DNA of 42,796 nucleotides from Candidatus Uhrbacteria bacterium CG_4_10_14_3_um_filter_41_21 (lineage in GTDB: Bacteria > Patescibacteriota > Patescibacteriia > UBA9934), in contig PFJC01000046.1 in assembly GCA_002782865.1 (NCBI GenBank), positions 1 through 42,796 of the forward strand, given 5' to 3'. This document shows positions 1 to 42,796 of the stretch, one piece after another. Positions within the stretch are counted from its first letter, which is position 1. Each line of letters starts with the position of its first letter. Below the pieces are notes generated by a model. The model saw only the letters and a program-made list of their open reading frames with translations, ran no database searches and was not told where the DNA came from. The translations under genes and the position numbers were made by a program.

Positions 1-54
1 GGTTCATACCTTGTTGACAGCTTGCCTGTCTCAGGTAACACAATCCAGTTCTAA
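1..54 (+). CDS. C-terminal tail of an unknown protein (5' end outside window)
   Basis: Frame 1 is open from the first base and reads GSYLVDSLPVSGNTIQF before a TAA stop. A strong rho-independent terminator follows about 45 nt later, which fits the end of a real gene on this strand. Only 17 residues are visible, so no family can be named; the Ser/Gly/Thr-rich tail would suit a secreted or surface protein, but that is only an impression. Confidence 0.45.
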   Translation, partial: GSYLVDSLPVSGNTIQF

Positions 55-97
55 TCTAGCTTTAGCTTGATTTGAACAAAATGTCCTTCGGGACAAG

Positions 98-125
98 CAA
101 AACCCCCGCGAAAGCGGGGGTTTTG
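98..125 (+). terminator. Rho-independent terminator, preceded by a UUCG hairpin
   Basis: The stem AACCCCCGC / GCGGGGGTT closes on a short GAAA-type loop and ends in TTTT. Just upstream (82-95) lies a second small hairpin, TGTCC-TTCG-GGACA, with a UUCG tetraloop. Together they close the transcript of the gene entering from the left. Confidence 0.85.
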
Positions 126-130
126 TGTCA

Positions 131-157
131 GACGGTGGTCACTTAGTGACCACCGTC
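131..157. repeat. Solo REP-like palindrome
   Basis: GACGGTGGTCACT-T-AGTGACCACCGTC is a perfect palindrome with a one-base centre. Its core GTGGTCACTTAGTGACCAC is identical to the core of the hairpin that precedes the RAYT transposase at 5811, so it is probably a dispersed copy of the same REP family. Confidence 0.75.
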
Positions 158-160
158 TGC

Positions 161-189
161 TTGCAAACGGCTTGTATTTACGCTAAAAT
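161..189 (+). promoter_or_regulatory. Sigma70-type promoter of the TPR gene
   Basis: TTGCAA (161-166), a 17-nt spacer and TAAAAT (184-189). The -10 box ends 8 nt before the ATG at 198, so transcription should begin at or within about two bases of the start codon (leaderless or nearly so). Confidence 0.65.
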
Positions 190-197
190 ATTCACAT

Positions 198-899
198 ATG
201 AAATTAGCAACTCTTACTTTTACTTTGGCAATTCTAGTAATAATTGTGGTAGCGGTTTACGGTATAGATAAAAAAACAAATCCGTATCGAGGACTTGTTA
301 CCAGTATAGAAGTTCAATCAGACGAGGAAACGGTTAATTTGTTACAGACGGAATTAGCTACTTGGTTGGCAGCAATAAACGCCAGTGAGTCTGTGGGTGA
401 AAAGCCGGATCTTAACTTATTTGGTTTAGCTGCGACAAATGCCTACTATCTCGGTGATTTAGTTCAGGCCAGAGAACTGTACGAAAAATATTTCGAATAT
501 CACAGTATCAACCCGGTTGCTTGGAATAATTATGGAAATATTCTAAAGAAAATGGAAGATTACGAAACTGCAGAGGCAGCATATTTGAAAGCCTTAGAAC
601 TTGATCCTCAATTTGAAGAGTATTACCGAGATGTTATCGATTTATATCAAGATGTTTGGCCAGAGGAAAAAAATGATAGAATTTTTGAATTACTTGAAGC
701 CAATGTTGAAATAAATGGTCAGAGTCAATGGAATATGGTTTCTCTAGCTAAGTGGTACATTAGAAATAATGATTGTGAGCGAGCAGTTGATTATTATAAA
801 ATTGCTTTGGCTATCTCGATGAATGCAACTGAGTCTCAAGATATTATTGACAACTTGAAAGCGGATATTGAATCAACTAAAACTGCTTGTACAGAATAA
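198..899 (+). CDS. Membrane-anchored TPR protein
   Basis: The 233-residue product begins with a hydrophobic segment (about residues 4-22, no clear cleavage site) that probably anchors it in the membrane with the rest exposed. Residues about 105-140 form a clear tetratricopeptide repeat (AWNNYGNILKKMEDYETAEAA... followed by ALELDP), with weaker repeats on both sides (around YYLGDLVQARELYEKYF and DCERAVDYYKIALA). TPR proteins are protein-protein adaptors; no catalytic motif is present. The ATG lies just after a good promoter. The stop is 4 nt before the subtilisin start, so the two genes are probably co-transcribed. The binding partner is unknown; the secreted protease next door is a candidate. 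Confidence 0.85.
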   Translation: MKLATLTFTLAILVIIVVAVYGIDKKTNPYRGLVTSIEVQSDEETVNLLQTELATWLAAINASESVGEKPDLNLFGLAATNAYYLGDLVQARELYEKYFEYHSINPVAWNNYGNILKKMEDYETAEAAYLKALELDPQFEEYYRDVIDLYQDVWPEEKNDRIFELLEANVEINGQSQWNMVSLAKWYIRNNDCERAVDYYKIALAISMNATESQDIIDNLKADIESTKTACTE

Positions 900-903
900 T
901 CAA

Positions 904-2499
904 ATGCGGAGGAATAAAAAAATATTTATAAAAACAATAGCGGTATTGGTGCTTGTTTCAATGCCGACTTTTGTTTTTGCGGAAGTGCCAAACGACGCGT
1001 TTTACGATCAGCAATGGTATCTGGAGCAAATAGGTGCGCCCAATGCTTGGGACACGCAGACAGGTTCAAATGAAATTATAATTGCAGTTTTAGATACCGG
1101 TGTTGATTTAGACCACCCTGATTTGGTTAATAATCTTTGGAAAAATACTGGAGAAATTTCTCGAAACTCTATTGACGATGATAGTAATGGTTATGTTGAT
1201 GATATTTTTGGCTGGGACTTTATTAATGATGATAATTCACCAACACCGGATACGGGTCTCGAAGCATCAAGCGAAGCAGTTAATCATGGTTCATTAATCG
1301 CTGGTATTGTTGGTGCCGGTGGTGATAATAAGATTGGTGTTTCCGGAATTAATTGGAACATTAGTATCATGTCAGTCAGGATTTTGGATGCTGTCGGCTC
1401 AGGAGATGCAAATACGGTAGCACAAGCGGTTTACTATGCGGTCGACAACGGAGCGGATGTAATTAACATGAGTTTTACTGGAAATGTCAATGATCCAATT
1501 TTACGCAATGCTGTAAAATTCGCTTACGAACAAGGCGTGGTGATTGTGTCAGCTCTTGGTAATGAAGGCGAAGATGTTGATAATTATCCAGTCTTTCCAG
1601 CCTGCTACAAATCAAGTGATGGCAACGATGATTGGGTAATAGGCGTGGCCTCGCTTGGAAAAAGTGACAAGCGTTCAGTTTTTTCAAATTACGGTTCAAC
1701 TTGTACTGATTTATCGGCGCCGGGAGAAGATATATATGGCGTTAGTTATTTTAATCCATCGGATGGGTATGATGATAAATATGTCGGTGGTTGGTCTGGT
1801 ACATCCATGGCCTCACCAATGGTAGCGGGTGCTGCCGGTATTTTACTTTCGCAGTATCCAAATCTCACTCCAACTCAAGTAAGAAACGCTTTAAAATTAT
1901 CAGTTGACCCGGTTAGCCTAGATTCTGAATACACAGGTGAGTTCGGAGCGGGGAGATTGAATATTTCCCAAGCCCTTACAATAGCAAGAAATTTTGTTGA
2001 TCAAACTACAGAAACTGACAATCCAGATGTAGGTGATAATTCTAGCACTACATCAGATTTAGAATATTCAGTTAAGGCGCCATCGTTTGCAAGTGTTTAT
2101 TATGTAACCGGTGAAGGTCGACGAGCTTTTATAAGTAGTGCCGCATACTTTACTTGGTTTGATAGTTTTGAGGAGATAGCCAATGTTCAAGACCAAGATT
2201 TAAGCGCCTGGAGCCTTTCGGGATTGATGTTACCTAAGGCCGGGGTAGTGCTGGTTAAGATTCAAAGCGATCCTCAGGTTTACGCTTTGGCGGAAAACTC
2301 AAGTGACGAGTTTTCACCACTCTTGCGCGCCATTCCAGACGAACAGACGGCAATCGCTCTTTACGGCAACGACTGGGCTGACTATGTAATTGACATTGAG
2401 CCAACTTTTTTTGCTAAATTTAGCCAAGGAGAGCCAATGAGCTCGTCAGAGACGGTAGATAAGTCTATAATGAAGAGACGAGAAGATTTAACAAATTAG
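904..2499 (+). CDS. Secreted S8 subtilisin-like serine protease
   Basis: The ATG at 904 is preferred over the ORF-track start at 868 because it begins a textbook signal peptide (MRRNKK, a hydrophobic core, cleavage near VFA-EV) and avoids overlapping the TPR gene. The 531-residue precursor carries the full subtilase triad: Asp64 (AVLDTGVD), His128 (NHGSLIAG) and Ser301 (SGTSMASPM), plus oxyanion Asn220 (SALGNEG). The region before Asp64 (FYDQQWYLEQIGAPNAWD) resembles thermitase/fervidolysin-type enzymes with a short pro-region. After about residue 365 a Thr/Asp/Ser-rich linker leads to a C-terminal domain of about 130 residues that I do not recognise; it could be a wall- or substrate-binding module. 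The role is probably extracellular proteolysis or processing. Confidence 0.93.
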   Translation: MRRNKKIFIKTIAVLVLVSMPTFVFAEVPNDAFYDQQWYLEQIGAPNAWDTQTGSNEIIIAVLDTGVDLDHPDLVNNLWKNTGEISRNSIDDDSNGYVDDIFGWDFINDDNSPTPDTGLEASSEAVNHGSLIAGIVGAGGDNKIGVSGINWNISIMSVRILDAVGSGDANTVAQAVYYAVDNGADVINMSFTGNVNDPILRNAVKFAYEQGVVIVSALGNEGEDVDNYPVFPACYKSSDGNDDWVIGVASLGKSDKRSVFSNYGSTCTDLSAPGEDIYGVSYFNPSDGYDDKYVGGWSGTSMASPMVAGAAGILLSQYPNLTPTQVRNALKLSVDPVSLDSEYTGEFGAGRLNISQALTIARNFVDQTTETDNPDVGDNSSTTSDLEYSVKAPSFASVYYVTGEGRRAFISSAAYFTWFDSFEEIANVQDQDLSAWSLSGLMLPKAGVVLVKIQSDPQVYALAENSSDEFSPLLRAIPDEQTAIALYGNDWADYVIDIEPTFFAKFSQGEPMSSSETVDKSIMKRREDLTN

Positions 2500-2617
2500 A
2501 AATATGAAATCAGAAATTCTAAACAAATCAGAAATTATAAATTTGAAATTTAATTTGTTATTTCGGAGTTAGTAATTGTTTCGGATTTCTTATTTAAGAT
2601 TTAGTATTTATAAAATT
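2493..2617. repeat. AT-rich imperfect palindrome, copy 1
   Basis: The stretch is built from reiterated GAAAT, AGAAATT, AAACAAATC and TTTGAAATTT units on the left and their complements (TTTCGGA, GGATTTCTTATTT) on the right. It starts at the protease stop codon and ends at the ATG of the next gene. A second element of very similar sequence, size and placement lies at 39098-39212. It looks like a small non-autonomous repeat. Confidence 0.65.
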
Positions 2618-3625
2618 ATGCCAAGTGAGAAAAAAATTGTTTTAGTCACCGGCGGCGCCGGTTTTATTGGATCGTTTTTATGCGAGTCATTGTTAAAAGC
2701 TGGTAACAGAGTAATTTGTATTGATGATTTTAGTACAAGTAATGTTCGTAACATTGACCCATACCTGCGCAATCCTGATTTTCAATTTTTAAAAATTGAT
2801 ATTAACGAACCGTTTGATTTGGAATCCTTCCCGGAACTCGAACCATTCAAAATCAAATTTGTTGGAATCAATGAAATTTATCATTTAGCTACTCCAACAT
2901 CAATTAAAAACTTTGATAAATTAAAATATAAAACTCTTTTAACAAATTCGGTCGGTACGAGAAATGTTTTAGATATTGCTGTTAAATATAAATCAAAAAT
3001 TCTTTTAACATCTAGCTCTGTAGTTTATGGCAATAGAACTGATGGTGTCGAAGCTTTTGCAGAGGATCACAAAGGAATAGTTGACCACTTGACTCCGCGC
3101 TCTTGCTATGATGAAGGTAAGCGATATGCCGAAACAATGTTTGAAACATACAGTCAGGTTTTTGGACTTGATACAAAAATTGTCAGAATTTTTAGAACTT
3201 ACGGTCCACGGATGCCACTTTTTGACGGACATCAAGTTCCTGATTTTATCCTTCATGCTCTTAATAACGAAGAATTAACATTAAATGGCAAGGCGGATTT
3301 TAGAACATCAATGGTTTATGTGACCGATATTGTCGACGGCCTTGAGAAGGTAATGGCAGCCAAAAAAGGAATTGGACCAATCAATCTAGGAAGTAACGAA
3401 GACTTGAAACTTTTGGATATTGCGGGCAAGATAATCGAAATGACAGGATCAACATCAAAAGTAGTTACCGGTGAAGAGTTACCATTTTTGACTGAGCTCG
3501 GGTTGCCAGATGTCACCAAAGCTAAAGAACAGTTGGGTTGGATGCCTGTTGTCAGACTTAATGACGGTTTAAGAAAAACAATCGATTACATTCAGGCAAA
3601 TAAGATATTATTAATAGGGGAATGA
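2618..3625 (+). CDS. Extended SDR, UDP-glucuronate decarboxylase-like (UDP-xylose synthase type)
   Basis: The ATG at 2618 (MPSEKKIVLVTGG) is chosen over the ORF-track start at 2576 because the first 14 codons of that ORF lie inside the AT-rich repeat. The 335-residue protein has the NAD-binding motif TGGAGFIGS, the SSSVVYG strand and the active-site signature SCYDEGKRYAE (YxxxK). The YDEGKR form is typical of UDP-glucuronate decarboxylase, and IFRTYGPRM fits as well. It probably makes a UDP-sugar donor (UDP-xylose or similar) for the glycosyltransferases that follow. The exact substrate cannot be set from sequence alone, and other UDP-sugar epimerases are possible. Confidence 0.85.
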   Translation: MPSEKKIVLVTGGAGFIGSFLCESLLKAGNRVICIDDFSTSNVRNIDPYLRNPDFQFLKIDINEPFDLESFPELEPFKIKFVGINEIYHLATPTSIKNFDKLKYKTLLTNSVGTRNVLDIAVKYKSKILLTSSSVVYGNRTDGVEAFAEDHKGIVDHLTPRSCYDEGKRYAETMFETYSQVFGLDTKIVRIFRTYGPRMPLFDGHQVPDFILHALNNEELTLNGKADFRTSMVYVTDIVDGLEKVMAAKKGIGPINLGSNEDLKLLDIAGKIIEMTGSTSKVVTGEELPFLTELGLPDVTKAKEQLGWMPVVRLNDGLRKTIDYIQANKILLIGE

Positions 3626-3654
3626 AGTGATTAGTGGCTAGATATAATTCAAAT

Positions 3655-4323
3655 ATGATTGTTGCGATTATTCCCGCCTACAATGAACAAGGGAGAGTCA
3701 GAGTTGCGATCAAAGACGCAGCGCGGTTTGTTGATCGCGTTGTTGTAGTTGATGATCATTCCACTGATAATACTTTGTCTGAAGCTAAAGACGCCGGAGC
3801 GATTGTTTTGCATCATGTTATTAATCGCGGTCAAGGTGCGGCTTTGCAAACGGGCACAGATTACGCCTTAAATATTTTAGACGCAGAAATAATTATACAT
3901 TTTGATGCTGATGGGCAAATGGACGCGGAGGAAATTCCAATGTTGATTGAACCAATTCTAAATGATGAGTCAGATATTGTTTTGGGATCGCGGTTTTTAA
4001 ATAAAAAAGCAAATATACCATTATTTCGTTGGTTGATTTTAAAGGGAGGAATCATTTTTACAAGATTAGTTTCCGGAATAAAAGTAACAGATACGCACAA
4101 TGGATTCAGAGTTCTGTCGCGCAAGGCTGCGTCTGAAATTAAAATTACACTTGATCGCATGGCACACGCTTCGGAAATTCTTGATTTAATCAAAGAAAGA
4201 GAACTGAGATATGTTGAAAAAGCGGTAACGATAAAGTATTCAGAAGAGACCTTGCTAAAAGGACAATCATCGATCGGAGCAATAGCAATTGTTAAAGATG
4301 TTATTAAAAGTAAGTTTTTATGA
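3655..4323 (+). CDS. GT2 glycosyltransferase, polyprenyl-phosphate sugar synthase-like
   Basis: The family-2 GT-A fold is shown by IIPAYNE at the N-terminus, VVDDHSTDNT, NRGQGAALQTG, the metal-binding motif HFDADGQ, GSRF and DTHNGFRVL. The compact size (222 residues) without C-terminal membrane helices is typical of dolichyl/undecaprenyl-phosphate mannose or glucose synthase-like enzymes. ATG 3655 places IIPAYNE right at the N-terminus; GTG 3634 in the same frame is an alternative with a GGGG stretch upstream. The stop overlaps the next start (ATGA), so it is translationally coupled to a DUF2304 protein, a pairing often seen for this enzyme class. Confidence 0.88.
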   Translation: MIVAIIPAYNEQGRVRVAIKDAARFVDRVVVVDDHSTDNTLSEAKDAGAIVLHHVINRGQGAALQTGTDYALNILDAEIIIHFDADGQMDAEEIPMLIEPILNDESDIVLGSRFLNKKANIPLFRWLILKGGIIFTRLVSGIKVTDTHNGFRVLSRKAASEIKITLDRMAHASEILDLIKERELRYVEKAVTIKYSEETLLKGQSSIGAIAIVKDVIKSKFL

Positions 4324-4655
4324 TTTTTCAAATTGCCTTAATTGCCTTTTCATTATTTGGTATTTTGCATGTTTCTAGGCAGTACAGAAGTCAGAAGGTT
4401 AGCGTGTATTGGTTTTTAATCTGGTTTGTATTTTGGTTGATCGTTATTGCGGTTGCACTTTTTCCAGAGGCAACAGACATTATTGCGGATTATGTTGGTG
4501 TAGAAAAGGGAGCGGACTTAATCGCCTATATTGCGATTGTCGTGCTTTCCTACTCGATGTACCGAGTTTTAGTGAGGCTGGAAAGAATGCGTCAAGAGAT
4601 GACGGACTTAACTAGAAAGATAGCAATAGAAAAAGAAAAAAATAATGAAACCTAA
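4320..4655 (+). CDS. DUF2304-family small membrane protein
   Basis: The 111-residue protein has three predicted membrane helices (about 2-20, 29-48, 66-84) and a charged, coiled-coil-like C-terminus (RLERMRQEMTDLTRKIAIEKEKN). Size, topology and position directly after a GT2 gene match DUF2304, a family of unknown biochemical role that commonly accompanies polyprenyl-phosphate glycosyltransferases. It overlaps the preceding gene by 4 nt and the following one by 11 nt, so it sits in a tight operon. It may help recruit the glycosyltransferase to the membrane, which is inference. Confidence 0.75.
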   Translation: MIFQIALIAFSLFGILHVSRQYRSQKVSVYWFLIWFVFWLIVIAVALFPEATDIIADYVGVEKGADLIAYIAIVVLSYSMYRVLVRLERMRQEMTDLTRKIAIEKEKNNET

Positions 4656-5721
4656 AGTTGCAATAATTTATCTTCCATACAATAACCTCCGTTATATTCC
4701 GGAGGTTGCTGATTCATGGGTTGTTCAAGATTATCCGGCTGATAGGATAGCAATTTTAATAATTCCAAACGGAAGTAGCGATGGTTCTCAAGATTTTGTA
4801 AAAGATAATATTTTGCCAAGACAGGAAGTTGATTTGCCAGAAGTTATAATGATTGATGACGGAATAAATCATGGCTTTGCCGGTGGGAATAATTTGGGAA
4901 TTAAATGGGCATTGGAAAATGGTTTTGATTATGTTTTTTTAAATAATGGAGATTTAAAATTACATCCAAATACAATTTCAGAATTAGTAGAAGTAATGGA
5001 ATCAGATAAAAGCATTGGCTCGTCTCAGTCGCAGATTATGCTTTGGAATAATGAAAACACGGTAAACACAACCGGAGGAGTAATCCATGTAGCTGGTTAT
5101 GGTTATGCGCGTGACAACGGTAAGAATATTTTAGATATTAAAGTGCAAGATAAAGAAGAAATAGCTTACTGCTCGGGCGCGGCTGTTATTTATAGTTTGG
5201 CCGCGCTTAAAAAAGTTGGATTTTTGGAAAAAGGTTTTTTCATGTATCACGAGGATTTAGAGCTTGGACTGAGATTACGATTCGCGGGATATAAAAATGT
5301 ATTATCCATAAAATCTTTAGCTTTTCACGATTATAAGTTTGGAAAAAACTCGAAAATGTTTCAGTGGATTGAAACCTATCGTTATGTAGTTCTTTTGTCG
5401 TATATGAGGTTTAGGACTCTAGTTCTACTTTTTCCGCTTTTGCTGATGATTGAAATTGGTGTTTGGCTTATGGCTTTAAAGGGTGGTTGGCTCAAGGCAA
5501 AGTTTAAGGCATTAATCTCTTTTTGGTCACCAAAAAATTTAAGGTTAATAAAAAAAATGCGGAGGCGAGCACAACACCTAAGGGTTATTAAAGATAAGGA
5601 TTGGTTAAGGTTTGTGTCTGGTAGAGTTGAAGATCAAGGTAAAGAGTTACAACTGATGAATATTATCAATGATGTTATTGAGGGCATTTGGCAATTAGCG
5701 AAAAGGAATATTGATTGGTAG
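4645..5721 (+). CDS. GT2 glycosyltransferase, rhamnosyltransferase-like
   Basis: The 358-residue family-2 transferase shows PNGSSDGSQDF, the donor-site motif NHGFAGGNNLGI, FLNNGDLKL at the DxD position, and the acceptor-side motif MYHEDLELGLRLRFAGY. The NxGFAGGNN pattern is characteristic of WbbL/rhamnosyltransferase-like GT2 enzymes. A hydrophobic segment (about residues 248-272, LVLLFPLLLMIEIGVWLM) suggests membrane attachment. The rhamnose pathway genes at 17101-20286 could supply a dTDP-rhamnose donor. The gene ends just before the REP-flanked transposase that interrupts the glycosyltransferase series. Confidence 0.87.
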   Translation: MKPKVAIIYLPYNNLRYIPEVADSWVVQDYPADRIAILIIPNGSSDGSQDFVKDNILPRQEVDLPEVIMIDDGINHGFAGGNNLGIKWALENGFDYVFLNNGDLKLHPNTISELVEVMESDKSIGSSQSQIMLWNNENTVNTTGGVIHVAGYGYARDNGKNILDIKVQDKEEIAYCSGAAVIYSLAALKKVGFLEKGFFMYHEDLELGLRLRFAGYKNVLSIKSLAFHDYKFGKNSKMFQWIETYRYVVLLSYMRFRTLVLLFPLLLMIEIGVWLMALKGGWLKAKFKALISFWSPKNLRLIKKMRRRAQHLRVIKDKDWLRFVSGRVEDQGKELQLMNIINDVIEGIWQLAKRNIDW

Positions 5722-5765
5722 TCAGCGTGTTATCCAGTGATCGTTAACATTATTGGATGGATCAG

Positions 5766-5810
5766 AATGTGGTCACTTAGTGACCACATTGGTAACTAAG
5801 TGACCACATT
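5766..5810. repeat. REP hairpin, upstream flank of the RAYT
   Basis: The 17-nt arms GTGGTCACTTAGTGACC and GGTAACTAAGTGACCAC pair with one mismatch around a 5-nt loop ACATT. The left half is also a short palindrome by itself (5766-5790). The transposase ATG begins immediately after the hairpin, at 5811. Confidence 0.85.
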
Positions 5811-6509
5811 ATGAGGAATATTGAGTTTATCACAAATGAATATTATCATGTATTCAATCGCGGAGTAGATCGGCGCGCTATATTTTTAGACGATCAGGAT
5901 TTATTTAGATTTTATAAGATGATGTACTTATTTAATGATGTGAATTATGAGAATCGTAGGGGTGATGAAGAAATAAATACTTTACTTCTGGCAAATTCTA
6001 ATGTTGATATAGTTTATAAAGATAAACTCATTCGCATATTGGGTTTCTGTCTGCGTCAAAACCATTTTCATTTGTTCGTTGAACAGTTAGTTGATGATGG
6101 AATTTCGAAATTTATGCATAAAATAGGATCTGTTTATTCAAAGAAGTTTAATAAAAAAAATAACAGAAAAGGAACTTTATTTGAAGATACATTTGAAGCG
6201 AGACATATAGATCACGATTCTTATTTTAAACATATTCTGCGTTATATTCATTTAAATGTCCTAGATGAGGAAATGCCTGAATGGCGCCAGGGCAAGATTT
6301 GTGATTGGGAGAAAGCTTTAAATATTTTGAATTCTAATCAATGGTCAAGTCACTTGGCATATGTGGGTATAAAACAGCAATTACCAATCATTGATGAAGG
6401 GTTTATAAATGAATATTTTGAATCAGTGGATGATTACACGGCTTTTTTAAGGGAATGGGCACAAGCAACAGATACAACGTGGTCATTTAGTGACCAATGT
6501 GGTAACTAA
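5811..6509 (+). CDS. REP-associated tyrosine transposase (RAYT, Y1/HUH family)
   Basis: The 232-residue protein has the core of the Y1_Tnp family: N-terminal YYHVFNRGVDRRAIF, the HUH metal motif NHFHLFVEQ and a downstream catalytic-tyrosine region (GSVYSKKFNKKNNRKGTLFEDTFEAR, shown here in part), followed by YIHLN. RAYTs cleave and join single-stranded DNA at REP hairpins, and this gene sits between two such hairpins. Its TAA stop (6507-6509) lies inside the downstream REP, so the repeat supplies the end of the reading frame. The reading frame is intact. It could be a domesticated single-copy gene or still able to mobilise REPs. Confidence 0.92.
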   Translation: MRNIEFITNEYYHVFNRGVDRRAIFLDDQDLFRFYKMMYLFNDVNYENRRGDEEINTLLLANSNVDIVYKDKLIRILGFCLRQNHFHLFVEQLVDDGISKFMHKIGSVYSKKFNKKNNRKGTLFEDTFEARHIDHDSYFKHILRYIHLNVLDEEMPEWRQGKICDWEKALNILNSNQWSSHLAYVGIKQQLPIIDEGFINEYFESVDDYTAFLREWAQATDTTWSFSDQCGN

Positions 6510-6520
6510 GTGACCACATT
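6479..6520. repeat. REP hairpin, downstream flank of the RAYT
   Basis: The arms GTGGTCATTTAGTGACC and GGTAACTAAGTGACCAC surround a 5-nt loop AATGT, which is the complement of the upstream copy's ACATT. It overlaps the last codons and stop of the transposase and ends 4 nt before the next ATG at 6525. Confidence 0.85.
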
Positions 6521-6524
6521 AAAT

Positions 6525-7601
6525 ATGAAAATTGCTCAAGTTACACCAATTTATCCGCCGGCCCCTGGAGGTATGGGGAAGGTGGCAGAGGATTACACAT
6601 TGGCTTTTCGCGCTGCCGGGCACGAAGTTGATGTTTTTTTTCCTGATAAATACCCTGGAATTTTTAAGCACGGCCATGCGGCGATTGTTCCAAGTTTTCT
6701 TTGGAAATTACGCAGTTATGATGTTATTCATCTACATTTTCCATTTTATGGCAGTGATCATTTTATAGCGCTAGCATCATTAATTTGGAAAACACCACTC
6801 GTGATTACCTATCACATGAAAAATCAAGGAAGTGGTTTTTTAAGATTTTTATTTTTGGTGCACAAGCTGTGGGAATGGTTTGTAATGTGGCGCGCTTCAG
6901 CGGTTTTGGTAAGCTCGCTTGATTACGCCCGTTCTGTAAAATTAAAACATAAGAATTTAATATCAATGCCATTTTGGATTGATACTGAAAAGTTTCATTC
7001 AGAAGGAAAGATAGAAAGTCGAAATAAACTTGGAATTTCAATTAATCAAATAGTTTTTTTATTTGTTGGTGCCTTGGATCAAGCTCATTATTTTAAAGGA
7101 GTTGATATTTTGCTTAATGCTTGTTCAAAATTACGACTTGATAATTCTTGGCAATTAATTATTGTAGGAGATGGAAATCTTAAAGTTAGGTTTGAGGATT
7201 TGGCACGAGCTAAAAATTTAGAAAAAAAAGTTTTGTTTACAGGCAAGGTGTCTGATAAAGATTTACCTGATTATTATCGCGCGGCCGACATCCATATTTT
7301 ACCTGCAATTGATCGTTCGGAAGCGTTTGGTTTGGTAACGCTAGAGGCAGCCGCATCTGGCAAGGCATCGGTTGTTAGTGATTTACCTGGAGTAAGAACT
7401 TTGGTTGAGCATCAAAAAACTGGTTTAGTAATTCCGGTTAATGACGCTCAGGCTCTAGTGGTGGCATTGACTTGGTTGGTACAGCATAAAGACAAAATTT
7501 CAGAATTTGGCCAAAATGCGCGAAAAATGGCTGTGGATAAGTATAGTAAACAAATTATTTTACAAAAGTTGCAGCAGATTTATAAAGGCGGTAAGGTTTA
7601 G
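6525..7601 (+). CDS. GT4 glycosyltransferase
   Basis: ATG 6525 (MKIAQVTPIYPPAPGGMG) is used rather than 6510, whose first codons lie in the REP. The 358-residue protein has the GT-B layout: an N-terminal acceptor domain with a Gly-rich loop (PGGMGKVAEDY) and a C-terminal donor domain beginning near IVFLFVGALDQ, with the family-4 signature RSEAFGLVTLEAAASGKA (E-x7-E) and DLPGVRTLVE. It transfers a nucleotide-activated sugar to a growing surface glycan or glycolipid at the cytoplasmic membrane face. It is followed after 5 nt by a second GT4 gene. Donor and acceptor are unknown. Confidence 0.9.
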   Translation: MKIAQVTPIYPPAPGGMGKVAEDYTLAFRAAGHEVDVFFPDKYPGIFKHGHAAIVPSFLWKLRSYDVIHLHFPFYGSDHFIALASLIWKTPLVITYHMKNQGSGFLRFLFLVHKLWEWFVMWRASAVLVSSLDYARSVKLKHKNLISMPFWIDTEKFHSEGKIESRNKLGISINQIVFLFVGALDQAHYFKGVDILLNACSKLRLDNSWQLIIVGDGNLKVRFEDLARAKNLEKKVLFTGKVSDKDLPDYYRAADIHILPAIDRSEAFGLVTLEAAASGKASVVSDLPGVRTLVEHQKTGLVIPVNDAQALVVALTWLVQHKDKISEFGQNARKMAVDKYSKQIILQKLQQIYKGGKV

Positions 7602-7606
7602 TTGAT

Positions 7607-8812
7607 ATGAAAATCGGAATTGTTACAAATCTTTACCCTCCATTCCAGCGCGGTGGTGCTGAATATGTTGTTGTTAGAACTGTTGAGGCATTACTTGATG
7701 CTGGCCATGAAGTATTTGTGATTACCGGAATGCCAAAAAATCCGGTTTCTGATCTTTCAACTTATGTTAGCACGCAGGAACGAGTTTATAGATTTCATCC
7801 AAGAAATATATATTTTATTTTACAGGATAACAGATATTGGTGGCCAGTTAGATTACTATGGCATATAATCGACGCATTTTGTACTTGTGGCGGAAATGAA
7901 GTAGGGCGAATTATTCAGTCAGAAAAACCAGATATAGTAATTACACATAATTTAAAAGGAATCGGAATTAGAATTCCTCAGTTTATTCAAAAAGAAAATA
8001 TTCCACATGTTCATGTAGCACATGATTTGCAATTAATTTATCCATCGGGTTTGCTTTTGGCTGGTGAAGAAAACATTACATTTTATACCAAACCATTTTA
8101 CGCAGTTTACAGAAAGGTTTGTAAATGGGCATTTGGAAAACCAGATTTAGTGATTTTTCCATCAAAGTTTTTGCAAGACGCTTATCAAAAGTATGGGTTT
8201 TTTAAGGATTCAAAAATAGAGATGATACCAAACCCAGCCCCAAAATTTGATTTGGTTGAAAAATCAGAACGCTCACAAGGATCTCTTCGATTATTGTTTG
8301 TTGGTCAGCTCGAAGATCATAAAGGAATCAAAATGCTACTATCGGCTTTTAGAAAATTTAATATTGATTCACAACTAATTATAGCTGGTGAAGGAACAGA
8401 GTTGCCTTACATTAAAAAACATATAAAAGATGATAAGCGCATAACTTATTTAGGTTATATTTCAGTGGAGCAACTTGTAAACTGCTTAGAAATTGCCGAT
8501 GCACTAGTAGTGCCTTCACTTTGTTATGAGAATTCACCAACAGTGATTTACGAGGCCTTGCAGGCAGGAATACCAGTGTTAGCAGCTGACATTGGTGGAG
8601 TAGGGGAACTAGTGGAAAATGGAAAGAATGGATTTTTGTTTAAGCCGGGCGATGAAAAAGATTTAATTGGGGCGATGAAACAAATGAATGATCAAAAAGA
8701 TCGTTTTGGAAAAATGCGCGAAGAAATCAAAAAATCCGTTGCTCCTTATAAGTTGGAGACTTATACGAATAGATTAATGGAAAAGTTGAAGGAAGTTATT
8801 GCTCAAAAATAG
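7607..8812 (+). CDS. GT4 glycosyltransferase
   Basis: The 401-residue GT-B enzyme opens with MKIGIVTNLYPPFQRGGAEYVV. The middle has LRLLFVGQLEDHKGI, which begins the donor domain, and the E-x7-E signature appears as CYENSPTVIYEALQAGIPV followed by ADIGGVGELVENGKNG. It shares the head-to-tail arrangement of the previous gene and probably adds a further sugar in the same glycan pathway. It ends 2 nt before the start of the broken HAD gene, so the operon originally continued through it. Confidence 0.9.
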   Translation: MKIGIVTNLYPPFQRGGAEYVVVRTVEALLDAGHEVFVITGMPKNPVSDLSTYVSTQERVYRFHPRNIYFILQDNRYWWPVRLLWHIIDAFCTCGGNEVGRIIQSEKPDIVITHNLKGIGIRIPQFIQKENIPHVHVAHDLQLIYPSGLLLAGEENITFYTKPFYAVYRKVCKWAFGKPDLVIFPSKFLQDAYQKYGFFKDSKIEMIPNPAPKFDLVEKSERSQGSLRLLFVGQLEDHKGIKMLLSAFRKFNIDSQLIIAGEGTELPYIKKHIKDDKRITYLGYISVEQLVNCLEIADALVVPSLCYENSPTVIYEALQAGIPVLAADIGGVGELVENGKNGFLFKPGDEKDLIGAMKQMNDQKDRFGKMREEIKKSVAPYKLETYTNRLMEKLKEVIAQK

Positions 8813-8814
8813 AT

Positions 8815-9431
8815 ATGAAGACATTAATTTTTGATTTTGATGGGACTATTGCGGATTCTTTTGGGATCTCTATTGAGGCTTATAATAAAGTAGCTCCAGA
8901 AATCTGATCTTTGCAGATACCAGATAATGATTTTGACTTGATCAGAAGTTTAGGTGCTAGCGAACTGATGAAAAGATATAAAGTTCGAAAAACACAGCTG
9001 TTTAAGTTAGCTTTAGCGTTCAGAACAGAACTCAAAGATGGGATCACAGATGCACAACCGCATAATGGTTTAAGTGATGTAATTCGTAAATTAAAAAGTT
9101 CCGGAGCCAGTTTAGGAATAATGACATCTAATTCAAAAGATAATGTAGAGAGGTTTTTAGAAGTTAACAATCTGACAAAAGAATTTGATTTTATTTATTC
9201 TGGAAAAAATGTTCTTGGTAAACATGCAGTTTTGAAAAAGATTTTAAAAAAAACACGGTTTGAAAAAAGAGGATGCGATTATCGGAGACGAGACTCGAGA
9301 TATTAGAGCGGCAAAAAAAGCTGATATTTCCAGCGTTGCTGTCACTTGGGGATTTAATAGTGTTGAAGCATTAAAAAAAATAGCCAGACTTTATAGCCGA
9401 TTCCTTTCAGGATTTATTGAATTTCAATTAG
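8815..9431 (+). pseudogene. Broken HAD-superfamily phosphatase (phosphoglycolate phosphatase-like)
   Basis: Starting at ATG 8815 the frame reads MKTLIFDFDGTIADS, the HAD motif I (DxDGT). It is interrupted by an in-frame TGA at 8905. The same frame then continues with recognisable HAD sequence (PHNGLSDVIRKLKSSGASLGIMTSNS, in part motif II) until an A-run near 9258, where an extra A shifts it. The next frame gives DAIIGDETRDIRAAKKAD (motif IV) until a second A-run near 9372, where a further shift is needed to reach PDFIADSFQDLLNFN and a TAG at 9429-9431. One nonsense codon and two homopolymer indels in about 620 bp point to a decayed gene. Sequencing error could explain the A-run shifts but not easily the TGA. 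Confidence 0.85.
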
Positions 9432-9447
9432 AAATAGCAAAACTCGT

Positions 9448-9990
9448 TCAGATTTTATTGCTTAGATTTTTGAATTTCATCAAGGGATGGATTACCACAT
9501 ATCTGGCATGGCACATCCCATTTAGGGGGTTCATATTGTGCGCTAGACAAAAGTGAACAGTTTTCCCCATAGCTCTCGCTATATCTTGATTAGTTGTTAT
9601 AAAACAGCCGTCTGTTTTTCCAGAGGCGAAGTCCATAACAAGAAGCATCTTTGAATCTTGAAAGAATTTTATCCCGATCAAATTTCTTTTATTGTCATCA
9701 ACGACTAAAAATTCATAGTCACGTAAAGTAAGTGGTCCAAACTTTAAGTTTGCTTTTCTGATGAAGCCTCTTTTATTTTCTAAGCCACCTCCAATACTTA
9801 TGTCGAGAACTTCGCATACGACTTCCGCACAAACAGCGTCGGCCAACTCTCGATTCAGCACTAAATTAAAAGTACATCCTGTATCTATGTATGCATTAAA
9901 AGAATAAGAGCCGTGGTGATCAAAAATATTACCAGAAAATTTGATTTTATGATTACTGTCTATTTTTAATGTATTTGAATTTACTTCCAT
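9448..9990 (-). CDS. Retropepsin-like (clan AA) aspartic protease
   Basis: The 180-residue protein contains a single aspartic protease signature, NAYIDTGCTFNLVL (Asp36-Thr-Gly), a Gly-rich flap-like segment (DISIGGGLENKRG), and the second hydrophobic-Gly element NLIGIKFF followed by MLLVMDF. One DTG per chain means it must act as a dimer, like retroviral and clan AA bacterial proteases. No signal peptide is visible. It begins 1 nt after the stop of the upstream 650-residue membrane protein, so the two are probably translated together. The C-terminal 50 residues contain several Cys and His without a clear metal motif. The substrate is unknown. Confidence 0.8.
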   Translation of the reverse strand: MEVNSNTLKIDSNHKIKFSGNIFDHHGSYSFNAYIDTGCTFNLVLNRELADAVCAEVVCEVLDISIGGGLENKRGFIRKANLKFGPLTLRDYEFLVVDDNKRNLIGIKFFQDSKMLLVMDFASGKTDGCFITTNQDIARAMGKTVHFCLAHNMNPLNGMCHARYVVIHPLMKFKNLSNKI

Positions 9991-9991
9991 A

Positions 9992-11944
9992 TTACCGCTC
10001 GTAAATAAACACCGTCACTGCGCCAGCGCCGACGGAAAACCAATCATCTGCCTGGTTTTTGGCGTGCTCAATAATTACATCTGCTTGCCACCAATAATCA
10101 TTTACAACAAAGAATCCTAAATCAACGCCGGCTAAATCCATGGCAGAAATCATTGTTTCTCGCGTCGGTTCATCGTCTGCCATTTCCAAAAAATAGTTAT
10201 AAAGTTCTCCGCCGGTTGGAATCGGATAATAGAAAATGTCATTGTTGTAATATTTTTTAAATCCAAACTCCTGAAGGGCGACTGATGAAACCGCTTGATT
10301 TGCCAGAACAATAAAGTCTTGATCTTTGCCGGCGCTTTCGATCGCATAGGCGACACTGATATCATCTTCGCTAACATTGAAGCCCGCCGAACGGGCGTAG
10401 TTATCATGACGTGGATAGGCGCCATAGATTTGAGCGGTCACTGCCAAAGCAAGAATGGTGATGAACGAAACAGATAAAGCTCTGGAGTTTTTAATTATTT
10501 TTGAAATTTCCGTAATCGCAATCATCGCGTGTGGAATCAAAAATATCATTGTGATTATCAGTAGTCGATCGGCGTAATTTGTTCGTTCGTACTCAATCAA
10601 AAATTCAAACTCAAGCGTCAGCGTCAAAATCAGATAGTTGATGATCCAAATTATCGCGGCGATTAGAAAGAGGTTGAGGTGGTTGGAAATCATTGAGGTG
10701 GTTGAGGTCATTGAGGTCATTTTTCGGACCACAATGAAACCGATGATTGCCAGAATTATCAAAATCCAAAGTAAGTTATCAATTATCAAATACATCCCGT
10801 CAAACCAAGTTGAAAAATTATTAGCAAAGAAAAAACCTAAGTTTAGTTGATTCCAAGCCAAGTCGGTGAGCGAAAAGTTGATTGTTAAATCTGAACTTGA
10901 TGCTTGCAAAACAAAGACAGCCGGGAGCGAGAGTGATCCAAAAATTGCGACTAAAATCAATAACCATCTATGATTTCTGACAAAAATCAAAACAACAAAA
11001 ATCGCAGCCGGAATGCCGGCTAGAGGATGAATGCCAATAGTTGTCAGCGCGATTAAAATTAAGAGCCAAGGCGGAATACTTTTGTCATTAATTAATCTTG
11101 GAATTGATAAAAAAACCAAACACGCCGTTAAGACATATGCCAGTGATTGGGGAGTGGTTGTAATGAAAGCGTCAAGTGGCAACAGAAAGATTGCCAGAAG
11201 TCCCAGTTTTGAATCTGATTTGAGTTTTGACAAACCGATCCAAGCCGAGCCTGTTATCAAAATTGCGGACAGAAAAGGAACCAGCCAAATATCAACAAAT
11301 TTTATCGGTAAAAAGAAAATTTTATTGGCAAAAAGTTCCAGCGCATACTGGCCAATGTAATAGAAAGGTTTTGGTGTAATTGTGCCAAACTCGGCAATGT
11401 GCGCGACAGTGGCGCGATGAATGAAAGGATCAAAACCGTAGCCGAGAGGATAGACAGTGGCCGCCATGGCAACGATGGAAAAGAAAATTATGGCAGTTAT
11501 CCACTTGTCGCTTTGTGACGAGTGGGGCTTTGAATTTAAAATTAAAGCTAATAAAAAAACTCCGATTCCAAGCGCAATAATTAAAATAGGATTAATGATT
11601 TCCCAAGGCGTCCTGACTGACTCCAGAATTTCAACTTTTAGTATGACCGACCACCAAGCAGAGATTGAGATCAGAATCCCCGCGATAGCGAGCCAAGCTG
11701 ATGATCCCCGTTTTTCATGACTAAAAGGAGGTGGGGATTCATTTGGTAATAAAAAATAAACCGACAAGGCGCTGGCAAAAGTGATCAGTCCAATCAATAT
11801 CAGCCACCAAGTTGTCACTTCGCTGAAATAATAAACTAAGCTTCCCAAGATTGAAATCAGACAAATGGCCGTAATAAACGCTAAAAATAGCCTAATTTCC
11901 CGATCATCATTTATCTTTTTTGTTTTAAGTGCTAATAGCGACAT
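9992..11944 (-). CDS. Large polytopic membrane protein, GT-C-like
   Basis: The 650-residue product has about 13-15 hydrophobic helices and a C-terminal soluble domain of about 110 residues (from DNYARSAGFNVSEDDISVA onward). The loop YGFDPFIHRATVAHIAEFGT carries acidic residues in a position reminiscent of GT-C glycosyltransferases, which use a polyprenyl-phosphate sugar donor on the outer membrane face. No family could be assigned with certainty. It is transcribed divergently from the phosphatidyltransferase gene, with a TATAAT box (11956-11961, minus strand) 11 nt before its ATG. A low-complexity tract (MTSMTSTTSM) in one loop comes from a GAGGT-type simple repeat. Confidence 0.75.
   Translation of the reverse strand: MSLLALKTKKINDDREIRLFLAFITAICLISILGSLVYYFSEVTTWWLILIGLITFASALSVYFLLPNESPPPFSHEKRGSSAWLAIAGILISISAWWSVILKVEILESVRTPWEIINPILIIALGIGVFLLALILNSKPHSSQSDKWITAIIFFSIVAMAATVYPLGYGFDPFIHRATVAHIAEFGTITPKPFYYIGQYALELFANKIFFLPIKFVDIWLVPFLSAILITGSAWIGLSKLKSDSKLGLLAIFLLPLDAFITTTPQSLAYVLTACLVFLSIPRLINDKSIPPWLLILIALTTIGIHPLAGIPAAIFVVLIFVRNHRWLLILVAIFGSLSLPAVFVLQASSSDLTINFSLTDLAWNQLNLGFFFANNFSTWFDGMYLIIDNLLWILIILAIIGFIVVRKMTSMTSTTSMISNHLNLFLIAAIIWIINYLILTLTLEFEFLIEYERTNYADRLLIITMIFLIPHAMIAITEISKIIKNSRALSVSFITILALAVTAQIYGAYPRHDNYARSAGFNVSEDDISVAYAIESAGKDQDFIVLANQAVSSVALQEFGFKKYYNNDIFYYPIPTGGELYNYFLEMADDEPTRETMISAMDLAGVDLGFFVVNDYWWQADVIIEHAKNQADDWFSVGAGAVTVFIYER
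10672..10720. repeat. Degenerate GAGGT simple repeat inside a coding region
   Basis: On the plus strand the tract repeats TTGAGGTGG / TTGAGGTCA units four to five times. On the coding (minus) strand it encodes the Met/Thr/Ser-rich stretch MTSMTSTTSMISNHLNL within a loop of the polytopic membrane protein. It keeps the frame open, so it is tolerated as an expansion in a loop between helices. Confidence 0.6.
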
Positions 11945-11951
11945 AATTTGC

Positions 11952-11961
11952 TATGATTATA
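11952..11961. promoter_or_regulatory. Overlapping divergent -10 boxes
   Basis: On the plus strand TTGCTATGAT contains an extended -10 (TGC-TATGAT, 11952-11957) about 13 nt before ATG 11971. On the minus strand TATAAT (11956-11961) lies 11 nt before the ATG of the membrane protein at 11944. The two hexamers share two bases, so RNA polymerase could bind only one direction at a time. No convincing -35 boxes were seen. Confidence 0.5.
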
Positions 11962-11970
11962 TCAGCTTTT

Positions 11971-12546
11971 ATGAGCAATAGGGATCCTGAAAAATTATTT
12001 CCGCACGACTACTTGATGAAATATGTTGTCAATTTGGTTCCGGATTTTGTTAGACCAAATCATTTTACTATTGCGCGAATGGTGCTTACGCCGTTTGTTC
12101 TTTGGTTATTACTTATTGAAAACTATCAATTTGGAGTACCGACATTTATTCTTGTTGCTTTTACAGATACAATTGATGGTTCATTGGCGCGCTGGCGCAA
12201 GCAGGTTACAAGTTGGGGAGCATTTTACGATCCGATCGCTGACAAAATGTTAATTGGTTCTGTCATTGTTTTGATTTTAATCCAACATGTTAATCCAATT
12301 ATTGCCATCGGTGTAATTTTACTTGAAGTACTTATGGTTTTTGGCGGCTGGTATAAACGACGACAAGGAACTGTTGTGCATGCTAATGTTTGGGGAAAAG
12401 TAAAAATGTTGTTGCAGTTTTTAGGAGTTTTATTTTTACTAATGTCTCTTTGGTTGGGTATTGATTTATTTGTTGATATTTCTGAGGGCACTTTAATTTT
12501 GGCCATAGTATTTGCAGTTATCGCACTGTTGACTTATAGCTTATGA
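11971..12546 (+). CDS. CDP-alcohol phosphatidyltransferase (PgsA-like)
   Basis: The full CDP-alcohol phosphotransferase signature D-x2-DG-x2-AR-x8-G-x3-D-x3-D is present as DTIDGSLAR...GAFYDPIAD. These integral membrane enzymes swap CMP of a CDP-lipid for an alcohol; phosphatidylglycerophosphate synthase is the most common bacterial member. Several hydrophobic helices follow. ATG 11971 (MSNRDPEKLFPHDY) is preferred because the in-frame ATG at 11953 lies inside the apparent -10 box, but 11953 cannot be excluded. The final codons overlap the next gene by 4 nt. The alcohol acceptor (glycerol-phosphate, inositol-phosphate or other) is not determined. Confidence 0.88.
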   Translation: MSNRDPEKLFPHDYLMKYVVNLVPDFVRPNHFTIARMVLTPFVLWLLLIENYQFGVPTFILVAFTDTIDGSLARWRKQVTSWGAFYDPIADKMLIGSVIVLILIQHVNPIIAIGVILLEVLMVFGGWYKRRQGTVVHANVWGKVKMLLQFLGVLFLLMSLWLGIDLFVDISEGTLILAIVFAVIALLTYSL

Positions 12547-14210
12547 AGGGTTGGAATTTGGAATTTGGAAGCTGGAATTTCAAGAAAACTGCTAGGCTAG
12601 TAATATTGGTTATTTATTTTTTATCAACTTTGTCACTCTCGGTTGGTACTTCTTTTTTTAATTCACCAGATGAAAACGCAAACTTTGTTTTTGCTGAGCA
12701 GTTTGCAAACAAACAAACTTTTAAAATTAATGATTCGATCAATTTAGAACTTGCTGGAATTGTTCATCCAAGAAGTTCGATTGCGCTTGCAGATTCGATT
12801 GTTCCGATTAGTTTCTTGGGACTTCCTTTTATTGCCGGGCTAATTGGGTCTGTTTTTGGATCAAATACCATGCTGTGGATAACTCCACTTTTGGCGCTTT
12901 TGTCAATATTAGCTTGGCGATCTTTGATATTAAAGTTTACAGATAATAAACAAATTGCAGATCTTTCCGCATTATTTTTAATGATTCATCCAGCGTTTTG
13001 GTTATATAGTGCCAGGGTGATGATGCACAACGTCGGATTTGTCGCGTTTTTAATTTTGTCACTTTGGTTTGCCTTTGTCGGGATTCGATCTTTTTGTTCC
13101 GGCTATGAGGCGATTAAAGGGGAAAAAATCCTGGATTGGTCAGGTTCAGGAATAATGCTCGGACTGGCTTTGAGTTTTCGAACATCGGAAATTATTTGGT
13201 TAACAATCATTACAATCGCCTTATTAATTGTTTACAGAAAATTTGTCAGCTGGAAAAATCTGGGCACATTTTTAATATCGTTGCTAATCGTTTTGTCAGG
13301 TTTCGGAGCTTTGAATTATTCTACCTATGGTTCGCCATTTGAAACTGGTTACACGATTAAGAAATCTGACATGATCGATTCCCCCCAGTTATGGGAGGAT
13401 CAAGAGGGGCAGATCGATGAAGTCGATGCGATCGATCACATCATTAATGTTATCCCGTTTGCAAATTATTTGTTTCCTTTTGGCTTTCACGAAAGAAATA
13501 TCATAAATAATGTTTGGGCTTACGGATTTTTGCTTTATCCATGGATGACTGTGCTGGCGATTGTCGGTTTGATATTTGTGGTTCGTGAAAAAAAGTGGCG
13601 TGAATATATTTGGATTACACTCGGTTTGTCAGTTTGGTTGGCAATTGTTTATGGTAGTTGGAAGTTTAATGACAACCCTGATGCCGGTGTTATCACGCTC
13701 GGCAATTCTTATGTCCGATATTGGTTACCGCTTTTTGTGCTTGGGTCTGCATTTTGCGCTGTTGGAGTTCAGAAGATTTCAGAATTAGCAAAAAATAAAT
13801 GGCAGATGGTCATTAAAGTGACGATCGTCATTTTAATGACCATTTCGTCAAGTATGCTCGTTTTATATGGCGAAGATGGTCTTGTAAAAACTAGACAGAG
13901 TTTGGTTGATATCCAAGTAAAACACGATATTATTATTGAACAAACATCAGAAGATTCTATAATCATTGTTGACATGGTGGACAAATATTTGTGGCCAGAC
14001 AGAAGAGTTGTTATGCCACTGCGCTCTGAATTAACATATTCATCTATTCCTAAAATGTTAGAACTAGCCGATGTTTATTATTTCGGTATTACTTTTCCAG
14101 AATCTGACATTAATTATTTAAATGATGTTAAACTTAAAAATCTCGGAGCTCAAATAGAAGAAATAGTTGAAATTGGCGACGAAACACTTTATCGAGTTAA
14201 AAATGATTAA
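12543..14210 (+). CDS. Polytopic membrane protein, GT39/GT-C glycosyltransferase-like
   Basis: The 555-residue protein has about 10-11 membrane helices. The first large loop contains NSPDENANFVFAEQ, resembling the acidic (DE) catalytic loop after helix 1 in GT-C enzymes such as PMT/ArnT, and the soluble C-terminal part is short. The donor would be a polyprenyl-phosphate sugar, which the GT2 at 3655 could make; that link is inference. The start overlaps the previous stop (ATGA). Residues 4-13 (WNLEFGSWNF) come from a GGAATTTGGAA-type repeat. It is the first of three overlapping membrane genes. Confidence 0.75.
   Translation: MKGWNLEFGSWNFKKTARLVILVIYFLSTLSLSVGTSFFNSPDENANFVFAEQFANKQTFKINDSINLELAGIVHPRSSIALADSIVPISFLGLPFIAGLIGSVFGSNTMLWITPLLALLSILAWRSLILKFTDNKQIADLSALFLMIHPAFWLYSARVMMHNVGFVAFLILSLWFAFVGIRSFCSGYEAIKGEKILDWSGSGIMLGLALSFRTSEIIWLTIITIALLIVYRKFVSWKNLGTFLISLLIVLSGFGALNYSTYGSPFETGYTIKKSDMIDSPQLWEDQEGQIDEVDAIDHIINVIPFANYLFPFGFHERNIINNVWAYGFLLYPWMTVLAIVGLIFVVREKKWREYIWITLGLSVWLAIVYGSWKFNDNPDAGVITLGNSYVRYWLPLFVLGSAFCAVGVQKISELAKNKWQMVIKVTIVILMTISSSMLVLYGEDGLVKTRQSLVDIQVKHDIIIEQTSEDSIIIVDMVDKYLWPDRRVVMPLRSELTYSSIPKMLELADVYYFGITFPESDINYLNDVKLKNLGAQIEEIVEIGDETLYRVKND
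12550..12584. repeat. GGAATTT simple repeat at the start of a CDS
   Basis: TTGGAATTTGGAATTTGGAA and a following GCTGGAATTTC reiterate a 7-mer. The tract lies just after the ATG at 12543 and is translated as the odd aromatic N-terminus WNLEFGSWNF. It looks like a repeat that landed at a gene junction, here captured as coding sequence. Confidence 0.55.
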
Positions 14211-15663
14211 ACGCCTCGCACAACTAATAATCGTTTTGATTCCAGTCACGCTTTTTGTCTGGTTGCTTGTGATTGATATTGCTCCCGGCGGTGAGTTTAT
14301 TGTTCGTCACGAAGTGGCTGAAAAATCAGCTTACATCAATTCAATTTTACCGGAAGATCGAACGTTTGGAATTCAATACAATGCTGACGGCGATGCTTTT
14401 ACAACAATCATTAACGATCCGGTTTATTTTAGCGTTCAACTGCCAAACACGGAATTTGATCAGATTGAGGTTGAACTCGAGTTTGCCAATGGCGGTCAGT
14501 CAATTATCGAGCTCGGCGGTTTGGTGGATATTTTTTCCGAAGGATATGATTTGCAACCGATTCATAATTTGATTATTGAAAATTCGGAATGGACTCGGAT
14601 TGAAGATAGCGGTGTTGTGTTACTGCAACGAGTGAGCAACTTTTTGTCGATCGACAATTTCTTGCTCAACCTACCGGATCGATCAGAAATCGCTACTTAT
14701 CAATTTGATCTTGAAAACGCTTATCGAATATCAAATTACTCAGCGCTTGGATATCAGCAAACTTTTGATGTATCGCTTCGTGGATATCATAAATATCAAA
14801 CATATATTAAAAATGAGAATTTTAATTTGGAACTTACTTACATGGACATGAATCGTACTATTGGTTCAGACGGTGGGGTAATCAGGGTTTGGAATGAGTC
14901 TGATCAGGTGATGTTTGAAACGGAATTTAAAGATGACGGAAATGAAACTGATAATCAGATTTCAAGTAAGCAATCAATTGTGATTGATAAATCTGGTTGG
15001 CCGGAAGGCGTTTACTCAGTTGAACTATCAGGAACCAGTGATATTTTTTGGCGACAAATTAAAACCTCACAGCGCTATTTAACTTTTGTAAATAAACTTT
15101 ACCTTGGCGACGATATTGGTTATTTGGCAGATTCAAAGTCGACTAGTTTTTACACAAATTCTAAAAATCTAAGCCTGGAAACATATCACGCTGACGCCAC
15201 GCAACGCGTAACACTGGGAGCTGACGAAGTTAAAATTCCTTACAGTCACGAAAAAGTAACACACACTGTAGAAGACGCTGGAGTTGTTTATGGCCACACG
15301 CCTGCGGGTGATGTGAAAATTACAGGAGATGGGAAGTTTTCGCTTTCTGCAAATTCATTTTTTGATCCGGACCCGGTTAAGTTAAATGCATTCACAAACC
15401 TTGATGCACTCGGAGTTAACTATATTATTGCAGAATATCCAGGTGTTACAGATGGTGGAGACTGGAAAACTGCAAACGCTACTTTTGATATCGCCGAACT
15501 TTATAAGTTTGATAACTCTATTAAGTTTATAATTTCTTTGCCAGCAATTACAACTTTGCAAGAAACGGTTGATGTTCATGCAATTAATGTTATATTTAAA
15601 AAAGACCCGATGAATATTTGGGAGTTTACAAAAGCGGTTTTAAAATATTTACCAGGTATATGA
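14203..15663 (+). CDS. Membrane-anchored protein with large exported domain, function unknown
   Basis: ATG 14203 (MIKRLAQLIIVLIPVTLFVWLLVID) overlaps the previous stop by 8 nt and starts a clear N-terminal membrane anchor; the ORF-track start at 14167 would add unneeded codons. The rest of the 486-residue protein is polar and beta-strand-rich (for example FNLELTYMDMNRTIGSDGGVIRV), as expected for an extracellular beta-sandwich domain. A terminal segment (LYKFDNSIKFIISLPAI) is followed by a short helical end. I do not recognise the family. Coupling to the GT-C-like protein upstream suggests a role in surface glycan assembly or display. Confidence 0.7.
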   Translation: MIKRLAQLIIVLIPVTLFVWLLVIDIAPGGEFIVRHEVAEKSAYINSILPEDRTFGIQYNADGDAFTTIINDPVYFSVQLPNTEFDQIEVELEFANGGQSIIELGGLVDIFSEGYDLQPIHNLIIENSEWTRIEDSGVVLLQRVSNFLSIDNFLLNLPDRSEIATYQFDLENAYRISNYSALGYQQTFDVSLRGYHKYQTYIKNENFNLELTYMDMNRTIGSDGGVIRVWNESDQVMFETEFKDDGNETDNQISSKQSIVIDKSGWPEGVYSVELSGTSDIFWRQIKTSQRYLTFVNKLYLGDDIGYLADSKSTSFYTNSKNLSLETYHADATQRVTLGADEVKIPYSHEKVTHTVEDAGVVYGHTPAGDVKITGDGKFSLSANSFFDPDPVKLNAFTNLDALGVNYIIAEYPGVTDGGDWKTANATFDIAELYKFDNSIKFIISLPAITTLQETVDVHAINVIFKKDPMNIWEFTKAVLKYLPGI

Positions 15664-16004
15664 ATAAAATAGCAAAAACCGGTTTTTACATTTCAATCAT
15701 CAGTTATTTTGCTTTTGCGTTTTTTGATTACTTGCGTCCCGGTTTTGTGAGTTATGTTTTTTCAGTTCACTGGTTTTTATTAGCGGCGATTATTTTTGGA
15801 ATTATATGGGCGTCAAATTTAATTTCTGAAAAAAATCAGGGAATTATTAAAAGAATTATCATCGAAATGTCGAAATTCATTATCGGCGTAATTTTATTTG
15901 TCATTATTTGGCGTGAAGGCGAAGTGTTTGGTGATTTCCGAATTCTATTGGCTTTAATTGGATTCTTGATCCCATGGATTTCAATGAAACTCTTGCGAGA
16001 ATGA
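15660..16004 (+). CDS. Small polytopic membrane protein
   Basis: ATG 15660 overlaps the TGA of the previous gene (ATGA) and is preferred over the ORF-track start at 15618. The 114-residue product is almost entirely hydrophobic, with four predicted helices separated by short basic loops (SEKNQGIIKRIIIE). It is the third member of an overlapping trio with 12543 and 14203, so it may be a subunit of the same membrane complex. No known family was recognised. Confidence 0.65.
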   Translation: MNKIAKTGFYISIISYFAFAFFDYLRPGFVSYVFSVHWFLLAAIIFGIIWASNLISEKNQGIIKRIIIEMSKFIIGVILFVIIWREGEVFGDFRILLALIGFLIPWISMKLLRE

Positions 16005-16028
16005 TGAGATTGTTGCAAAGTGAAGTTG

Positions 16029-16090
16029 TTAGCTTATAGCTTGTAGTTATTAGGTTAAGCCTAATTGCTATCAGCTAATAGCTAAAAGCT
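16029..16090. repeat. AGCT-family intergenic palindrome, copy A
   Basis: The left half reads TTAGCTTATAGCTTGTAGTT, the centre is the palindrome AGGTTAAGCCT, and the right half is AGCTAATAGCTAAAAGCT. It folds as an imperfect hairpin and ends 4 nt before the ATG of the HIT gene at 16095. Three further copies lie at 19371, 28181 and 29343. Confidence 0.75.
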
Positions 16091-16094
16091 TTAT

Positions 16095-16499
16095 ATGAAA
16101 GACTGTTTATTTTGCAAAATAATAGCTGGTGAAATTCCGTCAGAAAAAATCTACGAGGATGATCAGATTTTTGTTTTTTTAGATATTCATCCCGTTAGCC
16201 GTGGTCATGCTTTAATCATCCCAAAAAATCATTCACAATATTTAAATGATGATTCAGAAGAGGACGCCGTTGCAATTATAAAAACAATCTATTATCTTGC
16301 GCCAAAAATTATGCAAGCACTTGGTGCAACTGGATATAATTTGGGAATGAATCACGGTGTTTCCGCTGGTCAAGATATTTTTCACACTCATTTGCATTTA
16401 ATGCCTCGTTATGACGGTGAACCTCGCAATTTTGATAAAACAAACACAACGCCGGCGGAGTTAAAAGAGATTGGTGAAAAAATTAGAAAAGAATTATGA
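16095..16499 (+). CDS. HIT-family (histidine triad) nucleotide hydrolase
   Basis: The 134-residue protein is a standard single-domain HIT protein: N-terminal CLFCKIIAGEIPSEKIYED, the middle HPVSRGHALIIPK, and the histidine triad HTHLHLMPRY near residue 100. HIT enzymes of the HinT branch cleave phosphoramidates such as AMP-lysine or AMP-NH2 with the central histidine. CxxC near the start is common in this branch and may bind zinc. It overlaps the following Nudix gene by 4 nt, so two nucleotide-metabolite hydrolases are made together. Confidence 0.92.
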   Translation: MKDCLFCKIIAGEIPSEKIYEDDQIFVFLDIHPVSRGHALIIPKNHSQYLNDDSEEDAVAIIKTIYYLAPKIMQALGATGYNLGMNHGVSAGQDIFHTHLHLMPRYDGEPRNFDKTNTTPAELKEIGEKIRKEL

Positions 16500-17059
16500 G
16501 TTTAAAACCTTGGAAAAAAGTTTCTGACGAACTCATCAAGAAAAATCCTTGGTGGGAATATCGCTTGATGAAGTTTGATGTTGGTGGAACACAGGTCAAT
16601 TATCATTGTGTTTATGAAACTCCAGGCGTGATGGTTATCCCAGTAAGAGATGATGGTAAAATCTTAATGGTTAAACAGCTGAGGGTTCTGTTGGGTCGAG
16701 AAAGTTTAGAGTTTGTAGCTGGAGGAAGTGAAAACGCGGATTCAAACTTAGAAGCTGCATCTGGCGAGCTCGCAGAGGAAGGAGGGCTGAGAGCGGAGAA
16801 CCTTATATTTATTGGATTTTTTGATGCTTCGCCGGGGCGTTCAAACAAGCAGGTAGAAGTTTTCACGGCAAGCCAATTATCTGAGACTACTGCCGAAGGT
16901 GACGAGGCTCATGAGATAGATCCATTTTGGTTCGCGCCTGATGAAATTGATGAAATGATTAAATCCGGCGAACTGCGTGATGCTTGGTCAATTACTGCTT
17001 GGAGTATTGCAAAACCGCGGGTTTTGGCCATTATTGACGCTCAGCGCCTAAAAGGCTAA
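16496..17059 (+). CDS. Nudix hydrolase, ADP-ribose pyrophosphatase-like
   Basis: The 187-residue protein has the layout of NudF-type enzymes: a beta-rich N-terminal segment (WWEYRLMKFDVGG), VIPVRDDGKILMVKQLR and a Nudix box AGGSENADSNLEAASGELAEEGGL in which the acidic metal ligands (E...EE) are kept. The usual Arg of REL is replaced by Gly (GEL). ADP-ribose or a nucleotide-sugar is a likely substrate. It is coupled to the HIT gene and followed after 41 nt by the rhamnose genes. The Arg-to-Gly change could lower or alter activity. Confidence 0.85.
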   Translation: MSLKPWKKVSDELIKKNPWWEYRLMKFDVGGTQVNYHCVYETPGVMVIPVRDDGKILMVKQLRVLLGRESLEFVAGGSENADSNLEAASGELAEEGGLRAENLIFIGFFDASPGRSNKQVEVFTASQLSETTAEGDEAHEIDPFWFAPDEIDEMIKSGELRDAWSITAWSIAKPRVLAIIDAQRLKG

Positions 17060-17100
17060 TGTATAAAGGTAATTCATGAATCATTTGCACAAAATATAAT

Positions 17101-18105
17101 ATGAAAATACTTGTAACTGGTGGGGCTGGGTTTATTGGTTCAAACTTTATCCATCAAATATTACAACAGTATCCAGGTGATGAAATTGTCAATTATGATC
17201 TTTTAACATACGCTGGAAATTTGGAAAATCTAAAAAGGGTCGAAGATGATTCCAGATATTCATTTGTGCAAGGTGATATTTGTAATCGCGAGGCTCTTCA
17301 AGATGCAGCTCGGGGAGTTGACGCGATTGTTCATTTTGCAGCTGAGTCTCATGTCGATAGATCGATTTATTCATCAGATGAATTTTTACAAACAAATATT
17401 ATAGGCACTCAGACTGTAATTGATGTTGTCCGAGAACTTCAAATTCCAAAGCTTGTGCACATTAGTACGGATGAAGTTTATGGTGATGTTAAAGCACCGG
17501 AAAAATCACATGAAAATAGCCGGATATATCCTTCTTCTCCATATTCAGCTGCCAAGGCCGGTTCTGACATGTTGGTGATCGCCGCAATCCGGACTCATCA
17601 AGTTCCAGCTATGATCACTCGTGGCTCAAACAACTATGGACCATTTCAATTTCCAGAAAAAATTATTCCACTATTTATTACAAACGCAATGACCGATAAT
17701 TATTTGCCTTTATATGACGGCGGTACGCAAATCCGTGACTGGCTATATGTTGCAGATCATTGTAGCGGAATTGACACTGTACTTCGAAAAGGAAAAATTG
17801 GTGAAATTTATAATATTGGTGCAGAGCAGTATCCGGAAATCACAAACGAGCAATTGACTCACATGATTTTGGAGCTGGTTGGAAAAGAAAAACATTTAAT
17901 AAAACCGGTTCAAGGCTTGCGCCCCGGTCATGACCAACGCTATTCCTTGAATGCAGCAAAACTGCGAGCACTCGGTTGGCAACCTTCTGTAACTATTGAA
18001 GAAGGGTTAAAAAGAACAGTACAGTGGTATCAAGAAAATCAGGATTGGTGGGAAAGGGTAAAATCAGGCGCTTATCAAGAATATTACAAAAAGCATTATC
18101 GATAA
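17101..18105 (+). CDS. rfbB: dTDP-glucose 4,6-dehydratase
   Basis: The 334-residue extended SDR has TGGAGFIGSNF at the N-terminus for NAD binding, DLLTYAGNLENL, HFAAESHVDRSI, the dehydratase signature STDEVYGD, and YSAAKAGSD with the catalytic Tyr and Lys. RfbB converts dTDP-glucose to dTDP-4-keto-6-deoxyglucose, the second step of dTDP-L-rhamnose synthesis. It heads the operon rfbB-rfbA-rfbC, with gaps of 3 nt each. A TATAAT hexamer sits directly against the ATG, which is too close to act as its own -10. Confidence 0.95.
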   Translation: MKILVTGGAGFIGSNFIHQILQQYPGDEIVNYDLLTYAGNLENLKRVEDDSRYSFVQGDICNREALQDAARGVDAIVHFAAESHVDRSIYSSDEFLQTNIIGTQTVIDVVRELQIPKLVHISTDEVYGDVKAPEKSHENSRIYPSSPYSAAKAGSDMLVIAAIRTHQVPAMITRGSNNYGPFQFPEKIIPLFITNAMTDNYLPLYDGGTQIRDWLYVADHCSGIDTVLRKGKIGEIYNIGAEQYPEITNEQLTHMILELVGKEKHLIKPVQGLRPGHDQRYSLNAAKLRALGWQPSVTIEEGLKRTVQWYQENQDWWERVKSGAYQEYYKKHYR

Positions 18106-18108
18106 TTT

Positions 18109-18831
18109 ATGAAAGGAATAATATTAGCCGGAGGTGGTGGAACTCGTCTGCATCCATTAACTAAAATCACCTCAAAACAGCTTTTGCCGATTTATAACAA
18201 GCCAATGATTTACTATCCGTTGGATACTTTAATCAAAGCTGGAATTAAGGAAATTCTAATTATTGTTGCACCAGACAGGGCCGGGGATTTTCTGCGCCTT
18301 TTAGGCTCCGGAAGTGAATTTGGAGTAAAATTTAGTTTTGAAATTCAAGACAAGCCGGCAGGAATTGCTCAAGCTTTTACAATTGGAGAAAACTTTATTG
18401 GGGATGATGATGTAACTTTAATTTTAGGAGATAATATTTTTGAGCAGGATTTTTCTGAGCAAATAAAAAACTTTAAATCAGGTTCGCTTATTTTTGCAAA
18501 AAAAGTTAATGATCCGGAGAGGTTTGGAATAGTTGAGTTTGATGAAAATAAAAAAGCCATTCAAATCGTTGAAAAACCAACAGAGTATATATCGGACTAC
18601 GCGGTTACAGGATTGTATGTGTATGACAACCGCGTAGTGGGGATTGCAAAAAATCTTTCCCCATCTGGTAGAGGAGAACTAGAGATTACAGATGTTAATA
18701 ACGAATATCTTAAATTAAATGAACTAAATGTTAGCGAAGTGTTTGGATATTGGCTAGACGCCGGTACATTTGATTCACTCCTGGAAGCCAATATCTTGAT
18801 TGCCAAAAGAGAAGGGTCAAAGATTGTCTAG
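18109..18831 (+). CDS. rfbA: Glucose-1-phosphate thymidylyltransferase, short form
   Basis: The nucleotidyltransferase signature [14 protein letters not shown] opens the protein, followed by [19 protein letters not shown], the metal site [10 protein letters not shown], and the sugar-binding VEKPTEY. The enzyme makes dTDP-glucose from dTTP and glucose-1-phosphate. At 240 residues it lacks the roughly 50-residue C-terminal extension of proteobacterial RmlA that forms the allosteric dTDP-rhamnose site, so feedback control may differ. It lies 3 nt after rfbB and 3 nt before rfbC. Confidence 0.93.
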
Positions 18832-18834
18832 GGT

Positions 18835-19374
18835 ATGAAAAAAATAGAAACCAGCATCCCAGATTTATTTGTAATTGAGCCGACTGTTTTTGAAGACGAG
18901 CGTGGTTTTTTCTTTGAGTATTATAATGAAGAAAAGTTTAAAGAATTTGGAATTAATTTTGATTTTAAACAAGCGAATCATTCAAAGTCAGTAAAGGGAA
19001 CGCTCCGCGGTATTCATTTTCAACTACCGCCAAAAGCGCAAGCAAAGTTGGTTCGTTGCTCAGCTGGTAGGCTTTGGGATGTTGCTGTTGATTTGCGACC
19101 AAATTCTCCAACTTATAAAAGATGGTTTGGTATTGAGCTTTCAGCTACGAATAAAAAAATGCTTTTTGTACCGGTTGGTTTTGGACATGGATTTTATGCG
19201 CTCGAGGCTTGTGAGCTTCAGTATCAAGTTTCAAATACATTTGATAAAAGTTTAGACGCCGGTGTGGCTTATAATGATCCGGAGCTTGGAATTGATTGGC
19301 AAATAAGCGGTGATCCTATTTTATCTGAGAAGGACAGGGCATTGCCATTTTTAAGTGACAGCGAAGGTTTTTAG
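18835..19374 (+). CDS. rfbC: dTDP-4-dehydrorhamnose 3,5-epimerase
   Basis: The 179-residue cupin enzyme shows the family pattern: DERGFFFEYYNEEKF, the catalytic His in LRGIHFQLPP, KLVRCSAGRLWDVAVDLR, and the VPVGFGHGFYAL strand followed by YQVSNTFD. It epimerises C3 and C5 of the 4-keto sugar. Length matches the normal family size. Its TAG stop is the first part of the AGCT-family palindrome that separates it from rfbD. Confidence 0.95.
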   Translation: MKKIETSIPDLFVIEPTVFEDERGFFFEYYNEEKFKEFGINFDFKQANHSKSVKGTLRGIHFQLPPKAQAKLVRCSAGRLWDVAVDLRPNSPTYKRWFGIELSATNKKMLFVPVGFGHGFYALEACELQYQVSNTFDKSLDAGVAYNDPELGIDWQISGDPILSEKDRALPFLSDSEGF

Positions 19375-19431
19375 CTTATAGCTTATAGCTTTTAGGAATT
19401 CCTAATAGCTAGGGGCTAACAGCTAACAGCA
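19371..19431. repeat. AGCT-family intergenic palindrome, copy B
   Basis: It starts on the rfbC stop codon with TTAGCTTATAGCTTATAGCT, has the palindromic centre AGGAATTCCT, and ends with GGCTAACAGCTAACAGC, one base before the rfbD ATG. It fills the entire intergenic gap, so the hairpin would form in the mRNA between two genes of one pathway. Confidence 0.8.
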
Positions 19432-20286
19432 ATGAAAATTATAATTACTGGCGCACAAGGAATGCTAGGCCAACAACTAGTTGAGGTTTTTAAAAATGCT
19501 GGGCATGAAGTGATTTCAGCCAAGCGTCAAGATTTAGATATTACAAACAAGGATCAAGTTTTGAGTTTTGTCCAAAATCAGAAACCCGATGTTATTATCA
19601 ATGCTGCTGCTTATAACTTTGTTGATAAAGTTGAGGATGCAGAATTTTATCCACTTGCTTTAGCAATTAACGCTGACGGTCCTCGGAATCTGGCTTTAGC
19701 CGCAAGGGAGAACGGCGCATTGGTAGTGCATTACAGTAGTGATTATGTTTTTGAGGGCACAAAACAGGATGGATACGATGAAAATGATGAACCGCGACCA
19801 ATCTCAAAATATGGCCAGACAAAGCTTGAAGGTGAGAAGGCAATACAAGAATCAACTGATAATTATTATATTTGTAGAACGGCAAAGATTTTTGGAGCCC
19901 CAGGATCGGGTAGCAATATAAAAGAATCTTTTCCATCTTTGATGTTGCAAATCGCTAAAGAAAAACCAGAGCTGAAGATAGTGGATGAGGAATTTGGGTC
20001 TCCGACTTATGTTGTAGACATTGCCCAAGCTACTTTAGAGATGATTAAAGATAGTGTCCCAAGCGGGATTTATCATTTGGTGAACGAAGGCGAGCCAGTA
20101 ACTTGGTATGGATTTGCTAAGGAAGTTTTTGATATAGCTGGCGTTACTACACCTTACAATCCGATTTCAAGTTCGGAGTTTAATCCTCGTCCAGCTGCCA
20201 GGCCGGTAAATTCAAGTTTAAAAAATACAAAGTGGAAAAAACTGCGCCCTCGACTTGAAGCGTTGCGAGAATTTTTGGAAAAATAG
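19432..20286 (+). CDS. rfbD: dTDP-4-dehydrorhamnose reductase
   Basis: The 284-residue SDR begins IITGAQGMLGQQLVEVF (NADPH-binding GxxGxxG), has INAAAYNFVDKVEDAE, a YSSDYVFEGTKQDGY segment and the catalytic YGQTKLEGE (YxxxK). It reduces the 4-keto group to give dTDP-L-rhamnose, completing the pathway encoded from 17101. Other pathway enzymes are adjacent, which supports the assignment over related reductases. The gene ends facing a minus-strand Nudix gene. Confidence 0.93.
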   Translation: MKIIITGAQGMLGQQLVEVFKNAGHEVISAKRQDLDITNKDQVLSFVQNQKPDVIINAAAYNFVDKVEDAEFYPLALAINADGPRNLALAARENGALVVHYSSDYVFEGTKQDGYDENDEPRPISKYGQTKLEGEKAIQESTDNYYICRTAKIFGAPGSGSNIKESFPSLMLQIAKEKPELKIVDEEFGSPTYVVDIAQATLEMIKDSVPSGIYHLVNEGEPVTWYGFAKEVFDIAGVTTPYNPISSSEFNPRPAARPVNSSLKNTKWKKLRPRLEALREFLEK

Positions 20287-20390
20287 ATGTTAGATCTGAA
20301 ATTGACAAAAACCTACCAATTTTGGGATTTAAATAAATTTCTTATATTTTCGGTCTACACTTTTAGTGCGATCAGGCTAAAATCTCGACT

Positions 20391-20414
20391 GTTAAATGAC
20401 GATCGTTATTTAAC
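20391..20414. terminator. Palindrome between convergent genes, probable bidirectional terminator
   Basis: GTTAAATGACGATCGTTATTTAAC is a 24-nt near-perfect palindrome with an ACGATCGT centre. It lies in the 150-nt gap between rfbD (plus) and the Nudix gene (minus) and is followed by T-rich sequence on the plus strand. No other structure was seen in the gap. Confidence 0.45.
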
Positions 20415-20436
20415 ATCCATTATTAAATTGTTAGTT

Positions 20437-20871
20437 TTACTCAAATTTTTTGTAACACACTCCTTCTAGATAACAAGATACTCCGCGCTCGCTGGCGTCA
20501 AAATGGGGCACTGGCAGATTGTTTGGATGAGCCCATTGCCAGCTTTCACATTTTTCCGGTTCTAAATTTTGCAGATCACCATCAAAATCGCGTACAAATA
20601 AGATGATTGAAATGTAATGCTGCCCAGATTCTTTAAATGTTTCTAAATTATTTGTGACAGCAATTACTTTTGGATCACGGATATTTAAGTTTGTTTCTTC
20701 TTTTATTTCCCGAGTAGCGGCACTCTCGAATGTCTCTCCAAGTTCTAAATGGCCACCGGGAATTGAGTAATATGGAGCAAGGCTATTCAAGCGTTTTCCA
20801 ATCAAAATTTTACCTTCGTTGTTTTCAATTATCACTCCTACCCCGACTTTTGGCTGATTTGAGTCTGCCAT
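20437..20871 (-). CDS. Nudix hydrolase, MutT-like
   Basis: The 144-residue protein carries an intact Nudix box: GGHLELGETFESAATREIKEETNL in consensus spacing, with VGVGVIIENNEGKILIGKR before it. The small single-domain layout fits MutT/NudG-like nucleoside triphosphate or nucleotide-sugar pyrophosphatases; the exact substrate is not evident. Its start lies 1 nt after the stop of the PEGA-domain protein, so it is the second gene of a two-gene minus-strand operon. Confidence 0.88.
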   Translation of the reverse strand: MADSNQPKVGVGVIIENNEGKILIGKRLNSLAPYYSIPGGHLELGETFESAATREIKEETNLNIRDPKVIAVTNNLETFKESGQHYISIILFVRDFDGDLQNLEPEKCESWQWAHPNNLPVPHFDASERGVSCYLEGVCYKKFE

Positions 20872-20872
20872 A

Positions 20873-22237
20873 TTAAAGTGAAATAAAAGGTTTTATAAGT
20901 TCTAATTTATATAAACCGTAGGATCCGTTTTGAAAAGCGTAATAATAAAGCATTTGACCATCGCTTGCCACCCAAGCGGTTTTTATTTCATCAACTCCAC
21001 TAACCAGCGTAAAGTTTTTTCTAGAGTCGCCGGCATTATAATGTTCATGGGCGACAATTTTTGTTTCAAGTTGGAATAAGATACTGGTAGCCGATGAATG
21101 CCATAGTAATGATTCAATCCTGTCACCTTGGCGAGTAATAAATTGATTGGTGTGCGGTCCTGGGTCGTAAACATTAACCTCGTAACCGTCGCTATAAACT
21201 AAAAGATTTTTGCTCTCAGTCCAGTCGTAAATAGAAGCCTTTGTTTCAAGCAGTATTGGAATTTCCGCGTGAATATCAAGTAAAATCAATCGTTCGTTAT
21301 CATCGGTTAAAAGCATATAAGAACCATCGCGTTCGGCAATTGTGTAGTTTGACCTTGGTAGAAGCGCTAAAAGAGTTGGTTCGCCATCAATAAGTTGCAT
21401 TAACTCAGTAAAACTACCGTCATCAAAAAAGTTTAAAATGCTGGCATCGAGCGAAATTGAATTTTCGTCTGTGTTTTTGATTATTTTTGATGATTTTGAG
21501 GAAAGATTGATTTCCTCAAGCCCAGTTTCTGAGGCAAGGAATATAGTATTACCGTCGCTTGGATGCCAAAAAGTAGAATCAACAGTTTCAGTTTGTTCAA
21601 TATCTAAATTAATTTCTGTGCCAGATTTTGCAAAAATACTTAGCCCAATTTCATAATTATAAACTGATAAAAATTCACTGTTAGTTGACCACTTTATTTC
21701 TGTGACAATGTCTGATGTTAATCTTTGGGCGATCATTTTATGCTCTTCAGATTTTAGATCATACAACCAAACTTCTTCCCAATCTTCTTCTATGGCTGTG
21801 TAGGCAATCAAGCTTCCGTCTGGACTAGGCACAAATGATTCAGCTTCTTTGTTAAATAACATTTCTGGTTCAGAATCAAGAAAGAGCAAAATTGTGTTCA
21901 TTATAGAAGTTGCACCGCTGAACACTTTTACCTCGCCACTCCAGGAAAGATAACCATCTTTTTCTAAACGCACAGAGTATGTGTCCGGCATTAATCTTTT
22001 AACAACTGTTGGGGTTTTACTTTTCTGTAACTCGTCATTGACAAAGATACTGACACTACGCGGATCGGTCGCAATTGAAATAACACCGGTTCTTAAAATT
22101 TGACCGCTTGCGATGTTGTATCTATAACCTGAGGTATATAAAACTAAAAGAGGTGAAGAAACAGCAAATATTGAAACAAATATCCAAAAAATGGATCGGC
22201 GTAAAGTGCGGTTCATTGCTTTTACTTTATTTGGCAT
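20873..22237 (-). CDS. PEGA-domain protein with beta-propeller-like C-terminus
   Basis: The start is set at ATG 22237 (MPNKVKAMNRTLRRSIFWIF) rather than 22312, because a TGCTATAAT extended -10 lies 6 nt upstream, inside the longer ORF. ATG 22216 is another option. A membrane helix (about residues 13-32) is followed by a PEGA domain (VSIFVNDELQKSKTPTVV...MPDTYSVRLEKDGY), a small beta-domain linked to cell-surface and membrane proteins. The remaining 330 residues contain repeated blade-like segments (FVPSPDGSLIAYTA, VWLYDL, WHPSDGNTIFLAS), consistent with a TolB/WD40-like propeller. It is probably exported and membrane-tethered with a binding role. Confidence 0.82.
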   Translation of the reverse strand: MPNKVKAMNRTLRRSIFWIFVSIFAVSSPLLVLYTSGYRYNIASGQILRTGVISIATDPRSVSIFVNDELQKSKTPTVVKRLMPDTYSVRLEKDGYLSWSGEVKVFSGATSIMNTILLFLDSEPEMLFNKEAESFVPSPDGSLIAYTAIEEDWEEVWLYDLKSEEHKMIAQRLTSDIVTEIKWSTNSEFLSVYNYEIGLSIFAKSGTEINLDIEQTETVDSTFWHPSDGNTIFLASETGLEEINLSSKSSKIIKNTDENSISLDASILNFFDDGSFTELMQLIDGEPTLLALLPRSNYTIAERDGSYMLLTDDNERLILLDIHAEIPILLETKASIYDWTESKNLLVYSDGYEVNVYDPGPHTNQFITRQGDRIESLLWHSSATSILFQLETKIVAHEHYNAGDSRKNFTLVSGVDEIKTAWVASDGQMLYYYAFQNGSYGLYKLELIKPFISL

Positions 22238-22243
22238 AGGGGG

Positions 22244-22252
22244 ATTATAGCA
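22244..22252 (-). promoter_or_regulatory. Extended -10 promoter of the PEGA gene
   Basis: On the minus strand TGCTATAAT is followed by CCCCCT and then the ATG at 22237. The six-base gap puts the predicted transcription start at the start codon. There is no clear -35, which the TGC extension can offset. Confidence 0.6.
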
Positions 22253-22315
22253 TGATCTGTCAGCCGGTAGGGAGGTAGGTGGGTAGATAAAAGTATGATA
22301 GAATAATTTCATCTT

Positions 22316-23551
22316 ATGAACAAAATTACAGATTTTATCAAGAATAGAATTACTATTGGAGGCGCTATTATTAGTCTAGCTTCAATTTTAGTAGTTTTTT
22401 CTCTTGGTTTTTTAGCGGGAAACGCTAACGGAATTAAGGTTGCAGGTGAGCAAGGTAGTAGCAGCGCTTTAAGTCAATTTAGACTATTCTCAAGATCAGA
22501 AAGTGTTGATTTTGGAATGTTTTGGGATGTTTGGGATTTAACCAAAGATTTATATTACAAAGACATCACAGACGAGGAAATGCTTAATGGAGCAATCTCC
22601 GGGATTGTTGAATCACTAGATGATCCCTATTCAGTCTATTTTACGCCAGAGGAGGCAGAAGAATTTAATTCTGATTTAAGTGGTACTTTCTCTGGCATTG
22701 GTGCCGAAATTGGAAAAGAAGATGATTATGTGGTTGTCATTGCACCGCTAAGCGGTAGTCCAGCTGAAGGAGCGGGACTTATGATTGGTGATTATATTTT
22801 AAAAGTTGATGGTGCTGACATGATTGGCGCTTCTGTAAACGAAGCAGTCAGTATGATTCGGGGTGAGGAAGGAACAGATGTTGTTTTAACAATTGCTCGC
22901 GACGGCGTTGACGAACTTTTTGACATTACAATTACTCGTGGTGAAATTAATGTTGACAGTGTCACCTGGAAAATACAGGATGACGGAGTGGCGGTTGTAG
23001 AAATTTCAATGTTTAATGACGATACAACCGATCTTTTTCGCCAAGCTGTTCAAGAAATTACTTCTGCCGGCACAACGCAGATGATTATTGATTTACGCGG
23101 TAATCCAGGTGGACTTTTAACCGAAGCTATAAATATCGCGGGATTTTGGATAGACGGTGCCACAGTAGTACAAGAAAAAGTGGGAGATGAAGTCCAGGGC
23201 TTTTCAGCCGGGGGCATTGCCTGGCTAAAAGATATTGAAACTGTCGTGTTGGTTGACGGCGGTTCGGCGTCAGCCTCGGAGATTTTGGCCGGTGCTTTGC
23301 AAGATTATGGCGTAGCTACAGTGATTGGCGAGCAAACTTACGGTAAAGGTTCGGTCCAGGAATATTATGAGTTTGATAGTGGTGCAGCTGTAAAAATTAC
23401 TACCGCTGAATGGTTAACTCCAAAAGGTAGATCGATTCATAAAGTTGGAATCACACCAGACATTATTGTCGAATATACATTAGAAGATTATGAGGCTGGT
23501 AAAACACCACAGCTCGACGCGGCGTTCGATTACCTCGAGGCGTCCCGCTAA
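22316..23551 (+). CDS. C-terminal processing protease (S41, CtpA-like)
   Basis: The 411-residue protease has an N-terminal membrane anchor (about residues 13-34), a PDZ domain (about 125-200; GIGAEIGKEDDYVVVIAPL... and GDYILKVDG), and a tail-specific protease core. The Ser-Lys dyad is Ser319 in GGSASASEI and Lys344 in TYGKGSVQ, with the same 25-residue spacing as E. coli Tsp. DLRGNPGG is the usual conserved loop. It would degrade or mature proteins outside the membrane. It is divergent from the PEGA gene; TATGAT and TAGAAT hexamers lie 11-16 nt before the ATG. Its last 62 nt overlap the next gene. Confidence 0.93.
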   Translation: MNKITDFIKNRITIGGAIISLASILVVFSLGFLAGNANGIKVAGEQGSSSALSQFRLFSRSESVDFGMFWDVWDLTKDLYYKDITDEEMLNGAISGIVESLDDPYSVYFTPEEAEEFNSDLSGTFSGIGAEIGKEDDYVVVIAPLSGSPAEGAGLMIGDYILKVDGADMIGASVNEAVSMIRGEEGTDVVLTIARDGVDELFDITITRGEINVDSVTWKIQDDGVAVVEISMFNDDTTDLFRQAVQEITSAGTTQMIIDLRGNPGGLLTEAINIAGFWIDGATVVQEKVGDEVQGFSAGGIAWLKDIETVVLVDGGSASASEILAGALQDYGVATVIGEQTYGKGSVQEYYEFDSGAAVKITTAEWLTPKGRSIHKVGITPDIIVEYTLEDYEAGKTPQLDAAFDYLEASR

Positions 23552-24017
23552 TACTCAAAAACATAAAACAGAGGTTTCGGCCGGTGGTTTAGTTTTTAAA
23601 AAAACCGGCAACGGTATTATGATTGCCATGTTAAAAGATTCATATGGCAAATGGACATTCCCTAAGGGTCATGTGGAAAAAGGGGAATCGTATATCAAAG
23701 CGGCTGCGCGTGAGATAGAAGAAGAAATGAGTTTAAAAGATCTTCGTCCAGCTGGTAAGCTTGGCGTAATTGATATTTGGTTTCGTGATCGGTTCGAAGA
23801 AAAAGGCGTGTTGATTCATAAATATATCCATTACTTTTTGTTTAAGGTGGATTCCAAGGCATTGCTTGTAAAACCAAAGATTAAAGAAAAAGGCGAGCAA
23901 ATTAGTGCAGTTAAATGGATTTCTATTTCTGAGATAGAAAAACAATCAAGTTATAAAGATATGCGTCCGATTGTTGGATTGGCGTTTAAGAAACTCAATT
24001 TTGACAGGAAAAAGTGA
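23490..24017 (+). CDS. Nudix hydrolase, Ap4A/diadenosine-type-like
   Basis: The Nudix core begins SAGGLVFKKTGNG and includes FPKGHVEKGESYIKAAAREIEEEM, in which the E-x7-REU-x-EE part is kept but the usual final Gly is Ser. FPKG before the box is typical of diadenosine-polyphosphate-type enzymes. In this frame no ATG, GTG or TTG exists after 23490 before the domain, so the gene must overlap ctp by 62 nt. The first 25 residues are basic and unstructured and come from the overlap. Translational coupling with the protease is likely. Confidence 0.8.
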   Translation: MRLVKHHSSTRRSITSRRPANTQKHKTEVSAGGLVFKKTGNGIMIAMLKDSYGKWTFPKGHVEKGESYIKAAAREIEEEMSLKDLRPAGKLGVIDIWFRDRFEEKGVLIHKYIHYFLFKVDSKALLVKPKIKEKGEQISAVKWISISEIEKQSSYKDMRPIVGLAFKKLNFDRKK

Positions 24018-24029
24018 GCAGGTTAAACT
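24001..24029 (+). promoter_or_regulatory. Promoter of rplI inside the Nudix 3' end
   Basis: A perfect TTGACA (24001-24006), a 17-nt spacer and TAAACT (24024-24029) lie 8 nt before the rplI ATG. The predicted start site is within about two bases of the ATG, so the mRNA would be leaderless or nearly so. Confidence 0.6.
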
Positions 24030-24037
24030 AATGGCGT

Positions 24038-24475
24038 ATGAAATTGATTTTACTGGAGGATGTAAAAAATTTAGGTCGTGAGGGCGATATTGTCGAAGTG
24101 AGCGAAGGTTATGCTCGCAATTTCTTGTTCCCTCAACATTTGGCAGTCGAGGCAACTCCGCAAGCGATTGAGCAAAAAAAAGAGCGTGAGCAATCTGCGG
24201 TTCGTAAAATAAAAAAGGCTGATAAGGAGGCTCAAAAAATTGTCCACAGCGTTGACGGAGTGGAAGCGGTTGTTAAAGTAAAGGCAAATAAAGGCAAGCT
24301 TTACGCGGCAGTTACTGATAAAGATGTGCTAGTAGCACTTAAAGAGCAAGGATTTAAACTTCCTAAAGAAGCAGAAGTTGAGTTCTCACCAAAGAAAGAA
24401 ATTGGCACCAGCGACGCCACAGTGTCCATTGGTGACTACGAAGCTGGAATCACTGTCACTATCGAGGAAAAATAA
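24038..24475 (+). CDS. rplI: 50S ribosomal protein L9
   Basis: [21 protein letters not shown] and [17 protein letters not shown] are the hallmark N-terminal rRNA-binding domain of bL9. A Lys/Glu-rich connecting helix (about 45-75) and the C-terminal domain ([16 protein letters not shown]-like end) complete the normal two-domain form of 145 residues. bL9 is absent from some CPR lineages, so its presence limits where this genome can belong. It has its own promoter and terminator. Confidence 0.96.
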
Positions 24476-24477
24476 CC

Positions 24478-24501
24478 AAACCGCCCCTCGGGGCGGTTTT
24501 A
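24478..24501 (+). terminator. Rho-independent terminator after rplI
   Basis: AAACCGCCCC-T-CGGGGCGGTTTT forms a strong GC stem with A-tract and T-tract flanks, 3 nt after the rplI stop. Confidence 0.88.
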
Positions 24502-24514
24502 AGATTAGAAAATT

Positions 24515-26140
24515 ATGAACCACAAGTATTTATTCATCGTCGGCGGAGTTATGAGCGGAGTTGGAAAAGGAACTTCTAGCGCTGCGCTCGGGCTAACCCT
24601 TAAATCAAAAGGTTACGATGTTACGGCAATTAAGATCGACCCTTATGTAAATCTTGATGCTGGAACAATGAACCCGGTTGAACACGGTGAGGTTTTTGTG
24701 ACAGTTGATGGTGATGAAACAGATCAGGATGTTGGTACATATGAAAGGTATCTTGAAATTGAAATCAGGAAGATAAATTATATGACAACTGGTCGGGTTT
24801 ATCAGTCAGTAATTGAGCGTGAACGAAATTTAGAATACGGTGGAAAATGTGTAGAAGTTGTTCCTGATGTTCCAGAAGAAGTTATAAGAAGAATCAAATT
24901 AGCGTCTGACGAAGCTAAGTCTGATATTACAATAATCGAGGTTGGAGGCACGGTTGGTGAATATCAAAATGTTCTTTTTTTAGAGGCTGCTCGAATGATG
25001 CAAGTAGAAGATCCGGACGGAGTGAGGTTCGCAATGGTTAGTTATCTTCCAGTACCACAGTCAATTGGGGAAATGAAAACAAAACCAACTCAGTATGCTG
25101 TTAGAACATTAAATGCCGCTGGAATCAGGCCAGACTTTATTATTGGCCGTTCGTCTCTGCCGATGGACAAGCCTCGCAAAGAAAAGATAGCGCGATTTTG
25201 TTCAGTGCCTTGGGATCATATTATCGGTGCAGTTGATGTTAAGTCTATTTATGATATTCCTCGTGTTTTTGAAGAACAAAATTTTGCTGGTTTGATTTTA
25301 GAGAGTTTTGGACTTGAAAATAGATCTTCAGAACTTGGTCGTTGGAATGAATTTACTGACAAGATTACAAACGCGACAACTGAAATAAAAATCGGTGTGA
25401 TTGGAAAATATTTTTCAACGGGAGACTTTGTCTTGTCTGATGCTTATATCTCAGTACTTGAAGCAATCAAGCACGCAGCTGCAGAAAACATAGTGAAGGC
25501 AAAAGTAGATTGGTTAAACTCCGAAGAGTATGAGAAAGATCCAGTTAAGATTTCAGAGCTGTCAGATTATAATGGACTTCTAATTCCTGGTGGATTTGGA
25601 TCGCGAGGTATTGAGGGGAAGATTAAAGTTATTGAATATGCCCGCACAAATAATATTCCTTACTTAGGTTTGTGTTACGGAATGCAATGTGCAGTGATAG
25701 AGTTTGCTCGCAATGAGCTTGGCTGGAAGGATGCTCACACAACTGAAATCGACGAAAAGACTTCACATCCAGTTATCCATATAATGCAAGATCAAAAGAA
25801 AAAAATGGAAGAAGAAGACTATGGCGGAACAATGCGACTCGGTTCCTACGACTGTCACTTAGCAGAAGGTACTATTTCGCGCCAAGCTTATGGCCAGTCA
25901 GACATTAGCGAACGCCATCGCCATCGTTACGAGTTTAATAATGATTATCGAAAAGAGCTTGAAGATGCCGGATTGGTAATAGCAGGAGTTAATCCAACAC
26001 AAGACTTGGTTGAGATTGTGGAAATTAAAGGTCATCCATTTTTTGTAGGTGTACAATTTCATCCAGAATTTCAATCAAGGCCACTTAGCCCACATCCGCT
26101 GTTTGTAAACTTCATTAAGGCGGCAAAGGAGAAAAAATAA
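24515..26140 (+). CDS. pyrG: CTP synthase
   Basis: The 541-residue enzyme has both domains. The amidoligase N-terminus has GGVMSGVGKGTSSAALG (P-loop), KIDPYVNLDAGTMNP and HGEVFVTVDGDETDQD. The C-terminal glutaminase has the nucleophile Cys in LGLCYGMQCAVIEFARN and the His-Glu pair in GVQFHPEFQSRP. It makes CTP from UTP and glutamine. Full family length. It is flanked by terminators on both sides, so it is probably monocistronic. Confidence 0.97.
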   Translation: MNHKYLFIVGGVMSGVGKGTSSAALGLTLKSKGYDVTAIKIDPYVNLDAGTMNPVEHGEVFVTVDGDETDQDVGTYERYLEIEIRKINYMTTGRVYQSVIERERNLEYGGKCVEVVPDVPEEVIRRIKLASDEAKSDITIIEVGGTVGEYQNVLFLEAARMMQVEDPDGVRFAMVSYLPVPQSIGEMKTKPTQYAVRTLNAAGIRPDFIIGRSSLPMDKPRKEKIARFCSVPWDHIIGAVDVKSIYDIPRVFEEQNFAGLILESFGLENRSSELGRWNEFTDKITNATTEIKIGVIGKYFSTGDFVLSDAYISVLEAIKHAAAENIVKAKVDWLNSEEYEKDPVKISELSDYNGLLIPGGFGSRGIEGKIKVIEYARTNNIPYLGLCYGMQCAVIEFARNELGWKDAHTTEIDEKTSHPVIHIMQDQKKKMEEEDYGGTMRLGSYDCHLAEGTISRQAYGQSDISERHRHRYEFNNDYRKELEDAGLVIAGVNPTQDLVEIVEIKGHPFFVGVQFHPEFQSRPLSPHPLFVNFIKAAKEKK

Positions 26141-26146
26141 GATTTT

Positions 26147-26176
26147 AAAAAACCACCCCTGAGGGGGCGGTTTTGT
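26147..26176. terminator. Terminator between pyrG and rpmA
   Basis: AAAACCACCCC-TGAG-GGGGCGGTTTT is a GC-rich stem with one mismatch, flanked by A and T tracts. It can serve both the plus-strand pyrG and the minus-strand rpmA. Confidence 0.82.
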
Positions 26177-26207
26177 TTGGTTTCCGGTCTCCTGTCTCTG
26201 GCCACCA

Positions 26208-26480
26208 TTACACCACACTTACAAAAGTTTTTTGTTTTAGTTTTCCGGTAAAGTTTGGCATAATTTTTTTACTGAATTTAACTTTCCCTTCTTGCATTGC
26301 GAAAATGGTGAAGTCTCTTCCGAGTCCAACGCCTTTTCCTGGATGATATTTTGTACCGCGCTGTCTGATGATAATCTGTCCGGATTTTACTACTTCACCG
26401 TCAGATTTTTTAAGACCCAGTCGCTTAGCAATGGAATCGCGACCGTTACTTGTAGATCCTTGCGCTTTCTTATGTGCCAT
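26208..26480 (-). CDS. rpmA: 50S ribosomal protein L27
   Basis: [22 protein letters not shown] and [27 protein letters not shown] match bL27 through its full 90-residue length. The N-terminal MAHKK tail that reaches the peptidyl-transferase centre is present from the first residue, so no processed pre-sequence is needed. rplU (L21), the usual neighbour, is not upstream in this window; a structured leader occupies that place instead. Confidence 0.96.
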
Positions 26481-26506
26481 ATATGCTCGATTTTTCCCAA
26501 ATTAGC

Positions 26507-26590
26507 GATCTTTCGTTTCACAGGTCTCTGTCATTACCTCACCGTACATTATCGGTACGCCTCGGTGCTGACATCTCGTTTAACGAAATC
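26507..26590 (-). promoter_or_regulatory. Structured 5' leader of rpmA (nested stems)
   Basis: Read on the minus strand, the leader nests several complementary segments: GATTTCGTT with AACGAAAGATC (outer, with a bulge), TGTCA with TGACA, CACCG with CGGTG, and GTAC with GTAC in the centre. It lies 26-110 nt before the rpmA start. Ribosomal-protein genes often have such autoregulatory leaders. No known Rfam family was recognised. The rest of the 254-nt gap holds no gene that I can support. Confidence 0.45.
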
Positions 26591-26699
26591 TCATCAAATT
26601 TGTAAAAAGTCCATTTTGCTTATGCAACTGTTACTACCAAAGCTCTTTAATTAACGTCAGAAGTGTAGCGGATTAGCGTTTTTTCGTCAAGTCCACAGA

Positions 26700-26728
26700 T
26701 TGAATTATGATAGAAATGGAGGTATGAT
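26700..26728 (+). promoter_or_regulatory. Promoter of the cell-wall gene block
   Basis: TTGAAT (26700-26705), a 17-nt spacer and TATGAT (26723-26728) lie only 6 nt before the ATG at 26735, predicting a leaderless transcript. A GGAGG (26718-26722) overlaps the spacer end but is 12 nt from the ATG, rather far for a Shine-Dalgarno site. Confidence 0.65.
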
Positions 26729-26734
26729 AGTCCT

Positions 26735-27124
26735 ATGAAAAAGCTTTCAGAATTAAGGTCGGCAATCAAGCATATGTTTGCCAAGCGATTTTTTCGCATA
26801 ACTGCAGGTCTTTCTTTAGTTTTTTTCCTTCTGTCAGTCATTCTTCCGCTTTGGCAATTACTCCCAGAAATCAAAGAACAGGTCGCTATTCCTCTTCACT
26901 ATAATATCCATTTTGGCGTAGATCTTTATGGTGTCTGGTGGCGGGTTTTTACAATCCCACTAATTGGATTTATCATTTTAGTTTTGAATTATATTGTGGC
27001 TGGAATAATGTGGCCAAAGGATAAGGTCATCAGTTATTTTTTGTGGACAGCAACCGCAGTGTCCGAATTTATTTTATTAGTCGGAATTACATTTGTTGTA
27101 CTTTTGAATCTTACATATATTTAA
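26735..27124 (+). CDS. Small membrane protein preceding mraY
   Basis: The 129-residue protein has a basic N-terminus (KKLSELRSAIKHMFAKRFFR) and three predicted helices (about 21-42, 66-90, 100-125). The segment IPLHYNIHFGVDLYG between helices 1 and 2 recalls DUF1648-type membrane proteins, but I am not certain of the family. It is the first gene after the promoter and lies 3 nt before mraY, so it is expressed with the wall-precursor genes; a structural or regulatory role there is inference. Confidence 0.75.
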   Translation: MKKLSELRSAIKHMFAKRFFRITAGLSLVFFLLSVILPLWQLLPEIKEQVAIPLHYNIHFGVDLYGVWWRVFTIPLIGFIILVLNYIVAGIMWPKDKVISYFLWTATAVSEFILLVGITFVVLLNLTYI

Positions 27125-27127
27125 AAT

Positions 27128-28183
27128 ATGCTTGAACCATTTTTGATCGGTAAAATCCTAATGCTATCAACACTGTCCTTTGTGGTCGCTATTTTATGGA
27201 CTCCGGCCTTAACCCATTTTTTATATAAACATAAACTTGGAAAATCTTTGCGTAGCAAAAAACAGGCTCCAATTTTTTATAAACTTCACGAAAAAAAAGC
27301 TGGCACTCCTACAATGGGAGGCGTTTTAATTTGGGTAACGGTTTTGGCAATGGCTTTGTTCTTTTATTTTATTGATATTTCGGATCTCGCCGAAACAGTA
27401 GGAAGAATGAACTTTTTAACTCGTGGACAAACTCTTTTGCCACTTGGAGTTTTAGTGGCTGCTGGACTGGTAGGTTTGGTCGATGATTTTTTAAATGTAA
27501 AACATATCGGTAAAAATGGTGGAGGGATTGATATTAGACACAGACTTGTTTTGTATCTTGGAATTGCGATTGTTGGTGCTTGGTGGTTTTACGAAAAATT
27601 AGACTGGGACTTGCTCCATGTTCCGTTTATCGGTTCGTTTAACATTGGCTGGTGGTATGTTCCACTTTTTATTTTAGTGATTGTAGGAACATCATTTTCT
27701 GTTAATCAAACAGACGGGCTTGATGGATTGGCTGGCGGAACATTAGTACCCGCTTTTGGAGTTTTCGCATTTATTGCTGCGATTCAAGGTCGCTTTGAAT
27801 TGGCTGCTTTTTGTGGAGTAATCATGGGAGCATTGCTAGCATTTTTGTGGCTCAATATTTACCCGGCTAGATTTATCATGGGTGACACTGGCGCAATGTC
27901 GCTTGGAGTAACGCTTGGAGTGGTTGCCATGCTCACCAATATGGCTCTACTACTTCCAATTATTGGTTTAGTTTTTGTAATTGAAGCATTAACTACAATC
28001 ATTCAAATTGTTTCAAAAAAAGTTTTTAAGAGAAAAGTTTTCAAGGTAGCTCCAATCCATCATCACTACGAGGCCGAGGGCTGGCCGGAACCAAAGGTTG
28101 TAATGCGTTTTTGGGTTGTATCTTGGATTACAGCTATGCTAGGGATTATTTTGTTCTTGTTGGATTTCGCGTTAACGGGGTAG
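27128..28183 (+). CDS. mraY: Phospho-N-acetylmuramoyl-pentapeptide transferase
   Basis: The 351-residue polytopic enzyme shows the MraY signatures: KKAGTPTMGG, GLVDDFLNVK (Asp pair for Mg), NQTDGLDGLAGG, MGDTGAMSLG and APIHHHYEAEGW. It transfers phospho-MurNAc-pentapeptide from UDP to undecaprenyl phosphate to make lipid I. About ten membrane helices fit the family. The stop codon lies inside AGCT-family repeat C. It works directly before MurG, encoded two genes on. Confidence 0.96.
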   Translation: MLEPFLIGKILMLSTLSFVVAILWTPALTHFLYKHKLGKSLRSKKQAPIFYKLHEKKAGTPTMGGVLIWVTVLAMALFFYFIDISDLAETVGRMNFLTRGQTLLPLGVLVAAGLVGLVDDFLNVKHIGKNGGGIDIRHRLVLYLGIAIVGAWWFYEKLDWDLLHVPFIGSFNIGWWYVPLFILVIVGTSFSVNQTDGLDGLAGGTLVPAFGVFAFIAAIQGRFELAAFCGVIMGALLAFLWLNIYPARFIMGDTGAMSLGVTLGVVAMLTNMALLLPIIGLVFVIEALTTIIQIVSKKVFKRKVFKVAPIHHHYEAEGWPEPKVVMRFWVVSWITAMLGIILFLLDFALTG

Positions 28184-28246
28184 CTCATAGCTGTTAGCTC
28201 ATAGCTGTTAGAAAAACTAAAAGCTAGTTGCTAAAAGCTAAAAGCT
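28181..28246. repeat. AGCT-family intergenic palindrome, copy C
   Basis: It begins on the mraY TAG with TAGCTCATAGCTGTTAGCTC, has an A-rich centre, and ends with AGCTAAAAGCTTT. It fills the gap to the ftsW start (GTG 28249). Unlike copies A, B and D, its centre is not a sharp palindrome. Confidence 0.75.
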
Positions 28247-28248
28247 TT

Positions 28249-29340
28249 GTGCTATCAAAACCATCTGACAAATCATTTTTATTTTTTGTGCTAGGCATGA
28301 CCATCTTTGGCCTTGCTATTTTGGCTTCAGCTTCCAGTCCGCTAGGTTATGAGCGTTTTGCTGATAGTTATTATTATTTAAAACATCAATTAACTCTTGG
28401 TGTATTGCCTGGAATTGTGGCAATGCTTATTTTTGCTAAAATTCCGTATCAGTCATATCGCAAGTATGCAACAGCAATGCTGGCTGTTTCAATCGGGCTT
28501 TTGATTTTAGTTTTTGTACCAGGCATTGGAACTGATTTTGGAACATTTGCCCACAGCTGGGTTCAGTTTGGTAGTTATTCATTTCAGCCGGCCGAGATTG
28601 CAAAGCTAACTTTTTTAATTTATCTAGCTGCTTGGTTAGAGCAAAGATCAGATGATTTAAAAACTTGGGAAACTGGGCTTTTGCCGTTTTTAGCGGCGCT
28701 GGGGATAATTTCGATTTTAATGTTACTTCAGCCTGACTTAGGAACTCTTTCAATTATCGTGGCCATTGCCTTTATTATGTATTTTGTGGCCGGCGGGAAT
28801 GTCACCCATTTAATTGGACTCGGCGTGATGGCCTTTGGTGCTTTTATAGTGTCAATTAAAATGTCACCCTATAGGTTTGAGCGTTTTACAACTTTTTTGC
28901 ATCCCGAGTTAGACCCACGGGGAATTGGATATCAAATAAACCAGGCTTTGCTTGCAATTGGATCTGGTGGATTTTTTGGAAGAGGCTATGGCCATTCACT
29001 CCAGAAGTTTCAATATTTACCAGAAGTTGTCGGGGATTCAATTTTTGCCGTTATGAGCGAGGAGCTTGGTTTTATTTTTACTGCCGCCTTTGTGATATTA
29101 TTTTTATTGATGTTACTTCGAGGAATCAAAATCGCAGAAAATTCAACTGATAATTTTGGTAAGTATTTGGTAATCGGCATAATCGCCTGGTTTGGTGTGC
29201 AGGCATTTGTGAACATTGGCGCAATTGTGGGACTGATGCCACTGACCGGTGTGCCGCTTCCATTTCTTAGTTACGGCGGAACTGCTCTCACGGTTTCACT
29301 TGCAGCGGCCGGAATTGTTATGAATGTTTCAAGAAAATAG
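28249..29340 (+). CDS. ftsW: SEDS-family glycosyltransferase FtsW
   Basis: GTG 28249 (then LSKPSDKSFLFFVLG) is chosen; the TTG at 28228 is inside the repeat, and no ATG lies before helix 1. About ten helices are seen, with the SEDS motifs: SAS at the end of helix 1 (ILASASS), AEIAKL, LLQPDLGT, YQ(I)NQALLAIGSGGFFGRG and GVPLPFLSYGGTA. SEDS proteins polymerise lipid II; placement between mraY and murG favours FtsW over RodA. 363 residues is a normal length. It ends at a TAG next to repeat D. Confidence 0.93.
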   Translation: MLSKPSDKSFLFFVLGMTIFGLAILASASSPLGYERFADSYYYLKHQLTLGVLPGIVAMLIFAKIPYQSYRKYATAMLAVSIGLLILVFVPGIGTDFGTFAHSWVQFGSYSFQPAEIAKLTFLIYLAAWLEQRSDDLKTWETGLLPFLAALGIISILMLLQPDLGTLSIIVAIAFIMYFVAGGNVTHLIGLGVMAFGAFIVSIKMSPYRFERFTTFLHPELDPRGIGYQINQALLAIGSGGFFGRGYGHSLQKFQYLPEVVGDSIFAVMSEELGFIFTAAFVILFLLMLLRGIKIAENSTDNFGKYLVIGIIAWFGVQAFVNIGAIVGLMPLTGVPLPFLSYGGTALTVSLAAAGIVMNVSRK

Positions 29341-29342
29341 CC

Positions 29343-29411
29343 TTTAGCTTATAGCTTATAGTTATTAGATCGATCTAAAAGCTAACGGCTAACAGCTAAA
29401 AGCTAATAGCT
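29343..29411. repeat. AGCT-family intergenic palindrome, copy D
   Basis: It starts TTAGCTTATAGCTTATAGTT, has the perfect palindromic centre AGATCGATCT, and ends with AACAGCTAAAAGCTAATAGCT right at the murG ATG (29412). It occupies the whole gap between ftsW and murG. Confidence 0.8.
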
Positions 29412-30479
29412 ATGTCAAAACATATTCTAATGACTGGTGGCGGAACATTAGGGCCGGTAACACCACTACTTGCCATAGTTCGAGTTTGGCAAAAAAGAGA
29501 TTCAAATATTCAAGTTTCTTGGATTGGTACACCTGGTGGAGCTGAACGAGCTTTGGTGGAATCAATGCATATTCCTTTTGAAACTATTTATGCTCCTAAG
29601 TTTGACAGGGATAGGCCTTGGCTTTGGCCATTTATTCCATTTTTCTTGATAGTAAGCTGCATCCAGGCGTTCGCATATCTAAAAATGAGTCGGCCAGATA
29701 TTGTTTTTACAGCCGGTGGTTATGTAAGTGTACCTGTTGTTTGGATAGCTTGGTTGCTTAGGATTCCTTCCTGGGTACATCAATTGGATGTCAAACCTGG
29801 ACTTGCAAATAAAATAATGGCGCCTTTTGCTAAAAAAATTAGTGTAACTTGGAGTGACTCTGCTGAAAGTTTTTCATCGAAAAAGACTTCAGTTGTTGGC
29901 GGAGTTGTTCGGCCGGTAGTTTTAGACGGTGATAAAGAACGAGCGCGCGATTTGTATCAATTGGATGCAAGTAAGCCAACTTTACTTGTGATTGGTGGCG
30001 GAACAGGTGCTCAATCAATCAATGATGCTTTGGCAGTAATCGGGCCCGAGTTAATTGGCAAAATGAACGTTATCCATTTGACCGGTAAAGACAAAATGAC
30101 CGATGAATTGCAAAATATTGCTGAAAACTATGTGGCTTTAGAATTTTTAGGTGAAGGCATAGCTGATGTTTTTGCCTTGTCGGATTTTGTTGTCTCACGC
30201 GCTGGTATGGGAACATTGATTGAGTTAGTGGCGCTTAAAAAACCGTGCATAATTATTCCGCTTCATAATTTTGATCAGTTGCATAACGCCAAGATGTTGG
30301 AAGATCAAAGCGCGGCTGAAGTTTTGTGGAGTATAAATCCGCAGATTTTAAAACAATCAATATTAAATTTGAGCGAGGACGACATTTTACAAAAGCAACT
30401 CTCTCGTAGACTAAGTTTATTATTTCCAACATATGGCGCAGAGGAGATTGTGACAAAGGCTTCGGAGATGATTAAATAA
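29412..30479 (+). CDS. murG: Undecaprenyldiphospho-muramoylpentapeptide beta-N-acetylglucosaminyltransferase
   Basis: The 355-residue GT28 (GT-B) enzyme has VFTAGGYVSVPVV, the lipid-I side hydrophobic patch (PWLWPFIPFFLIVSC), and the donor-site pattern VVSRAGMGTLIELVALKKPCIIIPL followed by FDQLHNAKML. It makes lipid II from lipid I and UDP-GlcNAc. The N-terminal loop is GGGTLGPVTPLL instead of the usual GGTGGHxxPA, so the normally invariant His is Pro. Gene order mraY-ftsW-murG supports the assignment. The transcript probably ends at the hairpin at 30529. Confidence 0.93.
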   Translation: MSKHILMTGGGTLGPVTPLLAIVRVWQKRDSNIQVSWIGTPGGAERALVESMHIPFETIYAPKFDRDRPWLWPFIPFFLIVSCIQAFAYLKMSRPDIVFTAGGYVSVPVVWIAWLLRIPSWVHQLDVKPGLANKIMAPFAKKISVTWSDSAESFSSKKTSVVGGVVRPVVLDGDKERARDLYQLDASKPTLLVIGGGTGAQSINDALAVIGPELIGKMNVIHLTGKDKMTDELQNIAENYVALEFLGEGIADVFALSDFVVSRAGMGTLIELVALKKPCIIIPLHNFDQLHNAKMLEDQSAAEVLWSINPQILKQSILNLSEDDILQKQLSRRLSLLFPTYGAEEIVTKASEMIK

Positions 30480-30528
30480 ACCCTCCTTCGTGAAATACTC
30501 TGGCGGGTATTAAAAAATCAGAGTATAC

Positions 30529-30558
30529 AAAAAACCCGGCTGTCTGACCGAGTTTTTT
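30529..30558. terminator. Terminator between murG and an acidic microprotein gene
   Basis: AAAAAACCCGG-CTGTCTGA-CCGAGTTTTTT forms a stem with one mismatch and A/T tracts on both sides. It can end murG (plus) and the small gene at 30569-30697 (minus). Confidence 0.75.
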
Positions 30559-30568
30559 GATCGTTTGC

Positions 30569-30697
30569 TTACGCCATTGGAGTTTCCTCTGCTGGAGTTG
30601 CCTCTTCTGCAGGCATTTCAGCTGGAGCCTCTACTGTTGGCTCTACAGGAGTTGCTATTGTGTCATCTCCTGTTGGCATTGTTGCGTCATCATTCAT
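30569..30697 (-). CDS. Acidic Ala/Pro/Thr/Glu-rich microprotein (42 aa), not in ORF track
   Basis: ATG 30697 opens a 42-residue frame, MNDDATMPTGDDTIATPVEP... ending ...EETPMA, then TAA. It has no Lys or Arg and is dominated by Ala, Pro, Thr and Glu, so it is strongly acidic and probably disordered. The gene is framed by a good promoter (TTGCTA-17-TAAAAT), an AAGG upstream of the ATG, and a terminator after the stop, which argues for real expression. No family was recognised; a role in binding basic partners or as a soluble linker-like peptide is speculative. Confidence 0.65.
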   Translation of the reverse strand: MNDDATMPTGDDTIATPVEPTVEAPAEMPAEEATPAEETPMA

Positions 30698-30727
30698 AGA
30701 ATTGTGCCTTAATAGTTAACGAATTTC

Positions 30728-30756
30728 ATTTTAGCTTATTTGAGCTGATTTAGCAA
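30728..30756 (-). promoter_or_regulatory. Promoter of the 42-aa acidic microprotein
   Basis: On the minus strand TTGCTA (30756-30751), a 17-nt spacer and TAAAAT (30733-30728). The predicted start is about 24 nt before the ATG, leaving room for the AAGG ribosome-binding site, unlike the leaderless genes elsewhere. Confidence 0.6.
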
Positions 30757-30784
30757 GCATTTATTTGAGATTTTTGTAAAAAGC

Positions 30785-30812
30785 AAAATTCCAGCAGTTT
30801 TGCTGGAATTTT
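30785..30812. terminator. Terminator of the Asp-rich microprotein gene
   Basis: AAAATTCCAGCA-GTTT-TGCTGGAATTTT is a perfect 12-bp stem with A and T tracts, about 30 nt beyond the stop of the minus-strand gene at 30843-30968. Confidence 0.85.
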
Positions 30813-30842
30813 GTCTCCTCGTGCTAATGCTAAGTGTGAAAT

Positions 30843-30968
30843 TTAGAATTCGTCGTCGTCCCCGTCTTCGTCATCATCGCTATCGTCACTGTCGTCGGTA
30901 GCTACAACATCAGTCTCTTCTGCATCGTCTTCCCATGACTGATCGTTGCTCATCATATCATCTTCCAT
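30843..30968 (-). CDS. Asp/Glu-rich microprotein (41 aa), not in ORF track
   Basis: ATG 30968 opens MEDDMMSNDQSWEDDAEETD followed by VVATDDS and a run of Asp/Glu ending DDDEF, then TAA. More than half of the 41 residues are Asp or Glu and there is no Lys or Arg, so the predicted charge is extreme. A perfect hairpin terminator follows, and TTGATA lies upstream on the same strand. With the 42-residue gene next door it makes a pair of independent acidic micro-genes. A later in-frame Met (MSNDQS) is an alternative start. Function unknown; nucleic-acid mimicry or buffering of basic proteins is only a guess. Confidence 0.6.
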   Translation of the reverse strand: MEDDMMSNDQSWEDDAEETDVVATDDSDDSDDDEDGDDDEF

Positions 30969-30983
30969 ATGATAAAGTTTAGT

Positions 30984-31012
30984 ATTAAGAATTAGCCTGT
31001 AAATTGTATCAA
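30984..31012 (-). promoter_or_regulatory. Possible promoter of the Asp-rich microprotein
   Basis: On the minus strand TTGATA (31012-31007) is followed 17-19 nt later by CTTAAT / TTAATA / TAATAC. The -10 is poor, so this is tentative. Confidence 0.35.
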
Positions 31013-31046
31013 GGGAGATAGAAAAGGCAAGGGCGTGTCAAGAGGG

Positions 31047-31075
31047 TTGATATTCTTAGGGGTTTATGCTATATT
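31047..31075 (+). promoter_or_regulatory. Promoter of tRNA-Lys
   Basis: TTGATA (31047-31052), 17-nt spacer, TATATT (31070-31075) with the TGC extension. The predicted start is near 31082, giving about 100 nt of leader before the tRNA. Confidence 0.65.
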
Positions 31076-31095
31076 GCTGACGCAACAAACAAGCA

Positions 31096-31136
31096 CAGGT
31101 AGCTTTCGCCTACGCTTTTTGCTACGGCGGACAGGC
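31096..31136. repeat. GTCCGCC/GGCGGAC-type repeat in the tRNA-Lys leader
   Basis: The stretch GGTAGCTTTCGCCTACGC, TTTTT and GCTACGGCGGACAGG contains partial inverted repeats. The same word set (CTGTCCGCCGTAGC...GCGAAGGCGG, reverse complement) recurs after tRNA-Thr at 40608-40645, so it is a dispersed short repeat that sits beside both tRNA genes. Confidence 0.45.
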
Positions 31137-31179
31137 AGCCCTTATGGCTTCGCTACCGGCAAGAAAAATAATTTAAGAT

Positions 31180-31256
31180 GCACCGGTAGCTCAGCCCGGT
31201 AGAGCAAAGGCCTTTTAAGCCTGTGGTCGTGGGTTCGAATCCCACCCGGTGTACCA
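31180..31256 (+). tRNA. tRNA-Lys (anticodon TTT)
   Basis: The acceptor GCACCGG pairs with CCGGTGT, the D-arm is GCTC...GAGC, the anticodon loop is C-T-TTT-A-A on the stem AGGC/GCCT, the T-arm is GTGGG-TTCGAAT-CCCAC, and the 3' ACCA is encoded. 77 nt. Confidence 0.95.
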
Positions 31257-31290
31257 GAAAAATCACACGATAAAATCGTGTGATTTTTCT
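31256..31290 (+). terminator. Terminator after tRNA-Lys
   Basis: AGAAAAATCACACGAT-AAA-ATCGTGTGATTTTTCT is a perfect 16-bp stem ending in a T-run, directly adjoining the tRNA CCA end. Confidence 0.88.
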
Positions 31291-31297
31291 GTCTGAG

Positions 31298-31324
31298 GCT
31301 CAGTATCACCCGGTGATACTGAGC
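31298..31324. repeat. TCACCCGGTGA palindrome, copy 1
   Basis: GCTCAGTATCACC-C-GGTGATACTGAGC is a perfect 13-bp inverted repeat with a single central base. A second copy with the same core lies at 31704-31728. Between them is a decayed gene. Confidence 0.75.
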
Positions 31325-31362
31325 ATTTTCATGAGTCGATGCATTTAATATGATTTATAAAT

Positions 31363-31703
31363 ATGGAACCAATCAATCTAGAAAAATTGCTTGCTAAAAT
31401 TAAGAGCGAGTTTTCGGAGTAAAATTTTCTAAGTGGCGCTATATTGATAAAGGGGAGGATAATCATATAATTGTTTTGGATAATAAGATTGTTTTTCGAT
31501 TTCCGCGAAGTAAATCAATTGCCATGCAGCTTGCGGGCGAAATTAAATTGATGTCTGCGATTTCAAAAAAAGTAAAAGTTGGCGTGCCTGTTTACAAGAT
31601 AATTGGACGATCGTCGACTTATGTCGGATATAGTAGGCTACCAGAGAAAGAACTGATACCAGCTAGATTTAATAAAATGTCAGTAGCCGATAAGAATATT
31701 TTT
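31363..31703 (+). pseudogene. Truncated, frameshifted aminoglycoside phosphotransferase-like gene
   Basis: ATG 31363 reads MEPINLEKLLAKIKSEFSE and stops; a shift near 31412-31416 restores FGVKFSKWRYIDKGEDNHII, then VLDNKIVFRFPRSKSIAMQL and VKVGVPVYKIIG. This is the N-terminal lobe of an APH/choline-kinase-like fold (VFRFP strand; LAGEIKLM helix). The C-terminal lobe with the catalytic HxD loop is missing; the frame ends where the palindrome at 31704 begins. About 115 codons remain of roughly 270-300 expected. Confidence 0.65.
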
Positions 31704-31728
31704 TTCCGTGTCACCCGGTGACACGGAA
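31704..31728. repeat. TCACCCGGTGA palindrome, copy 2
   Basis: TTCCGTGTCACC-C-GGTGACACGGAA has perfect 12-bp arms and one central base. The core TCACCCGGTGA matches copy 1 while the outer arms differ but remain self-complementary, as in REP-type families under hairpin selection. It marks the point where the APH-like frame is lost. Confidence 0.75.
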
Positions 31729-31800
31729 TTATGTTCCGGCTTATTTAGAAAAAGTTGCTGTCTCCTGACCACTCGAATACCTGCATACCTGTCCACTCCG

Positions 31801-31809
31801 TGTTATAAT
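31801..31809 (+). promoter_or_regulatory. Extended -10 upstream of a GT4 gene
   Basis: TGTTATAAT ends 82 nt before the ATG at 31892. No good -35 is seen. The resulting leader of about 75 nt contains an open stretch (LRKLDGFLTQQAANFLSEE) in frame with the gene. Confidence 0.4.
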
Positions 31810-31891
31810 TATTATGTAAACATTTAGTGAATTAAGAAAATTAGATGGATTTCTGACGCAGCAAGCCGCTAATTTTCTAAGTGAAGAATAT

Positions 31892-33004
31892 ATGAAAATC
31901 GCCATGATTGGACAAAAGGGAATCGCTCCGGGTGAACGCGCGGGGGGAATAGAAAAGCATGTTGCTGAAATATCCGAGCGTTTGGTTGGGTTTGGCCATG
32001 ATGTCACGGTTTATGCTCGAGCAAAATATATGCCGGAAATGCCTCGGACTTACAAAGGCATTGATTTGATATTTCTGCCAACGATTTATAGCAAAAATCT
32101 TGAGGCGATTTTGCACACTTTTGTTTCAACCATCCATTGCTTGTTTCAAAAATACGATATCATCCATTATCACGGCGTTGGTCCGGCAACACTTGCTTGG
32201 TTACCAAAGCTATTTTCTCGAGAATCAACCGTAGTTGTAACTTTTCATTCACAAGACAGATTTCATGCAAAGTGGGGACTGTTTGCTCGACTCTATCTTC
32301 ATTTTGGCGAATGGGCGTCAGCTGTTTTTGCTGACTACTGCATTTCAGTTTCACACACAATGCAGGTTTTTATTCGCGATCATTACAGGCGCGAAGCAAT
32401 TTATATTCCAAACGGGGCAGAAATTAAGGACGAGCAAGGTGTTAATTTGATTGAAAAGTTTGGACTTTCAAAAAAGGGATATCTAATTAATGTCGGTCGA
32501 ATTGTTCCGCAAAAAGGTTTGCAGTTCTTAATTGAAGCTTTTCAAAAATTAGAAACTGACAAACATTTAGTGATTGTTGGTGCGCCAAGTTTTTCTGATG
32601 ATTATTATGCTCTCTTGCGTGAGCTTGCAAACGAAAATGATAAGATTCATTTTTTAGGATTTCAGAACGGTAAAACTCTAGATCAACTTTACGCCAATGC
32701 TTATTTGTATGTTCATCCGTCCGAGGCAGAAGGTTTGCCACTGGTAATTTTGGAAGCGATGAGTTTTGGTTTAGCTCCACTGGTTTCCGATATTGAACCA
32801 AATATCGAGGCAATCCATGGCGTTGGTTTTACTTTTCCGTCTGGTAATGTTGAGGAGCTAAGACAAAAACTTGAATATTTAGTTAATAATCCAGCAGCTG
32901 TTAAAAATGAAGGGGAGGAAGCACTGGCAACTGTGGATATTCATTTTAATTGGGATAAAATTACGGAACATATTGAAGCCGTTTATATAACAGCTAGACA
33001 TTAA
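31892..33004 (+). CDS. GT4 glycosyltransferase
   Basis: The 370-residue GT-B protein opens MKIAMIGQKGIAPGERAGGIEKHV with the Gly-rich acceptor-domain loop. The donor domain has LINVGRIVPQKGLQFLIEAF and the E-x7-E signature SEAEGLPLVILEAMSFGLAPLVSD. It is a typical single-domain, membrane-associated glycosyltransferase of unknown donor. It is not adjacent to the main glycosyltransferase group, and a 64-nt hairpin separates it from the ATPase gene. Confidence 0.9.
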   Translation: MKIAMIGQKGIAPGERAGGIEKHVAEISERLVGFGHDVTVYARAKYMPEMPRTYKGIDLIFLPTIYSKNLEAILHTFVSTIHCLFQKYDIIHYHGVGPATLAWLPKLFSRESTVVVTFHSQDRFHAKWGLFARLYLHFGEWASAVFADYCISVSHTMQVFIRDHYRREAIYIPNGAEIKDEQGVNLIEKFGLSKKGYLINVGRIVPQKGLQFLIEAFQKLETDKHLVIVGAPSFSDDYYALLRELANENDKIHFLGFQNGKTLDQLYANAYLYVHPSEAEGLPLVILEAMSFGLAPLVSDIEPNIEAIHGVGFTFPSGNVEELRQKLEYLVNNPAAVKNEGEEALATVDIHFNWDKITEHIEAVYITARH

Positions 33005-33012
33005 TTGAATCA

Positions 33013-33076
33013 TGTCACCGGGTTACCACCAAAGCCGACGGTTGCGATTTTGGCGGCTGGTGGTAACCAGGTGACA
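33013..33076. repeat. Long hairpin just before the P-type ATPase gene
   Basis: The 18-nt arms TGTCACCGGGTTACCACC and GGTGGTAACCAGGTGACA pair with one mismatch; inside, AGCCGAC pairs with GGCGGCT with one mismatch, leaving a short loop. The motifs TGTCACC and GGTTACC relate it to the other REP-like hairpins here. It ends 5 nt before the ATPase ATG. Confidence 0.75.
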
Positions 33077-33081
33077 ATCTT

Positions 33082-35700
33082 ATGAACAATCAAAAACAAA
33101 TCACTTGGCATGCCCAGAGCGCAAAAGATGTTTTGCACTCTTTTGAAGTTTTACAAACCGGTCTTTCCGAAAATCAAGTTAGAGACCGACTAAAGGAATT
33201 TGGAAAAAATCAATTACCACAAACATCGCCAAAATCTACGGTGGCGATTTTTTTGGCTCAATTTGGAAGCCCACTAATTGCGATTTTAGTTGTAGCAGCA
33301 TTTATCAGTGTTGGTTTTAAGGAATGGTTAGACGCTGGTGTGATTTCATTTGCAGTTCTTATTAATGCTGTTTTAGGTTTTGTTGAAGAATACAAAGCAG
33401 ATAGATCACTTAGAAAACTTCAATCTTTTTTGCCAGATAAAGCCAAGGTTCGTCGAGGAGGCGCTGTTTTAAATATCGATTCCATAAACATTGTTCCAGG
33501 TGACATTATTATTTTAGGCACCGGTGACAAAATTACAGCTGATGGCCGTATTATCAGCTCTAGTTTTTTGCAAGTTAACGAGGCAGCGCTTACCGGAGAA
33601 TCAATGTCAGTTAAAAAAGATGTTGTCCCAGTTGATATTGGTGCGAGTATTGCAGACCAAACCAGCATGGTTTTTGCTGGCACTGTGGTTGTAAATGGTC
33701 GCGCTGAAGTGATAACGGTTGAATCTGGCGAAAGAACGCAAATCGGTCAAATATCAAGATTAGTTGCAGATGTTGAAGATGAAAAAACGCCACTGCAACA
33801 GCAGTTAGCAGTGTTTGCGCTTTGGCTGGGCGGTGCGGTTTTGATTATATCCTCGATTGTTTTTGTAGCTGGCTTGCTCCGTGGTTTTGCGTTTTTTGAT
33901 ATGTTTAAGATTTCGATAGCGATTTCAGTTTCGGCAATTCCAGAAGGGCTGATTGTCGCCACGACAGTAATTTTGGCAATCGGGATGCAAAGGATTTTAA
34001 AAAAGAAAGCCCTGGTCCGTCGTTTAGTAGCAGCTGAGACTTTAGGAAGTGTGTCTGTAATTTGTATGGACAAAACCGGTACGCTCACGACCGGCGAAAT
34101 GAGCGTGACTGAAATCAGATTTACGAATGGCGAGTTATTGGAATCAAATCAAAGATCAGAAATCAGACAAATTTTGGGAGTAACCAGCGCAGCTCTGGTT
34201 GATGAAAATGGAGAAAATCCAGTTTTTTCCGGATCACCGACCGAGATAGCACTAGCAAAAGAGTATTGGCCAGACAGGGAAAAAATTGGAATAGAAAAAT
34301 ATGCAGAATTATCAGAACTTCCATTTGATCCGGCTTTTAAATTCAAAGCCGGAGTTTATAAACAAAATGGATCAACTGTTATGTTTGTCGTCGGTGCGCC
34401 CGATATTTTGTTGGAAAAATCAGATTTAAGCGATCAGCAAAGAAAAAAAATGCAAAGCGTTTTTGAAGAAATGACTGAGCGCGGGTTACGGGTTTTGTTG
34501 ATTGCCAAAAAGGATTTAAACGGCCAACAAACGGAAATTACATATGACGGTATCACTGATATTTCGGTTGTCGGTTTTGTCGGTCTGCAAGATCCGTTAC
34601 GAAGCAATGCTCGACATACAGTTGAAACGGCCGGAGAAGCCGGATTAAAACCGGTGATGATTACCGGCGACCATGTCATAACCGCCACGCTTGTTGCTCG
34701 CGAAGTTGGATTGCTGATTGATGAAAGTGGAATTATGACCGGATTGGAGCTTGATAAAATGAGTGATGCCGATTTGATTGCTCATATAGATAAAATCAAT
34801 GTTTTTGCGCGCGTCCTTCCAAGTCATAAACTTAGAATTGTTCGCGCCTGGCAAGATAGCGGCGCATCAGTGGCGATGGTAGGCGATGGCGTTAACGATG
34901 CTCCGGCAATGAAAGCGGCTGACATTGGTGTAGCGCTTGGGTCGGGAACTGAAGTTACTAAGGAAATCGCTGATATGGTTTTGCTGGATAATAATTTTCA
35001 AACAATTGTTGAGGCAATCCGCGAAGACAGGACCATTTTTGACAATATCCGCAAGATGATTGTTTATCTGTTGTCAGACAGTTTTAGTGAAGTGGTTTTA
35101 ATTTTTGGGGCGATTATTTTAAGCCTGCCTATTCCTATTTTGCCAGCGCAAATTTTGTGGATCAATTTGATAACCGACGGATTTCCGAGCGTTGCTCTAA
35201 CATTTGAACCGCCGGAAAAAGGGGTTATGAAAGATCCGCCACGCAATAAAAAAGCGCCGTTGTTAGATGCGGAAATGAAAGTTTTGATTTTTATTATCGG
35301 ATTGTTTACCGACGCTTTGCTCTTTGGAATTTATTTTTATTTACTTGGCCAAGATTTAGCGATACATCACATCAGAACATTTATTTTTGTGGCGCTGGGC
35401 ATCAATTCACTAATTTATATTTTTGCTGTTCGTAAATTCAGATCAAGTATTTTTCGATCAAATCCATTTGAAAATTTATATTTGATCGCCGGCGTAGGAA
35501 TAGGTTTTGTATTTTTGTTTATTCCGTTGGTGGTTCCTTATTTTAGAAATTTATTTGAATTTGAAGCTTTGTCAGTTACGGAATGGTTAGTGTTGTTGAC
35601 GCTGGCGTTATTCCAATTGGTTTTGATTGAAATTGTTAAAGAGATATTTAATTTGAAGAGAAACCGCCAGCTCGGCGAATATCAGATAAAAGTCCTATAG
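33082..35700 (+). CDS. P-type cation-transporting ATPase, Ca2+-ATPase-like (P2 group)
   Basis: The 872-residue pump has the cation-ATPase N-terminal domain (HSFEVLQTGLSENQV), actuator motif TGES, phosphorylation site DKTGTLTTG with Asp330, hinge GDGVNDAPAMKAADIG and about ten membrane helices. Helix 4 contains AIPEGL, and helix 6 contains NLITDGFPS (Asn and Asp), which match the calcium-binding helices of SERCA/PMR1-type pumps. It would export Ca2+ (or Mn2+) from the cytoplasm. Ion choice is inferred from these motifs only; Na+/K+ type is less likely. Confidence 0.92.
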   Translation: MNNQKQITWHAQSAKDVLHSFEVLQTGLSENQVRDRLKEFGKNQLPQTSPKSTVAIFLAQFGSPLIAILVVAAFISVGFKEWLDAGVISFAVLINAVLGFVEEYKADRSLRKLQSFLPDKAKVRRGGAVLNIDSINIVPGDIIILGTGDKITADGRIISSSFLQVNEAALTGESMSVKKDVVPVDIGASIADQTSMVFAGTVVVNGRAEVITVESGERTQIGQISRLVADVEDEKTPLQQQLAVFALWLGGAVLIISSIVFVAGLLRGFAFFDMFKISIAISVSAIPEGLIVATTVILAIGMQRILKKKALVRRLVAAETLGSVSVICMDKTGTLTTGEMSVTEIRFTNGELLESNQRSEIRQILGVTSAALVDENGENPVFSGSPTEIALAKEYWPDREKIGIEKYAELSELPFDPAFKFKAGVYKQNGSTVMFVVGAPDILLEKSDLSDQQRKKMQSVFEEMTERGLRVLLIAKKDLNGQQTEITYDGITDISVVGFVGLQDPLRSNARHTVETAGEAGLKPVMITGDHVITATLVAREVGLLIDESGIMTGLELDKMSDADLIAHIDKINVFARVLPSHKLRIVRAWQDSGASVAMVGDGVNDAPAMKAADIGVALGSGTEVTKEIADMVLLDNNFQTIVEAIREDRTIFDNIRKMIVYLLSDSFSEVVLIFGAIILSLPIPILPAQILWINLITDGFPSVALTFEPPEKGVMKDPPRNKKAPLLDAEMKVLIFIIGLFTDALLFGIYFYLLGQDLAIHHIRTFIFVALGINSLIYIFAVRKFRSSIFRSNPFENLYLIAGVGIGFVFLFIPLVVPYFRNLFEFEALSVTEWLVLLTLALFQLVLIEIVKEIFNLKRNRQLGEYQIKVL

Positions 35701-35720
35701 GTTCTAAATGACTTATATTA

Positions 35721-35747
35721 AAAAATCCACGCATAAGTGAGGATTTT
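35721..35747 (+). terminator. Probable terminator after the ATPase gene
   Basis: AAAAATCCAC-GCATAA-GTGAGGATTTT makes a modest stem with a bulge and an A/T flank, about 20 nt after the ATPase stop. Confidence 0.55.
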
Positions 35748-35777
35748 GATTTGTATATTCAGTCAATTGGCAATTCC

Positions 35778-35786
35778 TGCTATAAT
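35778..35786 (+). promoter_or_regulatory. Extended -10 promoter of murD
   Basis: CTGCTATAAT gives a consensus TATAAT with the TGC extension. It ends 9 nt before ATG 35796, so the mRNA leader would be no more than a few bases. The -35 region is weak. Confidence 0.6.
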
Positions 35787-35795
35787 TGGATCACT

Positions 35796-37253
35796 ATGGA
35801 TTTATCAAAAATCGAAAATTTTCAAGACGCTATTGTTACCGTAATGGGTCTGGGCAGATATCAACAAGGCAGCGGAATTGGTACGGCCAAATGGCTTATT
35901 CGTCATGGCGCTCAAATCATAATCACTGATCTTAAAAACGAAGTTGAATTGGAAGAGTCAATGGATTTGATTATGGGTTGGTATGAAAAATACCGTGAGT
36001 TGTACCCAGAGCGAACAATCTACTCCCCGGTTTTTGTTTTAGGTGAGCATCGCGAAGAAGATTTTATAGAAGTTGATTGTGTGGTTCAAAATCCGGGCGT
36101 GCCAAGTGAATCGGAATTTGTTCGAGCGGCGCAAGAAGCAGGCGTTTCAATAGAATCAGATGTCAGTTTATTTTGGCGTTATTGCAAATATCCAATTATT
36201 GCTGTTACCGGAACAAAAGGAAAAACAACTACAACAAAAATGATCGGAGAGATGTTAACCGCCACAGACGAAAAAGCAATCATTGCCGGCAACATCAATG
36301 TTTCACCACTGGAGTTTTTGGATGATCTTTTGCAAGAAAATCAACCACATCCAATTGTGCTGGAGCTTTCTTCTTGGATGTTAGAAAGTTTGCCACCAGC
36401 GTTTCGCGAAATTAAAAAAGGTCCAGACATTGCAGTACTTACCAATGTTTATCCAGACCACTTAAATCGCTATCACTCTTTTGGTGACTATGTTCACTCC
36501 AAAGAAATTATTTTTGAATGGCAGTCACCTGAGCAATACACGATTTTAAACTGGGATCAGGAAACAGTAAGGTTGATGGGTGAACGCGCCAAGGGAAAAG
36601 TGTTTTGGTGCTCTAAAACCTATCAAGAAGCAGATGGTTGTTATGTTAAAGATGGCCAGGTTGTTTTAAGACAGGATGGCAAAGATCAGATGATTATCCC
36701 GGTAGCCGAACTAGGCCTAAAAGGTGATCATAATTTAGAAAATGTTTTAACATCAGTAGCAGTAGCGATATTGTGGGGGATTAGTTTGGAAGTAGTTCAA
36801 AAAATTGCTCGAGAGTTTAAAGGAGTTTCCGATAGGCAAGAGTTGGTGCGCGAGGTCGATGAAATTACATATGTAAACGACACAACTGCCACCAATCCGG
36901 ATGTGGTGATGGCGGCACTAAATAGATTTGGAGCGGACGGGGATATCATTTTGATTGCTGGTGGTGCTAATAAAGAATTAAGTTACAGTGATTTAGGAGA
37001 TGCAATTGCAAACACCTGCAAACATTTGATTTTGTTTAATGGTGACGCTTCGCAGATGATAGAAGACGCAGTGGCGGACAGAGTACCAACAACATCAGGA
37101 ATTGATTCAATGAAAAAGGCGGTCCAAACAGCAAAGTCTTTGGCAGCGTCAGGGGACATTGTGTTGATGTCACCAGGGGCAGCCAGTTTCAATATGTTTA
37201 AGAATGAATTTGATCGTGGGGAGCAGTTCCGTGAGGAAGTGAGGAATCTGTAG
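35796..37253 (+). CDS. murD: UDP-N-acetylmuramoylalanine--D-glutamate ligase
   Basis: ATG 35796 (MDLSKIENFQDAIVTVMGLG) is used instead of 35751, since the promoter lies within the longer ORF. The 485-residue Mur ligase has an N-terminal Rossmann-like domain (VMGLGRYQQGSG, then VVQNPGVPSES), the ATP loop VTGTKGKTTTTKM, and TNVYPDHLNRYHSFGDYVHSK in the central domain, and VNDTTATNPD at the domain boundary. It adds D-Glu to UDP-MurNAc-L-Ala. The N-domain and the NPGVP pattern favour MurD over the other Mur ligases. A second Mur ligase follows. Confidence 0.92.
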   Translation: MDLSKIENFQDAIVTVMGLGRYQQGSGIGTAKWLIRHGAQIIITDLKNEVELEESMDLIMGWYEKYRELYPERTIYSPVFVLGEHREEDFIEVDCVVQNPGVPSESEFVRAAQEAGVSIESDVSLFWRYCKYPIIAVTGTKGKTTTTKMIGEMLTATDEKAIIAGNINVSPLEFLDDLLQENQPHPIVLELSSWMLESLPPAFREIKKGPDIAVLTNVYPDHLNRYHSFGDYVHSKEIIFEWQSPEQYTILNWDQETVRLMGERAKGKVFWCSKTYQEADGCYVKDGQVVLRQDGKDQMIIPVAELGLKGDHNLENVLTSVAVAILWGISLEVVQKIAREFKGVSDRQELVREVDEITYVNDTTATNPDVVMAALNRFGADGDIILIAGGANKELSYSDLGDAIANTCKHLILFNGDASQMIEDAVADRVPTTSGIDSMKKAVQTAKSLAASGDIVLMSPGAASFNMFKNEFDRGEQFREEVRNL

Positions 37254-37274
37254 GGGCGAGGCGTTGCCTCGCCC
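37254..37274. repeat. GGGCGAGGC hairpin repeat between murD and the MurE-like gene
   Basis: GGGCGAGGC-GTT-GCCTCGCCC is a perfect 9-bp hairpin, immediately after the murD TAG and followed by GTACGA. It is GC-rich in an AT-rich background and of the kind found dispersed in many bacterial genomes. Only one copy is in the window. Confidence 0.6.
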
Positions 37275-37291
37275 GTACGACGAATGTGGAT

Positions 37292-38608
37292 ATGATTTCA
37301 TTATTAAGAAAAATCACACCAAAACCTATAATCCAGCTTTACCATCTTATTCTTTCAAAGCTGGCTGTTTTATTGTACGCAAATCCATCAAAGAAAATGA
37401 TTGTGGTAGGAATAACCGGTACAAACGGAAAATCATCCACAGTACAGCTAACTTCTCAGCTTTTAACTTTACTTGGCGACAAAGTTGGCTACACAACAAC
37501 GGCTGGTTTTTGGATTGATGGCGAAAAGATTGAAAATAAACTTAAAATGACAATGCCGGGCAGGTTTTTGTTACAAAGTTTAATGAGCAAGATGGTGCGA
37601 AAAAAATGTCGAGTGGCGATTATTGAAACAACTTCACAGGGTACAGTGCAATTTCGTCATTTAGGAATAAATTACGACACAGTAGTTTTTACAAATTTAA
37701 CACCAGAACATATTGAGTCGCACGGCGGTTTTGAAAATTATAAAAAAGCAAAAGGTGAATTATTTCGACATTTAACAAAACGAAGAAAGAAAAAAATTGA
37801 TAGCGAAATTATTCTAAAAACATCAATTGTTAATTTTGATGATGAACATTCAGAATATTTTAATAGTTTTAAAGCTGACCGAAAATTTGGATTTGGTTGG
37901 TCAGGCGAAGCGTCGGATTATAAAATCGTGGCTCGAAAATCAATTTTAGATTTTGATGGTTTACAAGTATCGATAAACGGCGTGCAGATGAAAATTCCAT
38001 TCTTGGCTGATTTTGAACAAAAAAATACGCTTGCGGCAATTTCCATCGCTTACTCACTCGGTTACAGCTTAAGTAGAATTGCCAGCGTAGTTTCAGATTT
38101 AAAACCAATTCCCGGGCGTTTTGAAAGAATAAAAAAAGGTCAGCCGTTTGAAGTGATAGTGGATTATGCTTACGAGCCCTTTGCGATCGAGGCGTTACTT
38201 AATGCAGTGGATCAGCTAAAACCAGCAAGAATTATTGGTATTCATGGTTCTGCCGGCGGTGGGCGCGATGTTTCCAGGCGTGAAAAAATTGGACGCTTAG
38301 CGGCAAAACGAGAAGAGATTGTAATTGTTACCAACGAAGATCCATATGACGAAGATCCTCGTAAAATAATTGAGGCAGTTGCGGACGGCGCCAAGGCTGA
38401 AGGAAAAATTGATGGCAAAGATTTGTTCTTAATCGATGATAGAAGTGATGCAATTAATTTTGCGATTAATGGCGCAAAGGCGGGAGATGTTGTTTTAATT
38501 ACCGGTAAAGGGAATGAACACGGTATCGCGGTTGCAAATAGAAAACAAATTCCATGGAATGACACCGAGGCGGCTCAGTCTGCTTTGGTAAGGTTAGGTT
38601 ATGTCTAA
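37292..38608 (+). CDS. Mur ligase family protein, MurE-like without the N-terminal UDP-binding domain
   Basis: ATG 37292 (MISLLRKITPKPIIQLYH) or GTG 37286 can start it. Only about 38 residues precede the ATP loop VVGITGTNGKSSTVQLT, so the domain of about 90 residues that binds the UDP moiety in MurE is missing. The central domain has ETTSQGTVQFRHLG and FTNLTPEHIESHGGFENYKKAK; the C-terminal domain has HGSAGGGRDVSRREKIG and TNEDPYDEDPRKI, where MurE has DNPR or similar. It most likely joins the third amino acid to a wall precursor. The amino acid and natural substrate are open. Overlaps the next gene by 8 nt. Confidence 0.8.
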   Translation: MISLLRKITPKPIIQLYHLILSKLAVLLYANPSKKMIVVGITGTNGKSSTVQLTSQLLTLLGDKVGYTTTAGFWIDGEKIENKLKMTMPGRFLLQSLMSKMVRKKCRVAIIETTSQGTVQFRHLGINYDTVVFTNLTPEHIESHGGFENYKKAKGELFRHLTKRRKKKIDSEIILKTSIVNFDDEHSEYFNSFKADRKFGFGWSGEASDYKIVARKSILDFDGLQVSINGVQMKIPFLADFEQKNTLAAISIAYSLGYSLSRIASVVSDLKPIPGRFERIKKGQPFEVIVDYAYEPFAIEALLNAVDQLKPARIIGIHGSAGGGRDVSRREKIGRLAAKREEIVIVTNEDPYDEDPRKIIEAVADGAKAEGKIDGKDLFLIDDRSDAINFAINGAKAGDVVLITGKGNEHGIAVANRKQIPWNDTEAAQSALVRLGYV

Positions 38609-39116
38609 GGAGAAAAATATTTTACATTTAAATGATGGTGAGAAGATTCTGGGAATTGTCAGAAGGAGTTTTGTGAGTGAGTTATTTAAAATAATTTTTG
38701 TTTGTATTTGGATTTTATTGCCATTTTTCTTTTTCTTTCCACTTCTGCGACTTGGACTTTTTGGATTTTTCTTGTTTGCGATTTTAGCAGTCGGCGGATT
38801 ATTGTATGCTTTTAAAATTTGGATGAATTTGTCATACACGATGCTGATTGTAACTAGTCAGCGCGTGATCGATGTTGAACATCATGGTCTTTTTGATCGT
38901 GACATTGCGGAAGCTGGGCTTTCATCTGTCAGTAGTGTAAAAGTATTAAAAAGAAATATCTTTCAAAGAATCATAAACATTGGCACAGTAAAGGTTAAAA
39001 CAAAAAAATCAGATAAGTTTGATATTGAAATTGATGGCGTACGCAAGCCGCAAACAGTGCGTCAATTTGTCGAAGATGTAAAAGAATTAAGTTCTAAATA
39101 TGAAATTAGAAATTAG
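38601..39116 (+). CDS. Membrane protein with bacterial PH domain (bPH2/YdbT-like)
   Basis: The 171-residue protein has a short soluble start (HLNDGEKILGIVRRSF), two adjoining membrane helices (about 27-70) and a bacterial PH-like domain (about 78-160): YTMLIVTSQRVIDVEHHGLFDR, then the SSVSSVKVLKRNIFQRI strand and GTVKVKT. The order matches the bPH2 family. The function of such proteins is poorly known. It overlaps the MurE-like gene by 8 nt. The last residues (YEIRN) and the stop are encoded by the AT-rich repeat copy 2. Confidence 0.8.
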   Translation: MSKEKNILHLNDGEKILGIVRRSFVSELFKIIFVCIWILLPFFFFFPLLRLGLFGFFLFAILAVGGLLYAFKIWMNLSYTMLIVTSQRVIDVEHHGLFDRDIAEAGLSSVSSVKVLKRNIFQRIINIGTVKVKTKKSDKFDIEIDGVRKPQTVRQFVEDVKELSSKYEIRN

Positions 39117-39212
39117 AAACAAATCCGAAATACTAAATCCGAAATTCAATTTCATGCTTCTTATTTCGAATTTGTTTCTAATTTAGGATTTCTAATTTCG
39201 TATTTAAAATCT
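39098..39212. repeat. AT-rich imperfect palindrome, copy 2
   Basis: The left arm (ATGAAATTAGAAATTAGAAA, CAAATCCGAAAT) and right arm (ATTTCGAATTTGTTTCTAAT, then TTTCTAATTTCGTATTTA) are imperfect reverse complements. It begins inside the end of the PH-domain gene, supplies its stop codon, and ends at the next ATG. Very similar to the element at 2493-2617. Confidence 0.7.
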
Positions 39213-39623
39213 ATGTCTAAAAATAAAAACAAAATTAAATGGTTTATATTAATCAATTTTGTTATTTTATTTTTTTTGGTAATTGCATTTGGTAAGGAAT
39301 ATGTAGGAAATATTCAAGTTGAGCGCGAGATTGCGCAGTTGCAACAGCAAAGAAGCGAATTTGAAAACGAACAGCTTGATACTCTTAATTTAATCTCTGA
39401 TTTATCAAGTGAGTATTATTCAGAACAGGAAGGCAGAACAAAGCAAGGATTAGGGCGCGAGGGTGAAACATTAGTAATAATTCAGTATGAATCCAACACA
39501 GTCACAGACGGCGAAGATTTAGCAACTTTGGGAAGTTATAGTTTAGAAAGTTTGGGTAATCCGGCTCGTTGGTTTTTGTATTTTTTTGCTAACGATACTT
39601 TTGCGAAGTTTGAAAATATATGA
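39213..39623 (+). CDS. FtsB/DivIC-like septum formation protein
   Basis: The 136-residue protein has one N-terminal membrane helix (about 10-26), a coiled coil (VEREIAQLQQQRSEFENEQLDTL) and a segment GREGETLVII, which matches the post-coil region of FtsB/DivIC proteins (GE-x-hydrophobic). These bitopic proteins link FtsL to FtsQ/DivIB and activate septal wall synthesis. A C-terminal tail (NPARWFLYFF) follows. Presence near wall-synthesis genes and overlap by 4 nt with a parvulin gene fit an envelope-biogenesis operon. Confidence 0.75.
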   Translation: MSKNKNKIKWFILINFVILFFLVIAFGKEYVGNIQVEREIAQLQQQRSEFENEQLDTLNLISDLSSEYYSEQEGRTKQGLGREGETLVIIQYESNTVTDGEDLATLGSYSLESLGNPARWFLYFFANDTFAKFENI

Positions 39624-40489
39624 GTGTAATTCATCGGGGCGAACAATTGATGCCTCAGGTTCGTTTGCATTTTAGTCATGTTGCTACCTTTATTTTTTTA
39701 ATCTTAATTTCTTTTGTATTTTTTATTGGCGTTCATGGTTTTTATTTTCAAAATTGGCACACGGGCGCAGCTCGAGTAGCAGCTAAATTTTTACCTATCC
39801 CGGCCGCTATAGTTGAGGGTGACATTATTTGGTATAAGCAGGTTTCTGAAACTGCAAATTTATTAATTGCGGCCGAAGAAGAGTCTGAAGGGGCTTTTGA
39901 TATGGCGCTTGAGGCCGTGATTCGGCAGGTGTATGTTGAACATTTAGCAGAGGAGTTGGGTGTTTCTGTCACAAGAGATGAGGTCAGTGCTTATGAAGTT
40001 GATATGATTGACGGCTTTTTGGAAGAAGTGGGTTGGTCGGAAAGGGAGTACAGGAATTATGTTGTCAAACCTTTGCTTTTAGCTCAAAAAACCGAGGAGG
40101 CGTTGTTGAATTCTTACGATTATCAGGCAATTGCTCGGGATGATCTTGCTAAAGTTTTATTGGATCTTGAACTTGGTATCCCGTTTTCCGATTTAGCCGA
40201 GCAATATTCGGAAGACGGTTCAGCTGTCTTTGGCGGTGATATCGGATTATTTGAGAAGTTTAAGCTTCCGGTCGGAATGGAGCCGGTTTGGGATTTGGAA
40301 GTTGATCAAGTATCAGAGATTTTGGATTTGGGAGACTCGTATGCTTTGGTCAAAGTTTATGATAATGTTGTCTTGGAAGGAGAAAGAACTCATGTGGCTT
40401 TACAGGTGATTTTGGTAAAAAAAGCTACACTGTCTGAAGTGCTTGAAGATTTTGCCAGAGCGCAGGAAGTAAAGGTATTTGTGCGTTAA
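39620..40489 (+). CDS. Membrane-anchored parvulin-type peptidyl-prolyl isomerase (SurA/PrsA-like)
   Basis: The 289-residue protein has a membrane helix at about residues 20-42, a helical SurA_N-like region (about 65-170; AVIRQVYVEHLAEELGVSVTRDEV), and a rotamase domain (about 170-270) with FSDLAEQYSEDGSAVFGGDIGLFEKFKLP and ALVKVYDN. The GGDIG element is the usual parvulin signature. It would help fold exported proteins outside the membrane. Starting at ATG 39620 it overlaps the FtsB-like gene by 4 nt. It is the last protein gene before the tRNA-Thr. Confidence 0.88.
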   Translation: MSVIHRGEQLMPQVRLHFSHVATFIFLILISFVFFIGVHGFYFQNWHTGAARVAAKFLPIPAAIVEGDIIWYKQVSETANLLIAAEEESEGAFDMALEAVIRQVYVEHLAEELGVSVTRDEVSAYEVDMIDGFLEEVGWSEREYRNYVVKPLLLAQKTEEALLNSYDYQAIARDDLAKVLLDLELGIPFSDLAEQYSEDGSAVFGGDIGLFEKFKLPVGMEPVWDLEVDQVSEILDLGDSYALVKVYDNVVLEGERTHVALQVILVKKATLSEVLEDFARAQEVKVFVR

Positions 40490-40517
40490 ATCCGGTTGTG
40501 TTAAAAGTAGCGCGAGT

Positions 40518-40593
40518 GCCGATGTAGCTCAGTTGGTAGAGCAGTCCCTTCGTAAGGGAAAGGTCGCCAGTTCAAGTCTGGCCATCGGCTCCA
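40518..40593 (+). tRNA. tRNA-Thr (anticodon CGT)
   Basis: The acceptor GCCGATG pairs with CATCGGC, the D-arm is GCTC...GAGC, the anticodon loop is TT-CGT-AA on the stem TCCC/GGGA, the T-arm is GCCAG-TTCAAGT-CTGGC, and the 3' TCCA is encoded. 76 nt. Confidence 0.95.
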
Positions 40594-40607
40594 GTTATCG
40601 CTAAGTC

Positions 40608-40668
40608 GGCGGTCTGTCCGCCGTAGCTTAAAGAGCGAAGGCGGATTCGAGTCCGCCTGGTGGCTCCA
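40608..40668 (+). pseudogene. tRNA 3'-half relic joined to a GGCGG/CCGCC repeat
   Basis: From 40640 the sequence GGCGGATTCGAGTCCGCC reads as a T-arm with one extra A, followed by TGGTGGCTCCA, a complete acceptor 3' strand with CCA. The matching 5' half (GCCACCA...) is absent; instead GGCGG-TCTGT-CCGCC and CCGTAGCTTAAAGAGCGAA precede it. It differs from the adjacent tRNA-Thr, so it is not a simple duplication. Confidence 0.5.
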
Positions 40669-40684
40669 GATTATAAAGAAGTTA

Positions 40685-40706
40685 AGTTCTATTCGGACTT
40701 TTTTTG
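40685..40706 (+). terminator. Terminator after the tRNA-Thr unit
   Basis: AGTTC-TATTC-GGACT (with one G-T pair) followed by a run of seven T. Confidence 0.65.
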
Positions 40707-40713
40707 TTTTTAG

Positions 40714-40860
40714 CAACTAACAGATCCGGAACGTAATTCATTCATCGGAAATTATACCTTCGTCGATTGGTGGAGATCAGCCTTAGAGGGCATTATTACG
40801 TTTGTTTCGGAAAGTGAGGAGCGGAGAGTCAAAATCGCTTTTCCTGATGGCATTATATAA
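40714..40860 (+). pseudogene. Possible protein-gene fragment without start codon
   Basis: After a TAG the frame runs 48 codons (QLTDPERNSFIGNYTFVDWW..., ...RRVKIAFPDGII) to TAA. The composition (Trp pair, balanced charge, amphipathic pattern) looks protein-like, but there is no ATG, GTG or TTG start. It may be the tail of a lost gene, or chance. I do not recognise a family. The rest of 40861-41088 shows no gene I can support. Confidence 0.3.
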
Positions 40861-41088
40861 GAGGAGTTGTTGCGATATTTTTTCTTCTTTTTAATCTCAC
40901 AAATTAATCCAAATGGTATATAACGTTTCAATATATGCGATGTTGCGACCGTACAGGGGCAATATGGGTGGAGTGAAGCGGAATCGCATAGCTAGTGTTA
41001 TACAATATAATAATATATTCTTAATCCCGAGCTATAGCGAGGGGTGTGTAATCAAGGCAATTTTATAAATTTTTTAACAATAATTTCC

Positions 41089-41141
41089 ATAAAGTGAGGC
41101 AACTTGGTTACCTCATTGGTAACCAAGTTGCCTCACTTTAT
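41089..41141. repeat. Perfect 24-bp inverted repeat, REP-like hairpin
   Basis: The 24-nt arms are fully complementary around a 5-nt loop TCATT. The inner part GAGGCAACTTGGTTACC-TCATT-GGTAACCAAGTTGCCTC has the same 17-nt arm plus 5-nt loop design, and shares ATTGGTAAC(C/T)AAGT, with the RAYT-flanking hairpin at 5769-5807. Confidence 0.8.
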
Positions 41142-41184
41142 CCATCGCTCACCCGCTCACCGGTCGCGAAATTATTTTCAAACC

Positions 41185-41211
41185 AAAATCCCTGCTTACC
41201 CGCAGGGATTT
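41185..41211. terminator. Stem-loop, possible terminator
   Basis: AAATCCCTGC-TTACCC-GCAGGGATTT is a perfect 10-bp stem. The T-tract is better on the minus strand (ATTTTGG), so it may end a minus-strand transcript coming from the right. No gene is otherwise supported in 41142-41315. Confidence 0.5.
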
Positions 41212-41315
41212 GAGTGGTCTCAAGCATGGGGTTTACCATCTGAAGTTCAGTGAGCGATAAACGGTGCGTTTATTTTACCAAATCCGAACCTATTTTCAAA
41301 ATCGGTAATGTATCG

Positions 41316-41645
41316 CACGCGCGGAGCGCGTGGTGGCTCTGACCTAAATCGTATGCTCCACGAAAGCCACGCCACCGCCTCGCTTCACTCGGCAACCCCA
41401 AAAAGAAAAAATGTTCCTTGCTCTTTTGATTTTCGCGGGGGTGGATTTTTTCTAAAATGGAAAGGACATTTTTCTTTTTGGGGTTCTACCCTCCAAGTAT
41501 TCGGGCAGTGTGGCGGGGCTTAAATTCGGACTCGGTTTTGCGAAAACTATTTTCTGGGGATATGGATTTTCGCAAAACCGAGACTAATTTGTTTTTTGCA
41601 TTTTGTCCGCGCGGAGGAGGGGTCTGGGGAGGAATCCGCGCGGGC
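41316..41645. other. GC-rich tract of consecutive hairpins, possible structured RNA
   Basis: Five local inverted repeats follow one another: CACGCGC-GGA-GCGCGTG (41316-41332); GTGGTGGCT with AGCCACGCCAC (41330-41375); AACCCCAAAAAGAAAAA with its complement (41394-41485, two bulges); CTCGGTTTTGCGAAAA with TTTTCGCAAAACCGAG (41531-41582, perfect 16 bp); and two TCCGCGCGG palindromes (41606-41643). The tract is much more GC-rich than its surroundings. Open frames here look like chance, with no family resemblance. Confidence 0.45.
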
Positions 41646-41678
41646 TTTTGGATTTTTATTTTTGCGACATCAGAAATT

Positions 41679-42796
41679 CTAACTCTCTGGCTTTATCAAA
41701 TCTGGTCTGACTTTTTTCAATTGATCTAAAGCCATTTTGCCAAGCGCAAAACTGAGATAATTTCTAAAATCTTGACTTGCGTCTTGTGCTCCGCCGGTAT
41801 TGTGATGGGTTTTTTCGTGAACATACACATCTGCTGCGCGAGTAAAATCAGAAAGTGTTTCGCGTAGCAAATGGATGTTTACACCATCAGCAAAACCGGC
41901 TGCGACTTTTTGACCATCAGTTTTGCGCTTGTAAACTTTAATTTCAGATGGCTTGTTGTTTGGTAAATACTCGTCAATCGCAGTTAAAACTTCTATTAAC
42001 GCTTTTTCCTCTGCCGTAAGTTCTTTATTAGGAATATGCTCAACATCAGTCATTTCTGATAAACGAGATTCGTATGTTGGCAATCCCAATCTTTGCAAAA
42101 CTCGATAAACGGCAGATGGAAAAGAAACAAGCTCTAAACCAACGTGTATATTTTGTTGCATAGCGTCATAATCTTCTGAACGCATATCACGGATAGCAGT
42201 ATCTTTTCCAAAAACTTCTTCAAAAATCTTTTTCCAATTCTCTGTGTCTTTTGGTGTGAAATCCATCGCAAATTCTACTTTATCTTTTCCACCACCTTTT
42301 TGTGCTTCCAAATTTGCTTTGAATAAAAAGCTTTTAATAACTTCGGAATTTTCTGCCTGTGACCAAACTCCCGCAATTGCCGGAGAAAGTTCTTGTTGAT
42401 CAACAAAACTTCTATCTCGGTTTTTTATTTCCAATCTCGGCAAATGATAAGTAAAAAGTAAGTTATGATCTCCGGGTATTAAAAGTTCTCGCACATAAAC
42501 CATACCACCATCAAGCGAAAGCACATCTCCATTTGAAGTACTTTCCACTGGTCTTGTTTTTTCTATTGCGAGAACTTTTTTGTTAATCTGTCTAAACTCC
42601 TGCAATAATTCTGGTGTAGGATTTGCAAATGTTGTTGAGCTACTTTGATAAATTCCTTTATCATCATCCATTTCTTGTTTTTTTACAGCGTGGGTCACAT
42701 CGAAAACTAGCTGGTCAATTTGCTTTCCATCAACATCTTGTCTCAATGCCCTAGGTTTTGATGACCAATTTTGTGAGCGTAAAGTCATATCAACTC
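41679..42796 (-). CDS. Partial protein with C-terminal HExxH metallopeptidase-like motif
   Basis: The frame is open to the window edge (codons GTT GAT precede the first ATG at 42788), so the true start probably lies outside. The visible 369 residues end in VYVHEKTHHNTGGAQDASQDF, an HExxH zinc-peptidase-like helix (HEKTH) followed by G and D/E residues that could give a third ligand. Before it lies a beta-strand-containing region (EIKVYKRKTDGQKVAAGFADGVNIHL) as is common just ahead of an active helix. The N-terminal half (QIDQLVFDVTHAVKKQE...) was not recognised. No signal peptide is visible in this part. Confidence 0.65.
   Translation of the reverse strand, partial: VDMTLRSQNWSSKPRALRQDVDGKQIDQLVFDVTHAVKKQEMDDDKGIYQSSSTTFANPTPELLQEFRQINKKVLAIEKTRPVESTSNGDVLSLDGGMVYVRELLIPGDHNLLFTYHLPRLEIKNRDRSFVDQQELSPAIAGVWSQAENSEVIKSFLFKANLEAQKGGGKDKVEFAMDFTPKDTENWKKIFEEVFGKDTAIRDMRSEDYDAMQQNIHVGLELVSFPSAVYRVLQRLGLPTYESRLSEMTDVEHIPNKELTAEEKALIEVLTAIDEYLPNNKPSEIKVYKRKTDGQKVAAGFADGVNIHLLRETLSDFTRAADVYVHEKTHHNTGGAQDASQDFRNYLSFALGKMALDQLKKVRPDLIKPES

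Follow-up and report, generated by a model that had tools for sequence, protein, structure and literature searches.

What kind of element is formed by a transposase gene lying between two similar repeats, and are or were its hairpins mobile in the surrounding genome? This question is raised by a locus in the 42,796-nt stretch of DNA analyzed here (hereafter the window), which corresponds to contig C29 of an 883-kb assembly in 59 contigs.

A transposase gene between two copies of one hairpin

Positions 5766–6520 of the window are a REPtron, i.e., a Y1/HUH transposase gene between two copies of one hairpin. The gene (5811–6509, plus strand) encodes a RAYT-like protein of 232 aa with a Pfam Y1_Tnp match (E = 1.4e-9), and is flanked, according to Pfam, by a family 2 glycosyltransferase (GT2) gene on the left (4645–5721, plus strand) and a GT4-type glycosyltransferase gene on the right (6525–7601, plus strand). 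The upstream hairpin (5766–5810; hairpins are given without strand throughout) has 20-bp arms with one G·A mismatch and a 5-nt loop, ACATT, and abuts the ATG of the RAYT. The downstream hairpin (6476–6520; loop AATGT) carries one further C·A mismatch and a G·T wobble, and holds the stop codon of the gene (TAA, 6507–6509), as the first-pass annotation had recognized. That annotation had also described near-identical direct repeats with a 17 + 5 + 17 hairpin design. The near identity is borne out (89% over 46 nt between 5766–5811 and 6476–6521, and 91% over 45 nt when aligned as inverted), but the ends are better called inverted, because the two loops are reverse complements of each other. Likewise, the 5-nt loop stands but the arm length was approximate, the arms being 20 bp long with one to two mismatches, plus the wobble downstream. 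Both terminal hairpins are inverted dimers in which each arm is itself a small palindrome, similar to REPINs.

Chance palindromes can be ruled out as an explanation: none of 25 dinucleotide shuffles of the window yielded a hairpin at a threshold passed by five real hairpins, three of which belong to the RAYT hairpin family. Two more strong hairpins of unrelated sequence occur at 31255–31291, directly after a tRNA-Lys, and at 13806–13843, and another dispersed, partly palindromic intergenic repeat, composed of GCTAA/TTAGC units, is found at 16025–16094, 19367–19435, 28212–28250, and 29338–29415. Strong hairpins in mostly intergenic positions, one abutting a start codon and one overlapping a stop codon, could also represent transcription terminators or RNA-processing structures unconnected to the transposase. 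We consider this extremely improbable, since no T-run follows the hairpins on the coding strand (a single weak match was found on the minus strand), and both the distribution of the hairpins and one of their insertion sites, described below, argue against it. Known RNA families detected in the window were limited to two tRNAs.

The protein displays the expected features of a Y1/HUH transposase, including an NHFH motif (residues 84–87) and a catalytic-type tyrosine, Tyr145, within YIHLN, and H85, H87, Y145, and N149 are invariant across 62 homologues. The clade consensus for these motifs is NHFH and YIHLNP; the window protein itself reads YIHLNV, i.e., it has a V at the position following YIHLN where class 2 proteins have a P. 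The best PDB fold match of an AlphaFold model (pLDDT 93.2) was 4er8, a complex of a RAYT with a REP hairpin, and the IS608 transposase ranked lower. The final residues of the protein are encoded by the downstream hairpin, and its last dozen, which overlap that part, are predicted to be disordered. Scores against the NCBIfam REP_Tyr_transpos model (40.5 bits for the window protein, and 28.3 bits) fall under the curated cut-off of 80, and no C-terminal HTH or DnaA_C-like domain was detected by Pfam at E < 0.1 among the 62 members.

These features bear on a second alternative, namely that the 755-bp unit is an ordinary insertion sequence of the IS200/IS605 type, with solo hairpins as its decayed or internally deleted remnants. 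As in IS608 and ISDra2, whose transposases are also matched by the model, the unit is compact, has a Y1/HUH fold, and ends in hairpins. However, the protein carries YIHLN instead of YxxxQ, its closest fold match is a RAYT and not IS608, and no tnpB ORF was found adjoining the window RAYT.

Hairpin families are private to their RAYT

About 11 related hairpins were identified in the 883-kb genome (four on C29, two on C53, two on C14, others on C20, C33, and C57, and one doubtful on C7), a count obtained from pattern and BLAST searches, so that diverged copies may have been missed. These copies fall into two types. Type A (GTGGTCAC...) brackets the window RAYT and includes a 98% copy on C33, while type B (GAGGCAACTTAGTTACC...) brackets a second RAYT (C53:8852–9562) that is about 55% identical to the first and has its own hairpin pair. 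Hence, the genome holds two RAYT/hairpin lineages, not one. The small palindrome with a shared core that had been noted near the window start is present as a solo monomer hairpin at 129–159, with 14-bp arms and a 3-nt loop, and its core, GTGGTCACTTAGTGACCAC, exactly matches one of the arms in the type A dimer. The hairpin at 41089–41141 is likewise present and related, with perfect 24-bp arms and the 5-nt loop TCATT, but it had been grouped with the window RAYT and is instead of type B, i.e., the type of the second RAYT. A short IS200-type TnpA is also encoded near a contig end of this genome (L001, C48:8234–8596; 138 aa; Y1_Tnp 1.3e-30); it is unrelated to the hairpin family, and was ruled out as its mobilizer as no family hairpins lie nearby.

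Among eight dimeric copies, paired changes on both sides of the stem were found at 9 of 20 stem pairs. Cells changed on both sides numbered 19, vs 6.8 expected, a value reached in none of 500 shuffles, and shifting the partner by 1–3 columns abolished the signal. This confirms the compensatory changes that were thought to keep the stems paired, with the caveat that template-switch correction of palindromes can also yield paired changes without selection.

Next, we evaluated the distribution of the hairpins across genomes. The first-pass annotation had called for a search for further copies and a comparison with relatives lacking a RAYT. Further copies were found, the core pattern occurring 27 times in the window's genome (both arms and strands counted) vs once for a reversed control pattern, and the 144 relatives contained 0–3 occurrences each, i.e., the control level. 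We then searched 12 hairpin families in 18 genomes, nine of which were chosen as RAYT-free. Each family turned up in the genome of its own RAYT, and the resulting matrix was essentially diagonal, with no hairpin match better than E = 0.009 in the nine RAYT-free genomes. Neither of the conditions that the annotation had set for refuting mobility was borne out. The one clear cross-match, between genome G001 and the hairpin of G058, is explained by a CGTCAC core that the hairpin of the G001 RAYT itself shares. Terminators unconnected to the transposase would not be expected to have a sequence private to each RAYT, nor to fall to background numbers in genomes that lack one.

RAYT homologues were detected in at least 65 of 145 sampled relatives. 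To evaluate the association with private hairpins, 150-nt flanks upstream and downstream of each gene were compared, and a locus was counted if they shared an exact stretch > 13 nt, the value at the 99th percentile of comparisons between loci. Among 68 complete RAYT loci in related genomes, 55 passed this threshold and 13 did not. The figure of 55 is an upper one for hairpins because some stretches are longer duplicated flanks (e.g., L039 and L075); in control flanks 450 nt further out, the shared stretch never exceeded 11. In an independent GTDB set, mostly composed of Patescibacteria (Uhrbacteria, Nomurabacteria, Yanofskybacteria, and others) along with a few records titled Omnitrophota, Spirochaetia, Elusimicrobia, and Nanoarchaeota, 39 of 61 loci exceeded that set's own 99th percentile of 15, and 22 did not. 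With a stricter hairpin-to-hairpin match (≥12 of 13 central bases), 37 of 69 loci qualified, and at these the median start of the downstream hairpin is 1 nt upstream of the stop codon's end, and in 19 cases the hairpin overlaps the gene. The more alike two RAYTs are, the more alike are their hairpins (Mantel r = 0.27, 0 of 5000 permutations, n = 48). Of the 48 units, eleven were picked by eye, and one unit, L003, came from the center of a long hairpin instead of an arm, a choice that makes the result weaker, not stronger. The arrangement of a gene with its private hairpin is thus clade-wide, and RAYT and palindrome coevolve.

Dispersal of the hairpins

The genomic context of the two RAYTs was compared between relatives. 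In a dozen genomes of the same family, none of which has the RAYT, the GT2 and GT4 genes lie next to each other with at most 88 nt between them; several other genomes have no GT2 gene, and there the preceding small gene adjoins GT4. The second RAYT, flanked by an exonuclease-like gene and a regulatory region, likewise occupies a site without a RAYT in relatives, in which the two neighbors are separated by ~100 nt, although there is extra sequence beside it in G000. A type B hairpin is also found within murI on C20 (L004:1008–1871), where its in-frame translation is RGNLVTNEVTKLPQ. None of 10 orthologues has this hairpin, although the boundaries of the insertion are not fixed exactly because the orthologues vary in length at this site. 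This in-frame hairpin in a glutamate racemase gene, which is reminiscent of Rickettsia palindromic elements, is a further argument against a terminator function.

Dispersed copies were also identified in relatives, with a few to about 17 cognate hairpins per genome. A 36-nt hairpin of G014 is perfectly conserved at 14 scattered sites with unrelated flanks (CTTATCC follows in 13), alongside a sister set of three copies that differ by paired stem changes. Similarly, a 46-nt hairpin of G064 is identical at 3 to 4 sites on several contigs, again with unrelated flanks, and three hairpin variants in this genome are related by paired changes. Overall, RAYT-free operons, the murI copy, and perfect repeats at unrelated sites support the original suggestion that the hairpin family is or was mobile, with cleavage and transposition as the molecular steps that we infer to be responsible.

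Absence of the unit from the same site in relatives would also be expected of an IS200/IS605-type insertion sequence. However, no near-identical second full-length copy of the gene was found, RAYTs within one genome being at most 71% identical (17 genomes), and no transposase remnants accompany the solo copies, which are exact hairpins. Along with the motif and fold evidence above, this makes an ordinary insertion sequence improbable. A third possibility is that the transposase has been domesticated, with hairpins kept for self-regulation or for a host role in single-strand DNA repair, and dispersal in this genome long past. The single, divergent gene copies and the few hairpin copies are consistent with such a scenario, as is the position of the upstream hairpin: a hairpin at the start codon is reported to block translation in IS200-type genes, and the one touching the RAYT start codon may similarly limit expression. 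We nonetheless consider domestication unlikely, as near-identical dispersed hairpins in G014, G064, and G058, together with the C33 copy (98%) in this genome, indicate that hairpins spread rather recently in the lineage.

Relation to known systems and proposed mechanism

Taken together, these results suggest that the locus is very probably a REPtron whose RAYT belongs to a divergent lineage rich in Patescibacteria, and in which a dimeric protein would cut its own hairpin and move hairpins, each RAYT recognizing only its own. To the observed architecture, privacy, dispersal, and coevolution, this reading adds a series of enzymatic steps, which we draw from RAYT and IS608 biochemistry (PMC8266576). 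The protein would act as a dimer on the hairpin in single-stranded DNA, during replication or repair, cut by means of Tyr145, either at the foot of the hairpin or within the spacer, and then rejoin the ends. RAYTs would in this way move hairpins, or REPIN-like dimers, to new sites, and the gene, together with its two hairpins, may occasionally travel as a 755-bp unit, which could be how it entered the glycosyltransferase operon. If each RAYT recognizes only its own hairpin, several pairs can coexist in one genome.

Among known systems, the RAYT/TnpA-REP REPtrons (PMC2817692; PMC6006769; PMC8266576) share with this element a HUH/Tyr protein (for which 4er8 is the best fold match), inverted flanking palindromes, and dispersed cognate palindromes. 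In both cases, each RAYT has one repeat family and coevolves with it, gene copies are single and divergent, and the repeats are dimeric, as in REPINs. Several features set the present elements apart. The protein score falls under the NCBIfam cut-off, there are about ten copies per genome where classical REPs number tens to hundreds, the palindromes are odd, perfect or nearly so, and have 3-nt loops, and the hairpins lack the GT[AG]G tag, its frequency at their 5′ foot (6 of 148 foot windows) being close to the shuffled expectation (4.4%). By motifs and length (about 238 aa, NH[YF]H, Y[IV]HLNP-type), along with a WSS tail motif and an aromatic F replacing W, the proteins resemble TnpAY1 subclass 2.1, or TIRYT (PMC6006769; PMC3733652). 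For subclass 2.1, however, no REP-like sequences were reported and the C-terminal domain is HTH or DnaA-like (Quentin 2018, PMC6006769), whereas hairpins are the rule here and Pfam detects no such tail. A longer relative of 285–309 aa, about 30–36% identical over the core, is encoded in many of the same genomes (e.g., G046 and G014) and may be of the TIRYT type. The Patescibacteria clade was not sampled in the REPtron papers, and RAYTs in Patescibacteria are mentioned neither in Quentin 2018 nor in the rest of the literature searched, which is not proof of novelty. We conclude that this is a real, clade-wide variant of the REPtron kind, for which we infer cleavage and transposition.

In G027, several RAYTs (L321, L322, L326, and L327) have different hairpins and a common dimer spacer, CCCTATAAACATTGAT, and hybrid dimers occur in which the hairpin of one RAYT is joined to that of another across this spacer. 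Dispersed hairpins in G014 (L198–L214) and G027 (L315–L320) have CTTATCC or TTATCCACAG on one side, which is DnaA-box-like. The DnaA-box-like motif TTATCCACA was found at 12 loci near RAYT genes vs 3 far from them, but is partly a confounder because unrelated intergenic regions of these genomes often carry it too, and was retained only where dispersed copies share it. We tentatively propose that Patescibacteria-rich RAYTs work without GT[AG]G and that, in part of the clade, the guide or strand-transfer signal might instead lie in a conserved spacer, CCTRTAAACATTGA, or a 3′ tag, CTTATCC, beside freely diversifying hairpins, so that half-elements could be swapped between RAYTs, as in the hybrid dimers of G027. 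In the window's own genome, CCTRTAAACATTGA is not enriched (1 vs 4 in the control), and hence does not explain the window element.

Patescibacteria genomes are very small and streamlined, yet RAYT homologues are common among them, and most full-length ones examined are accompanied by a private palindrome pair. The in-frame hairpin in murI indicates that such insertions reach coding genes. With more than 100 natural protein/hairpin pairs, this collection could reveal how these enzymes read hairpin sequence, and provides material to study the persistence of a selfish or domesticated single-strand transposase in genomes undergoing reduction.
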